NCBI GenBank assembly: GCA_017303995.1
Contig: JAFLBE010000014.1
Span: forward strand, 1 to 64,000
Source of the DNA: Bacteroidota bacterium
GTDB lineage: Bacteria; Bacteroidota; JABWAT01
DNA: 64,000 bases
Direction: 5' to 3'
In this document: one piece after another, positions 1 through 64,000 of the stretch
How the letters are laid out: each line of letters begins with the position of its first letter
Numbering within the stretch: the stretch's first letter is position 1
Position numbers and translations under genes: made by a program
The notes under the pieces: generated by a model
Seen by the model: only the letters and a program-made list of their open reading frames with translations
What the model was told of the DNA's origin: nothing
The model's database searches: none

Positions 1-2
1 TC

Positions 3-674
3 AGACTCGAACTTACCCGTAAATATTCAAAAATGAGTCAGTTGAGCGGATTTTATAATGATTCAACCTTCGGAATAAATTCGAACCACTTAACCAATCT
101 GAGAATTCAAACCATTTTTGACAGCCGTGATGACCCAACCATTACCCGGCAAGGTCAGTTTTTCGATTTCTACTACGAAAACTCAAACGAAAAACTGTTC
201 TCTGACGTCACCTACAATAAAATGTATGCCCGGCTCGAAACTACTTTTCCGTTTCTCCCAAGGGTGACCCTCACCCCAAGTATGGATCTGGGAAGTGCTG
301 ATATCGGGTTGCCCATTCAGGAATTTTTTATGGCTGGCGGAAGCCGGTCGTTCTATGGGTTTCGTGATTTTGATCTTTCAGGTCGCCAACTCTTTATTTC
401 TCATCTTGAACTTCGGTGGTTTACGCCAACAACCTTCATCTTTGATATTATTTTGCATGCCAGATACGATTTGGGCAACGTTTGGCAAAAGCAGGAAACC
501 ATAAAAATTTCAGACATGAAACATGCTCTTGGTTTTGGAATAACCTTTGCCACGCCAATTGGTCCGGTAAATGTTTCAGCAGGCAGGGCATTTAGGTTAT
601 TCACTGTTCCTAATCCCGGCGCAGGTTTGGGTCCGATCCATATTTATTTGAATATCGGACATTCCTTCTTTTAG
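3..674 (+). CDS. Omp85/BamA-type outer-membrane barrel, C-terminal part (5' truncated)
   Basis: The reading frame is open from the first full codon at position 3, so the gene starts upstream of the window; the ATG at 33 is internal. About 224 residues remain. They read as the C-terminal strands of a bacterial surface antigen (Omp85) barrel: a GGSRSFYGF stretch followed by a short insert and alternating aromatic strands, ending in Phe-Phe as outer-membrane barrels do. In this phylum the domain occurs in BamA, TamA and patatin-like phospholipases with a fused barrel. The missing N-terminus prevents a choice, so the exact family is unknown. Confidence 0.75.
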   Translation, partial: RLELTRKYSKMSQLSGFYNDSTFGINSNHLTNLRIQTIFDSRDDPTITRQGQFFDFYYENSNEKLFSDVTYNKMYARLETTFPFLPRVTLTPSMDLGSADIGLPIQEFFMAGGSRSFYGFRDFDLSGRQLFISHLELRWFTPTTFIFDIILHARYDLGNVWQKQETIKISDMKHALGFGITFATPIGPVNVSAGRAFRLFTVPNPGAGLGPIHIYLNIGHSFF

Positions 675-706
675 GGTCACGGGTCACAGATTACAGGTTA
701 CGGGGT
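675..706. repeat. short-period repeat of the GGTCACGGGTCAC type
   Basis: Right after the barrel stop codon lies a quasi-tandem tract (GGTCACGGGTCACAGATTACAGGTTACGGGG-like, in 7-8 nt steps). The same kind of tract recurs near 28316-28350 and, inverted, near 44281-44312. No gene is visible in 675-911 otherwise. Confidence 0.55.
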
Positions 707-893
707 TGGGAAACAAATAGGGAGTACAAGGTTATTTGCTATTTTCGGGAGTTACTTTACTGATTCTGGTGTTTAAACTGGTGAAAAGCCTTATAATTGG
801 TGTCTGCCATCACCCATTTGCCCTGATACCTTGACACTTTTCAGGTTTTCACGTAAACTGAAAAGAAAGTCAGATTTTTAACCTTTGCTACTT

Positions 894-901
894 TAATTTT
901 G
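894..901 (+). promoter_or_regulatory. possible -7 promoter element TAATTTTG
   Basis: TAATTTTG matches the TAnnTTTG -7 word of Bacteroidota primary sigma promoters and lies 10 nt before the CBS gene start. A second similar word (AACCTTTG) ends at 887. No clear -33 TTG is seen at the expected distance, so the assignment is tentative. Confidence 0.3.
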
Positions 902-911
902 GTTTGTTTTT

Positions 912-1613
912 ATGAATGTTGACCACCTGATCAATTTTAAAATTCCGAATGTCACAAAGAATGAAGTTCCCGAACGGGCGCTTTCTTTGATGAAGGAAAA
1001 TCATATCAGAACACTTCCGGTGGTTGATTCTGGTGTTTTTACCGGTTTGGTAACTGATGAAAAAATATTGGATTTGCTCCAATCGCCTGCAAAAATCAAT
1101 GAGAAAAAGAAGGCGCCACTTTCACCGACCATCAAAAGTCTGATTGAAAAACAAACGCTTCATTTGACGTTGAAGGACAACGTGTACGAAGCCATCCGGC
1201 TGTTCAGTCACACCGAAAATGATATTCTTCCGGTTTTGGATGTTGATTCCCGTTACCTGGGCTGTGTTGTCGAAAAAGAACTGATGGATATGGCCGGTGA
1301 ACTGCTTTCGGTTAATGAAAACGGAAGCCTGATCGAAATTACTTTTTCAAATTTGTACTATTCCTTATCTGAAGTCATCAAAATTATTGAAGAAAACGAT
1401 GGCCGGATCATGTCACTCAACTCAATTCCATCTGCTAAAGGCAGCCTGCTGCACCGGGTGGAAATCAAACTGAACGTGATGGACGGAAGCCGGATTAAAG
1501 CCTTGCTTCAGCGGGCCGGATACTCAGTAAAGATTCTTGGTTTTGATGATGAACATCAGGAAGAAGAACTTCGTGAACGTGCCCTTGAACTCCTTCGTTA
1601 TTTTGAAACCTGA
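912..1613 (+). CDS. tandem CBS domain protein
   Basis: A soluble protein of 233 residues. Residues 1-60 and about 75-135 form two CBS motifs (RTLPVVDSGVFTGLVTDEKI and DILPVLDVDSRYLGCVV), a Bateman module that usually binds adenosine nucleotides. The remaining 90 residues resemble an ACT-like regulatory fold (ENDGRIMSLNSIPS, then HRVEIKLNV), an arrangement seen in AcuB-like proteins. No enzymatic domain is present, so a regulatory role sensing energy charge is likely but not shown. The start ATG lies just after a promoter-like word. The gene is followed closely by the TPR gene and may be cotranscribed with it. Confidence 0.85.
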   Translation: MNVDHLINFKIPNVTKNEVPERALSLMKENHIRTLPVVDSGVFTGLVTDEKILDLLQSPAKINEKKKAPLSPTIKSLIEKQTLHLTLKDNVYEAIRLFSHTENDILPVLDVDSRYLGCVVEKELMDMAGELLSVNENGSLIEITFSNLYYSLSEVIKIIEENDGRIMSLNSIPSAKGSLLHRVEIKLNVMDGSRIKALLQRAGYSVKILGFDDEHQEEELRERALELLRYFET

Positions 1614-1637
1614 AAACTCTCCTTTCCCTGGCTTCCT

Positions 1638-2810
1638 ATGAAAAATCTGATTTCCCCTCTTTTAATTCTCCTTTTCTTAAGTCCGTCAATTGCCTTTTCA
1701 AAAGGCAATAACTGGATTCCGCCTGAAAAAGCAGAAATTGACACCATTGTTGATCTGATGTACAACATGGATTTTATCAAAGTTGAAAAACGGCTTGATG
1801 TCTGGATTGGAAAATATCCGTACAGGCCTGAAGGCTATTTTCTTCAGGGCATGAACCTCTGGGTTCAGGTTTTGGTTGATATCCGGAATCCCTTTCTTGA
1901 TCAGCAGTTTCAGGAAAAAATGGATGAGGTTATCGATAAATGTGAAGAACTCGAAGAAATTGACAGCATGGAAACCGTTGCGCAGTTTTACAAATCGGGT
2001 GCGGTCGGATTTAAAGCCCGGCTTTATGGTAACCGTGGGAATTGGTTTTCTTCTGCCAGGTACGGCTTAAAAGCAATTGATGGCATTGAAGATGCCATGG
2101 AAGGAAAATACTCCAATCAGGATGCCAAATTTGGGGCTGGTTTGTACTATTACTTTGCTGAAGTCATACCGAAAGATTACCCTATGGTAAAACCTTTGCT
2201 CTGGTTTTACCCGAAAGGGGATAAGAAAAAGGGAATTGAACTCATCAGGGAATCTGCTGAATCCGGCTTATTCACCCAGACAGAAGCCAAGTATTATCTG
2301 GGCATGATTTATTCAAACTATGAAAAAGACAATTTTCTTGCGGTTAAATATTTCAGGGAGATCAGTAATAAATATCCCAGAAATGCTCAATTTCTTTATT
2401 GGAGAGGAAGTTTAGCATATCAAACCGGTGATTACCGGGATGCCGATTCCTGCATGGCCGTCATGGAAGCACGCATCAATTCGAGTCAGCCGTTTTACTA
2501 TCCGCATCAGCTCAGATATATTTATTATCTCAGGGGAATTATCGCTGAAAGCAGAAACAATGCGGAACTGGCGTTTACTTTTTACGAAGAAGCCATTAAG
2601 CCGGTTGATCCCGAAATTCACAAAGAAACTGAAAACTATTACATTTATTGCATGATCAGAAGTGCCAACATGATGGTCAAAATGGGTTTTACCAAAGAAG
2701 CAGAAGCCCGGTATCGCCAAATTCTGACTATCAAGGAATATTCGAACAGTCACAAACGGGCGAAAGACGGACTTGCCGGGATGGGAATTACGATTGAGGA
2801 AAAGAAATAG
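1638..2810 (+). CDS. exported TPR-like repeat protein
   Basis: A protein of 390 residues with a clear Sec signal peptide (MKNLISPLLILLFLSPSIAFS) and no later membrane segment, so it is periplasmic or secreted. The rest is alpha-helical with TPR-like units, for example around residues 225-275 (AKYYLGMIYSNYEKDNFLAVKYF, then YWRGSLAYQTGDYRDAD) and 340-380. TPR proteins act as scaffolds; no enzymatic motif is seen. Its stop codon overlaps by one base the GTG start of the LuxR-type regulator, so the two are translationally coupled. This suggests a sensor/scaffold and regulator pair, but no ligand can be inferred. Confidence 0.75.
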   Translation: MKNLISPLLILLFLSPSIAFSKGNNWIPPEKAEIDTIVDLMYNMDFIKVEKRLDVWIGKYPYRPEGYFLQGMNLWVQVLVDIRNPFLDQQFQEKMDEVIDKCEELEEIDSMETVAQFYKSGAVGFKARLYGNRGNWFSSARYGLKAIDGIEDAMEGKYSNQDAKFGAGLYYYFAEVIPKDYPMVKPLLWFYPKGDKKKGIELIRESAESGLFTQTEAKYYLGMIYSNYEKDNFLAVKYFREISNKYPRNAQFLYWRGSLAYQTGDYRDADSCMAVMEARINSSQPFYYPHQLRYIYYLRGIIAESRNNAELAFTFYEEAIKPVDPEIHKETENYYIYCMIRSANMMVKMGFTKEAEARYRQILTIKEYSNSHKRAKDGLAGMGITIEEKK

Positions 2811-3265
2811 TGCCGTTGTTTTCTTTTGTTGAGAAAAATCCTTCCCGCTGGAAACCTGTACTTGCCGCAATTATCATTTTATTCACTCTGTCTGGTGCCG
2901 GTTTTTCCTTTCATGATGGAACCGTAACCTGGTTCTGGACAGAAATGCCCTTCATCGGGGTTATGCTTATTCTGGGTGCCTTCGGATCTGCGAAAATATG
3001 GGTTGATCTCGACCGACTTGAACTGAAAAGCAAAACTGAATCCGTTTTGCGGGAGGCCGGGAAAAATACCGGATTAACTGATTTACTTTCAGCCAGGGAA
3101 CTTGAAGTACTTTCAAAAATTTCTGAAGGGAAAAGCAACAAAGAGATTGCTGTCGAACTTTTTATTGAAGTGAGCACCGTAAAAACCCACATCAACAATA
3201 TCTACAAAACGCTGAAGATCAAATCCCGGAAAGAAGCTGCAATGGCCTCCCCAAAAACCAAATAA
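2810..3265 (+). CDS. membrane-anchored LuxR-type HTH regulator
   Basis: A protein of 151 residues starting at GTG, one base overlapping the upstream TAG; GAGGAAAAG just upstream is the ribosome site. Two hydrophobic segments (about residues 17-32 and 43-62) form a membrane anchor. Residues about 88-150 are a classical GerE/LuxR helix-turn-helix (LLSARELEVLSKISEGKSNK, then STVKTHINNIYKTLKIKSR). No receiver or ligand domain is present, so activity may be controlled by the membrane segment or by the partner TPR protein. Small membrane-bound LuxR proteins of this layout are common in Bacteroidota but rarely characterised. Confidence 0.8.
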   Translation: MPLFSFVEKNPSRWKPVLAAIIILFTLSGAGFSFHDGTVTWFWTEMPFIGVMLILGAFGSAKIWVDLDRLELKSKTESVLREAGKNTGLTDLLSARELEVLSKISEGKSNKEIAVELFIEVSTVKTHINNIYKTLKIKSRKEAAMASPKTK

Positions 3266-3366
3266 AAGGATGGATTGATTTTTCCACCCCCGAATCCACC
3301 CTTTTCCCACCCCAAACCACTTAACACCTTACCCGTTTTTGCCGTAACCTTGCCTGTTCACAAAAA

Positions 3367-3798
3367 ATGAAAGGTACCGTTATGACGCTGACCGTTAAAA
3401 AACTGTTGTTTGCAATTCTGATCTTTTTTATTCTCATTCCGGTTTCGTTTTCTTTTGGAACGGGTGGATTCCACCTCCTGATAATCGAATATGAGGTTTT
3501 GGGCTGGGTTTCTCTTTCTCTGGCGGGTTTGCTGATTCAGGTATTGAGAAAGCAACTAACAAAAAGTGAACTTCGGTTTATCGTCATTCTTCTTGCACTC
3601 ATTCCGTTCATGATGATTTTTTCTGAAAAGGGCGTTTTTTTCGTATTTCTTAGCGAAAATGTTGGGATTTGTGTTTTCTATTGGGCACTGGCACTTTTTG
3701 CCGGGTTTTGTTTGATGGGTAGAATGGAAGAGGGGGATTTTTTAACCACAGAAATCACAGAACACGCAGAAAGGGGAAAGGGAAAGGTTGAATGGTAA
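3367..3798 (+). CDS. small integral membrane protein of unknown function
   Basis: A protein of 143 residues with about four hydrophobic segments (near residues 10-30, 36-58, 68-85 and 90-118). I do not recognise a family. The last ~20 residues (LTTEITEHAERGKGK) are translated from an intergenic repeat of the ACCACAGAAATCACAGAA type, so the original C-terminus was probably altered by repeat insertion. The start ATG follows a promoter-like TAACCTTG at 3345-3352. Confidence that it is expressed is moderate. Confidence 0.5.
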   Translation: MKGTVMTLTVKKLLFAILIFFILIPVSFSFGTGGFHLLIIEYEVLGWVSLSLAGLLIQVLRKQLTKSELRFIVILLALIPFMMIFSEKGVFFVFLSENVGICVFYWALALFAGFCLMGRMEEGDFLTTEITEHAERGKGKVEW

Positions 3799-3846
3799 AG
3801 GTTGAGGGCATTTTGTAGCCGATCGACTCAACTGAATTTATCCTTC

Positions 3847-5175
3847 TTATCTGTTAATTTTTCCAATCATAACGTACCCGTTGTCACCATTTAAATAATC
3901 ATAACCTGCTGCAACAACCAGACGGGGAGAATAATCAAGGCTCTTCCATTCTCTTATTTGCCCATAAAATTGTTCATTGCTATGCCAGGATGAACCATTA
4001 AAGTGCCATAGCGCACCTCTGACACCTGCAACCCATAAATCATTTTCACGGCCACGGATCCTGTAACCCAATGCTTTCATGTATAAAGGGCTTTTCCCGA
4101 TTAATTCAACCTTTAATTTTTCGGGATGCTCGGTTTGGAACCGATATATTCTACCTTCCGCAGAAAGTAACATTTCATTGTTCCGAACTGAAAAAACACT
4201 ACTCATTAATATTAAATTGCCAGGTAATTGGTTTTTTACTGTTTCGGCAATCCTATTTTTGATTCTCACAATTGTGCTCACTCCGGTATTGTGGATATAC
4301 CCACACGCCCAAACTTCATTTTCATTCAATCCCCAGATATCCAGCAAGTCAATGGTCGTCCCAGTTTCGAGTAAATGAAAGTCCTTCCCGTCATACCAGG
4401 TCAGAGAACCACCGGTGCCAACCAGATAAAAACGATCAGGACTGTACCCCCAGATTTTTTTTGGTGTTCCTTTCCTTGCCAAAGTTTTCCCGGTAAAGAG
4501 AACTTCACCGTCAATTTTGAATTTGGCGTATGACCCAACATTTGAAAAAACCCAAAGCCCTGTTCCGTCATACCAGATACAATTAATTAGCATTGCAGAG
4601 AAATCATCAGCCCAATCTGGTAAGAGAATTCTATATTTTTTCCACACTTTACCATTCCACATGGCAGCATTGTACCGGTCACCGGTATCATTGTCGATGA
4701 CATTGATCTCTCCTACTACCCAAACACAAGTATCGTTCACAATAACGACGTCTCTGAGAATAGAGCCACGTGCACCCAAAGTATCTATCTGCCACGTAAA
4801 CTCATGACTCGTCGAATCCATGGTTCTTCCTGTAACGGTTTCCCCTTTCAGAAAGGTCGTTTCTGTCTTTTTCCAGATGGCCTGCCAGGTGTATGTTGTA
4901 GATGGAGTTAAAGCCGTATCAATTAAGGTGGTATCCGGTTGGTGAAGGGAAAAGGTTTGAACCGGCTGGGAATTCCGGGTGAGCCTCATGGAAGCCGGGT
5001 AGGTAATTCCTGCTGTGTGAAGAGAAAGTGTTGCACTGGTTAAATCAGTTTCTTTTACTTTCAGCATGAGGCTGTCGGTTCGGTTTTCGGGTCCGGTGCT
5101 TTCGGGTTCTTTGCAGGAGGTGAAACTGCCGACGCAAAAGAAAATCAAAACAGGTATGATGAATCGGTATTTCAT
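3847..5175 (-). CDS. exported beta-propeller-like lipoprotein, paralogue of the 39.5-kb gene
   Basis: A protein of 442 residues with a lipoprotein signal (a hydrophobic stretch ending SFTSC). Residues ~30-120 resemble a fibronectin-III-like domain. From residue ~125 the sequence has repeated WxxxDxxxVWxVG-type strands (VNDTCVWVVGEIN, GLNENEVWACGY, RENDLWVAGVRG), suggesting a beta-propeller. The segment DSTSHEFTWQIDTLG corresponds to DTTSHNFVWRVDTLG in the lipoprotein at 39496-40569, so the two are paralogues; the later copy lacks the FnIII-like part. Function is unknown. A promoter-like word CAAAGGTTA (reverse complement TAACCTTTG) lies at 5265-5273. Confidence 0.7.
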   Translation of the reverse strand: MKYRFIIPVLIFFCVGSFTSCKEPESTGPENRTDSLMLKVKETDLTSATLSLHTAGITYPASMRLTRNSQPVQTFSLHQPDTTLIDTALTPSTTYTWQAIWKKTETTFLKGETVTGRTMDSTSHEFTWQIDTLGARGSILRDVVIVNDTCVWVVGEINVIDNDTGDRYNAAMWNGKVWKKYRILLPDWADDFSAMLINCIWYDGTGLWVFSNVGSYAKFKIDGEVLFTGKTLARKGTPKKIWGYSPDRFYLVGTGGSLTWYDGKDFHLLETGTTIDLLDIWGLNENEVWACGYIHNTGVSTIVRIKNRIAETVKNQLPGNLILMSSVFSVRNNEMLLSAEGRIYRFQTEHPEKLKVELIGKSPLYMKALGYRIRGRENDLWVAGVRGALWHFNGSSWHSNEQFYGQIREWKSLDYSPRLVVAAGYDYLNGDNGYVMIGKINR

Positions 5176-5734
5176 GGAATTAACGGTTCTGGCTTTCAGG
5201 GAGTCAAAGAATTTCAGACAAGGTCGTCAGGAAATGGGGGGAAAGTCAAGAGAAGAAAGGGAATCAAAGGTTAAATGTTCAATTTTAAAGGTTGTAAACC
5301 TGGTATCCTGGGCCGGTTGGTTTTGGGTGGTGTTTGACGGGCTACATTGGGATTAATTTCAGGTTCCGTCCGGGATTTCATGACGGAGATTTTCAGAATT
5401 CCAAACCACCCCGCCTCCGGCACCCCTCCTTGAAAAGGAGGGGAATTTTTGCAAAAACACCTAATTGCTAACCCTTCAATTTGGTCACCGAGTCCCGAAA
5501 ATCGGGAAAGCGCCGCTCAGGGACCAAGGCCTACAGCTTTCCTTTCGGCTTACGCCTTAACCCTTTCGCCTTGCTCCCACATTAAAAATTAACCATTCAC
5601 CATTAACCATTTAATACAACCACTTTTCTCGCCATTTTCTTGAATCTTTCTGCCAAAACCGGTAAACTTAACAGACCGGCCGGACTTTTTCTTTGTTCCG
5701 GCACTCTTTACTTTATTTTTTTACAGGTACGACC
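5176..5734. other. 559-bp gap with repeats, no supported gene
   Basis: The gap holds the leader of the 3847-5175 lipoprotein, a perfect hairpin at 5423-5443, a segment with GTCCCGAAAATCGGGAAAG near 5490-5510, and tandem words of the ACCATTCACCATTAACCATT type at 5590-5612. Short open frames in it have no family resemblance and read through repeats. The end of the gap is the promoter region of ilvE. Confidence 0.6.
5423..5443. repeat. perfect 9-bp hairpin CCCCTCCTT/AAGGAGGGG
   Basis: CCCCTCCTT, loop GAA, AAGGAGGGG, then AATTTTT. It could work as a terminator for plus-strand transcripts, but no plus-strand gene ends nearby, so a dispersed palindromic repeat is more likely. Confidence 0.55.
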
Positions 5735-6643
5735 ATGAAAGAGCTCAATACGATTTGGATGAACGGGAAGTTAGTTCCCTGGAAAGATGCCACGATTCAC
5801 GTTTTATCACATGTGGTGCACTACGGTTCTTCATTTTTCGAGGGAATCCGCAGTTACAATACTGAAAAAGGTCCTGCCGTTCTTGCTCTGACTGAACACA
5901 TGGAACGACTCACCCATTCCACCAGGATTTATCGGACCGAATCACCGTATTCCGTTGCTGAACTTTGTACTGCTGCCATTGATACCATCAAATCAAACGG
6001 ACTCAAAGGTTGTTACATCCGTCCCGTTATTTATCGTGGTTTTGGCGAATTGGGTGTGAATCCGCTCACCTGCCCGATCGATACCATGATTGCCGTTTGG
6101 GAATGGGGTGCTTACCTCGGCGAAGATTCACTGAAAAATGGTGTTGATGTTCAGGTTTCAAGCTGGACAAGAATTACTTCGAACACCCTTCCCGGACTTT
6201 CAAAAGCCGGCGGTGGATATCTGAATGCCCAGCTTGCCAAAATTGATTCCGTTCAAAATGGCTATGCTGATGCCATCATGCTCGACAACAATCAAATGGT
6301 TTCTGAAGGCTCTGGTGCCAATCTCTTTTTCGTAAAAAACGGAGTTATTTATACCCCGGGAATGGGTTCTTCCATTCTGGTTGGAATTACCCGGAATATC
6401 GTGATGCGAATTGCTGAAGATCTGGGTTACAAAGTTGAAGAAACGACCATTCCGCGCGGATTTATCTACACCGCTGATGAAATTTTCTACACAGGAACCG
6501 CCATTGAAGTGACGCCGATCCGGTCGGTTGATAAAGTTAAAATCGGAACTGGTTCCTTCCCTGTGACTATGAAAATTCAGGAAAAATTCTTCGATATCAT
6601 CCACAAGGGCAACGATCCGTACAAATTGCTGACTTTTTTCTGA
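5735..6643 (+). CDS. ilvE: branched-chain amino acid aminotransferase
   Basis: A class IV PLP aminotransferase of about 302 residues, the usual IlvE length, which interconverts Leu/Ile/Val and their 2-oxo acids in the cytoplasm. Visible family signs are the start WMNGKLVPWKDA, HYGSSFFEGIRSY, the PLP-lysine region LSKAGGGYLNAQLAKIDS, SEGSGANLFFV and the GTAIEVTPIRSVD block. I chose the ATG at 5735 over an in-frame TTG at 5693, because the family N-terminus begins at KELNTIWMNG. No other branched-chain biosynthesis gene lies nearby. Confidence 0.93.
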   Translation: MKELNTIWMNGKLVPWKDATIHVLSHVVHYGSSFFEGIRSYNTEKGPAVLALTEHMERLTHSTRIYRTESPYSVAELCTAAIDTIKSNGLKGCYIRPVIYRGFGELGVNPLTCPIDTMIAVWEWGAYLGEDSLKNGVDVQVSSWTRITSNTLPGLSKAGGGYLNAQLAKIDSVQNGYADAIMLDNNQMVSEGSGANLFFVKNGVIYTPGMGSSILVGITRNIVMRIAEDLGYKVEETTIPRGFIYTADEIFYTGTAIEVTPIRSVDKVKIGTGSFPVTMKIQEKFFDIIHKGNDPYKLLTFF

Positions 6644-6786
6644 CCTGACCCATTTTAATTCAGGGCTTACAGATCACTGTGGTCCTGAATTCTTTCCATA
6701 AACAGGTTTTTGGGGAAACATTCTCCCGCTTACCTTGCCTTTAAAGGGGAATCCAGACTTTCCACCCTTTTACTCAGAGTTTGTCA

Positions 6787-7716
6787 ATGAAAACTTTCTT
6801 TAAAAACTCAGCAACAGGAATTTCCCCGGTTGAAAAATGGGTGCCCGGTTCCTGGATCCATGTAGAATGCCCGAATGAAGCAGAAAAAACCTACATAATT
6901 GAAGAACTGGGAATTCCCCAATCGTTTTTTAATGACCTTGAAGATATTGATGAACGGCCACGGATTGAAGTGGAAGATGGCTGGTATCTCATTGTGCTCA
7001 GAATTCCTTACCGCACACACAACCCGAAACTGCCGTTTAGCACCGCACCTGTTGGTCTGATTTTCAATGACCAGGTTTTTCTGTCGCTATGCAACGTTCA
7101 GACTGAAATGATTCCCGATTTTATCCAGTATTCCATCCGGAAAAACATCAACTTCACCAATAATTTTGATCTTGTACTGAAATTGATACTTTCGGCAAGT
7201 GTTTGGTTTCTCAAGTATCTGAAACAAATCAATCAGCAGATCAAATCTGCAGAAAATGAACTTGAAAAATCGATTAAAAACGATGATTTGCAAACACTCC
7301 TTCAGATCGAAAAATGTCTGGTTTATTTTTCAACCTCGATCCGGGGAAATGATATTCTGGTTAACCGGATAAAAAACATCAAGATTCACAGCGATACGCT
7401 TGATCCTGAGTTGCTCATGGATGTTGAAATCGAAATTAAACAGGCACAGGAAACAACCAATATTTTCAGTGACATTTTGAGCGGAATGATGGATGCCTAT
7501 GCTTCGGTGATCTCGAATAACCTCAACATCATCATGAAGCAGTTAACCTCCATTTCAATTATTTTAATGATTCCGACCTTAATTGCCAGTTTGTACGGAA
7601 TGAATGTGCCCAATACTTTTCAAAGTTATGCCTGGGGATTTTGGATTATCCTCGCCATGTCTTTTGGGTTTTCTCTTTTGGGTGTCATGATTTTTTTCAG
7701 GAAAAACTGGTTTTAA
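6787..7716 (+). CDS. CorA-family divalent cation transporter (short form)
   Basis: A protein of 309 residues with a soluble alpha/beta N-terminal domain, long helices (about 120-235) and two C-terminal transmembrane segments. The signature YGMN lies at the end of the first one (IASLYGMNVPNTF). CorA proteins are pentameric inner-membrane channels for Mg2+, Co2+ or related ions. The ATG at 6787 is preferred over a TTG two codons upstream. This is the divergent short CorA type; a longer CorA lies at 17735-18889, so the substrates may differ. Confidence 0.88.
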   Translation: MKTFFKNSATGISPVEKWVPGSWIHVECPNEAEKTYIIEELGIPQSFFNDLEDIDERPRIEVEDGWYLIVLRIPYRTHNPKLPFSTAPVGLIFNDQVFLSLCNVQTEMIPDFIQYSIRKNINFTNNFDLVLKLILSASVWFLKYLKQINQQIKSAENELEKSIKNDDLQTLLQIEKCLVYFSTSIRGNDILVNRIKNIKIHSDTLDPELLMDVEIEIKQAQETTNIFSDILSGMMDAYASVISNNLNIIMKQLTSISIILMIPTLIASLYGMNVPNTFQSYAWGFWIILAMSFGFSLLGVMIFFRKNWF

Positions 7717-7768
7717 ACGAACAACTTTAAGAATATGAACATTATGACACTTGTTTTAACGGATTTCC

Positions 7769-8851
7769 ATGCTGATTAGACCTGCTGACTTACCGGGTCA
7801 GCTCCGGTTTACCCAGGCGGTACAGAATGCCTTTCAGCACCAGCGTATTCCTCATTCACTGCTGATTCTGGGGAAGGAAGATGGTTTACTTCAGGCGGCC
7901 GCCATTTGGGTTGCCCAGGCCATTCTCTGCGGGAAGACTTCCGAGCCTCCCTGCGGAGAATGTTCATCCTGTCAGAAATTCCAGAATTTAACTCATCCCG
8001 ATTTGCATTTCGTTTTCCCGGCAGCAGCAACAGCCACAACCGAAGATTTCAGGCAGAACATACGGGATCTCAGCGAAAAACCATTCGAACCGGTTGATGT
8101 TCCTGAGACGGCGGATATTCTCATTTCTTCAGTCAGGGAAGTGAATAAACTGGTATCCCGTTCGGCTTTTGAAGGCGACCGTCAGGTTTTCATTTTTCTG
8201 GGTGCAGAACGGTTCAGAAAGGAAGCTGCAAACGCCTTTCTGAAAACGTTGGAAGAACCACCGGCCGGAACCTATTTCATTCTTTGTTCAACAGATACCG
8301 GGTCGATGCTGCAAACCATTCTTTCCCGTTGTCAGAAACTCAATCTTGATCCCATCCAGCCCGAAGACATCCGGAAATTTCTCGAAAAACAGGGATTTTC
8401 TGCAGAAAAATCAATCGCCTGGTCGGTCATGTGTCAGGGACAATTGGGTGTGGCTCTTCGTTTTGCCGGAACTGAATCGATTGATTACTATCAGGCCCTT
8501 CATCCTTATTTAAACTCACTCATGAAAGGTGATTTGCCTGGCATTTACGAGCAATATCAGATCTGGGAAAAATCGGGAAAAGATGAAATTCTTGCTTATC
8601 TGCAAGCCATGACGTTTTTTCTTCAGGATTGCCTGAGAGTCAAAGCAGGTTCACCTGATAAGTTAACCCGTCAGGATTTGTCGGGTCGTTTCGGAAGTTT
8701 GTACGCGGATTATGGCCGCCTTGATCTTTCTGCCGGATTAAAAGTTCTCGATGACTCAATGTACAAATTACAAAGAAACGTTCATGCGGGTTTAACCTTG
8801 CTGAATCTGGCGATTCAATTCAGAAAATTGGTTCGCGGGCTTGGGAAGTAG
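7769..8851 (+). CDS. holB: DNA polymerase III delta-prime subunit (clamp loader)
   Basis: A protein of 360 residues matching the delta-prime subunit, which works in the clamp-loader complex placing the sliding clamp on DNA. Signs: the opening GQLRFTQAVQNAFQHQRIPHS, the zinc-binding CGECSSCQKF, DLHFVFP, a FRKEAANAFLKTLEEPP block and a serine-cysteine SRC sensor segment (TILSRCQKL). The P-loop position reads LILGKEDGLLQAA and lacks a proper Walker A, as expected for the non-hydrolysing delta-prime. The usual tmk partner is not next to it. A repeat element of the CACAGAG family starts directly after the stop codon. Confidence 0.9.
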   Translation: MLIRPADLPGQLRFTQAVQNAFQHQRIPHSLLILGKEDGLLQAAAIWVAQAILCGKTSEPPCGECSSCQKFQNLTHPDLHFVFPAAATATTEDFRQNIRDLSEKPFEPVDVPETADILISSVREVNKLVSRSAFEGDRQVFIFLGAERFRKEAANAFLKTLEEPPAGTYFILCSTDTGSMLQTILSRCQKLNLDPIQPEDIRKFLEKQGFSAEKSIAWSVMCQGQLGVALRFAGTESIDYYQALHPYLNSLMKGDLPGIYEQYQIWEKSGKDEILAYLQAMTFFLQDCLRVKAGSPDKLTRQDLSGRFGSLYADYGRLDLSAGLKVLDDSMYKLQRNVHAGLTLLNLAIQFRKLVRGLGK

Positions 8852-9130
8852 TTTCTCGCAGAGACGCAGGGAGTGCCAGAGAAAATTCAATTAACCACAG
8901 AGAGTCGCAGAGGTTTTCACAGAGAACACAGAGGGTTTTATAATTTGGAGTTGATCTAAAATCAATACAATTTTTAAATAAATTTGATACACTCAGGTAA
9001 ATTAATATATTTCATAAAGTATTTACATTATTGGTCTTAACTAAATAGATTATCCTGTATTTCCTTTGTGATCTCTGTGAAAACCTCTGTGTTACTCTGT
9101 GTTTAAATGAAGTCTTTTTTGCGAGAAAAA
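8852..9130. repeat. CACAGAG-family inverted-repeat element, copy 1
   Basis: About 279 bp with long imperfect terminal inverted repeats. The left arm (8852-8940) runs TTCTCGCA…, then TTAACCACAGAG, CAGAGGTTTTCACAGAGA. The right arm (9056-9130) read in reverse gives TTTTTCTCGCA, TTAAACACAGAG, CAGAGGTTTTCACAGAGA. The centre is AT-rich and shares TTAACTAAATA and CATAAAG with the second copy at 49700-49922. It fills the whole holB-moaD gap. Open frames across it are artefacts of the repeat. Confidence 0.75.
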
Positions 9131-9132
9131 AT

Positions 9133-9378
9133 ATGCTCATTAAAATTAAAGTCTTTGCTTCACTTCGGGATATTACCGGAATTGGAAATCTGGAGTTAAA
9201 CCTCCCGGAGGGTTCAAGCACAGAAAATCTGGTTGACGAACTGATCAGGAAATTCCCGGGATTACTCCCATTTAAAGGTGTTTTCAGGATTGCCGTCAAT
9301 CAGGAATATACAGCAGAAACTTTACTTCTTCACGACCGTGACGAGGTTGCTCTAATTCCCCCGACTTCCGGCGGCTGA
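9133..9378 (+). CDS. moaD: molybdopterin synthase sulfur-carrier subunit
   Basis: A ubiquitin-like protein of 81 residues ending in Gly-Gly (PPTSGG), the site that is adenylated and thiocarboxylated so that molybdopterin synthase can add sulfur to cyclic pyranopterin. The N-terminal strand IKIKVFASLRDITG and the RDEVALIPPTSGG end are typical of MoaD. No moaE is seen in this window; moaA, moaC and mogA lie about 40 kb away. Its 3' end overlaps by 27 bp the 3' end of the convergent esterase gene. Confidence 0.9.
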   Translation: MLIKIKVFASLRDITGIGNLELNLPEGSSTENLVDELIRKFPGLLPFKGVFRIAVNQEYTAETLLLHDRDEVALIPPTSGG

Positions 9379-10035
9379 GTCAAGTACTGGTTTTAGCGTT
9401 TTCCAAACGGTTTCTGCTACAATTTTTTGTCCGGCCGGATTGGGGTGAATCCCGTCAGGCAGGTTCAGTTCTTTCGTCCCGCCCACACCTTCCAGTAAAA
9501 ACGGAATTAAATCCACCTTTTTCGATTTTGCCAGCTCCGGATACAGAGACATGAATTCCCGTGTGTATTCCGGGCCCATGTTTGGTGGAACGGCCATTCC
9601 GGCAAGCACAATTTTCATTTCTGGATTGTAAACTCTGATTGTATCAATAATGGCAGAAAGATTATTCCGGGTGGTCGAAAGTTCGGTTCCCCTGAGACCA
9701 TCATTGGCACCAGACTCAAGTACAACCACCTGAATATCACCCTGGAGCATCCATCCCAGCCGGGACCGAAGTCCGGAAGTTGTTTCACCTGAAACACCTG
9801 CCATCACAACGTCATAGTTAAACCCGAGCGAATCCACATTTTTTCTGATTTGTGCGACCCAACCTTCAGACGGATCCAGATTATAGGCTGCGGTCAGTGA
9901 CGTTCCCAGACAAAGCAGTTTGGGTTTTGCAACTGCAGAAGAATCAGTTTGTAAAACCTCAGGGGTTGAAACATCCTTTTTGCATCCGGAAAGAAAAATC
10001 AGTCCAACTGAAAAAAGGACAAGGAGAGTTCTCAT
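9352..10035 (-). CDS. GDSL/SGNH-family lipoprotein esterase (TesA-like)
   Basis: A protein of 227 residues with a lipoprotein signal (a hydrophobic run ending IFLSGC). SGNH hydrolase blocks are present: LLCLGTSLTAAYNL (block I with the catalytic Ser, here GTSLT rather than GDSLT), GVSGETTSGL (block II), ESGANDGLRG (block III, Asn) and DGIHPNPAGQ (block V, Asp-His). This matches the TesA/arylesterase group of periplasmic thioesterases and lysophospholipases. The Gly-Thr-Ser in block I is a mild deviation. The start ATG overlaps the stop of the upstream MBL gene (ATGA), so the two are coupled. Confidence 0.88.
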   Translation of the reverse strand: MRTLLVLFSVGLIFLSGCKKDVSTPEVLQTDSSAVAKPKLLCLGTSLTAAYNLDPSEGWVAQIRKNVDSLGFNYDVVMAGVSGETTSGLRSRLGWMLQGDIQVVVLESGANDGLRGTELSTTRNNLSAIIDTIRVYNPEMKIVLAGMAVPPNMGPEYTREFMSLYPELAKSKKVDLIPFLLEGVGGTKELNLPDGIHPNPAGQKIVAETVWKTLKPVLDSAAGSRGN

Positions 10036-11105
10036 TTTGATTCCTCGATTTCTGCAACTTCTTCTGTTTTTTTAGAAGTGTTTAGATTCAGTATCCGGGT
10101 TTCACCGTGCTGCATAACCGTGAAGGAAGCAGAATCCGGGCCAATTGCCTGCATTCCTTTTGCCAACCGGACAGGTGGTTCATCAACAGGTTCATCTGTA
10201 AGAATAAACGTTCCCCAGTGCATCCCGATAGAAAGTTTGGAATTCAAATCCCGGTGAATCTGTATCGCCTCTTCAGGATTTACGTGGTGAGAAGCCATAA
10301 ACCAGCGGGGATCGTAGGCTCCAACCGGGATCAATGATAAATCCATATCTCCAAATTTGTCGTGAATATCTTTGAAATCCTTTGAATAACCGGTATCACC
10401 GCCAAAGAAAATCTGATATCCGTTCCGTTCAATAATCCATCCGCACCAGAGTGTAGAATTCCGGTCAGTCAGACTGCGGCCAGAAAAATGCTGAACCGGA
10501 ACACAGTGCAGATTGAAACCTTTGATTTCAGTAGATTCCCACCAGTCATATTCCTGCGCAGAAGTGATGCCTTCAGCTTCAAAACGGGCTTTAACTTTAA
10601 GTCCGGTGAAGAAAACCGGCGGATTTTCAGGCTGACGATCAAAAAGAGCTTTCACCGTTGTAAGGTCGAGGTGATCATAGTGATCGTGCGAAATAATGAC
10701 GAAATCAATTTGCGGGAGATCGTCGAGAGAAAGTCCGGGTTGGGTGTATCTTTTGGGGCCGGCGAAGGAAACCGGTGAAGCCCGTTCGGTAAAATGCGGA
10801 TCGGTTAAAATGTTGATACCATCAATCTGAATCAGAAACGTCGAATGTCCGACCCAGGTAATTGTGGGTTCGGTTTTGTTGGATTTCAGAAATGCCGGAT
10901 CATTCTTTGCCAGAGGAAAAAATTTCGGTTCTGGAGTCGTCCGCTCCCACCACCATTTGGTAACATCAGAAAATCCTTTGTCGAGATGATAATAATTGTT
11001 GGTGAATCCACCTTCAATGTGGTGCTTTTTCGGTGAAGCCGGTTCTTGAGCGCCGCACGATGTTGTCATTGCCATAGTAAATGAGAATAGAAGTGTTTTT
11101 GTCAT
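10032..11105 (-). CDS. exported MBL-fold hydrolase, NAPE-PLD/UlaG-like
   Basis: A metallo-beta-lactamase-fold protein of about 357 residues with a lipoprotein-type signal (LLFSFTMAMTTSCG). Motifs are TITWVGHSTFLIQI, ILTDPHF, the metal site SHDHYDHLD, GGDTGYSKDF and a C-terminal MHWGTF. The arrangement matches proteins annotated as N-acyl-phosphatidylethanolamine-hydrolysing phospholipase D, so a phospholipid-type substrate in the envelope is plausible but not proved. The ATG at 11105 starts at the signal peptide; an upstream in-frame start would only add a spurious leader. It forms a two-gene unit with the downstream lipoprotein esterase, possibly for lipid breakdown. Confidence 0.85.
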   Translation of the reverse strand: MTKTLLFSFTMAMTTSCGAQEPASPKKHHIEGGFTNNYYHLDKGFSDVTKWWWERTTPEPKFFPLAKNDPAFLKSNKTEPTITWVGHSTFLIQIDGINILTDPHFTERASPVSFAGPKRYTQPGLSLDDLPQIDFVIISHDHYDHLDLTTVKALFDRQPENPPVFFTGLKVKARFEAEGITSAQEYDWWESTEIKGFNLHCVPVQHFSGRSLTDRNSTLWCGWIIERNGYQIFFGGDTGYSKDFKDIHDKFGDMDLSLIPVGAYDPRWFMASHHVNPEEAIQIHRDLNSKLSIGMHWGTFILTDEPVDEPPVRLAKGMQAIGPDSASFTVMQHGETRILNLNTSKKTEEVAEIEESK

Positions 11106-11259
11106 GGTTACTTTTATTAATTTTATGCTGAAACACACGAAAACCAAAAATAAATCCGGCAGGACTCAAACTGATACAATTTGTTACCGGCTTAAAGGCC
11201 ACATTTCAATTTTGAGGAAGGGTTTGTATCTTCACAGTCAGACCAAATGAAGAACTCGC

Positions 11260-12042
11260 ATGAAAGAACACCGTCCGGTTAAACGCCGGTCCCGCCCGCT
11301 TGAACTGAAGCATCTTGATCTGCCGCTGAACCCGACCATGGAACAGGGACTGATCATGAGATTGCAGGAAAATCACTTCCAGACATATTTGGGTGCTCTT
11401 CACTCATTTGTCACACAAATTTCTCCCTATTACCGGTTTCAGCTTACAACGGATGGAGATCAGGAACCCGGTCTTCTTCCAGATTCACCTGAATATTTCT
11501 GGATTGCTGAGGTTTTTCAAACTTTGGTGATTATTGGCGCCTCTTTGAGTGAAGAGCAAATTAAGGAAATCCGCATTTACCATGCAAAACTGGTCAAGGG
11601 CAACACTTACAAAATGGCAGGTTATGACGGAAATGAAACCGTTCTGATTCTGAACAAAATTTTCTACCAGATCATGTATGAAAACGGATTCATTGACGAG
11701 ATCAATTTCAGAATCCGGATTCCATCTTTCCGTTACCGTATGAAAATCGGACTCAACCTCAGTTATGCGCCTTCGTTTCCGCTTCATGCCTTTACCCTTC
11801 AATTGTGCGGGGAATCAGGAATTAAAAGCGAAAATACCTTCAGGCAACTTGAAAACTTTGCTATTTTTTACTGGAATCTGTATCACGTTGACCCTGTTCT
11901 GAAACCCGGTTTAACCGATCGCTACCGGAAAAAACTTGAACGGATTTTTAAAAAATCGGAACCGGTTTTACCCGCGAAAGAACTGCTCGACTTTATTCAG
12001 CTCACCATGAACGACCTTTTATTTAACCCAGGACAGACCTGA
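11260..12042 (+). CDS. conserved hypothetical protein, coupled to a class V aminotransferase
   Basis: A protein of 260 residues with a basic N-terminus (VKRRSRPLELKHLDLPLN) and no signal peptide or membrane segment. I do not recognise the family. It contains alternating charged helices and a stretch FRIRIPSFRYRMKIGLNLSYAPSF-like that may be strand-rich. Its TGA overlaps the next gene's ATG (TGATG), so the two are translated together; a role linked to the PLP enzyme is possible. The start follows a long run of potential 5' leader with a TATCTTCA word near 11229. Confidence 0.6.
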   Translation: MKEHRPVKRRSRPLELKHLDLPLNPTMEQGLIMRLQENHFQTYLGALHSFVTQISPYYRFQLTTDGDQEPGLLPDSPEYFWIAEVFQTLVIIGASLSEEQIKEIRIYHAKLVKGNTYKMAGYDGNETVLILNKIFYQIMYENGFIDEINFRIRIPSFRYRMKIGLNLSYAPSFPLHAFTLQLCGESGIKSENTFRQLENFAIFYWNLYHVDPVLKPGLTDRYRKKLERIFKKSEPVLPAKELLDFIQLTMNDLLFNPGQT

Positions 12043-13409
12043 TGTTTGATTCAAAAAAAATCCGGAATGACTTTCCGGTAACCAATCTCAAATTCCCGGT
12101 TATCGGAAGTGAAAAAGAACGAAATCTGATTTACATGGATCATGGTGCGTCAACCCATGCGCCACTTCCTGTAATTGAAAAGTATCAGAAATTCCTGAAC
12201 GGATATTACGCAAACGTTCACCGTGGTCATCACCACTTGAGTATTGTGTCAACCGAGCTTTTCGACCACGTTTCAGAAATTATTCTGGATTTCATTAAAG
12301 GTGACCCGGCTGAAAACTGTATTATGTATACCCAGAACACAACCATGGCACTCGATATGGCCGGTCACATGGTTGAACAGCTTTCGGGAATTACGTTAAC
12401 CACTTTAATGGAGCATCACTCGAACGATCTTCCGCACCGGGCCCGCGGAAAAGTAGTTCACGTGGATGTTCTGGATGAAGACGGAACGTTGGATTATGCT
12501 GATCTTGAACGGAAGTTGAAACAATATCACGTCAAACTGGTTGCCGTCACTGGTTGTTCAAATGTCACAGGTTATTTCCCTGATATCCACAAAATTGCCC
12601 GCATGGCCCACGAATATGGCGCTTATATTCTGGTTGATGCTGCCCAGCTTCTGGCTCATGCGTCCATTGATGTGAAACCCAACGATCACCCTGAACATAT
12701 CGATTTTCTTGCTGCTGCCGGACATAAAGCCTACGCACCTATGGGCTCTGGTTTTCTCTTTGGACCACGGAAACTGTTTGATGCAGCTCCGCCGTACATG
12801 CCTGGTGGCGGAACCGTTAAATATGTGACAGCCGATGATGTGTTTTTCGATAAATCTCCCGATCGTCATCAGGGCGGGACTCCGAATATTGCAGGTGCGA
12901 TAGCCGTTGGGGCGGCCATTAACTACCTGAGTGATATCGGGATGGACAATGTAAGGGAACACGAAAGGGAACTGACTGATTTCACCATTCAGAAACTGCT
13001 CAAAATTCCCGGGCTAACGCTTTATGGTCCGAAATCCGCTGATAAAAAATCAGGAGTTCTTACCTTCACCATTGACGGCGTTTACCATGAACTTGCAGCA
13101 ACCATTCTGAACTATGAATATGCGATTGCAACCCGGAACGGTTGTTTCTGTGCCCATCCGTTATTGCACCGGTTGCTGAATGTGTCACCAGAAGAATCTG
13201 CTATTTTGAGAGACAAGCTTGTTAAAGGTGAAAATGCTGCCATTCCCGGCGCTATCAGAGCCACAATCGGGCTCTACAATACTAAAGAAGAAATTGAAAT
13301 TCTGATTGAAGCTTTGTCGGTCATTGCGGCGAAAAAGTGGAAAGGGAATTACGAAGAAAAGCACGATGCTGACCTTTGCCGGACGAGTTATTACGAATTC
13401 AAGATTTAA
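12042..13409 (+). CDS. class V PLP aminotransferase, cysteine desulfurase-like
   Basis: A protein of 455 residues of the SufS/CsdA type. Visible are YMDHGASTHAP near the N-terminus, TMALDMAG, the histidine-rich TLMEHHSNDLP, ILVDAAQLLAHAS with the PLP Asp, and AAGHKAYAPMGSG with the Schiff-base Lys. The C-terminal ATRNGCFCAHPLL supplies a candidate persulfide Cys in the position of the SufS RxGxxC loop. It is longer than housekeeping SufS (about 410 residues), and no suf/isc scaffold gene is near. It may be a specialised desulfurase or a selenocysteine-lyase-like enzyme. It is coupled to the upstream hypothetical gene by a one-base overlap. Confidence 0.82.
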   Translation: MFDSKKIRNDFPVTNLKFPVIGSEKERNLIYMDHGASTHAPLPVIEKYQKFLNGYYANVHRGHHHLSIVSTELFDHVSEIILDFIKGDPAENCIMYTQNTTMALDMAGHMVEQLSGITLTTLMEHHSNDLPHRARGKVVHVDVLDEDGTLDYADLERKLKQYHVKLVAVTGCSNVTGYFPDIHKIARMAHEYGAYILVDAAQLLAHASIDVKPNDHPEHIDFLAAAGHKAYAPMGSGFLFGPRKLFDAAPPYMPGGGTVKYVTADDVFFDKSPDRHQGGTPNIAGAIAVGAAINYLSDIGMDNVREHERELTDFTIQKLLKIPGLTLYGPKSADKKSGVLTFTIDGVYHELAATILNYEYAIATRNGCFCAHPLLHRLLNVSPEESAILRDKLVKGENAAIPGAIRATIGLYNTKEEIEILIEALSVIAAKKWKGNYEEKHDADLCRTSYYEFKI

Positions 13410-13416
13410 ATTCGTT

Positions 13417-13500
13417 TTCCCGCAGATTACGCAAATGACGCGGAGAACTTCGGGGATACTTTTTTTTTGGAATAATGGGGATAGGTAGGATAAAAAAGCG
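13417..13500. repeat. direct repeat flanking vapBC, left copy
   Basis: Starts TTTCCCGCAGATTACGCAAA and continues with TGACGCGGAGAA, then GGAATAATGGGGATAGG and AGGATAAAAAA. It aligns in the same orientation over about 80 bp with 14229-14310 on the other side of vapBC. The core belongs to the dispersed ACGCAGAT family, also near 26325 and 40655. Confidence 0.7.
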
Positions 13501-13560
13501 TTGCTAACCGAAATCAATCAACTGGTTACACAATTTTCGTAGGTATTTTACACTTGTTTT

Positions 13561-13578
13561 TACACATTGCCTTGTGTA
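13561..13578. promoter_or_regulatory. inverted repeat, probable VapBC operator
   Basis: TACACA-ttgcct-TGTGTA is a perfect 6-bp dyad 21 bp before the vapB start; a half site TTTACAC lies just upstream. VapB-VapC complexes usually repress their own promoter by binding such dyads, so this is the likely autoregulatory site. Confidence 0.55.
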
Positions 13579-13598
13579 GATTTGCCAAAGAGGTGAAA

Positions 13599-13799
13599 AT
13601 GGCAACAAATCTTGGAATTGATACTGAACTTTTAAAGCAAGCGCTTGAGCTGGGTAAGCTAAAAACAAAAAAAGAAACGGTGAACCAGGCTTTGAGGGAA
13701 TTTATTCAACGGCGGAAAATGGAAGATGTGATTTCCTTGTTTGGAACAATAGATTATTCGTCAGACTACGACTATAAGCAATTGAGAAACCGGTCTTGA
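13599..13799 (+). CDS. vapB: VapB-family antitoxin
   Basis: A small protein of 66 residues. The N-terminal ribbon-helix-helix-like part (MATNLGIDTELLKQALELG, then TKKETVNQALREFIQRR) matches the VapB/DUF2191 group, and the acidic, aromatic tail (DYSSDYDYKQL) would bind the toxin groove. A strong ribosome site AAAGAGGTG precedes the ATG at 13599, so the upstream extension is untranslated leader. Stop and toxin start overlap. Confidence 0.88.
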   Translation: MATNLGIDTELLKQALELGKLKTKKETVNQALREFIQRRKMEDVISLFGTIDYSSDYDYKQLRNRS

Positions 13800-14200
13800 A
13801 GGTTTTGGTTGACACTTCTGTTTGGTCTCTTGCCCTTAGAAAGCAGGCCGCCGTTCCTGGTGACCTAAAAGCGGGTTCAGTCCTTTCTGAATTGATCAGG
13901 GATCTTAGAGTTGAAATGATCGGTCCGATTCGTCAGGAAATTCTATCAGGAATTTCTGATCCCGTCAAGTTTCAGAATCTTAAAGAACGAATTTCACCCT
14001 TTAGTGATATTGAAATCATTACCGAAGATTATGAACGTGCTGCACAATTTTCAAACGAATGCAAAAGAAATGGAATTCAGGGATCACACACTGATTTTTT
14101 GATTTGTTCGGTTTCTGTTCGTCTGAATCTAATGATCTTTACTCTGGATGCCAATTTTAAGGAGTACCTTCGGTTTTTACCGATTCGACTTTTCGAGTAA
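13796..14200 (+). CDS. vapC: VapC-family PIN-domain toxin ribonuclease
   Basis: A PIN-domain protein of 134 residues starting at TTG inside the antitoxin stop (cTTGA). The four acidic residues of the active site are visible: Asp in LVDTSVWS (residue 6), Glu in RQEILSG (about 49), Asp in HTDFLI (about 100) and Asp in TLDANF (about 119). VapC toxins cut RNA, often tRNA or rRNA, and are neutralised by VapB. The TTG start keeps toxin yield low relative to antitoxin. The whole unit is bracketed by direct repeats, which hints at acquisition as a cassette. Confidence 0.9.
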   Translation: MKVLVDTSVWSLALRKQAAVPGDLKAGSVLSELIRDLRVEMIGPIRQEILSGISDPVKFQNLKERISPFSDIEIITEDYERAAQFSNECKRNGIQGSHTDFLICSVSVRLNLMIFTLDANFKEYLRFLPIRLFE

Positions 14201-14228
14201 AATCCTATAAACTGAAGTCAAAGGCGTT

Positions 14229-14310
14229 CTCCCGCGGATGACGCAGATTACGCGGAAAAACTACTTAAACTGGGATAAAGGGGATGGACAGGATGGGAGA
14301 AATATTTTAG
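14229..14310. repeat. direct repeat flanking vapBC, right copy
   Basis: TCTCCCGCGGATGACGCAGA, then TTACGCGGAAAAACT, ACTGGGATAAAGGGGATGG and ACAGGATGGGAGAA. It matches 13417-13500 in direct orientation apart from an 8-nt gap. Confidence 0.7.
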
Positions 14311-14374
14311 ACCTTTAAAAAAGGAAAAATGTTGTCATCCCCAAAGATTAAAATAATTCCAAAATTTTTATAAA

Positions 14375-14791
14375 ATGACACTATTGCTTTCAACGTTCTT
14401 TTTTATCTGGGAATTACCACAAAACCTTGCCGGATTAATCACTTTACTGTTAGTTAAACAACAACTTTCTGCAAAAGAAAGAAAGCAATTTCGACGGTTT
14501 TACCAGGTTCCCGGGTTTTCAGCAACACTTGGTTCGTTTGTTTTCTGGTCGGCTTCAACTCCAATGAACGGGTCTGCATCACCAACTGTAAAGCATCATG
14601 AATTCGGACATTCAGTTCAAAGCCGGATTTTAGGTCCGTTTTTTCTGATTGTGGTCGGAATTCCATCTGTTTCCCGGAATTTTTACGGAAGATATTATTA
14701 CAAAAAGCATAAAAAACAATGGGGAAACTACTTTTCAGGATATCCTGAAAAGTGGGCTGATAATCTGGGGTTGAGGTTTTACAAGGAGTAA
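14375..14791 (+). CDS. small membrane protein with HEFGH metallopeptidase-like motif
   Basis: A protein of 138 residues with a hydrophobic N-terminal helix (residues 1-26), a short hydrophobic patch (50-60) and another segment (about 86-100). The central KHHEFGHSVQSRILG resembles a zincin HExxH-like motif (HEFGH) used by membrane-linked metallopeptidases; EKWADNLGLRFY near the C-terminus could supply a further ligand. Similar short proteins with HEYGHTIQS exist in Firmicutes and Bacteroidota as uncharacterised proteins. Catalysis is inference. Confidence 0.6.
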   Translation: MTLLLSTFFFIWELPQNLAGLITLLLVKQQLSAKERKQFRRFYQVPGFSATLGSFVFWSASTPMNGSASPTVKHHEFGHSVQSRILGPFFLIVVGIPSVSRNFYGRYYYKKHKKQWGNYFSGYPEKWADNLGLRFYKE

Positions 14792-14810
14792 GAGAAGAAC
14801 ATCCTTTCTG

Positions 14811-14936
14811 ATATTCCTTATCCCTTTCACCTTAAGCCTTACGCCTTTTACCTGTTTCCGTCCTCCCGAAAGCATTCGGGATCTTCGCTTCGCTCGGCTT
14901 GTCACTTGTAACTTGTCCCTTGTAACCGGAATTTAA
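14811..14936. repeat. composite intergenic repeat (palindrome plus tandem CTTGTAAC)
   Basis: Begins with CCTTATCCCTTTCACC-type tandem words, then TCCCGAAAGCATTCGGGA (hairpin), TCTTCGCTTCGCTCGGCTT and GTCACTTGTAACTTGTCCC. The same composite, in the same order, recurs at 20288-20350. Confidence 0.6.
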
Positions 14937-14939
14937 AAA

Positions 14940-15773
14940 ATGGTCAATCTTCAACTTCATTACGACATCAACAATCCTGAACTGCTCAGTGCTTTCGATG
15001 AACTTCCATTCTGGTCGGCACCTTTCGGACTCAAACTTCTCGATCAGGTTACACTGAAACCGGGCATGAAAGCGCTCGATATCGGGTGTGGAACGGGATT
15101 CCCCCTAACCGAACTGGCAATGAGACTCGGCCCCGCCTCACACGTTTATGGTTTAGATCCCTGGACGGCAGCACAAAACCGGCTGATCAAAAAACTGGTA
15201 GCATATGGCATCCAAAATGTGACTTTGCTGAATGGCGTTTCAGAATCCATTCCGTTGATAGACAACTCCATTGACCTGATTGTGAGCAATAACGGACTCA
15301 ATAACGTTACTGATCTCGAGCTTTCTCTTAAGGAATGTAACCGGGTATCAAAACCTGGCGCGAAACTGGTTTTTACTTTCAATCTTGAAGCCTCAATGGC
15401 TGAGTTCTATTCCGCACTAAAATTGGTACTTCATGATTTTTCGGTTCCGGCAGAACCCGATGCCATCCAAAAACAAATCGCTTCAAAGCGATTGCCCGTT
15501 TCTGAGTATAAACGACTTCTTTCAAGTGCCGGTTACACCAATATTCAGGTAACCTATGACCGGTTTCAATATCGCTTTGCTTCAGGAACTGCGCTTTTCT
15601 CCCATTATTTCATTCGGATGGCATTTCTTGAGGGATGGATGTCGGTTGTTCCTGACTCTTACCGTCAGCAGGTTTTTAATGAACTTGAAAACCGGTTCAA
15701 TCGGATGGCAGAATCTGGTGGAGAGGTGACATTAACTATTCCCTATGCCGTAATTTCAGCTGAAAAAGAGTAA
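14940..15773 (+). CDS. class I SAM-dependent methyltransferase
   Basis: A protein of 277 residues with a Rossmann methyltransferase domain. Motif I is ALDIGCGTGFPL, an acidic end of strand 2 follows (HVYGLDPWT), then a post-I ESIPLIDNSIDLIVSNNGLNNV and a motif III LVFTFNLE. It resembles the UbiE/Methyltransf_11 group of small-molecule methyltransferases. The substrate is not evident, and no biosynthetic cluster surrounds it. The C-terminal ~80 residues contain a helical cap. The ATG at 14940 comes directly after a repeat-rich leader. Confidence 0.85.
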   Translation: MVNLQLHYDINNPELLSAFDELPFWSAPFGLKLLDQVTLKPGMKALDIGCGTGFPLTELAMRLGPASHVYGLDPWTAAQNRLIKKLVAYGIQNVTLLNGVSESIPLIDNSIDLIVSNNGLNNVTDLELSLKECNRVSKPGAKLVFTFNLEASMAEFYSALKLVLHDFSVPAEPDAIQKQIASKRLPVSEYKRLLSSAGYTNIQVTYDRFQYRFASGTALFSHYFIRMAFLEGWMSVVPDSYRQQVFNELENRFNRMAESGGEVTLTIPYAVISAEKE

Positions 15774-15872
15774 GTTATCGGTCGAAACAAAATTTTAAAA
15801 ATGTTGTAAAATCCGGCACATCAATTTTTAATAAATAGTCCGATATTAAGACATTATTTTCCTGAGGAAGTT

Positions 15873-16925
15873 ATGAAATCAAACTTGGTTCTGCTTGTTT
15901 TATTTTTTGCGCTTTCTGCTTCAGGCCAACCTGAGAAATCATTTCTCAGCCAGAAAATGGATATCAGCCTGGAAATTATGAATTTACCCGAAGCTGAGGC
16001 AAAACTGAATGACCTCATTGTTTCACAGAAGGCCATTGTAGATGAATCTTCCAGGAATTCTTCGTATTCCAATTCAAAATCGTTAAGTATGACGCTTCGG
16101 GTTGATCAATCTGCATTTGAATTTTTCCGTACTGCCTTGCCAGCGTTGGGTTCGGTCAGAAAAAACCTGATTACGACCACTGACAATCAAAAAGAATATG
16201 AAAGTCTCGTGATGGAACTGAATTATCTGAAAAAGCAGCGTGACATTTTCCAGACGGAATTTCAGACCATTAACAAGGAAATGAATAAAACGGCTTACGA
16301 AAACTTCTGGAATAAGCTCCGTGAGTTTGATCAGCGCATTTTTGATACCGAAAAGCTGATTCTGAATAAGGAACAGCAAACCCGGAATTTTATTGTTCAG
16401 GTTTCCCTGGATGAACAGCATTCAGAACCGATGGATAGCGCATGGCCTGAATTCATCAATATGCCGGGTGTTGAAAGTGTGGTTTTGAAAATCGACAATC
16501 CAAAATCAAATCTGTCTGCCGGATGGTATAACGGTGCAGGAATCCGGTACATGTTCACCAAAGGGAAAAGTTATATTACACTTTCTGTGTTGAAAGCTTA
16601 TGATATTGCAGCAGATGACTCAACCGGAATCCGGGATGTTCTGATGTACGGATATGGCGTTGATTTTTACTCAAGATACTTTGGCCGTGGTCAAAATCAG
16701 TGGTTTAATCTTTATAGCGGAATGGTATTTGGCGGTGGATTTATGACCTCCAAATCAAAAAAACTCGAAATCGGTTTCATTACTCCGCATATCGGACTCG
16801 AAATTTTCAAGAATCAGTATGTGGTTCTGGATGCCCGGCTGGGTTATTTTGTACCGCTGACTAAAGCCTATAATCTGAACCTGAGGGGGTTAACCAACAA
16901 TCTGTCGCTGAATTTTGTCTTTTGA
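15873..16925 (+). CDS. exported coiled-coil (DUF4349-like) protein with C-terminal barrel-like domain
   Basis: A protein of 350 residues with a signal peptide (LVLLVLFFALSASGQ). Residues ~30-180 resemble DUF4349: paired strands around SSYSNSKSLSMTLRVD, then a long coiled coil with KQRDIFQTEFQTINKEMNK, and a return strand ILNKEQQTRNFIVQVSL. The remaining part (about 205-350) has alternating aromatic strands and ends NLSLNFVF, like a small outer-membrane barrel. A fusion of these two is unusual. GAGGAAG precedes the ATG. The TGA stop lies within the first bases of a CAGGAT-family terminal repeat. Confidence 0.65.
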   Translation: MKSNLVLLVLFFALSASGQPEKSFLSQKMDISLEIMNLPEAEAKLNDLIVSQKAIVDESSRNSSYSNSKSLSMTLRVDQSAFEFFRTALPALGSVRKNLITTTDNQKEYESLVMELNYLKKQRDIFQTEFQTINKEMNKTAYENFWNKLREFDQRIFDTEKLILNKEQQTRNFIVQVSLDEQHSEPMDSAWPEFINMPGVESVVLKIDNPKSNLSAGWYNGAGIRYMFTKGKSYITLSVLKAYDIAADDSTGIRDVLMYGYGVDFYSRYFGRGQNQWFNLYSGMVFGGGFMTSKSKKLEIGFITPHIGLEIFKNQYVVLDARLGYFVPLTKAYNLNLRGLTNNLSLNFVF

Positions 16926-17100
16926 TCAGGATTTTCGGGATTTGAGGATTTACAGGATAAGGAAAATGCAAGAATCAGGATTTTTTGGATTTTAAACTTT
17001 TTAGAATGGGGAATTATTCTTGTTCAACAAATCCCCTAAATCATTTTTCTAAATTGTTCTAAAATCCAGTAAATCCTTTAATCCTGAAAATCCTGATTCT
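16924..17100. repeat. CAGGAT-family element 1 with terminal inverted repeats
   Basis: A 177-bp element. Left end 16924-16958 reads ATCAGGATTTTCGGGATT, then GAGGATTTACAGGAT; the right end 17062-17100 in reverse reads AATCAGGATTTTCAGGATT, then AAGGATTTACTGGAT. No gene lies inside. The right end overlaps the stop codon of the GxxExxY gene. Confidence 0.75.
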
Positions 17101-17473
17101 AACGGTATTTTGGGTTGAATATTTTTTTAAATTGCAGACTTTTTGCACCAAAGTTGATAAGTAATCCAAGCGGTTTGTCATACGCGACAACGTAATTTTT
17201 TGCCTGAGCCAGGTGAACATCTTCCAGATTAATGACTGCCTTCAATTCGACAATAATTTCATTTTCAATTACAAAATCAGCTCGCCGGGTACCCACAAGA
17301 GTGCCATCATAGAAAATATCCTGCTCAATTTCCCTTCCAAAGAGCAACCCTGCTTTTTCCAGTTCAATTGCCAAACATCGTTGATAAATGACTTCCTGAA
17401 AGCCATTTCCCAGTGAGTTATGAACTTTCATTGCACACCCATTGACTGTATAGGTTATTTCATCATGCTTCAT
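17099..17473 (-). CDS. GxxExxY protein (PD-(D/E)XK-like fold)
   Basis: A protein of 124 residues with the hallmark GNGFQEVIYQRCLAIELEK (GxGFxExxY) near residue 22. RRADFVIENEIIVELKA at about 64-80 fits a PD-(D/E)XK nuclease core (D, then E-x-K), and LLINFGAKSLQFKKI closes the domain. The family is widespread in environmental genomes and its function is not settled. The gene is bracketed by CAGGAT-type repeats: one touches its stop codon, another begins 28 bp upstream of its ATG. This suggests that gene and repeats form one mobile or repeat-maintaining unit. Confidence 0.88.
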   Translation of the reverse strand: MKHDEITYTVNGCAMKVHNSLGNGFQEVIYQRCLAIELEKAGLLFGREIEQDIFYDGTLVGTRRADFVIENEIIVELKAVINLEDVHLAQAKNYVVAYDKPLGLLINFGAKSLQFKKIFNPKYR

Positions 17474-17500
17474 TATTTATGTCTTTCTAACCCGGGAACT

Positions 17501-17741
17501 TGTCTGAATCAGGATTTACAGGATTTGAGGATTAGCAGGATGGGGAAAATGATTTTTTCTATAAACTCCCTTAAACCCTGATTCTGAAATTGTTTACTAT
17601 TCCAGATAATCCTTCAATCCATTAAATTAAGTTTCAATTTTTGGTTTTCAAACTTAATAGTCTACCAATCTTGAAATACTGAAGAAGACAGTGTTTTAAA
17701 ATCCTGCCCATCCTTTAATCCTGAAAATCCTGATTCAGACA
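17501..17741. repeat. CAGGAT-family element 2 with terminal inverted repeats
   Basis: A 241-bp element with about 44-bp inverted ends. Left (17501-17545) starts TGTCTGAATCAGGATTTACA; the right end (17698-17741) read in reverse starts TGTCTGAATCAGGATTTTCA. The right end supplies the TGA stop codon (17735-17737) of the neighbouring corA gene. No gene lies inside. Confidence 0.78.
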
Positions 17742-18889
17742 GTTTTCCTGTTTCCCAGCCAGCCACGCCACCAGAAGGCGCCAAGCATAAAGGCAATCAG
17801 AACACCCATTATTCCCAGGACGACAGGGTAGCCATAGGGGGAGTAAAGCTCGGGCATATTCCAGGGATTTGCTGGGTTTGCCTCAGGTTTGTTCTGACTG
17901 AAGTTCATCCCGTACAAACCCACAATGAACATCAGCGGAGTAAAAATGGAAGTGATGACCGTCAGCACTTTCATAACATCATTCATGTTGTTGCTGATGG
18001 AAGAAGTTGTCAGATCCATGACAGAAGTTGAAAGTTCTCTGAGCGTATCCATCATGTCGGTAATTTCGAGCATGTGATCATGCGTATCACGCAGATAAAT
18101 CTTCACTTCCGGCGAAAAAAGATGATGATCATTCCGGATAAGCGTATTCACCACATCTTTTAGCGGAAGAATAAACCGGCGCATGTAAATCAGTTCTGCT
18201 TTCAGAGTGTGAATGTGGTTCAACTGGGTAACAGAACTTCGTTTGATGGCTTCGGTTTCGAGAAGCATCATCATATCCATATACTGATCCATAATCGGGT
18301 AATACCGGTCAACGAGTGAATCCAGAATGGCGTAGGCCAGATAAAACACGCCGGCAGTTCTCATCAGTCCGCGCCCGATATGCAGCCGCTCCAGAACCGG
18401 GTCAAGTAACGCCGGACCTTGCTCTCTGACCGATATCACGAGCTGTCCGTGAAGAATGATGCCAACCTGGGTAATGACCGGCTGACGGTTGATTTCGGTC
18501 TTTTCAGAAATGGTGTGGGCAATGATCAAAAGATAGTGCTCATAATCATCACACTTCGGCCGTTGCGGGCTGTTAAAAATATCAGAAATGGCCAGCGGGT
18601 GGATTTCAAGTGCGGTGAAAATCCCGGAAACCAAATCCCGGTTTTTGTAACCGCAGATATCAATCCAGATTCTTTCTTTGGGTGATTTTTTTAGTTCTTT
18701 CAGAACACCGGCAACATCAGTTGGGGATGAAAGTGTAGTTTCTTTAATGGCTTCAGGTGAATACCTGACCATTTTAACCTTCGTTTCAGGTGAATTTTCT
18801 GAAACCTGAAACACACCCGGTGAAGCTCCGGGAAGTGGCCGGTTTCGCTTCAGGATGTTGGCAATCCGTTTTTCTATTCGTTTTCTCAT
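17735..18889 (-). CDS. corA: CorA-family magnesium/cobalt transporter
   Basis: A protein of about 384 residues with a large cytoplasmic domain, long stalk helices (HTLKAELIYMRRFILPLKD) and two C-terminal membrane segments. The pore signature YGMNF (GLYGMNFSQN) follows the first segment, and the usual Pro-Trp-Met-Pro loop region lies between them. The ATG at 18889 leaves 19 bp to the upstream dipeptidase stop; a longer start would overlap it by 56 bp. Probably cotranscribed with the dipeptidase. The last codons and stop are contributed by a repeat element. Confidence 0.9.
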   Translation of the reverse strand: MRKRIEKRIANILKRNRPLPGASPGVFQVSENSPETKVKMVRYSPEAIKETTLSSPTDVAGVLKELKKSPKERIWIDICGYKNRDLVSGIFTALEIHPLAISDIFNSPQRPKCDDYEHYLLIIAHTISEKTEINRQPVITQVGIILHGQLVISVREQGPALLDPVLERLHIGRGLMRTAGVFYLAYAILDSLVDRYYPIMDQYMDMMMLLETEAIKRSSVTQLNHIHTLKAELIYMRRFILPLKDVVNTLIRNDHHLFSPEVKIYLRDTHDHMLEITDMMDTLRELSTSVMDLTTSSISNNMNDVMKVLTVITSIFTPLMFIVGLYGMNFSQNKPEANPANPWNMPELYSPYGYPVVLGIMGVLIAFMLGAFWWRGWLGNRKTV

Positions 18890-18908
18890 ATTAAAATCTG
18901 CCTCAGAT

Positions 18909-20117
18909 TTAATTCTGAGCCGTTTTTTGAACTTGTTCCCAAACTCTGAGGAAATTTTCCCCAAGTATTTTCTTTATATTTTCTTCTGAATAACCCTTTT
19001 TCAGGAGGAAGTAAACCAGTTTCGGATAGTCAGCTGTTGTTTTTAGTCCAATTGGAAGGGAGTCGCCTACACCGTCATAGTCAGAGCCGATACCAACGTG
19101 GTCAATTCCGCCAACCTGCACGGCCCGGTCGATGTGATTGACCACATCCTGAATGGTTGCAAACGGATACGGATTTGCTTTCGTCCATCTTTCACGCTCA
19201 GTCCGGTAACGCTGATCATCCCGGCTTGTAATTCCATTTTCTTTCATCCACAAATCAAGGTCATCAGCCCGTCTTTCGCCATATTGATTCCCGGCTTCCG
19301 TCAGAAAATAAGATCCGAAATTGACCATCAAAACCCCACCTTTTGCAGCAAGCGCTTTAAGCATGTCATCAGACACATTTCGTTCAAATCCGGGAGTAAA
19401 ATGACGGCAGGAGGAATGGGTAGCAACCGGCGGCGTGGAAGAAAACCGGATAGCCTGATAAAAGGCTGAGTCAGAAACGTGGGCAATATCAACGATGATG
19501 CCGGTTTTGTTCATCTCAGCAATAACCTGTTTCCCGAATGGACTGATTCCGTTCCAGCTTTTGTCTTTATCGTAGGAGGAATCACCGATTTTGTTTCTTT
19601 TTCCGTGGGTTAGGGTGATGTACCGGATTCCTTTGCTGTAAAAGTACCCGACGTTTACCAGATTATCTTCGATTCCGGAACCATTTTCCATCCCGTAGGG
19701 AAGTGATATCAGTCCCTTTTCAGCATTTCGTCGGATGTCAGAGGTAGAAAAAGCATGGGCAAACTGATCAGGATTTGAACCTATCACACTGTCCATCATG
19801 CTGATAAGCCGTTCTGCGTGAGCCTTGGAAGCACCGGGTTTAAGCTGATAATCAGCATCAAGATAAATTGACATGAACGGGGCATCCAATCCGCCGGCTT
19901 TTCCCCGTTTGAAATCAAATTCCCCTTTAGAGGTGCCGTCAGCAATATCAATTTTCTTGTCTTCATCCAGTATAGATGGTGTATCTACATGACCATCAAT
20001 AATGATGGCAGACTGACATAAAGCGTATGCCTGTTGATAAAGTTTGGCATCGTAACCGGCAGGAGTTTTGATTTGATCGTTTCCGGAGAGCAGAACAAGA
20101 AGGGAAAGCAGAAGCAT
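18909..20117 (-). CDS. membrane dipeptidase (peptidase M19), exported
   Basis: A protein of 402 residues with a short hydrophobic leader and the M19 (renal dipeptidase) metal ligands: IIDGHVDTP (HxD), the bridging Glu region, VDIAHVSD, ATHSSCRHF and IGSDYDG. The family hydrolyses L-Xaa-D-Xaa or beta-lactam-like dipeptides with a binuclear zinc centre. The leader (MLLLSLLVLLSGNDQ) suggests export to the periplasm. It lies 19 bp upstream of corA on the same strand. The upstream region is filled by AAGTTACAAGTTATAAG-type repeats. Confidence 0.92.
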   Translation of the reverse strand: MLLLSLLVLLSGNDQIKTPAGYDAKLYQQAYALCQSAIIIDGHVDTPSILDEDKKIDIADGTSKGEFDFKRGKAGGLDAPFMSIYLDADYQLKPGASKAHAERLISMMDSVIGSNPDQFAHAFSTSDIRRNAEKGLISLPYGMENGSGIEDNLVNVGYFYSKGIRYITLTHGKRNKIGDSSYDKDKSWNGISPFGKQVIAEMNKTGIIVDIAHVSDSAFYQAIRFSSTPPVATHSSCRHFTPGFERNVSDDMLKALAAKGGVLMVNFGSYFLTEAGNQYGERRADDLDLWMKENGITSRDDQRYRTERERWTKANPYPFATIQDVVNHIDRAVQVGGIDHVGIGSDYDGVGDSLPIGLKTTADYPKLVYFLLKKGYSEENIKKILGENFLRVWEQVQKTAQN

Positions 20118-20126
20118 GAAATCCTC

Positions 20127-20350
20127 AGATAAGTTACAAGTTATAAGTTAAAAGTTACAAGTGGCCAGTTTCAAGTCAATCGAAGAGGAGATTCCGTCCC
20201 GCTTGCGGGATCGGAGTGTTAGGTGGTCATTGGTAAGGTACATGATTTGGACGGAAGTTTCAAAACAGGGCATTTTCCTTAAAACCTGTAACTTATAACC
20301 CCGAAAGTGTTCGGGGTCTTCGCTTTGCTCGACTTATAACTTATAACTTG
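20127..20350. repeat. short-period AAGTTACAAGTT / CTTATAACTTG repeats
   Basis: Quasi-tandem AAGTTACAAGTTATAAGTT at 20128-20160 and CGACTTATAACTTATAACTTG at 20330-20350 are inverted relative to one another and bracket about 170 bp. Between them, CCCCGAAAGTGTTCGGGG forms a hairpin and is followed by TCTTCGCTTTGCTCGACTT, the same composite as at 14875-14935. The last bases encode the C-terminus of adenosine deaminase. Confidence 0.65.
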
Positions 20351-21348
20351 TTTTTCCCACTTATCACCGTTAACCATTTTTCCTTTTCCGTTTCAGGTAA
20401 AAAACTGGCTTTGAAATTGTTTTTCAGAAGTTCCAGAATTTCTTCAGGCGAAAAGCCCAGTTCTTCATTCATAACCCTGATTTCATTGTTCAGATTGGTT
20501 GAAAAATAAGTCGGATCGTCTGAGTTCAGCGTTACCAGAAGTCCGGCGTCAACCAACTGACGGATAGGATGATCTTTAATGGATGAAATCACACCGGTTT
20601 TCAGGTTCGAAACCGGACAAACCTCAAGCGGTATCTGTTTGTCCTTCAATAGGTTCACAACATCAAGATCTTCGAGGCAACGAACGCCGTGACCAATCCG
20701 TTCAGCTTTGAGTCCGTTAACGGCAGATTCCACATAATCTGCACCTTGAGTTTCACCTGAATGAGCTACAACATGGAATCCGGCTTCCCTTGCCCGGTCA
20801 AATGCCGGAATGAAGCCTTCATTCGGGTAACCGGTTTCACTTCCTCCAAGTCCGATTCCGAAAAAAATAGAATTCCTGAACGGAATCAACCTTTCAACCC
20901 GGTTTACTGCCGTTTCGTGTCCGTGATTTCTGACGATATCCGCAAAAAAGAGAAGAGAAATCCCGGTTTCTTTCATGGCGAGTTCGGCACCTTTGATCAC
21001 TTCTTCGGTGATCCGTTCGGCCTTGAGTCCGCCCGGCGGATAGTCAAAGGGGGAGAAAAAAAGTTCAGCGTGAACGATGTTTTGCTGAGCTAGATTTTTA
21101 GCAACTGCCCTGACGAGGTCACTGAAATCAGTTTCCGACTGAAACTGACCCACCGTCCACATCCACTTGCTAACAAATTCCCCGAAATTCCGGAAAACAT
21201 AACCTGACTCAAGCTCAGCGGGTGTCACCGTTTGATCAGGAGTGTTCCGGTTAACCAGGTCGGCGAAAAAGGGCAGCGGGATAGCACCTTCAAGATGAAG
21301 GTGAAGTTCGGCTTTAGGTAAGTTGTAAAGAGAGTCGAGAGTGAGCAT
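20341..21348 (-). CDS. add: adenosine deaminase
   Basis: A protein of about 335 residues of the AMP/adenosine deaminase family, which converts adenosine (or adenine in the related sub-group) to inosine. Catalytic motifs: KAELHLHLEGAIP (zinc His pair), VAHSGET with the His-x-Glu region, ERIGHGVRC, and LNSDDPTYFS with the catalytic Asp. SLLFFADIVRNHG precedes the second ligand region. I chose the ATG at 21348 over an in-frame TTG because the family starts at LPKAELHLHLEG. It may be adenosine- or adenine-specific; the sequence alone does not decide. Confidence 0.9.
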   Translation of the reverse strand: MLTLDSLYNLPKAELHLHLEGAIPLPFFADLVNRNTPDQTVTPAELESGYVFRNFGEFVSKWMWTVGQFQSETDFSDLVRAVAKNLAQQNIVHAELFFSPFDYPPGGLKAERITEEVIKGAELAMKETGISLLFFADIVRNHGHETAVNRVERLIPFRNSIFFGIGLGGSETGYPNEGFIPAFDRAREAGFHVVAHSGETQGADYVESAVNGLKAERIGHGVRCLEDLDVVNLLKDKQIPLEVCPVSNLKTGVISSIKDHPIRQLVDAGLLVTLNSDDPTYFSTNLNNEIRVMNEELGFSPEEILELLKNNFKASFLPETEKEKWLTVISGKNKL

Positions 21349-22000
21349 ACAATTAATTTCCAAAAGTAAAAATGAACAACCCTGCCGGAAGGAGAGGTTA
21401 TCTGATTCAAAAGAGATAAAGATGTCATCCCGGACTTAGCCTGCCCCGAACACTTTCGGGGATCCGGCTAACGAAGTTCTGCGAAGCTCATCCATGCTAT
21501 CTAAGCATGTTGTCCAAAGGTGTGGTGAATTTACCACAAGAGATAAAATCCCTTCGGGGAGGTACTTTTTAAAGGAAAAAAGTACCCAAAATCCTTTTTG
21601 CCCAACCAGTCTTTGGCTTGTGGCTGGCGCTCCGGCCCTGAAAAATGTCAGAACATAAACGATGTAGGGCGGTGAAAATTCTTAAGAGCAGACACTGACA
21701 TTTTTTAGCAGGGCGCTGCACTTGCCACTGCGCCGACTGGTTGACGGCAGCTGGATAAAACATTAAACAAAGGTAGAAAACCGGAAGCAAATTTCACTGT
21801 AAGTTCGAAAGTGAAGACGAAATTTTATAGAAAATTGATCAGAGTTCACAAAAATCCTAATAAACTTGTAATTTAAAAAGCAGAATTCCGGCACGGGACT
21901 TGAATTTTTAATGTAAATCCATTCTATTTGTGGGTCTTAACGCGTTAAGAATGAAACACCTACTGCCTTGCAACTCCAGAGCTAGCCAAAGGAAAATGAC
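21349..22000. other. 652-bp gap with structured repeats, no supported gene
   Basis: The gap contains a GTCATCCCGGACTTAGCC… GGGGATCCGG repeat (21423-21470), an ATGCT/AGCAT hairpin near 21493, the long hairpin element 21603-21743, and an AT-rich leader before the response regulator. An open frame across 21569-21790 is made of repeat sequence and is not called. Confidence 0.65.
21603..21743. repeat. large hairpin element (nested inverted repeats)
   Basis: Outer stem CAACCAGTC (21603-21611) / GACTGGTTG (21735-21743); inner near-continuous stem GCCCTG + AAAAATGTCAG (21635-21651) / CTGACATTTTT + CAGGGC (21695-21714). About 140 nt could fold into one long rod, as a dispersed repeat or a structured RNA. 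Confidence 0.6.
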
Positions 22001-22687
22001 ATGAAAATTCTCGTGGTCGAAGACGAAGCATCGGTAAGAGAATTTATTGAAAAAGGGTTGATCGAAGAGGGCTTCGATGTAACAGTTGTGGGTGATGGTG
22101 CCTCAGGCGAACGTCTGGGCATGGAACCTTCGTTTGACTGTGTCATTCTCGACTGGCGTCTTCCTGAAAAAAGCGGACTTGAAGTCTGTAAAAACCTCAG
22201 AACCAATGGCATTCTGACTCCGATTATTATGCTAACGGCCATGAATTCGGTTGAAAATCGTGTTGAAGGTCTGGATTCCGGTGCCGATGATTACCTGACC
22301 AAACCGTTTGCATTTGAAGAACTGATTGCCCGTATTAAAGCCCTCACCCGCCGGATGTCACCTTCAGCAACCAGCGAAATTCTCACTTTTGCAGATATTT
22401 CGATGGATCTGAAGCGAAAATCTGTCGTTCGTGGCGAAAAACTGCTTCATTTGACTGCCAAAGAATTTTCCCTACTTGAATATTTCATGCGCAACCCGGA
22501 ACGGGTTCTCTCCCGTGCTGACATTGCACTCGCCGTCTGGAATATCAACTTCGAAACCAATACCAACTTTATTGACGTTTACGTTACCTACCTCAGACAA
22601 AAACTTCAGGTTTTAGATCATGCGAAACAACTCATTCAAACCGTCAGAGGAATGGGTTATGTGCTTCGCGAACGTGAAGAAGACTAA
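22001..22687 (+). CDS. OmpR/PhoB-family response regulator
   Basis: A protein of 228 residues. The receiver domain (1-115) starts MKILVVEDEASVREF and has the phospho-acceptor Asp in FDCVILDWRLPEKSG (about residue 51), Thr/Ala in MLTAMNS and Lys in LTKPFAFEEL. The C-terminal winged helix (about 125-225) carries LTAKEFSLLEYFMRNPERVL and TVRGMGYVLRE. It is followed after 15 bp by its cognate histidine kinase. AAAGGAAAA precedes the start. The regulon is unknown. Confidence 0.93.
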   Translation: MKILVVEDEASVREFIEKGLIEEGFDVTVVGDGASGERLGMEPSFDCVILDWRLPEKSGLEVCKNLRTNGILTPIIMLTAMNSVENRVEGLDSGADDYLTKPFAFEELIARIKALTRRMSPSATSEILTFADISMDLKRKSVVRGEKLLHLTAKEFSLLEYFMRNPERVLSRADIALAVWNINFETNTNFIDVYVTYLRQKLQVLDHAKQLIQTVRGMGYVLREREED

Positions 22688-22702
22688 GCCAGGCTTCCGG
22701 CC

Positions 22703-24112
22703 ATGAGCCTCAGACTCAAACTGACACTTTGGTACACCTTTTTACTGGCTGTGCTTGTGATCGGATTTGCCGTCGTTCATTACTATGTGGTGAAATGGGC
22801 CGTTACCGATGAGATGCAGTCTCAGCTCTCCCAAAAAGCAGAAGAATTTTCAGAATCTCTCGCCTGGAACTCGGGTGGATTTTCGGTCAAAAACAATTTC
22901 CCGTGGCAACAACTTGAATTCAATGTGCTTTCAGACTATGCTGTCATGGTTCAGGTCGTAGATTATCAGGGCAAAGTACTTCATCAGTCAGGAAATCTAA
23001 GCCGATCTGCTGAATCGATTGAGGTTAAAACCGACAACGCATCAACCACCACCGAAACCATCATCGAAACCAAATATCAGGGTCAGCCTTATTACATTCT
23101 TTACCGGCCTTTCAAAGATGGCGGTGCGTTTCTCGGGTGGATTCAGATTGGTGCCTTTGAAAAGCGAATCACCAATTTTTTAACGTGGCTTCAGAACTGG
23201 ATGCTGTATTCAGTCCCGTTCGGACTTTTAATGTCGGTGATTCTGGGATATTATCTCGCCCGGAAGGCACTTGCTCCCATTGATGCCATTCTTGCTCTTG
23301 CCGCTCAGATCAATTCGCCAAGTATGGACGTTAGATTTCCAGACTATAAAAATGAAACGATTGAAGTTCAGCAACTTGCCTCAACTCTGAACGGACTTCT
23401 CGATCGCCTTAGAAACAGTTTTACCCGGATCAGTGATTTTACCTCCGACGCGTCCCACGAACTGCTCACACCGCTAACGGCAATGATCGGGAATATTGAT
23501 GTGACCACCCGCCGCCCAAGAACCCAGGCCGAGTACGAAGAAACCCTGCGCAAAATGAGAAAAGAATCTCAGCGGATGGTGGATACGGTGAAAAGTTTGT
23601 TGTTTCTGGCACGATCAGAACCGCCGTATGGCAGTCTTCAACGCCGAAAAATGGATATCGGGGTGATGATTCAGGAGGAAGTGGATAATCTGGCTCCCCT
23701 GATTTATGCGAATAATCTCACGATTTCGTATAAAACAGAAACCATCGAAGCCTACATCAACGACAGTTTGTTCAGACAGCTCATTCAAAACCTGCTCACC
23801 AATGCAATTAAATATTCACATCCGGGTGGAAGTATTCAGGTTTATACCGAAATGTCAGGCAATGACTTTTCGGTAATAAGAATTATTGATCAGGGAATCG
23901 GGATTCCGAAGGAAGCCATCAGCAGATTGTTCGACCGGTTTTACCGGGTTGATAACAGTCGTCAACGGTCTACCGGTGGTTCGGGTCTAGGTCTCACCAT
24001 TTCAAAAAGAATCGTTGACCTTCATCAGGGAACGATTAAAATCATCAGCGAAGAAAATGTGGGAACTGAAGTTATTATTTCAATTCCCTGCGGTCCTCAG
24101 GGAGTTGCGTGA
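22703..24112 (+). CDS. two-component sensor histidine kinase
   Basis: A protein of 469 residues with two membrane segments (about 7-29 and 171-192) framing a periplasmic domain of about 140 residues, a HAMP linker (ARKALAPIDAILALAAQI), a HisKA box with the phospho-His in SDASHELLTPLTAMIGN and a HATPase domain (LLTNAIKYSHPGG, IIDQGIGIP, GGSGLGLTISKRIVD). The architecture matches the CusS/ArlS-type EnvZ group. It pairs with the upstream OmpR-type regulator. Its 3' end overlaps the convergent anti-sigma gene by 16 bp. Confidence 0.93.
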   Translation: MSLRLKLTLWYTFLLAVLVIGFAVVHYYVVKWAVTDEMQSQLSQKAEEFSESLAWNSGGFSVKNNFPWQQLEFNVLSDYAVMVQVVDYQGKVLHQSGNLSRSAESIEVKTDNASTTTETIIETKYQGQPYYILYRPFKDGGAFLGWIQIGAFEKRITNFLTWLQNWMLYSVPFGLLMSVILGYYLARKALAPIDAILALAAQINSPSMDVRFPDYKNETIEVQQLASTLNGLLDRLRNSFTRISDFTSDASHELLTPLTAMIGNIDVTTRRPRTQAEYEETLRKMRKESQRMVDTVKSLLFLARSEPPYGSLQRRKMDIGVMIQEEVDNLAPLIYANNLTISYKTETIEAYINDSLFRQLIQNLLTNAIKYSHPGGSIQVYTEMSGNDFSVIRIIDQGIGIPKEAISRLFDRFYRVDNSRQRSTGGSGLGLTISKRIVDLHQGTIKIISEENVGTEVIISIPCGPQGVA

Positions 24113-24357
24113 CCCGGACCGTGTTTCAGTAATTCCATCATCCGCTCTTCAAGTCCGGCAGGAATCTCTTCTCTTGTTTTCCGGTAGACATGAACGGTTT
24201 TCTTCAAACTCTCCAGATAGGCTTTGCACTCCGGACAGTCTTCAATATGATGCATGATTTCTTTGCAATGAGGTGAAGTCATGTCTTCCCCCATCCGCTC
24301 ACAGATTTCGTAAACGATTTTTTTACATTGCGGACTAATAATATCTTTACCCTTCAT
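24097..24357 (-). CDS. small zinc-finger anti-sigma factor
   Basis: A cytoplasmic protein of 86 residues with the ZAS signature HIEDCPECKAYL (HxxxCxxC) and an upstream Cys in SPHCKEI. The segment before it, SPQCKKIVYEICERMGED, looks like a diverged copy of the same unit, so the zinc module may be duplicated. It overlaps the sigma gene by 11 bp and has no membrane segment, fitting a soluble redox- or metal-sensitive anti-sigma factor like RsrA or ChrR. The partner is the ECF sigma factor immediately upstream. Confidence 0.8.
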   Translation of the reverse strand: MKGKDIISPQCKKIVYEICERMGEDMTSPHCKEIMHHIEDCPECKAYLESLKKTVHVYRKTREEIPAGLEERMMELLKHGPGHATP

Positions 24358-24943
24358 AATTCACCTCCCCTTCGGTCAGGTAGCCGGCTAATTTTTCACG
24401 CAGAAACGAACGGGCACGTTTAAGCCGTCCTTTAACCGACCAGTCTGAATCGCCGGTGATCATAACAATTTCTTCCAAAGTAAGGTTTTCCTGATCCCGC
24501 AGAACAAAAACAAGCCGGGTTTTTTCAGGAAGCTCCTGTAAGTACGTATTTAAAACAGTTTTAAATTCTTCGTTCATCATCATACGTTCCGGATTGAATT
24601 CATCCAGCGCACGACGGTCATTGATGGTAATTTCCTGAAACTCTTCATCCTGAAAATCCCGGATTCCCCGGTCAGGACTTATCTTCCTGAGTTTTTCAAG
24701 TGCTGCATTCGTGGCAACCCGGTAAAGCCAGGTTGGCAAAGAACTTTCTCCCCGGAATCCGGAAAGATTGTTGTACATTTTGATATAAGTTTCCTGCAGA
24801 ACATCTTCGGCATCTTCACGGTTTCTCACCATCTGAAAGATCAGATTGTACAACGGACCGGTCGTCTTTTTCACAATCAGACTAATGGTTGCCGGATCGA
24901 GCTTTATTGCCAACGCCAACTGGTCGTCGGTAAGTTTAAGCAT
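24347..24943 (-). CDS. ECF-family RNA polymerase sigma factor
   Basis: A protein of 198 residues. Region 2 is visible at YNLIFQMVRNREDAEDVLQE with TWLYRVATNAALEKLRK, and region 4 at LPEKTRLVFVLRDQENLTL with WSVKGRLKRARSFLREKL. Followed by an overlapping zinc anti-sigma gene. A promoter-like TAACTTTG lies 39 bp upstream on this strand (24989-24982). The divergent MBL-rhodanese gene might belong to its regulon, since sulfur/redox functions often do, but no matching -35/-10 pair was identified. Confidence 0.92.
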   Translation of the reverse strand: MLKLTDDQLALAIKLDPATISLIVKKTTGPLYNLIFQMVRNREDAEDVLQETYIKMYNNLSGFRGESSLPTWLYRVATNAALEKLRKISPDRGIRDFQDEEFQEITINDRRALDEFNPERMMMNEEFKTVLNTYLQELPEKTRLVFVLRDQENLTLEEIVMITGDSDWSVKGRLKRARSFLREKLAGYLTEGEVNYEG

Positions 24944-24981
24944 GTGTCATCCTGTTTGATGGGGTTGAATTTTCAAAATGT

Positions 24982-24989
24982 CAAAGTTA
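24982..24989 (-). promoter_or_regulatory. -7-type promoter word TAACTTTG before the ECF sigma gene
   Basis: CAAAGTTA on the plus strand reads TAACTTTG towards the sigma gene, 39 bp before its start. The identical word precedes hemB at 54715-54708. Confidence 0.4.
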
Positions 24990-25131
24990 CGGAAAATATT
25001 CAGATTTTCCTTAGGTGACACCCGACTGCCAGCCATTCGTCTAAAATCCAGAAAAACAAAACAATTGGCAACGGGATTCTGTTATTAAACACGATGAATT
25101 CCTGACGGCCTTAATCAAGAAGAGGAAAATT

Positions 25132-26217
25132 ATGCTATTAAAATCATTCAACGACGAAGGAAATCTGGCTTATCTGCTTGTTGACACCAAAACCGGTCAT
25201 GCCATTCTGGTTGATCCGGTTAAAGAACGGGTTGATGATCTGGTTAAGCTGATTAAGAAAAATAACTATAAAGTTGACTATGTGATTGATTCTCACAGTC
25301 ATGCAGATCACTTTTCAGGTGCCGGGCTCATTCGTGATGCACTTGGCTGCAAGGTAGTGATGGGACGGGCAACCGTTGAACAAAGAAAGTTTGATACCGA
25401 CCTCGGGAAAAAATTCGGTATTGAAGATATTCTTTCCTTCAATGTAAAAATTCAGGTTGATAAATACGTGAGACACGGTGAAACGCTCACCTATGGTGAA
25501 AAAACCGTTACCTTTTACGAAACACCGGGTCATACCCTGAACTCGATTTCATTTCTTTCAGACCGGTATCTCTTCACCGGTGATTCTCTGATGATTGGTC
25601 AGACAGGTCGGTTAGACCTGCCGGGTGGAAGTCCGTCTGACATGTTCAAAACCTTGCATTCGGTTTTGAAACCACTTGCCGATGAAAGTGTGATTTTATG
25701 TCCGGCTCACGATTATGATCATAACGCATCACGTTTGCTGAAGGATGAAATAGCAGAAAACGAATTTTACAAACCACAAACAGAAGCTGAATTTGTTGAA
25801 TTTACAAGCGGATTCTTCCCACCACTTAAATTGGATGATATGGGCGGAGTTTCACGTATTCAATGCGGCGCATCAGGAGGACAGGAAAAATTGGAACAAG
25901 GCATATTTAACATTTTACCGGCTGAACTTGAAGCCAAACTGAAAACGGATGATTCATCCTGGATGGTAATTGACGTTCGGGAACCGTACGAACTTCTGAG
26001 CGGAAAAATCACACAGGCTGTCAACATTCCGTTAAGTGAAATCGAAGGCCGTCTCACCGAAATCCCCAAAAACAAACGGATAGCCGTTGTTTGTCAGTCT
26101 GGCGGAAGAAGCTCACGTGTTTCGAATTATCTGGCACAGAATGGCTGGACGACTGTGTACAACATGACCGGCGGGATGATGATGTGGCAAATGAATTATT
26201 TACCGATTCAGAAATAA
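25132..26217 (+). CDS. MBL-fold / rhodanese fusion, persulfide dioxygenase-like
   Basis: A protein of 361 residues. Residues 1-~235 are a metallo-beta-lactamase domain of the ETHE1/glyoxalase II group (SHSHADHFSGA, TPGHTLNSISFL, FTGDSLMIGQTGRLDLPGG, PAHDYDH). Residues ~260-360 are a rhodanese domain with VIDVREPYELLSG and the active-site Cys in VVCQSGGRSSR. Such fusions oxidise glutathione- or other low-molecular-weight persulfides and transfer sulfane sulfur in sulfide detoxification. A ribosome site AAGAGGAAAA precedes the ATG, and a strong terminator follows. Confidence 0.9.
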   Translation: MLLKSFNDEGNLAYLLVDTKTGHAILVDPVKERVDDLVKLIKKNNYKVDYVIDSHSHADHFSGAGLIRDALGCKVVMGRATVEQRKFDTDLGKKFGIEDILSFNVKIQVDKYVRHGETLTYGEKTVTFYETPGHTLNSISFLSDRYLFTGDSLMIGQTGRLDLPGGSPSDMFKTLHSVLKPLADESVILCPAHDYDHNASRLLKDEIAENEFYKPQTEAEFVEFTSGFFPPLKLDDMGGVSRIQCGASGGQEKLEQGIFNILPAELEAKLKTDDSSWMVIDVREPYELLSGKITQAVNIPLSEIEGRLTEIPKNKRIAVVCQSGGRSSRVSNYLAQNGWTTVYNMTGGMMMWQMNYLPIQK

Positions 26218-26243
26218 AAGTTGGTAAGTAAACAGTTTTTTTT

Positions 26244-26274
26244 AAAAAGGGCGGCTTTAGTCGCCCTTTTTTTT
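26244..26274 (+). terminator. intrinsic terminator after the MBL-rhodanese gene
   Basis: AAAAAGGGCG, loop GCTTTAGT, CGCCC, then a run of eight T. It lies about 30 bp after the stop codon at 26217. Confidence 0.85.
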
Positions 26275-26486
26275 GAGGGAAAAGACAGTTTTCCCGCGCT
26301 CAAGCAAGCGTACTTGCCGGGTTAAAAGATCACGCAGATATTCACGGATTGGGAAATGAGTAATGGTCAAAGTTTAATGGTCAATGATTAACCATATTAT
26401 TGATGCCTGCAGGATTGAGTTACGACAGGATCAAAGGCAAAATCATTGAGGGAAAACACATTTTTTGAGCAAAAGGGATGATTGAA

Positions 26487-27287
26487 TCAAATATCAAATC
26501 CACCTGAAAGAGAAAATCTTATTCCAACCTGGTTGTCACTTATGATGCTGGTTCCAAATGAATCAATGTTGAGCGCATCAATTTTAAGGGTTTTATAGCT
26601 AGTTGATGCAAACTCGCCAAAAACTTCCAGATTAAGGATAACATTCCTGGACAGGACAAATTCGAAACCGCCACTTAAAAAGGGTGCGAATCCGGGTTTA
26701 AGTGTGTAAGTGTAAGAATTCACAAACTTGTTTTCAGCCGTAACACTTTTAGGAGGAAAAGTCCCGGATCCTGAAAATGATTTATAAATCAATCCGGCTT
26801 TAATGCTGGTTCTGGATCCTTTTATAAACTGGATTCCAGGAAAAATATTTATATAAAGACCTTTTCCTGTAAGTTCAAATTCGCCTGAAGGTGACAAGCC
26901 CTCTAACCCAAAAATGCTTTTACTTTCATCCATTTGCTGATAGGTGTAAATCAGGCCAACTGCAAAATTGGGAGTTAAAAAGTAACGCCCAAAAACTAAA
27001 AAAGAAAAGTTGCCTGAATAATTAAGTCCAACTGAAGGGGTTTCGAAGGAATAATAATGGATTTCCCCTGAGAAATCTGTTGAGTTAGAATTGTCTTTCA
27101 GATGGCTTGAAATACCGAATCCGATTCCCAAATCAATTTTTTTTCCGGCTGTCTTTTGCTCTGTTTCCGTCGAGTTTAAACTGATTTTCAGATCAGCAGG
27201 TTTTGAATTTATTGGCTGACCTAATGAAAATCCAGCAAGTAAAACCAAAAAAAGACTGAGGAGAATGCGAACCTTTTTTATTGACAT
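26487..27287 (-). CDS. outer-membrane beta-barrel protein
   Basis: A protein of 266 residues with a signal peptide (ILLSLFLVLLAGFSLGQ) and about eight to ten amphipathic strands with alternating aromatic residues; it ends IRFSLSGGFDI. It resembles the OmpA-like/OmpX-type small barrels (PF13505 or PF13568 group) common in this phylum. No C-terminal peptidoglycan-binding domain is present. Function cannot be assigned. It sits alone between repeats and a promoter-rich gap. Confidence 0.65.
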   Translation of the reverse strand: MSIKKVRILLSLFLVLLAGFSLGQPINSKPADLKISLNSTETEQKTAGKKIDLGIGFGISSHLKDNSNSTDFSGEIHYYSFETPSVGLNYSGNFSFLVFGRYFLTPNFAVGLIYTYQQMDESKSIFGLEGLSPSGEFELTGKGLYINIFPGIQFIKGSRTSIKAGLIYKSFSGSGTFPPKSVTAENKFVNSYTYTLKPGFAPFLSGGFEFVLSRNVILNLEVFGEFASTSYKTLKIDALNIDSFGTSIISDNQVGIRFSLSGGFDI

Positions 27288-27502
27288 GGAATTCCAGAAA
27301 TAAGGGGTTGAAAAAATTTATAATGTTAGCACAAGTTCATGTTTGGATTTGGAATTGTCAAATTCCGGAATGACATGCAAAGCCAATTCAAGATGTTAAA
27401 ACCTGAAAGTGCTAACTCATCCGCACCAAACTTTTAAATCCAACATTTCATTGAGTAACTTTAGCTTTTTAAAACCACAGAGACCAATATCAGGATAAAA
27501 TT

Positions 27503-28315
27503 ATGGATAAAATTGACCAACTTTTCCATCAGCTTTGGGAAGACTATGCTTCCAGAAATCCGATTGCAAACCAGATTCATGACTTGCTTCAGGCAAAAGG
27601 TGAAATCGTGGAGAATGACCACGTTGCGCTGAGAACTTTTAATCTGAATTCCATCGGGATAGAAAAACTTGCCAGGCCATTTATCAGGCTTGGTTATGAA
27701 GAAAAGGGAGAGTACGAGTTTCCTGAAAAAAAATTATTTGCCAAACACTGGGAACATCCGTCGGGGAACTATCCGAGAGTATTCATTTCTGAGTTGAAAG
27801 TTGAAGAATTTTCTGCAGATTTTCAGAAAATCATCGAAATCCTGGTGAAACAGGTTCCGCCTGAAACGATAAAAAGTGACAACTTCCCGATTTGCGGCGT
27901 TCCCTGGACGATGATTGATCATGATACCTTTGAATTTCTGCGGAATGAAAGTGAATATGCCGCCTGGATGGCTGTGAACGGATTCCGGGCCAACCACTTT
28001 ACCGTTTCAGTAAACAAACTGAAGCAATTTAAAAACCTGCAGGAGCTGAATTCCTTTTTAAAGGATAACGGATTCAAACTCAATGCGCAGGGTGGAGAAA
28101 TTAAGGGAACGCCGGCGGAGTGTCTTGAACAATCGTCAACCCTGGCGAATGTGATCAAGATTGAACTTGCCGATGGAGACTATGACCTCCCCGGATGTTA
28201 TTATGAATTTGCACTCCGCCATCCGATGGCAGACGGAAAGTTGTATTCCGGGTTTATTGCCAAATCAGCGGATAAGATTTTTGAATCGACGGACCGAAAG
28301 GCCGGTGACAAGTGA
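27503..28315 (+). CDS. DUF1338 / 2-oxoadipate dioxygenase-decarboxylase-like protein
   Basis: A protein of 270 residues of the DUF1338 family, whose characterised members (HglS/YdcJ type) are Fe(II) enzymes converting 2-oxoadipate to 2-hydroxyglutarate in lysine breakdown. Candidate metal ligands are His in NDHVALRTF (about 40), His in RANHFTVSVNK (about 170) and Glu in GCYYEFALRHP (about 237). It is shorter than YdcJ (about 450 residues), matching the short plant/bacterial form. The last few residues (KAGDK) come from a GTGACAAGTGACGG repeat. Confidence 0.82.
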   Translation: MDKIDQLFHQLWEDYASRNPIANQIHDLLQAKGEIVENDHVALRTFNLNSIGIEKLARPFIRLGYEEKGEYEFPEKKLFAKHWEHPSGNYPRVFISELKVEEFSADFQKIIEILVKQVPPETIKSDNFPICGVPWTMIDHDTFEFLRNESEYAAWMAVNGFRANHFTVSVNKLKQFKNLQELNSFLKDNGFKLNAQGGEIKGTPAECLEQSSTLANVIKIELADGDYDLPGCYYEFALRHPMADGKLYSGFIAKSADKIFESTDRKAGDK

Positions 28316-28440
28316 CGGTGGACAGGTGACGGGTCACGGGTTGGGATACGTTTTACGGGGTAATAGATAATCGTTTTTTGATTTTAAGCTCCGGAGGAGC
28401 GACCTATTGGTAGCCCCGGGTGTAAACCCGGGGTGACGTA
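28316..28440. repeat. repeat cluster: GGTGACGGGTCACGGG tract and GGAG/CCCCGGG hairpins
   Basis: A short-period GTGACGG tract at 28305-28350 is followed by GCTCC-GGA-GGAGC (28388-28400) and CCCCGGGT-GTAA-ACCCGGGG (28414-28433). The two hairpins belong together as a repeat known by eye from many environmental genomes. No gene is visible in 28316-28531. Confidence 0.6.
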
Positions 28441-28531
28441 ATTTGCAAGACTACCATCGGCCGGCCACGGATGTTTTGAGATAGGTGAACATATTCCGGC
28501 CGAAACCGGAAAAACTTTAAAAAGGAATCAA

Positions 28532-29245
28532 ATGGCACGCGAATGGAAAACAGCAGTTTTATCACGGGTTGAACAGGAAACTGCCGGGACGAAACGTTTT
28601 TATTTTAAGGTTCCCGGGGAACCGGTTTTTGATTTTGCTCCCGGACAGTTCGTCACTTTTGACCTTCCAATAGAAGCCAAAGTAAGACTTCGCAGTTATT
28701 CCATCGCTTCATCGCCAGCCGGAACAAACGAATTTGAACTCATCATTGTGAAGGTTGAAGACGGAAAAGGAACGCATTACCTTTTCAGTGAAGTGATCGG
28801 GACTGAATTTCAGTTTATCGGACCTTTAGGCAAATTTGTTCTGCCAGAAAACACGAATACTGATCTGTGTTTCATCGGGACAGGAACCGGTATTGCGCCA
28901 CTCAGAAGTATGATTAGGTTTATTATGGAAAAAAACCTGCCATATAACTCCATAACCCTGATTTTTGGCAGCCGGTTTGAAGCTGATATTCTGTACCGGA
29001 AGGAATTTGATGCATTGGCATCAGCCAACTCAAAATTCAAATTTATCCCGACGTTAAGCCGAGCCGGTCATGACTGGAACGGTCCGAAAGGATATGTGCA
29101 CGACCATTACAAACATCACTTTGCAGACGGCCGTGATGCCCAATTCTTTATCTGCGGATTAAATCACATGGTAAGTCAATGCCGTGAAAATCTGGCAGCT
29201 CTTGGCTACAGCAAAGAACATATTCATTTCGAAAAATACGATTAA
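28532..29245 (+). CDS. FAD-dependent ferredoxin-NAD(P) reductase-like oxidoreductase
   Basis: A protein of 237 residues. The FAD domain has LRSYSIASSP (RxYS-x-S) and the NAD(P) domain has FIGTGTGIAPLRSM, LIFGSRFEADILY and FFICGLNHMV. There is no attached iron-sulfur or globin domain, so it is a stand-alone flavin reductase feeding an unknown partner such as a ferredoxin or oxygenase. It is preceded by AAGGAATC at a good distance. It is followed after 35 bp by a DUF6526 membrane protein, so the two may form a unit. Confidence 0.88.
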   Translation: MAREWKTAVLSRVEQETAGTKRFYFKVPGEPVFDFAPGQFVTFDLPIEAKVRLRSYSIASSPAGTNEFELIIVKVEDGKGTHYLFSEVIGTEFQFIGPLGKFVLPENTNTDLCFIGTGTGIAPLRSMIRFIMEKNLPYNSITLIFGSRFEADILYRKEFDALASANSKFKFIPTLSRAGHDWNGPKGYVHDHYKHHFADGRDAQFFICGLNHMVSQCRENLAALGYSKEHIHFEKYD

Positions 29246-29280
29246 ACTAAAAACTAACCGCTCTAAAATTTAGGATTATC

Positions 29281-29712
29281 ATGACTCCCCAAAACTACAA
29301 AAACCATGCACGACTTATTCCGCTTTATCATTTTGTGCTTTCAGCGGCCTTGTTGGTTCTGTTCGTGGCCGGAATCGTTCGCTCAATTATGGCCATTGGA
29401 ACGCCGGAACTCATGTTTGACCTTCAGTATACCGGACTTGTGGCGGCAAATCTGATTATTTATCTTTTCATGAGAAGCTTCCCGCTCAAAGCTCAGGATC
29501 GTGCCATCCGTGCTGAAGAAAATTTCCGGCATTATTTACTTACCGGGAAAACCCTGAACCCGGAATTGAAAGTCCCGCAGATTGTGGCTCTTCGGTTTGC
29601 CTCTGATGAAGAATTTGTGGCTTTGGCAGAACGGGCTGTGAAGGAAAACATGAAGCAGGATGATATTAAGAAAGCAATCAAAAACTGGAAAGCCGATACT
29701 TACCGGGTGTAA
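29281..29712 (+). CDS. DUF6526-family membrane protein
   Basis: A protein of 143 residues with two membrane segments (about 16-38 and 47-65) and a soluble C-terminus. The blocks QNYKNHARLIPLYHF and KAQDRAIRAEENFRHYLLTG match the DUF6526 family of uncharacterised proteins. The arginine/glutamate-rich segment after the second helix probably lies in the cytoplasm. It is preceded by a flavin reductase on the same strand. Confidence 0.75.
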   Translation: MTPQNYKNHARLIPLYHFVLSAALLVLFVAGIVRSIMAIGTPELMFDLQYTGLVAANLIIYLFMRSFPLKAQDRAIRAEENFRHYLLTGKTLNPELKVPQIVALRFASDEEFVALAERAVKENMKQDDIKKAIKNWKADTYRV

Positions 29713-29737
29713 GCCTGGTGAAGGCTAAATTCTCATT

Positions 29738-29765
29738 GTAACACCGACCTCCCGGTCGGTGTTAC
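29738..29765. repeat. perfect 12-bp palindrome GTAACACCGACC/GGTCGGTGTTAC
   Basis: Stem of 12 bp with loop TCCC, just after the DUF6526 gene. The core CGACC-TCCC-GGTCG recurs at 44231-44250. It could stop transcription but has no T run, so it is listed as a dispersed palindrome. Confidence 0.65.
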
Positions 29766-29803
29766 ATAATTCAGTTGAATCACAAACCAAAACTAAACCC
29801 GCC

Positions 29804-30967
29804 CTACGATTTCTCAGATCCGATCCCACTTAACGCAGTGAGTTTCAGTGGTGAATACCAGATTGCAGTTCCTACAATCAGAGAAATGGCAAATCCGTAC
29901 GGAAGACCAAACGCCATAAGACCGCAGAGAATGGCGATAACAAATCCGCGTTTATCAGAAACCACATCTTTCACAAGTACGATGAGTGATAATCCTTCCA
30001 CGACCAGAATGACACCCAGAACCGGCAACGGAAAAGCTTTAATAATTTCGTGAAATCCATTTCCGAAAAAAAGTCCGAACGAAACATACATCAACCCGTA
30101 AATGATCACCGATCCGCCCGTTCTTCCGCCAAACGTATAATGCCCAACCATCCCGCCTGCACCGTGACAGGAAGGAATTCCGCTGAAAAACGGAGAAACC
30201 AGATTCATCAGTGAATAAGTCGTCCCGATTTTTTTTACTGTGATATCAGTTCGTTCCGGGAAGTAGTCTGCAGAAACCTGTTTGGTTGCCAGAATGCTGT
30301 TGCCCAGCGAAAGCGGGATCTGCGGAAGAGCGAGAAGGACAAATCCGGTTGCAATATTTTCGATTGAAGGAATGAAAAAAACCGGAAAATTGATTCCAAA
30401 AGTAGCTGGCAAAACCGCTAGATCTATCTTGAAAATAAAAGCGTAAAGCATCCCCAACAGAATGACAAGAAGTGCGGCCGGGACTTTTTTCCTATCAATA
30501 AAGAGCAAGATAATCAGGAAGGAAAATCCGGCCAGAATATAACCGGGAAGATGATCTGCTGGAATGTATTCTTTAAAGGCAAGAAGTGACAAACTGATTC
30601 CTAGACCAAGCTGAATGCCCCGGATGACTGCTTTTGGAATAAAACGGGTGAGTTTGTCGAGAATTCCGGTGACAGACAAAATCAGCATGACCACACCGAT
30701 TGCGAGACCGGCGCCCATGAGAACCGGACCCGCAATTTTCTGGGAGATAACCAGGGCAGCCATGGCTTTGAGTGGTTGAACCGGCATGGGCATCCGATAA
30801 AAATAGCCGGTAAAAATCTGCATCAGCCCAAAAATAATCAGGACACTGGGCGTGTGAAGTCCGGCGGCAATAATCATGGCAACGATTAACGGAAAATCAG
30901 TCCCGATGTCACCAAAAGCACCCGAAAATTCCTGCCGGTTGAACCGGATTTTGGGAAGGGTTACCAC
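29804..30967 (-). CDS. MOT1-type molybdate (or sulfate) transporter
   Basis: A polytopic protein of 387 residues. It has the MOT1 signatures GAFGDIGTDFPLIVAM near the N-terminus and the PxPxQP-type MPMPVQPLKAMAAL, plus GGMVGHYTFGGRTGGS late in the protein. The family includes plant and algal MOT1 molybdate importers; related members carry sulfate. Four molybdenum cofactor genes in this window support molybdate. The GTG start directly follows the TAA of the pRiA4b-like gene, so the genes are cotranscribed. Confidence 0.83.
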   Translation of the reverse strand: MVTLPKIRFNRQEFSGAFGDIGTDFPLIVAMIIAAGLHTPSVLIIFGLMQIFTGYFYRMPMPVQPLKAMAALVISQKIAGPVLMGAGLAIGVVMLILSVTGILDKLTRFIPKAVIRGIQLGLGISLSLLAFKEYIPADHLPGYILAGFSFLIILLFIDRKKVPAALLVILLGMLYAFIFKIDLAVLPATFGINFPVFFIPSIENIATGFVLLALPQIPLSLGNSILATKQVSADYFPERTDITVKKIGTTYSLMNLVSPFFSGIPSCHGAGGMVGHYTFGGRTGGSVIIYGLMYVSFGLFFGNGFHEIIKAFPLPVLGVILVVEGLSLIVLVKDVVSDKRGFVIAILCGLMAFGLPYGFAISLIVGTAIWYSPLKLTALSGIGSEKS

Positions 30968-31564
30968 TTAATCACTGAACGTACCGAAATCAGGTTCACG
31001 AAGAAATTCATTCACTTCATCCGGATCAAAATAAGCCGGATCAAACACATCACCCAGCCAGTCGATCAGGTCAGGATATTCTGGATGTTTCGGGTTTTTC
31101 AAAACCTTGCAAAGATCTTCATAGCCAGGAGCCCCGCCACAATCCTCCGGCGGACAGGCCATTTTTCCATCGGTACAAACCGGATAAAAAACATCTGGCT
31201 TTAGAGGGATTACCTTTTCGAGAATGATGTCATGTTCCCAGCTGTCACCAAAATCATAGCTGTACAAAAGTTTGTCAGATTCAACCGAAATCAAATCTTT
31301 CAGAATGATTTTTCTGGAATCAGATTCACCCGTTGACATCCATTCATCATCGTCTCCTGATTCGGGAGCCGAATAATGAACTTTATCTTTAGTGAAATTG
31401 TGGTGATGAGAATTCGTCCAGCCCATGGTGGTCTGAATGATTTTATGAAGATCGTGAAGGGTAAGTTCAGCCGGAACGATAACTCGTCTCCAAACCGTCG
31501 GTTTTACATCCCGGAGTGTGACTTTAAACTGGTAACCCAATTGATTGCTGACCACAAGCTTCAT
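30968..31564 (-). CDS. pRiA4b ORF-3-family protein
   Basis: A protein of 198 residues matching the plasmid pRiA4b ORF-3 family. Visible blocks are FKVTLRDVKPTVWRRVIVP, LTLHDLHKIIQTTMGWTNSH, YSYDFGDSWEHDI and the cysteine-rich CPPEDCGGAPGYEDL. The family is frequent in bacteria and of unknown function; C and H residues may bind zinc. The ATG at 31564 follows GAAGGA; an upstream TTG is less likely. It lies between a sensor kinase and a molybdate-type transporter in one transcription unit. Confidence 0.85.
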   Translation of the reverse strand: MKLVVSNQLGYQFKVTLRDVKPTVWRRVIVPAELTLHDLHKIIQTTMGWTNSHHHNFTKDKVHYSAPESGDDDEWMSTGESDSRKIILKDLISVESDKLLYSYDFGDSWEHDIILEKVIPLKPDVFYPVCTDGKMACPPEDCGGAPGYEDLCKVLKNPKHPEYPDLIDWLGDVFDPAYFDPDEVNEFLREPDFGTFSD

Positions 31565-31579
31565 TTGAAAATCCTTCAA

Positions 31580-34500
31580 TTAAACCGGAATAGAAACTGT
31601 CACGGTGGTTTCTTCTTTATGGATACTGTTCAGAGTAATCGTTCCGCCAAGTTGCTTCACCATGTTATAAGTTTCGTACATGCCCAGCCCGGTTCCCTGT
31701 CCGGTTTGTTTGGTCGTATAAAACGGTTCAAAAACCCTTGGAATTAAAGGTTTTGGGATGCCGGTTCCATTATCACGGATTTCAAAGACAAGAAAACCTT
31801 CACTGCTGATACCGGCTTTGAAGACAACTTTCCCTTCACGGTTAACCAGTAAGCCTTCTTTTTGGGCTTCATTAATGGCTTCTGCGGCATTATTCAAAAT
31901 GTTGTAAAGGATAATTTTGATTTTCGGACCTTTGATGATCTGATCATCTGAAAGCGTAGATTCAAGCTGAAATTTGACTTCCGGGTGGCGGCTTTTAACA
32001 ATTTCCAAAATGGATTGAAGTTGTTCACCTGCAGGGAATGCCCGATCAAATTCTTCGCTGGTCGAAAAAGCCGCCATTTTCTCTACTATAATCCGGATTC
32101 TTCTCACCCCTTCGAATATCGATTTCAACCCTCGGGAAAGGGAATTTGATCTTTCTCCAACAGGAAGAACGCCAGCTGATTCCAGTTCAAGCTGTACCAT
32201 TTCGGCGTTTAACTGAATGATGGTAAGCGGATTGTTGACCTCATGTGAAAGTCCGGCAGTGAGCTCACCCATAGCGGCCATTTTTTCAGTCTGAATGAGT
32301 TGGGTGGTTTTTTCAGCAACCAGTTGCTCCAATTGGCGGTTCTGTTCTTTGAGCTGCCGGGTTCTGAAAAAGACATACAGAATGACACCTAAAACCACCA
32401 GAATGACATAGCTGAAATAGGCAACAAGCGATCGGTACCAGGGCGGATTAATTTGAAATGAAAAGGTTGCCGGATCACTCAGATTCCCCTGCGGATCACG
32501 GGCCTGAACTGAAAATGTATAATTTCCTTCCCTGAGATTGGTGTAATCCTTACTTTGTTCAGTTGTCCAGTCAGACCAGTTTGGCGTTTCACTCTTTGTG
32601 AGGCTGACCCGGTAAAAAACAGCAGATTTCTGATTGTAAACAGGTGAGGTAAAAAGAAACCTGAGAAAGAAATCACCATGATCAAGCACAGGTTTTTTGC
32701 CGTTAAAATAACGGCCGGCAATTACTGTTGAGCCATTGATGGTAACTTCTCTGATCAGTGCATGAAACGAAAAATTTCCTGGATTAATTGTTTCAGACTT
32801 GTACTTCAGTATGTATTCATCCAGAATAATCCAGGTTGTCTGATTCACATCTGAAAAAACCTGATTATAATTTTTATCGTACGGATTAATGAATGGAATG
32901 GTGATGGTTTGAAATTTTTGGTTCTCATTCATATTCACAACAATACTTTCGTACCGCCGCCCATCACCGGTTTTTATCCAGAGGCAGTTATTTCCATCCA
33001 GATCAAAACGGTCAATCACCCGCATTTCTTCAGGCAAAAGGCGGTTGAGTTCTTCATACGGCTCAAAACGGGTGCCATTCCAGCGGTAAATTCCTTTCAT
33101 GGTTCCGGCAATCAGTTCGTTTCCAACAGTAAACGGTAACACCAGCCTGAAATCAGGAAGTCCGTCTTCGGGCGTAAAGTGGTGGGCTGATTTCCAAGCC
33201 TGTTCAGCTGTGGTGCCATTCCAGCCATTTTCCACGGCAAATAAACCTGAAAACTTGGTGCCAATCCACAGTTTTCCATCAAACCCGGCAATCCCCGACA
33301 TACTATGCTTGAAGGTTGATATTAATCCTTTATCCGACCAACCGGCGGCTGATTTTTCGAGAAGTCCGGGTCCGTAAAACCGGTTATTGTAAATCATGAG
33401 AGTTGGTTGCCCTGGAACCGGTTCAAAAATGTCGAGATCCTTTTCTGAAACGGGTTTTAATTCTTTCCCATTCCAGACAAAGCCGCCGGTAGAACTTGAA
33501 ACAAAAAGTTCATTGTTAAATTCACGTAAATCATTGAATATTCTGGGTTTACCAGAAATGTTGACTGCCATGGGGAACAGATCGGCAGTTTTTGTGTTGG
33601 TTTCATCGAGCAGATATAACCCATCAGAGGTTACCGTGACCAGTTTTCCCTTAAATGGGATACTTTTTTTGATATTTCCAGAGAAACCTGAGGTTTTGTC
33701 ATAAACCCGAAATGGCATCCCAAAAAAGATTCGGCTGATTCCGTTCTGATGGCCGATCCAGAGTCCGTTTTCCCGGTCAAGAAAGTTGAAAAGTCCGTAA
33801 TTATCGGTTAGTCCGTTAGTTTCGTTGAAAATATTACAGACTTCACCTTTTGAGTTCACAATCAGAACACCACTGAAAAAAGTCACAAAGACAAACTGAT
33901 CAGAGCCGATCTTTCCGGCATCATAAATGTGACTTTTCTTTAAAAACTCAGAATCTTTTGATAAAATCGGACGGGTGGATTTTCCATCGTAAATAAATAG
34001 GCCGTCATTACGGGAAACGACCATCATTTTCCCGTCTTCCATGGGGAGAAAACCATTTATTTTAAAATTGGCAACAGGTTCAGAACCCTGAAGAAAGTGA
34101 AGTGAGTCTTCCTTGATGGTGTAAAGACCCTGTGAGGAAATGCGAAAAACGGGTTCACCATTTACAATTGAAATGACATCAAACCGATCGACACCTGCCG
34201 GACGTTCAAAGACAGTAATTTTTCCATCCATCCACCTGAACAGATATTTGAAACTTCTGAAGTAAACGGCCGGACCGCAAACTCTGACTTCCCAGACTTC
34301 GCTGAAGTCGAGATATTTTTCGGGGATGAACGGGCGGAGTGACTGGTAAGTAAGTTCGCCGGCAGAATCGGGTTTCAATATGCCGAATTCGTTGGTAGCC
34401 GCCACATAAATCACATTTGATGAATCAATATCCAGCCAAAGCGGACTGATATTATCCTTCAGATGAATCAGATCCCAGGTTTGTCCGTCGTACTCCAAAA

Positions 34501-34684
34501 CACCGTTCTGGTTGGCGAGGTAAACAATTCCCTGCCGGTTCTGGATGACACACCAGTTCTGCCTGCCGGAAAAATATTGTGAAAATTTGATATTCTGGAT
34601 GAAGGGTTTTCCGCCAAAATCAGGGTGCTGACCGTTTGCCTGAACGGAAAAAACCGCAGCGAGAATATAAAGTAAGTATTTCAT
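31580..34684 (-). CDS. beta-propeller sensor histidine kinase (Reg_prop / Y_Y_Y)
   Basis: A protein of about 1034 residues: signal peptide, a large periplasmic propeller built from repeats such as NRQGIVYLANQNGVLEYDG and GLWIGHQNGISRIFFG, a Y_Y_Y domain (NYTFSVQARDPQGNLSDP), one membrane segment (about residues 745-765), a short coiled coil, HisKA (MGELTAGLSHEVNNPLTIIQ) and HATPase (ILNNAAEAINEA, DNGTGIP, GQGTGLGMY). It resembles hybrid two-component sensors of Bacteroidota but lacks receiver and HTH domains, so it needs a separate regulator. A TonB receptor gene precedes it on the same strand 149 bp away. The ligand is unknown. Confidence 0.9.
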   Translation of the reverse strand: MKYLLYILAAVFSVQANGQHPDFGGKPFIQNIKFSQYFSGRQNWCVIQNRQGIVYLANQNGVLEYDGQTWDLIHLKDNISPLWLDIDSSNVIYVAATNEFGILKPDSAGELTYQSLRPFIPEKYLDFSEVWEVRVCGPAVYFRSFKYLFRWMDGKITVFERPAGVDRFDVISIVNGEPVFRISSQGLYTIKEDSLHFLQGSEPVANFKINGFLPMEDGKMMVVSRNDGLFIYDGKSTRPILSKDSEFLKKSHIYDAGKIGSDQFVFVTFFSGVLIVNSKGEVCNIFNETNGLTDNYGLFNFLDRENGLWIGHQNGISRIFFGMPFRVYDKTSGFSGNIKKSIPFKGKLVTVTSDGLYLLDETNTKTADLFPMAVNISGKPRIFNDLREFNNELFVSSSTGGFVWNGKELKPVSEKDLDIFEPVPGQPTLMIYNNRFYGPGLLEKSAAGWSDKGLISTFKHSMSGIAGFDGKLWIGTKFSGLFAVENGWNGTTAEQAWKSAHHFTPEDGLPDFRLVLPFTVGNELIAGTMKGIYRWNGTRFEPYEELNRLLPEEMRVIDRFDLDGNNCLWIKTGDGRRYESIVVNMNENQKFQTITIPFINPYDKNYNQVFSDVNQTTWIILDEYILKYKSETINPGNFSFHALIREVTINGSTVIAGRYFNGKKPVLDHGDFFLRFLFTSPVYNQKSAVFYRVSLTKSETPNWSDWTTEQSKDYTNLREGNYTFSVQARDPQGNLSDPATFSFQINPPWYRSLVAYFSYVILVVLGVILYVFFRTRQLKEQNRQLEQLVAEKTTQLIQTEKMAAMGELTAGLSHEVNNPLTIIQLNAEMVQLELESAGVLPVGERSNSLSRGLKSIFEGVRRIRIIVEKMAAFSTSEEFDRAFPAGEQLQSILEIVKSRHPEVKFQLESTLSDDQIIKGPKIKIILYNILNNAAEAINEAQKEGLLVNREGKVVFKAGISSEGFLVFEIRDNGTGIPKPLIPRVFEPFYTTKQTGQGTGLGMYETYNMVKQLGGTITLNSIHKEETTVTVSIPV

Positions 34685-34832
34685 ACTGTTAAGGTACAAT
34701 CAGACAGGTGAAAATCAAAAAAAGTGAAGAAAGGAAGGGGAATTTGCAGGTGGGGATTAATGATAAAATAATGGAACCGGGGAAAATGGTGAGATTTTCC
34801 CCAATCCAATTTGATCAAATATTCATGGCAGG

Positions 34833-37073
34833 TTAGAATTTTGCAGTAACGCCAACAATTGGCATGATCCCAAAATCCAATTTTGGCGTTTTGATGATTG
34901 TGCCCGAATCGTCGGCCTTGAAGGAATAAGAAGTAATGTTGTCACGATTGTAAACATTCCACAAATCCAGATAGGCGGTTAAAGACCAGCCACTGAAATT
35001 GACCTGTTTATCAACCCGTACATCGATTTTGTGATAATCTGGATATCTTGCTGAATTTTTGGGTCCGTCAACCAGATAATACTTGCCATTTTTCTGTAAA
35101 ACACCAGAAACCGGCGTGTAAGGATTCCCTGAAGCATACTGAAATTTTGCCCCGATCTGCCAGCCATCTCCAATTTCCATTCCGGCAAGCAGATTGATGA
35201 TGTGCGGACGGTCGAATTCAAAAGCATACTCGGGAAGCGACGTGTTATCCTGGCGTTTTGACACAGAATACGAATAGGACGCACTCCCTGAAATTCCGCC
35301 GGTGAATTTCTTTTGAAGCGAAAATTCAATTCCCTGAGCATATCCGTTTCCTGAATTCAGCAATAAATTTGAACTGTCTGGGGCAACAATCACATTTGAA
35401 AGATCTTTATAATATGCTTCAACCGTCAGACGGGTATCATCTGCCAGCCGGTGTTCAATACCCGCAACATAATGAATTGCGGTGCTGTACTTTAAGTTGA
35501 GATTTCTTGGGTCGGGTGAGATTTGATAGCTTGCCGGTGATTGAATATACTTTCCCCAGGCAAAATTGAGAGCTGTTGATTCGAGAAATCGCCATGAAAG
35601 TGACAATCTTGGGCTGAAGCTTCCCTGATTTATCAGAGCAAAATGATCATAGCGCAACCCGGCTGAAAGCGTCAGCGGGTCGAAAATCCGATAGGTTGAC
35701 TGAAGGAAAACCGCAGTTTTTGTGGTTGCATCCGGGCGGAATGAAATGGTTGTTGCCGGAATAATGGTTCCGGTTCGGGTGGTGTCTTCGGGTGTCCAGG
35801 AAATGTTTTTTGAATCAATTGACTTTCCAAGTGCCCCGATCTTAAGATCAAGAATAGAAGAAACCTGATAAGTTAACTCTGACTTCAAAGTCAGTTCGTT
35901 CTCCAGAATATCTTCACCCCGCAAGGTATGGTCAGACTGAGTTCCCTGATTGGTCGTCCACCCGTTTCCGGTATGAGATAACGTGGTCATTAAAAATGCT
36001 TTGTCTGAAAGGAGCAACCGCCAGTTGACACCGAAAGCAGAACCGAAATCATCCCTGACGAGATAATCATATTTGCTGTTGCCGGCTGATTCTTTGGTTG
36101 TACCGATCCGGTCGATCTGATCAATATAATAAAATCCCACAAAGCTGAGCCGGTTATTCACATTGATGTCGTAGGTGATTTTTCCGACGGCGTCATAATA
36201 ACGGGGTGCAGCCGGCCGGTCCATGATGGAAGTCAGAATGTCAAGAAATCCTCGTCGGACGGATAGAATCATCGAACTGTTGCCAATGAGCGGACCGTCA
36301 ATCATCGCACCAAATCCGCCAATGTTCAGATTGACATCAGAGTTGTACACTTCTTTATTTCCGTCCTGGATTTTCATATCAAAAACGGAAGACATTTTAT
36401 CACCGAATTTGGCAGGAAATCCACCAGAAAGAAAATCAACTTTTTCAAGCAGAGCTGGATTCACAATGCTGATAATTCCCATCGATTCGCCGGTTCTTGC
36501 AAAGTGAATCGGATTGTAAATTTCAATATTATCAAGCAGGGTCAGATTTTCATCCGGACTTCCGCCCCGTACAATCAACTGGGCACTTTTCCCGCCGGCA
36601 GTTGCAACACCTGGCATAGATTGCATCACCCTGAAAATATCTTCTGCCGAACCTGGTGAACGGCGGATTTCTTCGGGTGTGAGTGATCTAATGCTGACAA
36701 CATTATCGGCAGGTTTTGCAAAGTAATCACTCTCAACACTGATTTCTTCGATGGATAATGATGAGGTTTTCAGTTCAAACGTAACCTTTTTGTTCCTGAG
36801 CGGATTTACAATGACGTCTGTACTCGTGGTACTTTCATATCCCAGAAAAGATGACTTCACGCTGTACTTTCCTGCCGGTACATTTTTAATGACATAATAC
36901 CCGTTATCGTTACAGGCAGCTCCCATTGAAGTCCCCATAATGATAACATTTGCACCGGGCAAAGGTTGTTTGGTTATCACATCCCTGACTTCACCGGAAA
37001 TTGAACCTGTGCCGGTTTGGGAATAAATAGCTGAGGGGAAAAGAAGTAAAAGAAGGATGGATAAACGAAGCAT
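34833..37073 (-). CDS. TonB-dependent outer-membrane receptor
   Basis: A protein of 746 residues with a signal peptide, a carboxypeptidase-regulatory-like domain (GSISGEVRDVITKQPLPGAN to about residue 105), a plug domain (SAEDIFRVMQSMPGV, IVRGGSPDENLTLLDNIEIY) and a C-terminal barrel ending VGVTAKF. The role is energised uptake of a large substrate across the outer membrane; the absence of a SusD partner makes glycan uptake less likely. It lies directly upstream of the propeller kinase on the same strand. No metal-uptake motif is evident, so the substrate is open. Confidence 0.92.
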   Translation of the reverse strand: MLRLSILLLLLFPSAIYSQTGTGSISGEVRDVITKQPLPGANVIIMGTSMGAACNDNGYYVIKNVPAGKYSVKSSFLGYESTTSTDVIVNPLRNKKVTFELKTSSLSIEEISVESDYFAKPADNVVSIRSLTPEEIRRSPGSAEDIFRVMQSMPGVATAGGKSAQLIVRGGSPDENLTLLDNIEIYNPIHFARTGESMGIISIVNPALLEKVDFLSGGFPAKFGDKMSSVFDMKIQDGNKEVYNSDVNLNIGGFGAMIDGPLIGNSSMILSVRRGFLDILTSIMDRPAAPRYYDAVGKITYDINVNNRLSFVGFYYIDQIDRIGTTKESAGNSKYDYLVRDDFGSAFGVNWRLLLSDKAFLMTTLSHTGNGWTTNQGTQSDHTLRGEDILENELTLKSELTYQVSSILDLKIGALGKSIDSKNISWTPEDTTRTGTIIPATTISFRPDATTKTAVFLQSTYRIFDPLTLSAGLRYDHFALINQGSFSPRLSLSWRFLESTALNFAWGKYIQSPASYQISPDPRNLNLKYSTAIHYVAGIEHRLADDTRLTVEAYYKDLSNVIVAPDSSNLLLNSGNGYAQGIEFSLQKKFTGGISGSASYSYSVSKRQDNTSLPEYAFEFDRPHIINLLAGMEIGDGWQIGAKFQYASGNPYTPVSGVLQKNGKYYLVDGPKNSARYPDYHKIDVRVDKQVNFSGWSLTAYLDLWNVYNRDNITSYSFKADDSGTIIKTPKLDFGIMPIVGVTAKF

Positions 37074-37182
37074 AAAGAAATCTTTCCAAATGACGAAACA
37101 TGATTTAATGTCACTTGGAGCACGGATTCTTAAAAAAGAGTCAAATGTCTAAAGTTGAAATCCGGTTAGATTAAATATTGTA

Positions 37183-37229
37183 TGAGCCAAAAATGCCGAA
37201 AAAGGTCTTTTATTCGTCATTTTGGCTCA
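37183..37229. terminator. long hairpin TGAGCCAAAAATG/CATTTTGGCTCA
   Basis: A 12-bp stem with one bulged base and a 22-nt loop, between the SMP-30 gene's 3' end (37261) and the TonB receptor gene. It could terminate the lipoprotein transcript on the minus strand; a dispersed repeat is the alternative. Confidence 0.45.
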
Positions 37230-37260
37230 AATCAGCGAGAAAAAATAAATTTGAAAGAAT

Positions 37261-38184
37261 TCACTTCCCTAAAATCTTCAAGCCTTTTACACCCGGTAAT
37301 TTCAGTTTGAACAAACCCCCGGGTGTGTCCCCTTCACCGCCTATTGCACCGGTGATAACCAGTTCATTCATCAGTTCACCGGTAAAAGCAACATTGCTTG
37401 TGGTCAGATTTCCGGCAGGATAAGAGTTGAGCAATTCCCCATCGGGACTGATCACCTGAACGGTTTTCATGCCCCAGTGCGCAATGTAAATATTCCCTTT
37501 TTCGTCGAGACAAAGTCCGTCAGGGTAGTTACCGATCTGATCGCCTGTTTTATTTGGCAGATAAGCCAGAACCGATTGATTTTTTACAACTCCGGGTGAG
37601 ACGACCTCAAAAGTTAAAATCCGGTTCCGGTTAGCTTCGCCTACGATCAGAGTTTTTCCTCCGGGAAGTAAAATCACGCCATTCGGGAAAGCGAATCCAT
37701 CGGCAACCAAATGGGTTTTTCCATCCTTGTCGACATAATGAACCGTTCCGATGGGGTTTTTCTCATCACTTCCACCCGGATCAGTGAAATAAAATCCGCC
37801 ATTGTCCAGATCGAGGGACAGATCGTTGGGTGAGCGGAGAGGAACCGAATCACACTCCGTTGAAACCGACCGGATGAGCGATCCATTTTTATCGAGCAGA
37901 TCAACTGATTTTGCAGCACAAACGAGGTGATTTCCGTCTGGAAGGATTTTGTGTCCGTTCGGACCCGGGATTTTCGCCCAGAGAACCGGTTTATTGTCGG
38001 TGCCGAATTTATAAATTTCGCCGGTTTTGGTTACTGAGGCGTACCCGTTTCCATCCTGATCAAAAACAATTCCTTCGCAATAGGCTGGCAGTTCGGCCAG
38101 TTTTTCGGGAGAAACTGAACTTGAAGAGGGAAGACCGGAACAGGCTGAGAGCAGAAGGAAAGGAAGGATGTTTTGGATGTTCAT
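37261..38184 (-). CDS. SMP-30/gluconolactonase-like lipoprotein
   Basis: A protein of 307 residues with a lipoprotein signal (LPFLLLSAC). The six-bladed propeller features of the SMP-30/gluconolaconase/LRE family are visible: Glu in YCEGIVFDQDGNGY, LRSPNDLSLDLDNGGFYFTD with the Asn-Asp pair, DGFAFPNGVILLPGGKTLIV and YPDGLCLDEKGNIYIAHWG. Family members are Ca/Zn lactonases acting on sugar or organophosphate lactones. An envelope location follows from the signal. It lies upstream of the TonB gene on the same strand, but the gap has a hairpin. Confidence 0.85.
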   Translation of the reverse strand: MNIQNILPFLLLSACSGLPSSSSVSPEKLAELPAYCEGIVFDQDGNGYASVTKTGEIYKFGTDNKPVLWAKIPGPNGHKILPDGNHLVCAAKSVDLLDKNGSLIRSVSTECDSVPLRSPNDLSLDLDNGGFYFTDPGGSDEKNPIGTVHYVDKDGKTHLVADGFAFPNGVILLPGGKTLIVGEANRNRILTFEVVSPGVVKNQSVLAYLPNKTGDQIGNYPDGLCLDEKGNIYIAHWGMKTVQVISPDGELLNSYPAGNLTTSNVAFTGELMNELVITGAIGGEGDTPGGLFKLKLPGVKGLKILGK

Positions 38185-38369
38185 GGTGATTTCCTGATTT
38201 TGACTTTGATTTGCCCATTATAGTGAATTGGTTTGAAAAAATCCTTTAAAAAGCCATTTGAAGGAAAATCAATTCCCCTTTTCGGGTGATGATTCTTTTG
38301 CATTTTCTCCGGAATTTTGAAAGTGTGAGAACTTTATTTGGTCAGCTCGTTGAAAATTCAGGAGGATTT

Positions 38370-39110
38370 ATGCAAGGTAAAATGGGAATAATGGTCATCG
38401 TTCTGGCTGGACTGGTCTTTTCCTGCTCAGACAACTCAACTGACGGCGGTGCAAAAAATGATCCCGGCACACAACCGGCAGATCTGCCCTCATCCGGATT
38501 GGTAGCCTGGTATCCGCTTGACGGAAATGCGGTCGATGGATCGTCAAACAAAAATGACGGAACGATCGGTGGCGGAAGTCCGGCTGCAGCTCCAAACCGG
38601 AAAGGAACTGCAGGTAAAGCAACCGTTTTCAACGGAACAACAGATTATTTCACCATCCCAACGTCTTCGTCTCTCGAATCACCCGATACAGCTTTAACAC
38701 TTGCTGTTTGGGTGAATACAAATGCCCTTGCTTCAATCTGGGCATCCCCTTTGGCAAAATCGAATACCTCTGCTGAAGCTCTTTACAGAATCGGGTACAG
38801 TCCGTATTCCGCCTATGGCGTGTTTAATGGCATGACTCTCACCTTTAGCGGAACAATTGAAATTAAGTCCTGGGTTTTTCTTGCTATCACGTACTCAAAA
38901 GCATTCGGGAAAATGGTTTTCTACAGGAACGGCGAAAAATTTGGCGAAGTTGCAGGAAACATTACCCCCGGAACAGATAAAAAAGGTAACCTTGAAATTG
39001 GCAGAGATACACCTTATGCCACAGAATATTTTAACGGCTCAATAGATGATCTTCGTATTTACAACCGTGCACTGACTCCCGAAGAAATTAAAAAACTGTA
39101 CGGAGAGTGA
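38370..39110 (+). CDS. LamG-domain (concanavalin-like) lipoprotein
   Basis: A protein of 246 residues. A perfect AGGAGG at 38360-38365 sets the start at 38370. A lipoprotein signal (VIVLAGLVFSC) is followed by a short linker, then a LamG-3 lectin-like domain beginning GLVAWYPLDGNAVDGSSNKN and ending GSIDDLRIYNRALTPEEIKKLY. Such domains bind carbohydrates or proteins at the surface. No catalytic partner domain is present. It may be anchored in the outer membrane, with binding target unknown. Confidence 0.87.
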   Translation: MQGKMGIMVIVLAGLVFSCSDNSTDGGAKNDPGTQPADLPSSGLVAWYPLDGNAVDGSSNKNDGTIGGGSPAAAPNRKGTAGKATVFNGTTDYFTIPTSSSLESPDTALTLAVWVNTNALASIWASPLAKSNTSAEALYRIGYSPYSAYGVFNGMTLTFSGTIEIKSWVFLAITYSKAFGKMVFYRNGEKFGEVAGNITPGTDKKGNLEIGRDTPYATEYFNGSIDDLRIYNRALTPEEIKKLYGE

Positions 39111-39495
39111 AGATAGTAAATTGTCAGAATCAGGATTTTCAGAATCGGGAGATTTTCAGGATGGGAATGACAAATCCTATTTAACTTTGGATCCTGTAAT
39201 TCCAGTTTATGGTTTTTGATGTTTGTTTTTCATCCTGTTAATCCTATAAATCCTGATTCAGGCAGGGGTATTCATTTTTTCCGATTGCCGTCTGCTTTTT
39301 ACAATCCGGCCACTGACGGATAGCTGACGGTTAATTTGGAATCAAAAAAAATTGGGTTTTAACCCAAAATCCTGTCAAAATGCCACGAAACCCTGAGGAT
39401 CCTTTCCCACCATTCCTTCACCTCTGCTTGTTATTCATTCCCGTAAAAGATAGATTTGCAATTGTTAATCAAAACAAAATCTACCCGGGAATTTC
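39111..39495. other. 385-bp gap with CAGGAT element and a hairpin, no gene
   Basis: It contains the third CAGGAT element (39121-39265), a TTGGGTT-TT-AACCCAA hairpin at 39352-39367, and the leader of the following lipoprotein. Nothing in it supports a coding gene. Confidence 0.65.
39121..39265. repeat. CAGGAT-family element 3 with terminal inverted repeats
   Basis: A 145-bp element: left end TTGTCAGAATCAGGATTTTC to 39164, right end 39228-39265, reverse reading CTGCCTGAATCAGGATTTAT. The same ends as elements 1 and 2 near the GxxExxY gene, 21 kb away, but without a gene. Confidence 0.7.
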
Positions 39496-40569
39496 ATGAC
39501 GTTTAAACAGTCTGGTCTGCTTTTTCTTCTGATTCTTTCCATTGGATTGCCCGCCTGTGATCAACCCACAGAACCCAAAGATACCCCCGGACCTGATACG
39601 ACAAGCCATAATTTTGTGTGGCGGGTGGATACGCTGGGCGGACCTTTTTCAACCGCAATCAGCATCGAAATTGTAAATGAAAATGAAATTTATGTTGGCG
39701 GTGAATTTTTTGTTTACCCGGATCCAACTGATCTCTCAGTAAGTGACCGTTTTAACCTTGCAGTTTGGGATGGAAATAAGTGGACATTAAAAAAAATTCT
39801 TTTTGTTGGGTACAATAATGCACCACCCTATTTATCACCGATCAAAATCATCAAACATTTTGAAAATGGACACATTTTACTAGTCAGTAGTTATAATTCA
39901 TTTGCAAAGTTTGACGGGAAAAACTGGACATCTTTTTATCCTGGAACAGGAACGGATAAACAATACTGCTGGGCGAGATCAGAAACTGATGTTTATTTCG
40001 CTGGGGATGGTGGTGGTTTTACACATTATGATGGATCAACCTTTAAAGTTATTCCCACAGGTGTTACCAATCATTTTATTGATATCTGGGGAGATGATAA
40101 AAATGTTTGGATCACCAGTGATGACCAGTCTACTCCTGCGTTTGCTTTTGGTGAGTTTAACGGGATCCAGTTTCGGCTGATAGATTTTAATCCAAAAGAA
40201 GGAGAAAACCGTTCGCCGTTTGGCTACAGGTCCGTTTATAAATCCAAATCAAATAACTCAATATTTGTTATGGCTGTTGGAGCCCTTTTAGAAGTGACCA
40301 GTACAAACCCTTATTTGTATAAAACAATTTATAACACGAGAGAATCAGGTTATGTTTTTTATTGGATAAGAGGAAATGCTTCAAATGACCTGTATTTGGG
40401 TGACTGGAACACCCAAAGCTTTTCTCACTTTAACGGGAAAACCTGGAAAACATTCACGACAAACGGGGAAGGACAGGAAGCATTCACCGTGAAGGGAAAT
40501 TTAATAGCAGGTTGTGGAAATGCCAGTAACATCAATCCCCCGAGAGTTTATGTAGCCAGACACTTTTAA
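39496..40569 (+). CDS. exported beta-propeller-like lipoprotein, paralogue of the 3.8-kb gene
   Basis: A protein of 357 residues with a lipoprotein signal (LLILSIGLPAC). After a proline-rich linker (PTEPKDTPGPDTTSH) it shares the block HNFVWRVDTLGG with the paralogue at 3847-5175 and repeats strands with NENEIYVGGEF, SETDVYFAGDGGG and NASNDLYLGDW. These suggest a propeller of the Kelch/YVTN type. It lacks the FnIII-like domain of the paralogue. A family of such lipoproteins is typical of Ignavibacteria-like genomes; function is unknown. Confidence 0.7.
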   Translation: MTFKQSGLLFLLILSIGLPACDQPTEPKDTPGPDTTSHNFVWRVDTLGGPFSTAISIEIVNENEIYVGGEFFVYPDPTDLSVSDRFNLAVWDGNKWTLKKILFVGYNNAPPYLSPIKIIKHFENGHILLVSSYNSFAKFDGKNWTSFYPGTGTDKQYCWARSETDVYFAGDGGGFTHYDGSTFKVIPTGVTNHFIDIWGDDKNVWITSDDQSTPAFAFGEFNGIQFRLIDFNPKEGENRSPFGYRSVYKSKSNNSIFVMAVGALLEVTSTNPYLYKTIYNTRESGYVFYWIRGNASNDLYLGDWNTQSFSHFNGKTWKTFTTNGEGQEAFTVKGNLIAGCGNASNINPPRVYVARHF

Positions 40570-40624
40570 AACGGGGCGGTGTACCAGACACCACTCGACG
40601 CCATTTCCCGGTTCCTTCTGCGTC

Positions 40625-40685
40625 AATCCGTGAGATCAGCGGGAAAACGTCTCCCGCAGATTACGCAGATGTCACGAAAGGGAAA
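40625..40685. repeat. ACGCAGAT-family inverted pair
   Basis: CTGCGTCAATCCGTGAGA and CAGCGGGA face TCCCGCAGATTACGCAGA around an ACG centre, so the two halves are inverted. The core words are those of the vapBC-flanking repeats. Tandem CTAACAGCTAACAG words follow at 40755-40780. Confidence 0.6.
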
Positions 40686-40822
40686 TTTGTATTTCACTTA
40701 AACTTCAACCTTGAGCCTTTAACATTAACCCTTAACTCCGCCTTCCCCTAACAGCCAATAGCTAACAGCTAACAGCTTCCCCAATTCCCTGCACTTCATT
40801 TTCCATTCAGGCTTCCGGTTCC

Positions 40823-40830
40823 TACCTTTG
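40823..40830 (+). promoter_or_regulatory. -7 promoter word TACCTTTG before tgt
   Basis: TACCTTTG matches TAnnTTTG exactly and ends 6 bp before the tgt ATG at 40837, implying a leaderless or very short-leader transcript. No Shine-Dalgarno sequence is present, which fits. Confidence 0.5.
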
Positions 40831-40836
40831 CACCCT

Positions 40837-41988
40837 ATGAAAAAACTGACCTTCGACTTACTCAAAACTGATGACGGCGGTTCAAAAGCCCGTGCCGGCG
40901 TTATTCACACCGAACGCGGCGATATCGAAACTCCGATTTTTATGCCGGTCGGAACCCGGGCAACCGTTCGGGGTGTGCCTGAACGTGATTTGCACAATGC
41001 CGGCGCCCAGATTATTCTAGGCAACACCTACCATCTCTATCTTCGTCCAGGAAATGACGTTCTCATTTCACAGGGCGGACTTCACAAATTTGCTTCCTGG
41101 CCAAAACCTATTTTAACCGATTCCGGCGGATATCAGGTTTTTTCTCTGGCCAAACTCAGAAAATTAACCGCAGATGGCGTGACCTTCCGTTCTCATATTG
41201 ATGGGTCTTCGCATTTTTTCACGCCTGAAAGTGTGATTGAAGCGCAACGGGCGATCGGTTCTGATATCATGATGGTACTTGATGAATGTCCGCCTCACCC
41301 CTGCGAGCACATTTACGCCAAAAACTCGAACGAAATCACCATGAAATGGGCGAAACGGTGTCAGGTTGCCGTTGAGAACTCGGAACCGCTGTATGGCAAA
41401 CATCAGGCGTTGTTCCCGATTGTTCAGGGTTCGGTTTACAAAGATCTGAGAGAATATTCTGCGAAAACCCTGGTGGATATGGATTTTGAAGGATATGCCA
41501 TTGGCGGACTTTCAGTGGGTGAACCAATTCCTCTGCTTTATGAATTCACCGATTTTACGACTGATTTTCTGCCGAAGGATAAGCCCCGTTATCTAATGGG
41601 GGTTGGAACTCCGGCCAATCTCCTGGAAGGAATTGCCCGTGGAATCGACATGTTCGATTGTGTGATGCCAACCCGGAACGGCAGAAATGCCACGATTTTC
41701 ACCCGGATGGGCGGAATGAACATCAAGAATATGCGGTATATTAACGATCCGCGTCCGATTGATGAAGCCTGCACTTGTTACGCCTGTACCACTTATTCAA
41801 GATCGTACATCCGGCATTTGTTTACCGTTCAGGAAATGCTGGCTCCGATGCTGGCCAGTATTCACAACATTCATTTTTATGTGGAAATTATGAAAGAAGC
41901 CCGGAAGCACATTCTTGACGGAACCTGGTCAGCCTGGTATCCGGGAATGGCAGCAACCGTTGGCGGTAAAATGGTGGATGGTCAGTAA
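40837..41988 (+). CDS. tgt: queuine tRNA-ribosyltransferase
   Basis: A protein of 383 residues, normal Tgt length. The enzyme exchanges guanine-34 of GUN-anticodon tRNAs for preQ1 in queuosine synthesis. Signs: VGTRATVRGVPERDL, GNTYHLYLRPG, the catalytic-Asp segment LTDSGGYQVFSL, GLSVGEP, MGVGTP, DCVMPTRNGRNA, and the zinc ligands in ACTCYACTTYSRSYIRHL. The ATG at 40837 is favoured over a TTG three codons upstream, which overlaps the promoter word. Confidence 0.95.
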   Translation: MKKLTFDLLKTDDGGSKARAGVIHTERGDIETPIFMPVGTRATVRGVPERDLHNAGAQIILGNTYHLYLRPGNDVLISQGGLHKFASWPKPILTDSGGYQVFSLAKLRKLTADGVTFRSHIDGSSHFFTPESVIEAQRAIGSDIMMVLDECPPHPCEHIYAKNSNEITMKWAKRCQVAVENSEPLYGKHQALFPIVQGSVYKDLREYSAKTLVDMDFEGYAIGGLSVGEPIPLLYEFTDFTTDFLPKDKPRYLMGVGTPANLLEGIARGIDMFDCVMPTRNGRNATIFTRMGGMNIKNMRYINDPRPIDEACTCYACTTYSRSYIRHLFTVQEMLAPMLASIHNIHFYVEIMKEARKHILDGTWSAWYPGMAATVGGKMVDGQ

Positions 41989-42094
41989 TGGGGTCGGATT
42001 TGTAGGGGCGCAATTGTTGTTGTGGTATTTTTTGGGGGCGTTTTAAAAGGTTGATTTTTTTATAAAATTTAATGGATTTGCTTCGCACATGTTA

Positions 42095-42176
42095 TGACCC
42101 GCCTTCGCGGGAATGACAACCTTCCTAAAACAATGGAAAACAACTGTAATGTCATCCCCGTGAAGACGGGGATCCA
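42095..42176. repeat. dRS3-like inverted repeat pair
   Basis: CCCGC-CTTC-GCGGG (42098-42111) and CCCCGT-GAAG-ACGGGG (42156-42171) flank 44 bp; each is accompanied by AATGAC or GTCAT. Read on the minus strand they give the familiar artefact words DPRLHGDD and VIPAKAGH. It fills the gap between tgt and apbE. Confidence 0.7.
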
Positions 42177-42197
42177 GTATTTTAGCCCCCATTGGTT

Positions 42198-43181
42198 TCA
42201 AATCACCACAAAATCCCGGATCAGCCCTGAAGATTTCCATCCATCCGCCTGAACCCGATTGAGATACCCGGCTGTTGAAAAAATATCAGCATCGGTGGCC
42301 GTTTTTGTGATAACTGAAAACGACAGTTCCGGCTCTGAGGGTTTCCCTGAACGTGGGTCAATCAAATGTCCCCAGCTTTGTGATGAATCTGAAGACCGGC
42401 GGTTCTGATATGAGCCAGACGTTGAAACAGCACAATCGGTAACCTGCAATACCGGTGATTTTTCCGGATCAGCCGGATTCAAAATGGTCACGTCCCAGGT
42501 TTCAGATTCGGGTGAACGACCCGAAATAAACAAATCTCCGCTGAAATTGATCAGAAAATGGTCAATTCCATCCGATTTTAAAATTTTCACCGCCTCATCA
42601 ACCGCAAATCCACACCCGATTCCACCCAGATCCACTTTTGATTTTTCGTTCAGCAAGCCAGCCGAACTGCCTTCAATTTTCAAATTCCGGATGCCGATTG
42701 CACTTTCAAGCTGAGCCAGTTCACGGTCTGTTGGCGGAATGATTTTTTCATCGGCTTCTGCACGGAATCCATACAATTCCATCAGCGGTTCGATGGTGAC
42801 ATCAAAATATCCGGCCGATTGTTCAGAAGCACGTTTTGCCTTGTTCAGAATCGATAGTGTTTCGGGAGATAGAGCGACTGACTTTTTCCCTGCTGAACGG
42901 TTCATCCTGGAAATTTCTGAATCCGGCTGATAAACTGAAAAAAGGGATTCAAGTTCTTTGATCCGGCTCATTACTTTTCTGACGGATTCCAACGCCAGCT
43001 TCCGGTCGGACGTGTAAAGATCAAACGAAACCACTGAACCCATCGCAAAAGACGACTTCTGAACCAGTTCGAGTAGTTCACCATGAGTGGAATACCTGAA
43101 CGGAAACGCCGACACAACCCGGGAAGCGGGGAACATCAGACCGGCAACCGAAGCTATTTTTAAAAACTCCCGTCTGTTCAT
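42198..43181 (-). CDS. apbE: FAD:protein FMN transferase (ApbE)
   Basis: A protein of 327 residues that covalently attaches FMN to Thr/Ser of target flavoproteins. It starts with MNRREFLKIASVAG, a Tat-like signal, so it works in the periplasm. Family features: FAMGSVVSFDLY, KVDLGGIGCGFAVDEAVKIL (the usual GGIaKGyAvD with Cys in place of Lys), LINFSGDLFISG and the Asp-rich ATDADIFSTAG. The ATG overlaps the upstream stop (ATGA). The gene two places upstream encodes an FMN-binding protein with the attachment motif, its likely substrate. Confidence 0.92.
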   Translation of the reverse strand: MNRREFLKIASVAGLMFPASRVVSAFPFRYSTHGELLELVQKSSFAMGSVVSFDLYTSDRKLALESVRKVMSRIKELESLFSVYQPDSEISRMNRSAGKKSVALSPETLSILNKAKRASEQSAGYFDVTIEPLMELYGFRAEADEKIIPPTDRELAQLESAIGIRNLKIEGSSAGLLNEKSKVDLGGIGCGFAVDEAVKILKSDGIDHFLINFSGDLFISGRSPESETWDVTILNPADPEKSPVLQVTDCAVSTSGSYQNRRSSDSSQSWGHLIDPRSGKPSEPELSFSVITKTATDADIFSTAGYLNRVQADGWKSSGLIRDFVVI

Positions 43182-43693
43182 GGCTTTTCTGCTCCGTCCG
43201 GATTCAAAAACCACAATTCCGCCAGCATAAGAACGACCATCACCGCCACAGAAACAAACATCGAAATCCCGCTGAGGATAACTACCCAGACAAACCATCC
43301 GGCTTCCGGAATGAACCTGAGAATCCACAAGCCGCCAAAGGTTGTAACCAGTGCCAGAAGCGGTTCAGCCATGAGAAAAGTTTTCCATTTTCCTTTCAAT
43401 ATGGATGAAAACCAGAACAATCCGCCCAGAATAAAGAAAATTGAACTGAGACCCAGAATGTGATTGTGGGTTGTCAGCAGCATGTCCTTGACTGATTTTT
43501 CAAACTTCAGTTCTGCTTCCGGATCGGCTGCCGGGTCACTGCCCTTGTATTGTTCTGTGATCCCTTTTGGCTTCAGTTCGGTTTCATTGCTCACAAAAGC
43601 CAGACCCAGAAAATACCCGATTGAGGTGACAATCAGATAAACTGAAACGAAGGTTTTGAGGGCTGAAGGCCAGTTTCTTAACGGATAAGTCAT
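43178..43693 (-). CDS. four-TM membrane protein with conserved HxH motif
   Basis: A protein of 171 residues with four membrane helices (about 11-34, 78-100, 106-128 and 134-162). The loop before helix 2 contains GITEQYKGSDP, KFEKSVKDMLLTTHNHILG; this pattern resembles a Bacteroidota family often misnamed elongation factor. The paired histidines at the membrane edge are candidates for heme or metal ligation, but this is inference. It is coupled by ATGA overlaps to both the FMN-binding gene and apbE, so it probably passes electrons to, or anchors, the flavoprotein. Confidence 0.7.
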   Translation of the reverse strand: MTYPLRNWPSALKTFVSVYLIVTSIGYFLGLAFVSNETELKPKGITEQYKGSDPAADPEAELKFEKSVKDMLLTTHNHILGLSSIFFILGGLFWFSSILKGKWKTFLMAEPLLALVTTFGGLWILRFIPEAGWFVWVVILSGISMFVSVAVMVVLMLAELWFLNPDGAEKP

Positions 43694-44217
43694 GAGTGAA
43701 TTTTCTTTCGGAACGATTCAAATAAGTCGGTCAGTTTTTGTGCCCCTGTGGTCACACTCCGGCATGAGATCGTGGCCCCGCTGATGTTACGGATGGATTT
43801 TCCCCAAACTGGTTTTTGCTCAGCGGATTTTCCGGCGAACTGATTTCTGAAAACCTTATAGTCAATTTCTCCGCCGTAAGATTCCCGGTAAACCAGAACA
43901 TCCAGATCGGCAATCGATCCATCCGGATGAAAAAGAACCGAATAGGTAATCTGCTGGGTTTTTCCTTTTACTTCATCAACAAGTGCAAAATAGTTATCAT
44001 TCCCCGATTTGATTTCGACAAGATCGAAAGGAGTTGCGGAGGTGATTCCCAGGTTTTCAGATGAAATCAAAGTCAGTGAAGCCGGTTTCCCGGACAGGAT
44101 TTCAACCGATTCCTGCAAAAGCTTCTGATAATTCTGGCTGATTCTGATCTGTGCGGAAGCTGGACCGCAACATAGAAACAGAACCGGAAATAGAATGCTG
44201 CTGAAAAGTAAGTTCAT
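43690..44217 (-). CDS. exported FMN-binding-domain protein
   Basis: A protein of 175 residues with a signal peptide (ILFPVLFLCCGPASA; the LFLC could also be a lipobox). Near the C-terminus IRNISGATISCRSVTTG carries the SGAT flavinylation motif of NqrC/RnfG-type FMN-binding domains, with Thr about residue 149 as the expected FMN site. The start is the ATG at 44217, since upstream in-frame codons read through repeats. With apbE and a membrane protein in the same operon, it forms a periplasmic electron-carrying flavoprotein. Confidence 0.88.
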   Translation of the reverse strand: MNLLFSSILFPVLFLCCGPASAQIRISQNYQKLLQESVEILSGKPASLTLISSENLGITSATPFDLVEIKSGNDNYFALVDEVKGKTQQITYSVLFHPDGSIADLDVLVYRESYGGEIDYKVFRNQFAGKSAEQKPVWGKSIRNISGATISCRSVTTGAQKLTDLFESFRKKIHS

Positions 44218-44230
44218 TTGATTTTTGTAG

Positions 44231-44250
44231 CCCCGACCTCCCGGTCGGGG
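44231..44250. repeat. palindrome CCCCGACC/GGTCGGGG
   Basis: An 8-bp perfect stem with loop TCCC, the second copy of the CGACC-TCCC-GGTCG repeat, between the porin and FMN-protein genes. A GTAACCCGTAATACGTGACCC tract adjoins it at 44289-44309. Confidence 0.65.
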
Positions 44251-44321
44251 TTGTATGATTTTAGATTCTCTGAAATGCCGTTTCCCCGTAACCCGTAATA
44301 CGTGACCCGTAACCATTCCCG

Positions 44322-45440
44322 TCAATAGAAAAAGTATCCAAATCCAACATTCAAATGCTGGGCGGATTCCTTCGCCCCATCCGGAGTGATAAATTGGTAA
44401 TCTGCCTTAATGGCTACGTTTTCAATGGGTTTCCAGGTTGTCCCCAAAACCCACTCAGATTTATTCAATCCGCCAACGAAAGAGGAGTTCGGATCAGAAC
44501 TGTCGACCGTATTTTGAACATTGTATTTTTCAAAGCGGCCGAAGAAAAACCACTTTTGCTCAGACTCAGTAATGAGTGGAAGAATATCATAAGCCGCTTC
44601 AGAATAGAAGCCAAACTGTGAATCACCGGCGTTATTACCGTATAACGCATTCAGTTTTTTAACGTCAGAAATAAAGGAATAAACCACCACATTCCTCAGA
44701 AATAAACTTCCTGAGTTATACTGGACATCAGCTTCTCCCATTGTGAATCGTGAATCTCCTAACGAAGAGGTGAAAAAAGAGACTCCGGTTTTAATATCCA
44801 AAGTGGGAACATACTCAAGCTTACCTGTAAACGCCACTGTTTTGGTAGAACTTTCAGCTGCTTCCTGCCGGCTGGATCGGATTCCGTTTTTACTGATGCC
44901 TTCCGGCTTCAGTCCGGCCATCACGTAAGCCCGGTATTTAAATCCGTCACCAAGCTGACCGTAAACGCCGGCACCCGATTCACGCCAGGTTGAAGGAATG
45001 ATATACCGGTCAACATTGGGTCTTTCTACGCCATGAAAAGTTGAGGGTTCATGTTCCTCGTTGATAATCCCAACCGGAACCATCAGAATACCGGCACGAA
45101 CTCCGATTTCTTTTCTAAAAGCCAGATCGATATAAGCCTGTTCGAGAGCCAGTTCACCGGGTGCGCCAGATCCTGAGCCATCATTTGAGTCTTCTAGAAG
45201 CGTATGTTCAATTTCAAGCTCAGATTTGAACGAAATCCAGTCATTGAAATTATGTCCGGCAAACAGAACAAACCTGTGAAAATCCAAAACCCCTTCTCTG
45301 GCAGATGACGATATTTTCCCGGGAGTGACGGTTGGTTTGTTAAAGTGAAGTTCTCCGTAACCACCAATTGTGGTGGTTCCCTGTGCGAAGGCTGCAGTGG
45401 CAAAAACCAGACTTGCAGCAGAAATAGTCAAGCGATTCAT
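44322..45440 (-). CDS. outer-membrane porin (first gene of the FMN/apbE operon)
   Basis: A protein of 372 residues with a signal peptide (LTISAASLVFATAAFAQG) and a 16-strand-type barrel beginning TIGGYGELHFNKP and ending LNVGFGYFFY. The layout (DFHRFVLFAGHNFNDWISF, ALEQAYIDLAFRKEIGVRAG) resembles phosphate-selective or general O/P-type porins. It heads an operon with an FMN-binding protein, a four-TM protein and apbE. Its promoter has two palindromes of DtxR type, so the expected regulation is metal-dependent. The transported solute is unknown, with iron chelates as one guess. Confidence 0.85.
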   Translation of the reverse strand: MNRLTISAASLVFATAAFAQGTTTIGGYGELHFNKPTVTPGKISSSAREGVLDFHRFVLFAGHNFNDWISFKSELEIEHTLLEDSNDGSGSGAPGELALEQAYIDLAFRKEIGVRAGILMVPVGIINEEHEPSTFHGVERPNVDRYIIPSTWRESGAGVYGQLGDGFKYRAYVMAGLKPEGISKNGIRSSRQEAAESSTKTVAFTGKLEYVPTLDIKTGVSFFTSSLGDSRFTMGEADVQYNSGSLFLRNVVVYSFISDVKKLNALYGNNAGDSQFGFYSEAAYDILPLITESEQKWFFFGRFEKYNVQNTVDSSDPNSSFVGGLNKSEWVLGTTWKPIENVAIKADYQFITPDGAKESAQHLNVGFGYFFY

Positions 45441-45459
45441 TTTCTTTCCTGTTTTATTA

Positions 45460-45476
45460 TTTAGATTAAATCTAAG
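45460..45476 (-). promoter_or_regulatory. DtxR-like operator 1, TTAGATTTAATCTAA
   Basis: A perfect dyad TTAGATT-T-AATCTAA (45461-45475) centred about 28 bp before the porin start. It resembles DtxR/IdeR/MntR-family operators (TTAGGTTAGCCTAACCTAA-like). The overlap with the expected promoter implies repression. GATACGTATC, another palindrome, adjoins it at 45476-45485. Confidence 0.5.
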
Positions 45477-45508
45477 ATACGTATCAAATAGTCCGGGTGC
45501 AAGATTAG

Positions 45509-45525
45509 TTTAGAAAAAATCTAAA
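45509..45525 (-). promoter_or_regulatory. DtxR-like operator 2, TTTAGA-N5-TCTAAA
   Basis: TTTAGA-TTTTT-TCTAAA on the minus strand, the same half site as operator 1, 49 bp further upstream. Two sites suggest cooperative binding. The divergent gene at 45594 may share this control region. Confidence 0.45.
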
Positions 45526-45593
45526 TAAAGAAACAAAATCTCTTCTTTGCGGATTTGTTTATTGACGACTTCAAATTTTCTATCTTTACCTGC

Positions 45594-46439
45594 ATGAAAC
45601 GAATTTTCAAAACAATTTTATTTTCCGGGTTGATTTTCGGCTTGCCGTTTACTGGTTATTCGCAATCCGATTCAACCCTGATCAGAATTTTTCCGAAAGA
45701 AAATTCTCCGGTTGATACGACTGATTTTTTTGAAAAAAAACTCAGATTGTCATCCGTTCAGCCCATTTTTGCAGGAACCTCAAAATATGGGGATCTTTTT
45801 GCCGGATTCAATTTTGCGTTCGGAACTATTTTTGACGGAAAAATAAAAAGCTCCTATCCGGGTTTTATCGGGTTTGGTATACAGGCGGGTTTAAAATATA
45901 AGTCAGGGTTTCTTGTTGAAGCCGGCTGGAAGTGGCATCAGTTTAACAGTGATGTCTCTTACCTGGTTTCCTCACGTCTTTCGGTTGCAGGAAATGATTC
46001 CATTTCATCCACATCAACCGTTTCAGATGCACAATTAAGCACGAATACCGTTCTGCTGACTTTGGTTTACAGCGATTACCGGTCTCCCTTCCTTCCGTTG
46101 AGATATGTGTATGGCGGACTGGGTCTCGGAGCTGTCAGGTTTGAGGAAACCGGATCTCTGGTTCTGTCGACCCGTGAAAAACTTTCAGGATTGCCCGAGC
46201 AAATCACCACATCAAAGTCGGGACTTTCTTATCAGTACTGGAATCCGGTTATTTCGGTCGTTGTCGGAATGAATTTTCTCTACCTTCCCGAAAGTCACAA
46301 TTGGTTCAGTTTTGATCTCAGACTTGATATGATACCCAACCTTCATAAAACCGGCGGAGCCTCAGTCTTTTCCCGGGCGAACAACCTGAACGGACTCAGA
46401 GCCACGGTTCGTTTTTATTTTGACTTCCGTCAGGAATAA
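45594..46439 (+). CDS. probable outer-membrane beta-barrel protein
   Basis: A protein of 281 residues with a signal peptide (TILFSGLIFGLPFTGYSQ) and strand-rich sequence with aromatic residues (FAGFNFAFGTIFDGKI, LVEAGWKWHQF, FSFDLRLDMIP), ending RATVRFYFDF. The ATG at 45594 is preferred because the signal peptide begins there. TATCTTTA at 45581-45588 is promoter-like. The gene diverges from the porin operon and may be controlled by the same operators. Function is unknown. Confidence 0.6.
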   Translation: MKRIFKTILFSGLIFGLPFTGYSQSDSTLIRIFPKENSPVDTTDFFEKKLRLSSVQPIFAGTSKYGDLFAGFNFAFGTIFDGKIKSSYPGFIGFGIQAGLKYKSGFLVEAGWKWHQFNSDVSYLVSSRLSVAGNDSISSTSTVSDAQLSTNTVLLTLVYSDYRSPFLPLRYVYGGLGLGAVRFEETGSLVLSTREKLSGLPEQITTSKSGLSYQYWNPVISVVVGMNFLYLPESHNWFSFDLRLDMIPNLHKTGGASVFSRANNLNGLRATVRFYFDFRQE

Positions 46440-46473
46440 ATTCAGTTCACTTTCCAACTTTCAGGAGACTTTC

Positions 46474-46800
46474 ATGATCGCCCTTACTGAAGCTGAAATA
46501 ACCAAAGCAATTCCTCCCGGGTCACCGGGAATTTTTAAGCTGATGAATAAAAAGGGAGATGTGAAAAAGGTGGGAATGGCCGAAACTGATCTGGCTGAGG
46601 TTTTAAAAAAAGCCATTCATCCGAAATATGAGTTTTTTGAATTTAAAGCCACTGCCAGCGATAAAGCTGCCTGGCAACAGCTCTGTGAAGCGTGGCATTA
46701 TCACAAAAAAAATGATTTTCTTGACTCTGAAGACCATCCAACCCCGCCAAGGGGGAAATTCTGGACTTGTCACTTCTGTGAAGATTCTAAAAGGTATTAA
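46474..46800 (+). CDS. small protein with degenerate GIY-YIG-like pattern
   Basis: A protein of 108 residues starting at the ATG after CAGGAGA. The segment PGIFKLMNKKGDVKKVGMA, then DLAEVLKKAI, then ASDKAAWQQLCEAWHYHKK follows the spacing of a GIY-YIG nuclease: GIF for GIY, KVG for YIG, and a Glu near the end. The catalytic Arg and second Tyr are missing, so it may be an inactive nucleic-acid-binding relative. The C-terminus DHPTPPRGKFWTCHFCE contains a Cys pair. It abuts the next gene. Family assignment is inference. Confidence 0.5.
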   Translation: MIALTEAEITKAIPPGSPGIFKLMNKKGDVKKVGMAETDLAEVLKKAIHPKYEFFEFKATASDKAAWQQLCEAWHYHKKNDFLDSEDHPTPPRGKFWTCHFCEDSKRY

Positions 46801-47325
46801 GTGGGAACTGTTTCTGATGATGAACTGAAAAAACTGATGGAGGATTTTCTTCCGGCTGAACCGAAGGAAAATATCAAAATATATTCGGGGAAGGGGAAAA
46901 AACCTGATCAAAAACTGAAGGAAACAGAAGCTTCTGTAAGTAAACGCCTGCCTGATGTAACCCGTGACGAACTGATGGCTATGATGGCCGTTCGTGAGCC
47001 TGAAGTAAAAGAAGCTGACATTCCCAAAATTGCACTACCCACAAAAAAACGAACAGCGACCCCGGTTCTTGATCTCCATTATCAAACCGTAGAAGCAGCC
47101 CGGGAAGAATTTATCCGGTTTATGGAAACCCAGCTTGTCCGCCCGGATGTCGATAAAATCCTGATTATTACGGGAAAAGGTCTTGGTTCTGAAAATTATC
47201 AGGCCAGAATTAAACCAATGGTGGAAAAAGAGCTGAATGGTGTGTTCCGTAAACGGATTGACCGCTGGCAGACCGCACCGCCTGATCTTGGCGGATCAGG
47301 AGCGATTTTGGTTTGGCTGAAGTAG
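46801..47325 (+). CDS. Smr-domain protein (MutS2-type nuclease family)
   Basis: A protein of 174 residues starting at GTG directly after the upstream TAA. The first ~85 residues are charged and probably disordered. The C-terminal Smr domain has LDLHYQTVEAAREEF, ILIITGKGLGS (usually GKGxHS) and GGSGAILVWLK, the expected closing block. Smr domains nick or bind branched DNA or RNA; the His of GKGxHS is replaced by Gly here, so activity is uncertain. Its tight link to a GIY-YIG-like protein suggests they act on the same nucleic acid. Confidence 0.82.
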   Translation: MGTVSDDELKKLMEDFLPAEPKENIKIYSGKGKKPDQKLKETEASVSKRLPDVTRDELMAMMAVREPEVKEADIPKIALPTKKRTATPVLDLHYQTVEAAREEFIRFMETQLVRPDVDKILIITGKGLGSENYQARIKPMVEKELNGVFRKRIDRWQTAPPDLGGSGAILVWLK

Positions 47326-47398
47326 GAAAGGGCGGATCGAAAGTAATTCCGAGAATCCAAATTTGTCATGCTGAGATATAAAAAAGCCACGGTTTTAC

Positions 47399-48730
47399 TT
47401 AAGTCGTTTTTTTCAAAATCAGCCAGCCCGTTATTCCTGATATCACAGAACCCAGTATAATTCCCGCCTTTGCGCTGTTTAAAAGATCACCTTCTGCAAA
47501 TGCCAGTCCTGCGATAAATAAACTCATAGTAAACCCGATCCCGGCCAGAGCTGAAATCCCGTAAATTTGAATCCAGGAAATTCCCGTAGGCAGGGTTGCA
47601 AAATTCAATTTTACTGCCAGCCACGAAAAAGTAAAAATCCCGGCCTGTTTCCCGATTACCAGCCCCACAATGACTCCATAACTGATCTCATTTGCAAGAA
47701 GTGATCCCAGAGATCCGTTCAGTGTAATCCCGGCATTGGCAAGTGCAAAAACCGGCATGATAAACCAGATAACCCAAGGATGTAATTTATGTTCGAGATG
47801 TTCTGCCGGACTTTCTGCATGTTCACAAACGGTTTTGATACTCTGAATTGCAGAAGCCTGATCTTCATTCTTTAACTCAGAATCCGATTTGCCGGAAACC
47901 TGCCGGAAGAAGGACATTATTTTTTCAATTGATTTTTCAAATTCAAAAGGTTGAATCCGGGTTGCTGATGGAATTGAAATTGCCAGCAAAACACCTGCAA
48001 GAGTGGCATGGATTCCTGATTTCAGGAAAGCAAGCCAGAGAAAGAAGCCGAAAAATAAATAAATTGATGGGTTTCTTACTCCGATTCGGTTCAGCAGAAA
48101 CAGGAGAAGTAAAATTCCGCCACCAATTGAAAGGCTTAGCAAACTGATTTCGCTGGTGTAAAAAAGGGCGATGACCAGAACCGCACCAAGATCATCAATG
48201 ATGGCAAGTGCAGTTAGAAATATTTTGAGCTGAAGAGGGACTCTTGAGCCAATCATTGCCAGAATTCCGAGAGCAAAAGCAATGTCAGTTGCCATGGGTA
48301 TTCCCCAGCCGGCGGTTCCTGGTGTTCCAATGTTGAACGAGGTGTAGATCAGTGCTGGAGCAATCATACCGCCAAGAGCAGCCGCAACAGGCAATGCTGC
48401 CTTTTTAATCGAATTCAGTTCGCCCGTCAGCAATTCACGTTTGATTTCGAGCCCAACAACAAAAAAGAAAACGGCCATCAACCCGTCATTGATCCATAGA
48501 AATAAGGGTTTTGAGACAATCAGTTCACTGAAGCCAATGGTGACGGGAATATGAAAAAGAAGCTGATAACTTTCTGAGAAAGCTGAATTTGCCCAGATCA
48601 GCGCAACAAGAGCAGAAAAAAGAAGAAGAATTCCACCAGAAGCCTGTACCGAAGCAAATTGCTGAAAGGGTTTCAGAATGGCGTCAACAGGTAGGGGAGA
48701 TGTTGTATAAATTTTAAATGAGGATTTCAT
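47399..48730 (-). CDS. nhaA: Na+/H+ antiporter NhaA
   Basis: A protein of 443 residues with about 12 membrane helices. Family hallmarks include WINDGLMAVFFFVVGLEIKRE, ATDIAFALGILAMIGSRVP and the paired Asp of AIIDDLGAVLVIALFY that carry Na+/H+. A soluble insert of about 50 residues (near residues 270-310) separates the two halves, longer than in E. coli NhaA (388 residues). It exchanges cytoplasmic Na+ for protons in alkaline or saline conditions. No cotranscribed partner is visible. Confidence 0.95.
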   Translation of the reverse strand: MKSSFKIYTTSPLPVDAILKPFQQFASVQASGGILLLFSALVALIWANSAFSESYQLLFHIPVTIGFSELIVSKPLFLWINDGLMAVFFFVVGLEIKRELLTGELNSIKKAALPVAAALGGMIAPALIYTSFNIGTPGTAGWGIPMATDIAFALGILAMIGSRVPLQLKIFLTALAIIDDLGAVLVIALFYTSEISLLSLSIGGGILLLLFLLNRIGVRNPSIYLFFGFFLWLAFLKSGIHATLAGVLLAISIPSATRIQPFEFEKSIEKIMSFFRQVSGKSDSELKNEDQASAIQSIKTVCEHAESPAEHLEHKLHPWVIWFIMPVFALANAGITLNGSLGSLLANEISYGVIVGLVIGKQAGIFTFSWLAVKLNFATLPTGISWIQIYGISALAGIGFTMSLFIAGLAFAEGDLLNSAKAGIILGSVISGITGWLILKKTT

Positions 48731-48788
48731 TTGTTTGCCAGAAAATGTTGCTGCAACCTGAACAATGTGAGTTTACACAGAATTCCTG

Positions 48789-48838
48789 ACAAAAAAAACC
48801 CGTTCCTCCTTACGGAAGAACGGGAACCAAAAAAAAGC
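48789..48838 (-). terminator. intrinsic terminator (hairpin CCCGTTC/GAACGGG)
   Basis: On the minus strand CCCGTTC, a 12-nt loop, GAACGGG and then eight T form a good terminator for the 60-residue gene at 48855-49037. The flanking T/A runs on both sides could make it bidirectional. Confidence 0.8.
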
Positions 48839-48854
48839 CAGAAACAAACTTGTT

Positions 48855-49037
48855 TTATGCAGGAACTTCATCCAGTTCGTGCATGAGCCTGCGGAGCAAT
48901 GCTTCTTTGCTCTTCAGATAATCTCTGAAATCCATTGAATCAGTATGGGAAATTTCCATACGAAGATCGTTGAAATAAGATTGGAAAATGTCTTTCAGAA
49001 GATCGGCTTCTTCTGTTGATAATTCTAAAGTGACCAT
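48855..49037 (-). CDS. small acidic helical protein, conserved-looking
   Basis: A protein of 60 residues with GGAGGAT at an ideal distance before the ATG and a terminator right after the stop, so it is a real single-gene unit. The sequence (MVTLELSTEEADLLKDIFQS and DYLKSKEALLRRLMHELDEV) is helical and acidic, with no known motif that I recognise. It could be a small regulator or chaperone-like factor. Confidence 0.72.
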   Translation of the reverse strand: MVTLELSTEEADLLKDIFQSYFNDLRMEISHTDSMDFRDYLKSKEALLRRLMHELDEVPA

Positions 49038-49171
49038 GGTATCCTCCGGTTATTTATGCCCAACAGCTTTGTTAATAAACTGAATGCAAGTTATCAGTCA
49101 TTTTATTTAGGTGCAACCGGTTCCAATTAAACGATTATTAGAGAACAGAAGAGGCGGATGTCTTTATATTA

Positions 49172-49681
49172 TCAGTTTTGATTTGAATGGTCTTTATCAT
49201 GGATCCATTCGCCGGTTACCTGTCTGACTGCATGCGGAATCAGGGGCAAAAGCCATTCTGCATATTCTTTGCTTCCTTTGGGTGATCCGGGCAAATTAAT
49301 GATCAGTGTTTTACCTGAAATAACTGAAACTCCCCGTGAAAGTGCAGCATAGCGGGTTTGTGCAAAAGATTGAGCTCTGAGAAATTCAGCAATTCCCGGA
49401 ACCTGTTTTTCTGCGATACTAAGGGTGGCTTCCGGTGTGACATCTCTTGGTGTTAGTCCGGTTCCGCCGGAAGTTAAAATGAGATCAACATGAGGTGACA
49501 TGACTTTCAGGGTTTTTACAATCGCATCAAAATCATCTGGTATGACGATCGTGCTCAGGATTTCAAACTGATCTGCAGGAAATAAAGGGATCAGTTTGGG
49601 TCCGGTTTCATCTTTTCTCTGTCCGGTATGTGCCCGGTCTGAAATGATGACGATGCAAAGGCGGATTTTAGATGTTGTCAT
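49172..49681 (-). CDS. mogA: molybdenum cofactor biosynthesis protein MogA/MoaB
   Basis: A protein of 169 residues with the molybdopterin-binding fold: IVIISDRAHTGQRKDETGP near the N-terminus and the MPT-binding LTSGGTGLTPRDVTPEAT, followed by INLPGSPKGSKEYAEWLL. It adenylates molybdopterin before metal insertion, or is the MoaB form. It is separated from moaC by a CACAGAG repeat element. The gene lies on the same strand as moaC-moaA-thiL. Confidence 0.9.
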   Translation of the reverse strand: MTTSKIRLCIVIISDRAHTGQRKDETGPKLIPLFPADQFEILSTIVIPDDFDAIVKTLKVMSPHVDLILTSGGTGLTPRDVTPEATLSIAEKQVPGIAEFLRAQSFAQTRYAALSRGVSVISGKTLIINLPGSPKGSKEYAEWLLPLIPHAVRQVTGEWIHDKDHSNQN

Positions 49682-49699
49682 AACTTTCCTGAAAAGAAA

Positions 49700-49922
49700 T
49701 TTTCTCGCAAAGGCGCAAAAAAAGTCATTTAACCACAGAGTGACACAGAGGTTTTCGCAGAGAACACTAAGGTTTTAATAGTTTAAAACAAATACCAATT
49801 CAATTTTACTGATTAATAAATGAACTCATAAAGAATTGTTATTTTTGCATTTAACTAAATATTCTCCCACCGCTCCGCATGTCTCTGTGTTTAACTCTGT
49901 GATCCTCTGTGGTAAAAGGAAA
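49700..49922. repeat. CACAGAG-family inverted-repeat element, copy 2
   Basis: About 223 bp. Left arm: TTTTCTCGCAAAGGCGCAAA, TTTAACCACAGAG, CAGAGGTTTTCGCAGAGA. The right arm read in reverse: TTACCACAGAGGATCACAGA, TTAAACACAGAGACATG. The interior shares TTAACTAAATA and CATAAAG with copy 1 at 8852-9130. It separates moaC and mogA. Confidence 0.75.
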
Positions 49923-49930
49923 TTGTACCC

Positions 49931-50410
49931 TTAGCGGCTTTCCGAGAGAAAATCTCCCGATTTGCCACCGGTTTTTTCAAGCAGGCGGATGCCGGAAATT
50001 TCGGGTGTTTTGCAAACGGCTTTGACCATGTCATAAACGGTGAGCAAGGCAACTGAAACGGCGGTCAGGGCTTCCATTTCAACGCCGGTTTGTGCGTCAG
50101 TGCGGGTGGTAGCAGTTACCCGAAGGGAAGCTGTTTCATCCTGCCATGAAAAGGAAAGCTTTACTGAGCTCAGCGGAATCTGATGACAGAGCGGGATCAG
50201 TGACGCCGTTTGCTTGGCGGCCTGAATGCCGGCAATTGTTGCAGTAGAAAGCAGATCACCTTTTTTTAAATGGTTCGATTTCGCCGGTTCATAAGCTTCC
50301 TTCAGATAAATCCGTCCTTCAGCAACTGCTGTCCGTGAAGTGACTTCTTTACCAGAAACATCAACCATTGATACTTTATTCTGGTCATCAAAATGAGAAA
50401 AGTCTGGCAT
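49931..50410 (-). CDS. moaC: cyclic pyranopterin monophosphate synthase accessory protein
   Basis: A protein of 159 residues. It catalyses cyclisation to cPMP together with MoaA. Blocks: DDQNKVSMVDVSGKEVT, TASLIPLCHQIPLSSV with the catalytic His/Lys region, and TGVEMEALTAVSVALLTVYDM. The start ATG directly follows the moaA stop with AGGAGG at its end, so the two are coupled. Length is standard. Confidence 0.95.
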   Translation of the reverse strand: MPDFSHFDDQNKVSMVDVSGKEVTSRTAVAEGRIYLKEAYEPAKSNHLKKGDLLSTATIAGIQAAKQTASLIPLCHQIPLSSVKLSFSWQDETASLRVTATTRTDAQTGVEMEALTAVSVALLTVYDMVKAVCKTPEISGIRLLEKTGGKSGDFLSESR

Positions 50411-51427
50411 TTAACCTCCTATTGCAACCATGGGGCGACCGGGATTGGAGGCAATACCATCCATGCCGCCGTGTTGTTTCTTTTTTTCCTTTATCCGGTC
50501 GGAGATCAGGTTCAAAAAGTCGTTTTTGCTGATGCCGGCACGAAGCGGAGTTTTAAGATCAAGTTCTTCATTTTCAAACAGGCACGATTTAAAAGAGCCC
50601 TCAGCTGTCAACCGGATTCTGGAGCAGGTTGAACAGAAATTCTCAGACATGCTGGCAATAAACCCGATTTTCAGGGGATGACCCTGAACCTGATACCGGT
50701 TTGCTGTTCCGGTTCCGGATTCATTAAACCCGAGATGAATAAGAGGAAACCGGGTTGTGATCAGTTTCATCTGGTCTGCTTTTGAAATAAACCCGCCACG
50801 ATTCCATCCGTTGCCTGAGAAGGGCATAAATTCAATAAACCGAAGCTCAACCGGCATATCTTTAAAGAAATTCACGAGATCGGCAAATTCATCATCGTTT
50901 ACACCAGCCATGGCGACAGCATTGATTTTTACTTCGAGTTCCGGATAGTCAAGAGCCTTTTGGATGGAATTCAGTACCCTGTCAAGACCGTCACGGCGGG
51001 TAATGGTTTTAAATTTTTCCGGGGAAAGTGTATCCAGGCTGATGTTGATTTGCTTCAATCCATTTTTTACAAGTTCCGGGAGCTGATCGGCAAGTAAAAT
51101 TCCGTTTGTCGTCATGGAAAGGGTTTCGATGCCGGGAATCCTGTTCAGCATGGAAAAAAGATCAGGAAGATTCTTTCTGACTGTGGGTTCACCACCTGTG
51201 ATGCGTACTTTTCTGACTCCGGCTGAAGCGAGCCAGGAGACGAGTGTCGCAATTTCTTCAAAGGAAAGAATTTCGGAGTGTGGAAGAAGCGGAACACCTT
51301 CTTCGGGCATACAATACTGGCAACGGAGGTTGCATCTTTCAGTCACCGACACTCTCAGATAAGAGTGAACTCTGCCGAAAGTATCGGCAAGTGTGGTCAT
51401 TTCCGGTGGGAAAAAGGGTTTATCCAT
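50411..51427 (-). CDS. moaA: GTP 3',8-cyclase (radical SAM)
   Basis: A protein of 338 residues. The radical-SAM cluster lies in RVSVTERCNLRCQYC (CxxxCxxC), the second cluster near the C-terminus in ENFCSTCSRIRLTAEG with CLF, and the protein ends in Gly-Gly, which is required for activity. It converts GTP to 3',8-cyclo-GTP, the first step of molybdopterin synthesis. The ATG at 51427 lies 6 bp after the thiL stop; an in-frame TTG starts two codons earlier. moaC follows directly. Confidence 0.95.
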   Translation of the reverse strand: MDKPFFPPEMTTLADTFGRVHSYLRVSVTERCNLRCQYCMPEEGVPLLPHSEILSFEEIATLVSWLASAGVRKVRITGGEPTVRKNLPDLFSMLNRIPGIETLSMTTNGILLADQLPELVKNGLKQINISLDTLSPEKFKTITRRDGLDRVLNSIQKALDYPELEVKINAVAMAGVNDDEFADLVNFFKDMPVELRFIEFMPFSGNGWNRGGFISKADQMKLITTRFPLIHLGFNESGTGTANRYQVQGHPLKIGFIASMSENFCSTCSRIRLTAEGSFKSCLFENEELDLKTPLRAGISKNDFLNLISDRIKEKKKQHGGMDGIASNPGRPMVAIGG

Positions 51428-51433
51428 CAGCAA

Positions 51434-52465
51434 TCAGTTAAAATGATTCCAACCTTGTTTTTCAATTTCAGTTTCATCTCCTTCAGCTTCACGCAGGAGC
51501 ATGGTTTCAGTCTGATCGGTAATTTCACCAATAATTGTCAACTCATCGTTTGATTCAATGATCAGACGCCATTCCGGATTGACCGTAAACAGCAATTCAT
51601 AATCTTCGCCACCAAAAAGTGCCCATTTGGTTGATTCTTCATCAAATTGTTCAGCTACTGATCTGATAGGTTCAGTTACAGGTAAACTGAGTTCATCAAG
51701 AACAGCACCAACACCTGATTGTTTGCAGATGTGGAATAAATCGCCGGCAAGTCCGTCACTTAAATCAATCATCGCCGTAGGTTTTACCCGTTTCTGATTC
51801 AGCCAGGATAAAACTTCAGTTCTGGGTTTTGGTGCTAAATGCCGTTCAATCACCCAGGAATGACGATCGAGTGTAGGGGCAAAATTTTCAGGATCAGAAA
51901 GATAAAATTCTTTTTCACGGATGAGGACTTTCAATCCGGCAAAACTTCTTCCCGGATTTCCAGAAACCACAATGAGATCACCGGGTTTTGCACCATTTCG
52001 ATACACGATTTCATCCCGGTTGGCAAAGCCGGTTACGGTTACCGAAATGAACATATTGCCTGAAGATGCTGATAAATCACCACCGATAACTGCAACATGA
52101 AAATCTTTACAGGCTAGGTGAACGCCGGCGTAAAACTCTTCGAGAAGTTCAACCGTGATTTTTTGGGGAAGAGCAAGAGCAAGAGTAATATATTGAGGCG
52201 TGCCGTTCATGGCGTAAATATCACTGACGTTCACAGCAACTGACTTGTACCCAAGGTGCCTGAGTGACTGGTAAGTGAGGTCGAAATGAATACCTTCAAC
52301 CAGACAATCTGTGGAAATAAGTTGTTCCATACCTTCTGCAGGATGAAAAACAGCAGCATCATCACCGATTGATTTCAGAACATCAGAATCTTTGAGGGTT
52401 ACCCATTCACTGATTTTTTCAATCAGACCGAATTCACCCAAAGCGGAAACAGGAGTTTTGGACAT
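51434..52465 (-). CDS. thiL: thiamine-monophosphate kinase
   Basis: A protein of 343 residues that phosphorylates thiamine phosphate to TPP. PurM-like signatures: GEFGLIEKISEWVT, SIGDDAAVFHPA, the metal site ISTDCLVEGIHFDLTY, AVNVSDIYAMNG and MIDLSDGLAGDLFHI. The ATG at 52465 fits the family start; the upstream extension reads through GTGATATGTGATAGG-like repeats. The gene precedes moaA on the same strand. Confidence 0.93.
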   Translation of the reverse strand: MSKTPVSALGEFGLIEKISEWVTLKDSDVLKSIGDDAAVFHPAEGMEQLISTDCLVEGIHFDLTYQSLRHLGYKSVAVNVSDIYAMNGTPQYITLALALPQKITVELLEEFYAGVHLACKDFHVAVIGGDLSASSGNMFISVTVTGFANRDEIVYRNGAKPGDLIVVSGNPGRSFAGLKVLIREKEFYLSDPENFAPTLDRHSWVIERHLAPKPRTEVLSWLNQKRVKPTAMIDLSDGLAGDLFHICKQSGVGAVLDELSLPVTEPIRSVAEQFDEESTKWALFGGEDYELLFTVNPEWRLIIESNDELTIIGEITDQTETMLLREAEGDETEIEKQGWNHFN

Positions 52466-52571
52466 AGGAAATAGTGATATGTGATAGGTGATAAGTGGCA
52501 AGAAAATGCGTAATTACAGGAGATAAGTCTTTGTTTCTCTTGTCACCTGTCACTTGTAACTTGTCACTGTG

Positions 52572-53717
52572 TTATGGTTCCGCAATTACACCTAAACGAA
52601 CCGGTTTTCTTGCACCGGTAACCGACGGAATATTCCCGGGAAGGCTCAAAGCCCTTAGAAAACCGAGAACAGCAAATGAAATTGCTTCTTTAAACGTAGA
52701 TGAAACACCAACCTCAGAAGTGTCAGAAACTGAAATTGCCGGACCAAACGCTTGTCTCAATCTTTCCATCAGATACGGATTTTTTGTTCCGCCACCTGAG
52801 ACGTAGACTTTTTTGAGTTTTCCTTTTGAAAACTTTTTGACTGATTCTGCTGCAGCTTTAGCGGTCAGTTCGGCAGCGGTTGCAAGAAAATCTACTTTGG
52901 TTGCTTCTGCCGGAAAAGAATCGAGCCAGTTTTCAATCCAGTCTTCAGAGAATAATTCACGGCCGGTTGATTTCGGCGGGTGTTTGGAGAAAAATTTATC
53001 TTCCAATGCCTTTTCAACCATGCTCTCCTGAATGATCCCATTTTCTGCAAGGATGCCATCACGGTCAAAAGGAACACTGAAAAACCGGTTTGCAACATAA
53101 TCCAGAATAATATTACCCGGTCCGCAGTCAAAGCCAAGAGTCGGGTGATTATCTGCCAGAAGGGTTACATTCGCAATTCCGCCAAGATTCAGAATGGCAC
53201 AGGGTTTTACTCCTGCAAAGAGAAGTTCATCAGATTTTGGTACTAACGGGGCACCCTGTCCGCCGACGGCTAAATCAGCCTGTCTGAACTGATAAATTAC
53301 AGGGATTCCGGTTTCAGCAGCCAGCCGCTGGCCATTTAATAGCTGAAGGGAACCACGGGTCGGATTTTTTGATGATATTGGTTCAGGCGCATGAAATACG
53401 GTTTGTCCGTGGCAGGCCAGATATTCGGATTTGATCATCAGCCCTTTCTGGTGCTCTTTGTAGGACTCACGATAAAAGTCAGTGATCAGTTCTTCGATAT
53501 CGAAATAACCGGCAACGGGAATGGCTTTTCCGTTTGTGAGATCCAGTAAAGACTGTTTCAGTGTAACCGGAAATGGCGAAGAAGAAGAATGAAGAACATC
53601 CATCTGAAATGGAGGGTAGTCCATTTGAATTTTAATGGTGACCCAGTCGATACCATCCATTGAGGTGCCAGACATGGCGCCTGAGATGATCATATATTGT
53701 TTTTTTGCGATTTTCAT
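52572..53717 (-). CDS. anmK: anhydro-N-acetylmuramic acid kinase
   Basis: A protein of 381 residues of the ASKHA fold, converting anhydro-MurNAc to MurNAc-6-phosphate in cell-wall recycling. Signs: ISGAMSGTSMDGIDWV, ACHGQTVFHAP, NLGGIANVTLL, DCGPGNIILD and VYVSGGGTKNPYL. The ATG at 53717 overlaps the hemB stop (ATGA), which decides it over a GTG four codons upstream. No murQ or other recycling gene is nearby. Confidence 0.93.
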   Translation of the reverse strand: MKIAKKQYMIISGAMSGTSMDGIDWVTIKIQMDYPPFQMDVLHSSSSPFPVTLKQSLLDLTNGKAIPVAGYFDIEELITDFYRESYKEHQKGLMIKSEYLACHGQTVFHAPEPISSKNPTRGSLQLLNGQRLAAETGIPVIYQFRQADLAVGGQGAPLVPKSDELLFAGVKPCAILNLGGIANVTLLADNHPTLGFDCGPGNIILDYVANRFFSVPFDRDGILAENGIIQESMVEKALEDKFFSKHPPKSTGRELFSEDWIENWLDSFPAEATKVDFLATAAELTAKAAAESVKKFSKGKLKKVYVSGGGTKNPYLMERLRQAFGPAISVSDTSEVGVSSTFKEAISFAVLGFLRALSLPGNIPSVTGARKPVRLGVIAEP

Positions 53718-54688
53718 TTTTTCATCCACTCTGCTGTTTCACGGGCATGATAGGTCAGAATCATATCTGCACCTGCCCGTTTAAATGCGGTTAAAGATTC
53801 AAGTACTACTTTTTTATAATCGAGCCAGCCATTTTGGGCAGCCGCCCGCAACATGGCATATTCACCGGAAACGTTATAAACCGCAACCGGAACGTCTGAA
53901 ATTTCAGACACGGCACGAAGAACATCCAGATAGGGAAGTCCGGGTTTGACCATCACCATATCTGCACCTTCAGATATATCGAGATTCACTTCACGGAGTG
54001 CTTCCCTTACATTTGCCGGGTCCATCTGATAGGTTTTTTTGTCGCCCTTTTTCGGGGCACTGTCAAGCGCATCACGAAAAGGTCCGTAAAAAGCGGATGC
54101 ATATTTGGCAGAATAAGCCAGAATTCCAACGTTTGTAAATCCATTTTCATCAAGTGCCTGCCTGATGACCTCCACACGGCCATCCATCATGTCTGAGGGA
54201 GCAACAATATCTGCTCCGGCCCTGGCTTGTGCTACTGACATTTTTGCCAGAAGAGGAAGGGTTTCATCATTCAGGATTTCTCCTTCGTCACTTACAAATC
54301 CATCGTGACCATCTGAGCTGTATGGATCGAGGGCAACATCGGTAATGATGACCAGTTCCGGAACGGCTGCTTTGATGGCTCTGATTGTTTTCAGATACAA
54401 TCCGTCAGGGTTCCAGGATTCTGTGGCCGTTTTATCTTTTTTTGTATCATCAATTGCAGGAAACAAAACAACACCTGGAATTCCAAGTGAATATAAATAC
54501 CGGCATTCTTCAACAATCAACTCAGAACTCAGCCGGAATATACCCGGCATACTGGTTATTTCTGACTTCTTATTGATTCCCTCACAGATAAACAAGGGCA
54601 TAATCAGGTCAGAAACCTGGAGGTGATGTTCCCTCACCAGCGAACGGATTCCCTCAGAAACCCGGTTTCGCCGTCCTCTGATCAGCAT
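53714..54688 (-). CDS. hemB: porphobilinogen synthase (delta-aminolevulinic acid dehydratase)
   Basis: A protein of 324 residues, standard for HemB. Catalytic Lys residues lie in ILAYSAKYASAFYGPFRDA (about 195) and MVMVKPGLPYLD (about 248). The metal site reads DVALDPYSSDGHDG: the three Cys of zinc-type enzymes are Ala/Asp/Ser, so this is the magnesium-type or zinc-independent form. It condenses two 5-aminolevulinate molecules to porphobilinogen in heme synthesis. A promoter word TAACTTTG lies 20 bp upstream (54715-54708). Confidence 0.95.
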   Translation of the reverse strand: MLIRGRRNRVSEGIRSLVREHHLQVSDLIMPLFICEGINKKSEITSMPGIFRLSSELIVEECRYLYSLGIPGVVLFPAIDDTKKDKTATESWNPDGLYLKTIRAIKAAVPELVIITDVALDPYSSDGHDGFVSDEGEILNDETLPLLAKMSVAQARAGADIVAPSDMMDGRVEVIRQALDENGFTNVGILAYSAKYASAFYGPFRDALDSAPKKGDKKTYQMDPANVREALREVNLDISEGADMVMVKPGLPYLDVLRAVSEISDVPVAVYNVSGEYAMLRAAAQNGWLDYKKVVLESLTAFKRAGADMILTYHARETAEWMKK

Positions 54689-54707
54689 ATTACTCCTTTT
54701 TTCGGTG

Positions 54708-54715
54708 CAAAGTTA
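54708..54715 (-). promoter_or_regulatory. -7 promoter word TAACTTTG before hemB
   Basis: CAAAGTTA on the plus strand is TAACTTTG towards hemB, ending 20 bp before its ATG. It is the same word as before the ECF sigma gene. Confidence 0.45.
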
Positions 54716-54863
54716 GGACATTTCAGTTAAAAATGTGCCATTTAATCCATAAACACTTAATTTTGTCGAATAATTTCCGGTGAAACCCTATCCGTCTGAC
54801 ACCGTAAACTGAAATGCCTGTTGGCAAATCCAATCTATCACTTTATTTTTCAGGATTTTTGTT

Positions 54864-55577
54864 ATGAAAAAATTAATTGCTCTCTTCCTTTTTTCCTTCT
54901 TTGCAGGAAACCTTTTCGCCCAGCACCCACATTTCACTATTGGTGGAAACGTAACGGTTGCCAATCCGCAGGGGGAATTTGAAAAAGTTACCGGTAATAA
55001 AAATATGTGGGGTGGCTCTATTGAAGGGTTTGCTGGTCTTGGCTGGGGCAATATCGGATTAAATATGAATTATCTATATCGTGGTGGTGATACTTTTAAA
55101 AGATCACTTGGCGGACCTCAGGGTGTGCCTGTAAATGCCGATGTTGATATCACCAACGGACTTTTTAATCTTCAGCTTGTCGGCAGACTGATGTACCCGG
55201 AAGGCATGTTCCGCCCATATGTTGAAGGTTTTATCGGTGGTGCATTTTTCAGTACAACGACTTCGGCTAAAGACCGGAATACAGGTGAAGAAATTGCCGG
55301 TGATACCAATCAGGATGATCTTACCTGGGTGATGGGTTATTCAGCCGGTGCCTTGTTTAAAATTTGGGAAGACCGTGAAAACTCGATGCAGCTCATGAGA
55401 CCCTCAACCCTATTTATTGATTTTAAAGTAAAAAATAATTTTGGCGGGCAGGCAGAATACCTGCTTTCATCCGAAGATATTTATTTTGATGACCCGTCAA
55501 GTACCTGGAAAACCCGCACTTCCACCTCAAAAACAGATTATCTGTCCTGGCACGTTGGGGTTGCTGTCGTTTTTTAA
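54864..55577 (+). CDS. small outer-membrane beta-barrel protein
   Basis: A protein of 237 residues with a signal peptide (IALFLFSFFAGNLFAQ). Strands with alternating aromatics (GWGNIGLNMNYLYRGGD, LVGRLMYPEGMFRPYVEGF, LSWHVGVAVVF) place it in the OmpW/OmpA-like small barrel group. It is a single-gene unit with an intrinsic terminator 40 bp after the stop. Function is unknown. Confidence 0.7.
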   Translation: MKKLIALFLFSFFAGNLFAQHPHFTIGGNVTVANPQGEFEKVTGNKNMWGGSIEGFAGLGWGNIGLNMNYLYRGGDTFKRSLGGPQGVPVNADVDITNGLFNLQLVGRLMYPEGMFRPYVEGFIGGAFFSTTTSAKDRNTGEEIAGDTNQDDLTWVMGYSAGALFKIWEDRENSMQLMRPSTLFIDFKVKNNFGGQAEYLLSSEDIYFDDPSSTWKTRTSTSKTDYLSWHVGVAVVF

Positions 55578-55616
55578 GGCGAAGAGATTACAGTTTTAAA
55601 TTAACCTACCCACATT

Positions 55617-55640
55617 CCCCCTCCGTCTGAGGGGGTTTTT
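55617..55640 (+). terminator. intrinsic terminator CCCCCTC/GAGGGGG
   Basis: A 7-bp GC-rich stem with loop CGTCT followed by five T, 40 bp after the barrel gene. Confidence 0.8.
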
Positions 55641-55849
55641 AATTTATAATGCAAAAAATACGATCGTAGGTTTAGTATTATAAAGTCAAGATCAAGGGTG
55701 CTTGTTTATTTATTTCCAGTTCTGTTTGCCGAACTTTATGGCTGCAGAATCTTCTTCATTAAAATTCAGATAAATATTTCTGATTCTTCACCTCTTATTT
55801 CCTATTTTCAGTATTTTTAAAGCTTTTAGTCAATAATAAAGGACTCACC

Positions 55850-56974
55850 ATGAAGATAAGCTCCAATTTTGACAGCGGTAATATTGAGGTTCTTTCTCTC
55901 GACCACTCCTCTGATATCCGTCTTGCCATCCGAAAAGATACCAACTCAGACTTTTTACAATGGTTTCACTTTCGCCTTCAGGGTGTAAAGGGAATTCGTT
56001 GCACGCTCAATATTACCAATGCCGGTGAAACTTCTTATCCTGATGGATGGAAAATTTACCAGGCTTGTGCCTCTTATGACCGTGAAAACTGGTTTAGAGT
56101 GCCTACCCATTTTGACGGGAAAAATCTTCAGATGAAGTTTACTCCCGAATTTGATTCTGTCTTCTTTGCCTATTTTGCTCCTTACAGTTGGGAACGTCAC
56201 CTTGATCTGATTTCCTATGCGCAGGAATCCCCAGTCTGCTCAGTTTCTGATATTGGTGAAACCGTTGAAGGACGTGATATCAATCTGGTTACTTTTGGTG
56301 AAGCCGGGGAAGGTAAAAAGAATATCTGGATTATTGCCCGTCAGCATCCGGGAGAATCGATGGCTGAATGGTTTATGGAAGGTTTGATCGGCAAGCTTTC
56401 AGACCCGCATGATGCCGTTGTTAAAAAATTGCTCCACAAAGCTGTTTTCTATTTGGTCCCGAATATGAATCCGGATGGAAGTATTCACGGAAATCTCAGA
56501 AGTAATTTTGCAGGGGCAAATCTGAACCGGGAATGGGAAACTCCGTCCTTAGACAAAAGTCCGGAAGTGTTCTATGTCAGAAAGAAAATGGAAGAAACCG
56601 GTGTCGATCTTTTTCTGGATATTCATGGTGATGAATCCATACCGTATAACTTTCTTTCCTGCTGCGAGGGAATTCCCGGCTATTCAGAAAAAATGGCTGC
56701 AAACGAAGCTTTTTTCCTGAAAAAGTGGATTACTGTAAACCCAGAAATGCAGGATGTTTTTGGATATGATAAGGATAAACCTGCTGAGGCAAATCTTACT
56801 ATTGGTTCAAATTGGGTTGGCCACCGGTTTAACTGTTTATCGGCGACTGTTGAGTTGCCATTTATTGACAACCTGAATTTCCCTAACGAACTTGAAGGCT
56901 GGTCACCAGACCGTTCTATTCAATTGGGAACTTCTGTTGTCGTTCCGATTTTATCTGTACTTGATCAGCTTTAA
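55850..56974 (+). CDS. M14-family zinc carboxypeptidase (cytosolic, CCP-like)
   Basis: A protein of 374 residues with no signal peptide. Residues 1-~120 form the beta-sandwich N-domain typical of the M14 subfamily with cytosolic carboxypeptidases. The peptidase domain shows ARQHPGESMAEWFMEG (HxxE zinc ligands), NMNPDGS, GANLNREW, LFLDIHGDE (third ligand) and TVELPF with the catalytic Glu. Such enzymes trim C-terminal residues from proteins or murein-type peptides. AAAGGACT precedes the ATG. The amylase gene follows after 28 bp. Confidence 0.87.
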   Translation: MKISSNFDSGNIEVLSLDHSSDIRLAIRKDTNSDFLQWFHFRLQGVKGIRCTLNITNAGETSYPDGWKIYQACASYDRENWFRVPTHFDGKNLQMKFTPEFDSVFFAYFAPYSWERHLDLISYAQESPVCSVSDIGETVEGRDINLVTFGEAGEGKKNIWIIARQHPGESMAEWFMEGLIGKLSDPHDAVVKKLLHKAVFYLVPNMNPDGSIHGNLRSNFAGANLNREWETPSLDKSPEVFYVRKKMEETGVDLFLDIHGDESIPYNFLSCCEGIPGYSEKMAANEAFFLKKWITVNPEMQDVFGYDKDKPAEANLTIGSNWVGHRFNCLSATVELPFIDNLNFPNELEGWSPDRSIQLGTSVVVPILSVLDQL

Positions 56975-57002
56975 TTTTTTATTCACAAACAAGAAGAGAC
57001 GT

Positions 57003-58856
57003 ATGACCCGACTTATTTGTAACTCACGCCTGTTGATTGCTGTTTTTTCAGCTTTGATTTTGACCGCATTTTCGGTTTCTGCCCAACCTAAGGTTGATAA
57101 AATTGAACCGCCAAACTGGTGGGTCGGGATGAAATGGAGTCCGATTCAGCTCATGATTTATGGTCAGGAACTTGACGTGGTTTCTGCAGAATGGAATAAT
57201 GCCGGCTTAAAAGTTATTTCGGTAACGCCAACACCGTCTAAAGGCTATGTTTTCGTCGATACTGAAGTTGGAAGTAAGCTCAACCCTGGGTATTACACCC
57301 TTGCGTTGAAACTCAGAAACGGAAAAGATCTGAACGTTAGCTATGAATTTCTTCAGCGTGAAAATGGTGATAACAAATATCAGGGGTTTGGTACGAAAGA
57401 TATCGTTTACTTAATCACGCCTGACCGGTTTGCAAATGGCGATCCCAAAAATGATGTGGTAAAAGGTTATAAAAATGAGTTGAACCGGAATGACGGACTT
57501 TCTCGTCACGGTGGTGATATTCAGGGCATTATCAATAATCTGGATTACATGAAGGATCTGGGTGTAACCGCAGTTTGGATTAACCCGCTTATTGAAAATA
57601 ATGGCAACATCAGCTATCACGGGTATTCTGCAACTGATCTGTATAAAGTTGATCCCCGTTTCGGAACCAATGAAGTGTACCGGAAGCTGGTTGATGAAGC
57701 CCGCAAAAAAGGACTAAAAATCATTCTCGATCACGTGAATAATCATATTGGTATCAACCATCCCTGGGTTAAAAACTATCCGTTTCCAGACTGGATCAAC
57801 GGCACTTCCGAAAAAAATGTTTATGCCCGTCACATCAAATCGAATCTGACTGATTTATATCAGGATTCAGCTTCAGTTGCCCGTGAACAAAAAGGCTGGT
57901 TTGTTTATGACATGCCCGACATGAATCAGAGAAATCCGTTTCTTGCCAATTACCTGATTCAGAATACCATTTGGTGGATTGAATATCTTGGCATTGATGG
58001 CATCAGGGAAGACACCTATCCGTATGCTTTTCCTGAGTATCAGGCAAGATGGAATAAGTCAGTTTTCGCAGAATATCCTTCATTCAATATTGTTGGTGAA
58101 GTCTGGATTGAAGACCCTGTTTATGGCTCATTGTATCAGAAGGATTCAAAAGTTGCCCGTCTGAATACAAATATGCCGTCTGTGACTGATTTTGGTCTAT
58201 ATGGTGCCACCAAAGAAATATTTGCGGGTGAAAAATCATTCAATCGTGTCTACGAAACGCTGACTCAGGATTTTCTCTATCCAAACCCGAATATGCTGCT
58301 AACCTTTCTCGATAATCATGACCTTCCTAGAGTCATGTTTCAGGCCGATGAAAATGAAAACCAGTCAAAAATGGCAATTTCTGTTTTGATGACGCTTCGT
58401 GGAATTCCGCAGATTTATTACGGAACCGAACTTGGCTTTATCGGCGGACAGGAACATGGCGACATCCGTGCTGAAATGCCCGGTGGTTGGGCTGGCGACA
58501 AGCGCAGTGTTTTTGTTGAGTCTGGCAGAACCAAAACTGAAAACGAATTTTATACCCTGACGAAAAAACTGATTCAGTTAAGAAAAGACCACCCGGCCCT
58601 CACAGATGGCAGTATGGTTCATTTCCGCCCCGAAGAAAATGTATACACGTTCATCAGGTATAAAGATTCTGACCGGATTCTGGTTTCTGCAAACAACAAT
58701 TCAGGAAGTAAAACTGTACAAATGAGTCAGGTTGCACCTCATTTGGGAGGGGCTGTCTCTCTGACTGATGTAATGACTGGCGAAATTATTCCGTTCTCAA
58801 GAACAGGTGAATTTAAAGTTGACGGATACACAACACGGATTTTTGTCGTGAAGTGA
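57003..58856 (+). CDS. exported GH13 alpha-amylase family enzyme (cyclomaltodextrinase-like)
   Basis: A protein of 617 residues with a signal peptide (LLIAVFSALILTAFSVSAQ), so extracytoplasmic. An N-terminal strand domain (about 25-125) precedes the TIM barrel, as in cyclomaltodextrinase-N proteins. Catalytic residues: Asp in GIREDTYPY (about 336), Glu in IVGEVWIED (about 364) and Asp in FLDNHDLP (about 437). It probably hydrolyses alpha-1,4-glucans or cyclodextrins. The start at 57003 is set by the signal peptide and AAGAAGAGAC before it. It lies 28 bp after the M14 gene. Confidence 0.92.
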   Translation: MTRLICNSRLLIAVFSALILTAFSVSAQPKVDKIEPPNWWVGMKWSPIQLMIYGQELDVVSAEWNNAGLKVISVTPTPSKGYVFVDTEVGSKLNPGYYTLALKLRNGKDLNVSYEFLQRENGDNKYQGFGTKDIVYLITPDRFANGDPKNDVVKGYKNELNRNDGLSRHGGDIQGIINNLDYMKDLGVTAVWINPLIENNGNISYHGYSATDLYKVDPRFGTNEVYRKLVDEARKKGLKIILDHVNNHIGINHPWVKNYPFPDWINGTSEKNVYARHIKSNLTDLYQDSASVAREQKGWFVYDMPDMNQRNPFLANYLIQNTIWWIEYLGIDGIREDTYPYAFPEYQARWNKSVFAEYPSFNIVGEVWIEDPVYGSLYQKDSKVARLNTNMPSVTDFGLYGATKEIFAGEKSFNRVYETLTQDFLYPNPNMLLTFLDNHDLPRVMFQADENENQSKMAISVLMTLRGIPQIYYGTELGFIGGQEHGDIRAEMPGGWAGDKRSVFVESGRTKTENEFYTLTKKLIQLRKDHPALTDGSMVHFRPEENVYTFIRYKDSDRILVSANNNSGSKTVQMSQVAPHLGGAVSLTDVMTGEIIPFSRTGEFKVDGYTTRIFVVK

Positions 58857-58874
58857 TCGTGGTGGGAGCGGTCA

Positions 58875-58949
58875 CCTCGATACGCCTGCGGCACTCGGTG
58901 TCCGGTGGAAAAGCGGTCCCCGAGTTCAGCCAAAGGCTGAATATCGAGG
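58875..58949. repeat. multi-arm palindrome element, copy A
   Basis: Outer stem CCTCGATA (58875-58882) / TATCGAGG (58942-58949). Inside, GCC-TGC-GGC is arm 1, ACTCGG (58893-58898) / CCGAGT (58920-58925) is arm 2, and TCAGCC-AAA-GGCTGA (58926-58940) is arm 3. All arms are perfect, a four-way cloverleaf in one 75-bp unit. Confidence 0.85.
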
Positions 58950-58969
58950 GGGCGGGGTTTGGTAAGTGC

Positions 58970-59000
58970 AAAAAAGCCGGGTTAAGCCTGGCTTTTTTTT
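58970..59000. terminator. bidirectional intrinsic terminator
   Basis: AGCCGGG, loop TTAAG, CCTGGCT, with six A before and eight T after, so it can end the amylase transcript on the plus strand and the GIY-YIG transcript on the minus strand. Confidence 0.8.
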
Positions 59001-59092
59001 GAACAGATGATTTCGGTTAGTTTCTCCGTCAGTAGACGTATTTTCAAGATACATCGCTTTGCTCTTGCCCGACGACCGGAGAAAGAGCGGGA

Positions 59093-59169
59093 CCTCGATA
59101 CGCCTTACGGCACTCGGTGTTCGGTGGAGGAAGATGTCCCCGAGTTCAGCCAAAGGCTGAGTATCGAGG
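59093..59169. repeat. multi-arm palindrome element, copy B
   Basis: CCTCGATA / TATCGAGG outer stem, arm 1 GCC-TTAC-GGC, arm 2 ACTCGG/CCGAGT, arm 3 TCAGCC-AAA-GGCTGA. It ends 20 bp before the GIY-YIG stop codon. The left flank CGACGACCGGAGAAAGAGC resembles the flank of copy C. Confidence 0.85.
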
Positions 59170-59188
59170 GGACAGGGTTTGGTTTCGG

Positions 59189-59473
59189 TTATTTCTTCCA
59201 GGTCTTTTTTGCAAGCGTTGGCAACTGATCAAATTCACCGTCAATCAGCGCCTTCTTTTTCTTTTGCGACCAATTCTGAACCTGTTTTTCCCGATAAAAA
59301 GCATCATCAACCCGATCGTATTCTTCCCAGTAAACTAAGGAAACCGGTAAACGGGTTTTGGTATAATTCGCGCCAAATCCAGATTGATGTTGTTCAAACC
59401 GACGATCAAGATCTATTGTGCTGCCGGTGTAAAATGAGTGATCCCTGCATTGCAGGATATACATATAGGGCAT
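59189..59473 (-). CDS. stand-alone GIY-YIG nuclease (YhbQ/UPF0213-like)
   Basis: A protein of 94 residues, essentially one GIY-YIG domain: MPYMYILQCRDHSFYTGST (YMY and YTG as the two half motifs), the catalytic Arg in DLDRRFEQHQ, GFGANYTKTRLPVSLVYWE and the Glu of AFYREKQVQNW. The start is the ATG at 59473; a longer frame reads through palindrome C. Family members cut DNA structures or are of unknown role. The gene is flanked by four copies of a cruciform-forming palindrome and its start abuts a 12-bp hairpin, so it may act on, or be moved with, those palindromes. Confidence 0.9.
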   Translation of the reverse strand: MPYMYILQCRDHSFYTGSTIDLDRRFEQHQSGFGANYTKTRLPVSLVYWEEYDRVDDAFYREKQVQNWSQKKKKALIDGEFDQLPTLAKKTWKK

Positions 59474-59507
59474 TTTTGTAAGGATATTATTCGGAATCCT
59501 TACAAAA
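59474..59507 (-). promoter_or_regulatory. 12-bp hairpin abutting the GIY-YIG start codon
   Basis: TTTTGTAAGGAT (59474-59485) and ATCCTTACAAAA (59496-59507) form a perfect 12-bp dyad with a 10-nt loop immediately before the ATG. The only Shine-Dalgarno-like word (AAGGAT) is inside the stem. Either an operator or a translation-blocking hairpin. Confidence 0.6.
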
Positions 59508-59600
59508 TTAATAATTTCAGTTGAGAAGTGAAAGTGGGAATGTCCGGGCGTCTCGATATAATCACGTTGGTCGTTACTCGACGACCGTGGAGATCGGGCA

Positions 59601-59678
59601 CCTCGATACGCCTGCGGCACTCGGTGTCCGTGAAAAAAGCGGTCCCCGAGTGTCCGTCAGTTGACGGACTTATCGAGG
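59601..59678. repeat. multi-arm palindrome element, copy C (arm 3 replaced)
   Basis: Outer stem and arms 1-2 are as in copy A (GCC-TGC-GGC; ACTCGG/CCGAGT). Arm 3 is a different perfect hairpin, GTCCGTCA-GT-TGACGGAC (59652-59669), instead of TCAGCC/GGCTGA, showing conservation of structure rather than sequence. Confidence 0.85.
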
Positions 59679-59701
59679 GGAGAGTTCTTAGGAGTTTTCT
59701 G

Positions 59702-59773
59702 GGCACCTCGATACTCGTTGTCCGTAGGAAAAGCGGTCCCCGAGTTCAGCCAGAGGCTGAGTATCGAGGTGCC
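59702..59773. repeat. multi-arm palindrome element, copy D (arm 1 lost)
   Basis: A longer outer stem GGCACCTCGATA / TATCGAGGTGCC (12 bp, perfect), arm 1 absent, a reduced arm 2 (ACTCG/CGAGT), and arm 3 TCAGCC-AGA-GGCTGA. It ends 8 bp before the fumC stop. Confidence 0.85.
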
Positions 59774-59780
59774 GAAAAAC

Positions 59781-61160
59781 TTAAACCATTTTAGCAGGAT
59801 CAACCCATTCGTTGTATTGTTCTTCGGTGAGAAGACCAAGACCAAGGGCAGCTTCTTTCAAAGTTGAACCGTCTTTGTGGGCTTTTTTAGCAATTTTGGC
59901 TGCATTGTCATACCCGATGTACGGATTCAACGCCGTAACCAGCATCAGTGATTTTTCCATATTTTCTTTCAGCTTCGGCAGATTGGCTTCGATGCCATAC
60001 GCACAATTATGCTCGAAAGAATCACAGACATCACCGAGTAATTCAAGAGATTCCATCACGTTGTGAAGAATAACCGGTTTGAAGACGTTCAGTTCAAAAT
60101 TTCCCTGAGAAGCGGCAAACCCGACAGCAGCATCATTTCCAAAAACCTGAACACAAACCATCGTCATGGCTTCTGATTGCGTTGGATTGACTTTTCCCGG
60201 CATGATGGAGGATCCTGGCTCATTTTCAGGAATATTCAATTCACCGATTCCGGCACGTGGACCAGAAGCCAGCCACCTGATGTCGTTTGCAATTTTCATG
60301 AGTCCGGTAGCCAAAGCTTTCAAAGCACCATGGAAAAAGGCAAGCTGTTCGTGTCCGGCAAGACCCTGATATTTATTTGGATTCGGACGGAATTTCAATC
60401 CGGTGAGAGTGGTCAGTTCGTCGCAGACCATTTTATCAAAGCCTTTCGGGGCATTCAGTCCGGTTCCGACAGCAGTTCCGCCAATGGCAAGATCAAGAAG
60501 TGAATCTTTGGCCAGATTGATCTGTGCAAGTGCAACCTTCATCTGAGCCACATAACCAGAGAATTCCTGTCCGAGGGTGATCGGAGTTGCATCCTGAAGG
60601 TGAGTTCTGCCAATCTTGATGATAGAGTTGAATTCCTGTTCTTTTTTCTCAAAAACCCGGATCAGAGATTCCACTCTCGGGATGAAATGGCTTTCAGTGT
60701 AACGGGCAACGGCAACGTGCATAGCCGTCGGGAAAACATCATTTGAAGACTGGGATTTGTTGACCGTATCGTTGGCGTGAACCGGTTTTTTCGATCCCAG
60801 CGGATGACCCAGAATTTCGTTTGCCCGGTTGGCAATCACTTCATTCGAATTCATGTTGGTCTGTGTTCCGGAACCGGTCTGGTAAATTACCAAAGGAAAA
60901 TGGGCATTGAATTTCCCTGAAATCACTTCATCACACGCCTGAATGACAGCATCATAAACTTCCTTGTCCAGCTTGCCGATTTTAAAATTGGTGATGGCAC
61001 AGGCTTTTTTCACCATGGCGAGGGAAGCAATAAAATCGGGATGGAAATGTGACCGGCCGATTTTAAAGTTTTGAAGAGAACGTTGGGTTTGGGCACCCCA
61101 GTATTTGGTATTTTCTACCTGGATATCACCCATTGAATCATTTTCTGTACGGAAAGACAT
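59781..61160 (-). CDS. fumC: class II fumarate hydratase
   Basis: A protein of 459 residues, normal FumC length. It hydrates fumarate to malate in the TCA cycle without an iron-sulfur cluster. Signs: [52 protein letters not shown] and the superfamily signature [26 protein letters not shown] precedes the ATG at 61160, which is preferred over an upstream in-frame start. Its stop lies 8 bp from palindrome copy D. Confidence 0.95.
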
Positions 61161-61387
61161 AGCAGCTCCTGGTTTGTCAGTTAAAAGTGCAACAAAAATA
61201 GACCGTTCAAAAGATGAAATCATCCGCAATGCAGGCGAAACGGCAAATTCTAACCGTGAATTAAAAATTGGGAAGGATTCTTCCCCCAACTAAATCACAA
61301 AATTGACATTCCAACTAAAGTATAAGTTGCACCATACAAAATTATTATCCATATTTAGACGAAATATTAATAAAGGACATCTTTGTC

Positions 61388-62185
61388 ATGATGGAATGGA
61401 AATCAAAACTGCTTTTTACCGCACTTGCCATTGGCGGAACCAGTTATATTGGGGCTACCCTCTGGGCTCACAGCACAGGCATGAACGGATTAACCAATAA
61501 AGATGGCGGAGACGGTTGTACCTGCCATGGTGGTAAAAGTTCAGCAGTAACTGTTTCCATTAACGGACCCGAAACCCTTGCCCCAGGTGCCACAGGATCC
61601 TTTACCGTCACCATTGCTGGCGGACCATTGGCAAAAGCCGGAACTGATGTTGCCGCTTCAGCCGGAACACTAACACCGGGATCAGGAATGAAAACCCAGT
61701 CAGGCGATATTACTCACACGACACCGAAAGTAGTTTCTGGCGGAGTTGTGACCTATGATTTTATGTATACAGCACCGGCAACACCAGGTGATGTTACCTT
61801 GTTTGCAACCGGAAACAGTGTAAATGGAAACGGAAATAATTCAGGTGATCAATGGAATCATGCACCAGATAAAGTTATTGCCGTTAAACAGGGAACGGAT
61901 GTGAGTGAGCAAGGTCAGCCGGAAGGATTTTCTCTGAAGCAGAATTATCCGAATCCGTTTAATCCGTCAACGACCTTATCCTTTGAAATTCCTGTTGCGG
62001 GAAAAGTACAGATTTACTTGCGTGATATTCAGGGCAGAACCATCAGAATGCTGGTTGATCAGGTTGTTGCAGCAGGTGAGTTCAGCCGGAATTTTGATTT
62101 TTCTGATCTTCCTTCCGGAAATTATCTATATACCCTGGCTTATAATGGTAAAACTCAATCCAGAATGATGAGTTTGGTGAAGTAA
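61388..62185 (+). CDS. T9SS-sorted secreted protein with choice-of-anchor V-like domain
   Basis: A protein of 265 residues with a signal segment (LLFTALAIGGTSYIGATLWA). GGDGCTCHGG near residue 42 resembles the Cys-His cluster opening choice-of-anchor V domains, and an Ig-like strand domain (about 50-170) follows. Residues ~185-265 are a type IX secretion C-terminal sorting domain: FSLKQNYPNPFNPSTTLSFE, LVDQVVAAGEFSRNFD, SGNYLYTLAYNGK, ending MMSLVK. It is thus exported through the T9SS to the surface or medium. AAAGGACA precedes the start. It is followed by a strong terminator. Confidence 0.85.
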   Translation: MMEWKSKLLFTALAIGGTSYIGATLWAHSTGMNGLTNKDGGDGCTCHGGKSSAVTVSINGPETLAPGATGSFTVTIAGGPLAKAGTDVAASAGTLTPGSGMKTQSGDITHTTPKVVSGGVVTYDFMYTAPATPGDVTLFATGNSVNGNGNNSGDQWNHAPDKVIAVKQGTDVSEQGQPEGFSLKQNYPNPFNPSTTLSFEIPVAGKVQIYLRDIQGRTIRMLVDQVVAAGEFSRNFDFSDLPSGNYLYTLAYNGKTQSRMMSLVK

Positions 62186-62221
62186 ATTTTTATGGTTTTG
62201 TGAAGTTGGAAGTGGGATGGT

Positions 62222-62251
62222 AAAAGGGCGACCGATGGTCGCCCTTTTTTT
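62222..62251 (+). terminator. intrinsic terminator GGGCGACC/GGTCGCCC
   Basis: An 8-bp perfect stem with loop GAT and seven T, 40 bp after the T9SS gene. Nearly the same hairpin core (GGGCG/CGCCC) ends the MBL-rhodanese gene. Confidence 0.88.
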
Positions 62252-62282
62252 ATTTCTTCGGCGAGGTACTTTTGAAAACATT

Positions 62283-62324
62283 GAACACAGAGGACACTGA
62301 GCGAAGTCGAAGTGCCCTCTGTGT
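62283..62324. repeat. hybrid palindrome: CACAGAG arms around a GAGCGAAGTCGAAG core
   Basis: AACACAGAGG and CCTCTGTGTT form a 10-bp stem around ACACTGAGCGAAGTCGAAGTG, in which CACT/AGTG pair. The arms belong to the CACAGAG family and the core to the palindromes of the CTCGA type. It lies just before the serB 3' end. Confidence 0.55.
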
Positions 62325-62361
62325 TATTCGTATCCCGTAAGGCGTACAGCGTACCCCGAAT

Positions 62362-63582
62362 TTACTCTTCGAGCAAATCCCTGTCCCTTACGCCTATCAG
62401 ATAGAGAATTCCGTCCAGACCGATGATTGAAAGCGCATGATCAGCAGATTCTTTGACGAGAGGTTTTGCACGGAAGGCAATGCCAAGTCCGGCACAGGCG
62501 AGCATAGGAAGATCGTTGGCACCGTCACCAACTGCAATCACCTGCTCAAGGGAAATATTTTCTTTTTCCGCAAGCAATTTCAGTACTTCAGCTTTCCGGG
62601 CGGCATCTACAATTTCACCTAAGACATTCCCGGTGACTTTTCCGTCACTGATTTCCAGTTCATTGGCAAAGACATAATCAATGCCGAGTTTATCTTTCAG
62701 GAAATTGCCAAAGTAAGTAAATCCACCCGAGATAATAGCCGTTTTATAACCAAGAGATTTGAGAATACCGATCAAACGTTCGGCTCCCTCATTAAGTTGA
62801 AGGTGACTGGCGATATCAGCCAAAACTGAAGCATCAAGTCCTTTGATCAGTTGCAACCGGCGTTTCAGACTTTCCCGGTAATCAATTTCACCCCGCATGG
62901 CCGATTCAGTAATTTCTGAAACCTGATCACCAACACCGGCACGCCGGGCAAGTTCATCAATAACTTCAGTGTTAATCAGAGTGGAATCCATGTCAAACGC
63001 AACCAACCGGCGGTTCCGGCGAAACCGGTTTTCTTCCTGAAACGCAATGTCAATTCCGAACTCATGGCTGATTTCAAGAAATTCAGCTTTCATGGCTTTA
63101 AAATCACGGGGTTCACCTCTCACCGAGAATTCGATACAAGCCCGGGGAAGCCGTTGGTTTTCATTCAATGGCGGTCGACCCGACAGACGGGTGATGACAT
63201 CAATATTTAGTCCGTTAGTGTGAATGATGCCAGAAAGGCGTGCTAGGTGAAGGGCTTTGATCCGGCGGGCAAGCAAGGTTACGATGTAGCGTTTTTTCCC
63301 CTGGTTGGCGACCCACTTTTCGTAACGGTCTTCAGAAATCGGTGAAAATTTAACCGTTACACCCAATTCAAATGCTTTGAAAAGCACTTCCTTCATGACA
63401 TTATGAGCCGGGTTTTCCTGTTTGGGAAGCTCAATCACCATTCCCAGCGATAACGTTGAGTGAATGACAGACTGACTCATATCCAGAATATTCACATCAG
63501 ATTCAGCCAAAACTGAACATAAAGAAGATGTCAAGCCAGGTTTGTCTTCACCCGAAACTGTCAGCAGCACAATTTCCTTCAT
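62362..63582 (-). CDS. serB: phosphoserine phosphatase with N-terminal ACT domains
   Basis: A protein of 406 residues. Residues 1-~180 hold two ACT-like regulatory domains (LTVSGEDKPGLTSSLCSVL, then a second with RLSGIIHTNGLNIDVI). The HAD phosphatase part has RLVAFDMDSTLINTEVIDEL (motif I, DxDST), TAIISGGFTYF (motif II) and VIAVGDGANDLPML (motif III). It makes serine from phosphoserine and is probably feedback-inhibited through ACT. The ATG at 63582 follows GGGAGAAAG at the right distance. Confidence 0.95.
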   Translation of the reverse strand: MKEIVLLTVSGEDKPGLTSSLCSVLAESDVNILDMSQSVIHSTLSLGMVIELPKQENPAHNVMKEVLFKAFELGVTVKFSPISEDRYEKWVANQGKKRYIVTLLARRIKALHLARLSGIIHTNGLNIDVITRLSGRPPLNENQRLPRACIEFSVRGEPRDFKAMKAEFLEISHEFGIDIAFQEENRFRRNRRLVAFDMDSTLINTEVIDELARRAGVGDQVSEITESAMRGEIDYRESLKRRLQLIKGLDASVLADIASHLQLNEGAERLIGILKSLGYKTAIISGGFTYFGNFLKDKLGIDYVFANELEISDGKVTGNVLGEIVDAARKAEVLKLLAEKENISLEQVIAVGDGANDLPMLACAGLGIAFRAKPLVKESADHALSIIGLDGILYLIGVRDRDLLEE

Positions 63583-63616
63583 TCTTTCTCCCATTCCGCT
63601 AATGAACTTGCTGATA

Positions 63617-64000
63617 TTATTTTTTACCGATTACTTCAGAGTAAATCACATTACCAAACCGGGCGTGAAAGGTAACGGCAAAATAAGTCGCCGACGCTTC
63701 AACTGAAACAAAGCCAAAGTTGGTTGAGGCAAATTTTGTATTCTTTCGCCAGGTTACATTCCGGCGTTTTCCGCCGGCACCTGAAACGATATAATTCACC
63801 CCATTTTCTGGCTTAATCAGTTCCAGATGGTGATCATGACCGCAGAAATAGGCAGTCACTTTATTTTCTTCAAGAATGGGTTTCAGAAGGGCAACGAGTT
63901 CACCGGTATTGCCATGCTCACCATTTGAGCGAACCGGGTGATGTCCAAAAACGACCTTCCAGATAGCGGATGACTGTTTGAGTTCAGCATCCAGCCAGAC
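63617..64000 (-). CDS. metallophosphoesterase, acid-phosphatase-like (5' part outside window)
   Basis: The frame is open to the window's right edge, so only the C-terminal ~127 residues are visible. They read AIWKVVFGHHPVRSNGEHGN, then VTAYFCGHDHHLELI and IVSGAGGKRR. GHHP and GHDH are the last metal-ligand motifs of calcineurin-type phosphatases, in the arrangement of purple acid phosphatase ACP5-like enzymes. The catalytic N-terminus is not seen. It lies 34 bp upstream of serB on the same strand. Confidence 0.85.
   Translation of the reverse strand, partial: VWLDAELKQSSAIWKVVFGHHPVRSNGEHGNTGELVALLKPILEENKVTAYFCGHDHHLELIKPENGVNYIVSGAGGKRRNVTWRKNTKFASTNFGFVSVEASATYFAVTFHARFGNVIYSEVIGKK

Follow-up and report, generated by a model that had tools for sequence, protein, structure and literature searches.

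Stand-alone GIY-YIG nuclease genes are bracketed by short palindromes, each type of gene being paired with its own type of palindrome; the palindromes are also dispersed through genomes and occur as presence/absence alleles. These observations point to a widespread nuclease–palindrome module, which we consider the probable explanation, in which the GIY-YIG protein would recognise its cognate palindrome and help to spread it. In the 64-kb window (the whole stretch of DNA that was analysed), such a gene lies among four palindromic units, delineated by alignment, folding and pattern search, with a cyclomaltodextrinase-like GH13 gene on one side of the cluster and a class II fumarase gene on the other:

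58875–58949: palindromic doublet A (minus-strand half 58875–58897, plus-strand half 58921–58949)
59093–59169: palindromic doublet B (minus-strand half 59093–59116, plus-strand half 59141–59169), ending 20 bp short of the GIY-YIG gene, on its stop-codon side
59473–59189, minus strand: stand-alone GIY-YIG nuclease gene (PF01541) of the B-type (window-like), 94 aa, ATG at 59473
59474–59507: 12-bp perfect inverted repeat TTTTGTAAGGAT/ATCCTTACAAAA, abutting the GIY-YIG start codon on the upstream side
59549–59583, minus strand: decayed palindrome of the GAG...TCGA formula with a 4-bp stem
59601–59678: palindromic doublet C (minus-strand half 59601–59623, plus-strand half 59647–59678)
59706–59769: palindromic unit D (truncated left half, plus-strand half 59741–59769)

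Each unit pairs a REP-like half, CCTCGATA-hairpin-ACTCGG, with an oppositely oriented one, CCGAGT-hairpin-TATCGAGG, the architecture being STEM-GAG-hairpin-TCGA-STEM'. Their alignment revealed that the inner hairpin of doublet C (TCCGTCAGTTGACGGA) differs from that of the other copies and that the left half of unit D is missing its inner hairpin. All 8 TATCGAGG/CCTCGATA sites of the window fall inside the cluster, 4 per strand, against a chance expectation of 0.92 (8 sites were reached by no shuffle), and folding of the single-stranded DNA yielded z-scores of -3.6, -4.0, -3.4 and -6.7 for A, B, C and D, respectively, with shuffled sequences never folding as well. The original prediction of four palindromic units, with a GIY-YIG gene between copies B and C, thus describes a real arrangement. 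Judging from the formula, folding would place the GA of GAG opposite the GA of TCGA, so that a tandem G.A mismatch could form. A lone TGAG/TCGA palindrome of another B-like family (GGACACTGAGCGAAGTCGAAGTGCCC) is present at 62295–62314; the pattern of this family, CTGAGCN{2,5}GTCGAAG, has 79 copies in the window's genome.

The window protein matches PF01541 with 60.4 bits (cut-off 22.6), and an alignment shows Y5, Y15-x-G17, R25 and E62, among them the active-site Tyr, Arg and Glu, to be invariant across six paralogues from the same genome. By these features it is a member of the GIY-YIG superfamily and a putative nuclease. Its closest relatives with solved structures are BH0048 (1zg2 in the PDB) and EF2693 (1ywl) from the UPF0213 (YhbQ-type) family, to which the window protein also belongs; both entries carry only the name 'hypothetical protein'. 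Homologues were identified in 58 of 99 relatives. No DNA-binding domain was found besides the ~95-aa nuclease, PADLOC returned no match for the window protein and one weak match for the A-type protein (see below), and a single-sequence AlphaFold model (mean pLDDT 54) was too weak for use.

The half-element pattern has 26 matches in the 4.31-Mb genome, 7 in the cluster and 19 dispersed, with 0 matches for the reversed control; complete ~75-bp doublets of the window sequence are found at the cluster only. Local duplication as the sole origin of the copies, the outcome that the original prediction had named as fatal to the module, is ruled out by the 19 dispersed halves. This finding bears also on another reading, namely that the palindromes serve the nuclease gene as terminators or regulatory sites and the cluster is a product of local duplication. 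The palindromes do form hairpins in short intergenic gaps, and a terminator-like hairpin is present at 58970–58998, but the 19 dispersed copies, the presence/absence alleles and the pairing across phyla described below are at odds with such a role, and so are three multi-domain GIY-YIG genes of the window's genome that lack any bracket. Dispersal and cross-phylum pairing largely refute this reading, to which we give hardly any credence.

Sixteen dispersed sites were prepared for comparison with the congener G002, and 13 were recovered there with a slightly shortened query. The palindrome is common to both genomes at 5 of these 13 sites, cleanly absent from one (L206/L228) and missing as part of a bigger absent block from another (L202/L226), the remaining intergenic regions being unalignable or too rearranged to read. 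No consistent target duplication and no clean insertion junction were found among the loci compared. G001–G003 do not preserve the GH13–fumarase gene order, so these genomes are uninformative as empty sites of the window element; in G002, sequence identity picks up again just past copy D. At one syntenic site (L203/L222) the outer stem is conserved between the congeners and the inner hairpin is exchanged.

Ten PF01541 matches were identified in the window's genome. Three of them, in multi-domain proteins or other contexts (two are long UvrC-like frames), are the unbracketed genes mentioned above, which served as controls. The paralogues L026 and L027 are bracketed by inverted copies of TGTCATTCCCGCGAAGGCGGGAATCCA and GTCATCCCGGACTTGATCCGGGATCCA, which exhibit the typical features of CGTC REPs, i.e. 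a CGTC/TGTC tag, an 8–9 bp stem starting with AT, a short loop and a CCA tail, while four further paralogues (L022–L025) are located downstream of tRNA genes. The window's own palindromes possess neither the tag nor the tail, follow the GAG/TCGA formula instead and hence fall outside the CGTC class. CGTC-tagged REPs, which include dRS3 from Neisseria and RPE-4 and RPE-6 from Rickettsia, have been reported without a dedicated transposase (Di Nocera et al. 2013, PMC3733652). The brackets of L026 and L027, together with those of the 80 loci described below, fit this class, to which the association with GIY-YIG genes is added here; the original prediction had made no mention of CGTC REPs.

To describe the pairing, 163 non-redundant stand-alone GIY-YIG genes were sorted by best query into A-type (relatives of L026 and L027), B-type and C-type (tRNA-associated). 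Within 400 bp of the B-type genes (n=39), the GAG/TCGA palindrome occurs at 2.61/kb, compared to a background of 0.012/kb, and the CGTC motif at 0.29/kb. Within the same distance of the A-type genes (n=115), the CGTC motif reaches 3.04/kb (background 0.179/kb) and the B formula 0.078/kb; C-type genes exhibit neither. The A/B pairing is a double dissociation, with the other type's motif largely missing from each type; by the definitions used, 14 of the 39 B-type and 28 of the 115 A-type genes lack their motif. Visual inspection of the 13 best homologues of the window protein revealed that nearly all lie amid differing palindromes of the formula STEM-GAG-N-TCGA-STEM', and a strict count found the formula at 11 of 15 B genes of the discovery set. 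The 24 B genes that played no part in the discovery of the formula gave 28 matches, whereas 143 scrambled anchor pairs averaged 0.13 matches and never exceeded 2. When the L027 type was used as the query of a protein-only search, 80 loci from many phyla emerged, around which CGTC REPs are 27-fold enriched (1.87/kb within 400 bp versus 0.069/kb elsewhere on the same contigs).

The arrangement is also geometrically regular: upstream of A-type genes the nearest REP is in the '+' orientation in 59 of 67 cases (median distance 25 bp), downstream it is in the '-' orientation in 45 of 60 (median 11.5 bp), and 48 A-type genes have REPs on both sides, tight and outward-facing. Eleven of 20 adjacent pairs among the dispersed CGTC doublets are oriented outward, like the gene brackets. 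A bracket score that makes no use of the motifs placed both A and B genes above 863 control ORFs. In the protein tree, which is based on few columns and leaves many forks unresolved, the A/B label is clustered (7 changes). Within the A-type, protein distance tracks the distance of the REP stem (Mantel rho 0.35) and of the loop (0.24), both with p 0.001. Many genomes possess several GIY-YIG paralogues, each with different palindromes. Distant GIY-YIG matches were considered as the missing partners in palindrome-rich genomes without a clear B-type gene, and this candidate explanation was rejected, as only one of 10 (G071) was bracketed by the B formula.

The pairing is visible also at the level of whole genomes. 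Of 99 genomes, 41 have an A-type gene, and 21 of these contain at least 5 CGTC-pattern matches, as do 7 of the 58 without a strong A-type match (Fisher p about 3e-5, not phylogeny-corrected); among the nearest relatives, G000 and G002 with the gene have 62 and 178 matches, versus 6 in G001 and 13 in G003, which lack a strong A-type match. For CTGAGCN{2,5}GTCGAAG, at least 4 matches are reached by 15 of the 23 genomes that have a B-type gene and by 13 of the 76 that do not (Fisher p about 2e-5, likewise not phylogeny-corrected). The palindromes are thus commoner in genomes that carry the gene, and not equally frequent in its absence, as the original prediction requires. The clearest exception is G004, with 215 B-like palindromes (CTGAGC..GTCGAAG) and no B-type gene detected; it is possible that its palindromes outlived their partner or do not need it.

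Searches of a plasmid collection identified A-type matches in A. lipoferum, S. meliloti, N. aromaticivorans, Sphingobium, Rhizobium, Shinella and Aeromonas, as well as in N. gonorrhoeae chromosomes filed as plasmids. Of ten flanks read, several are bracketed: CGTC REPs surround the A-type gene in A. lipoferum, S. meliloti and N. gonorrhoeae, those of the last being dRS3-like, and no tight bracket was seen around the GIY-YIG genes of Photobacterium and of the plasmid of Rhizobium K1/93. In A. lipoferum the unit occupies the sufB–sufC gap and is missing from this gap in A. ramasamyi, A. oryzae and strain B510. Three states exist at the fnrL locus of Sphingobium: no palindrome (TYG72), one palindrome (CGTCACCCCGGGTCAAGCCCGGGGTGACG in TYG64, with TYG74 similar) and palindrome–gene–palindrome (TomMM7A, TomMM15 and TYG46). 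At the site of the REP–gene–REP array of S. meliloti Ak57, Sinorhizobium K101 carries one palindrome. On pSymB of Ak57 (L250), the 3' part left over from another GIY-YIG gene lies between CGTC REPs, beside the intact unit.

In the module that we favour, the GIY-YIG nuclease would recognise its cognate palindrome when this is folded as a hairpin or cruciform and would cut there or close by. The repair or replication machinery of the host would then copy palindrome singlets, doublets or palindrome–gene–palindrome units to new sites. As non-autonomous elements the palindromes would depend on the GIY-YIG protein, a relation like the one proposed for GTAG REPs and their RAYTs. Of the original comparison with REP/RAYT systems, the association is strongly supported, in dozens of genomes and in a type-specific form; the protein may recognise and propagate the cruciform, but action of the palindromes as single-stranded hairpins is possible too. 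The resemblance to GTAG REPs and REPINs with their RAYT (TnpA-REP) lies in a small nuclease gene between inverted imperfect palindromes, scattered singlets and doublets, and a type-specific pairing of enzyme with palindrome. However, the enzyme differs (GIY-YIG, PF01541, versus the HUH/Y1 transposase, PF01797), so that a covalent transposase intermediate is not expected here, and the palindromes are CGTC-tagged or GAG/TCGA instead of GTAG.

The main rival explanation is a homing-type GIY-YIG nuclease, with the gene copied by recombination into cut palindromes (or, for the C-type, a cut tRNA arm) and the palindromes spread by other means. Free-standing GIY-YIG homing endonucleases likewise are small genes at a defined site with gene-less alleles there, and the Sphingobium and Sinorhizobium alleles, with one palindrome where others have palindrome–gene–palindrome, fit this rival and the module alike; palindromes without the gene in G004 also agree with it. 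Homing endonucleases, however, sit in one conserved host gene, whereas here the flanking sequences are palindromes that recur at many places in the genome, and the window protein has no detected DNA-binding domain outside its nuclease. Another agent for their spread might be sought in the Y1 transposase (RAYT-like, PF01797) genes L032–L038, seven in number (six full matches and one partial), which are also present in the window's genome. These genes lie amid palindromes of other sequence, mostly their own families. A tie of the window palindromes to the RAYT-like genes was accordingly rejected, with one B-formula match in their flanks overall, and the gene bracketed in the window is itself a PF01541 gene, not a Y1/HUH transposase; the window's genome is a place where many palindrome systems exist side by side. 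For CGTC REPs, Di Nocera et al. (PMC3733652) found no tyrosine transposase gene flanked by them. Palindrome and protein, moreover, covary within the A-type. Homing appears unlikely, though it deserves serious attention.

Other members of the GIY-YIG superfamily cut branched DNA, and the nucleases could alternatively have a housekeeping role, processing extruded palindromes and so protecting replication, with adjacency a result of local co-selection and no spreading involved. Mobility was not observed here, which agrees with such a role; yet the dispersed copies and the lineage-specific sufB–sufC unit show that units come and go, and many genomes have several paralogues with different palindromes. 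We regard a housekeeping role as quite improbable.

Short interspersed palindromes are among the commonest bacterial repeats. According to the proposed module, the A-type GIY-YIG protein would be the dedicated enzyme of CGTC REPs, including dRS3 of Neisseria, the stand-alone GIY-YIG nucleases being the strongest candidates for the enzyme missing from this class. With a tiny nuclease named, the origin and spread of the class become testable with one protein and one oligonucleotide. The prediction would also suggest a function for the many genes whose annotation says no more than 'GIY-YIG nuclease family protein' or 'excinuclease ABC subunit C'. A search of the open-access literature (subscription papers and preprints lay outside it) identified no paper joining GIY-YIG with 'repetitive extragenic palindromic' or dRS3, broader searches brought up no title of relevance, and a 2025 survey of REPs (PMC12306157) mentions neither a nuclease nor a transposase; within this literature the association appears to be unreported.

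The C-type genes look like a variation on the same theme, with a tRNA arm standing in for the palindrome. In 7 of 8 loci the GIY-YIG gene comes directly after the 3' end of a tRNA gene, both genes being on one strand, and beyond it stands a duplicate of the tRNA 3' end that has a hairpin in place of the T-loop. The tRNA is that for Ala in L022 and L165, Ser in L023, L025 and L065, and Asp in L024 and L182. Such a placement, with the tRNA gene on one side and its duplicated 3' end on the other, is among the observations that favour homing. Stand-alone GIY-YIG proteins may be the dedicated mobility enzymes of a second palindrome superfamily, comprising CGTC REPs with dRS3, GAG/TCGA palindromes and duplications of tRNA 3' ends, a broader proposal for which we judge the chances to be even. 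If true, it would define a class of minimal mobile elements, active across many phyla, that relies on a hydrolytic structure-specific nuclease instead of a HUH transposase. In L024, several copies of the tRNA 3' end are arranged in tandem.
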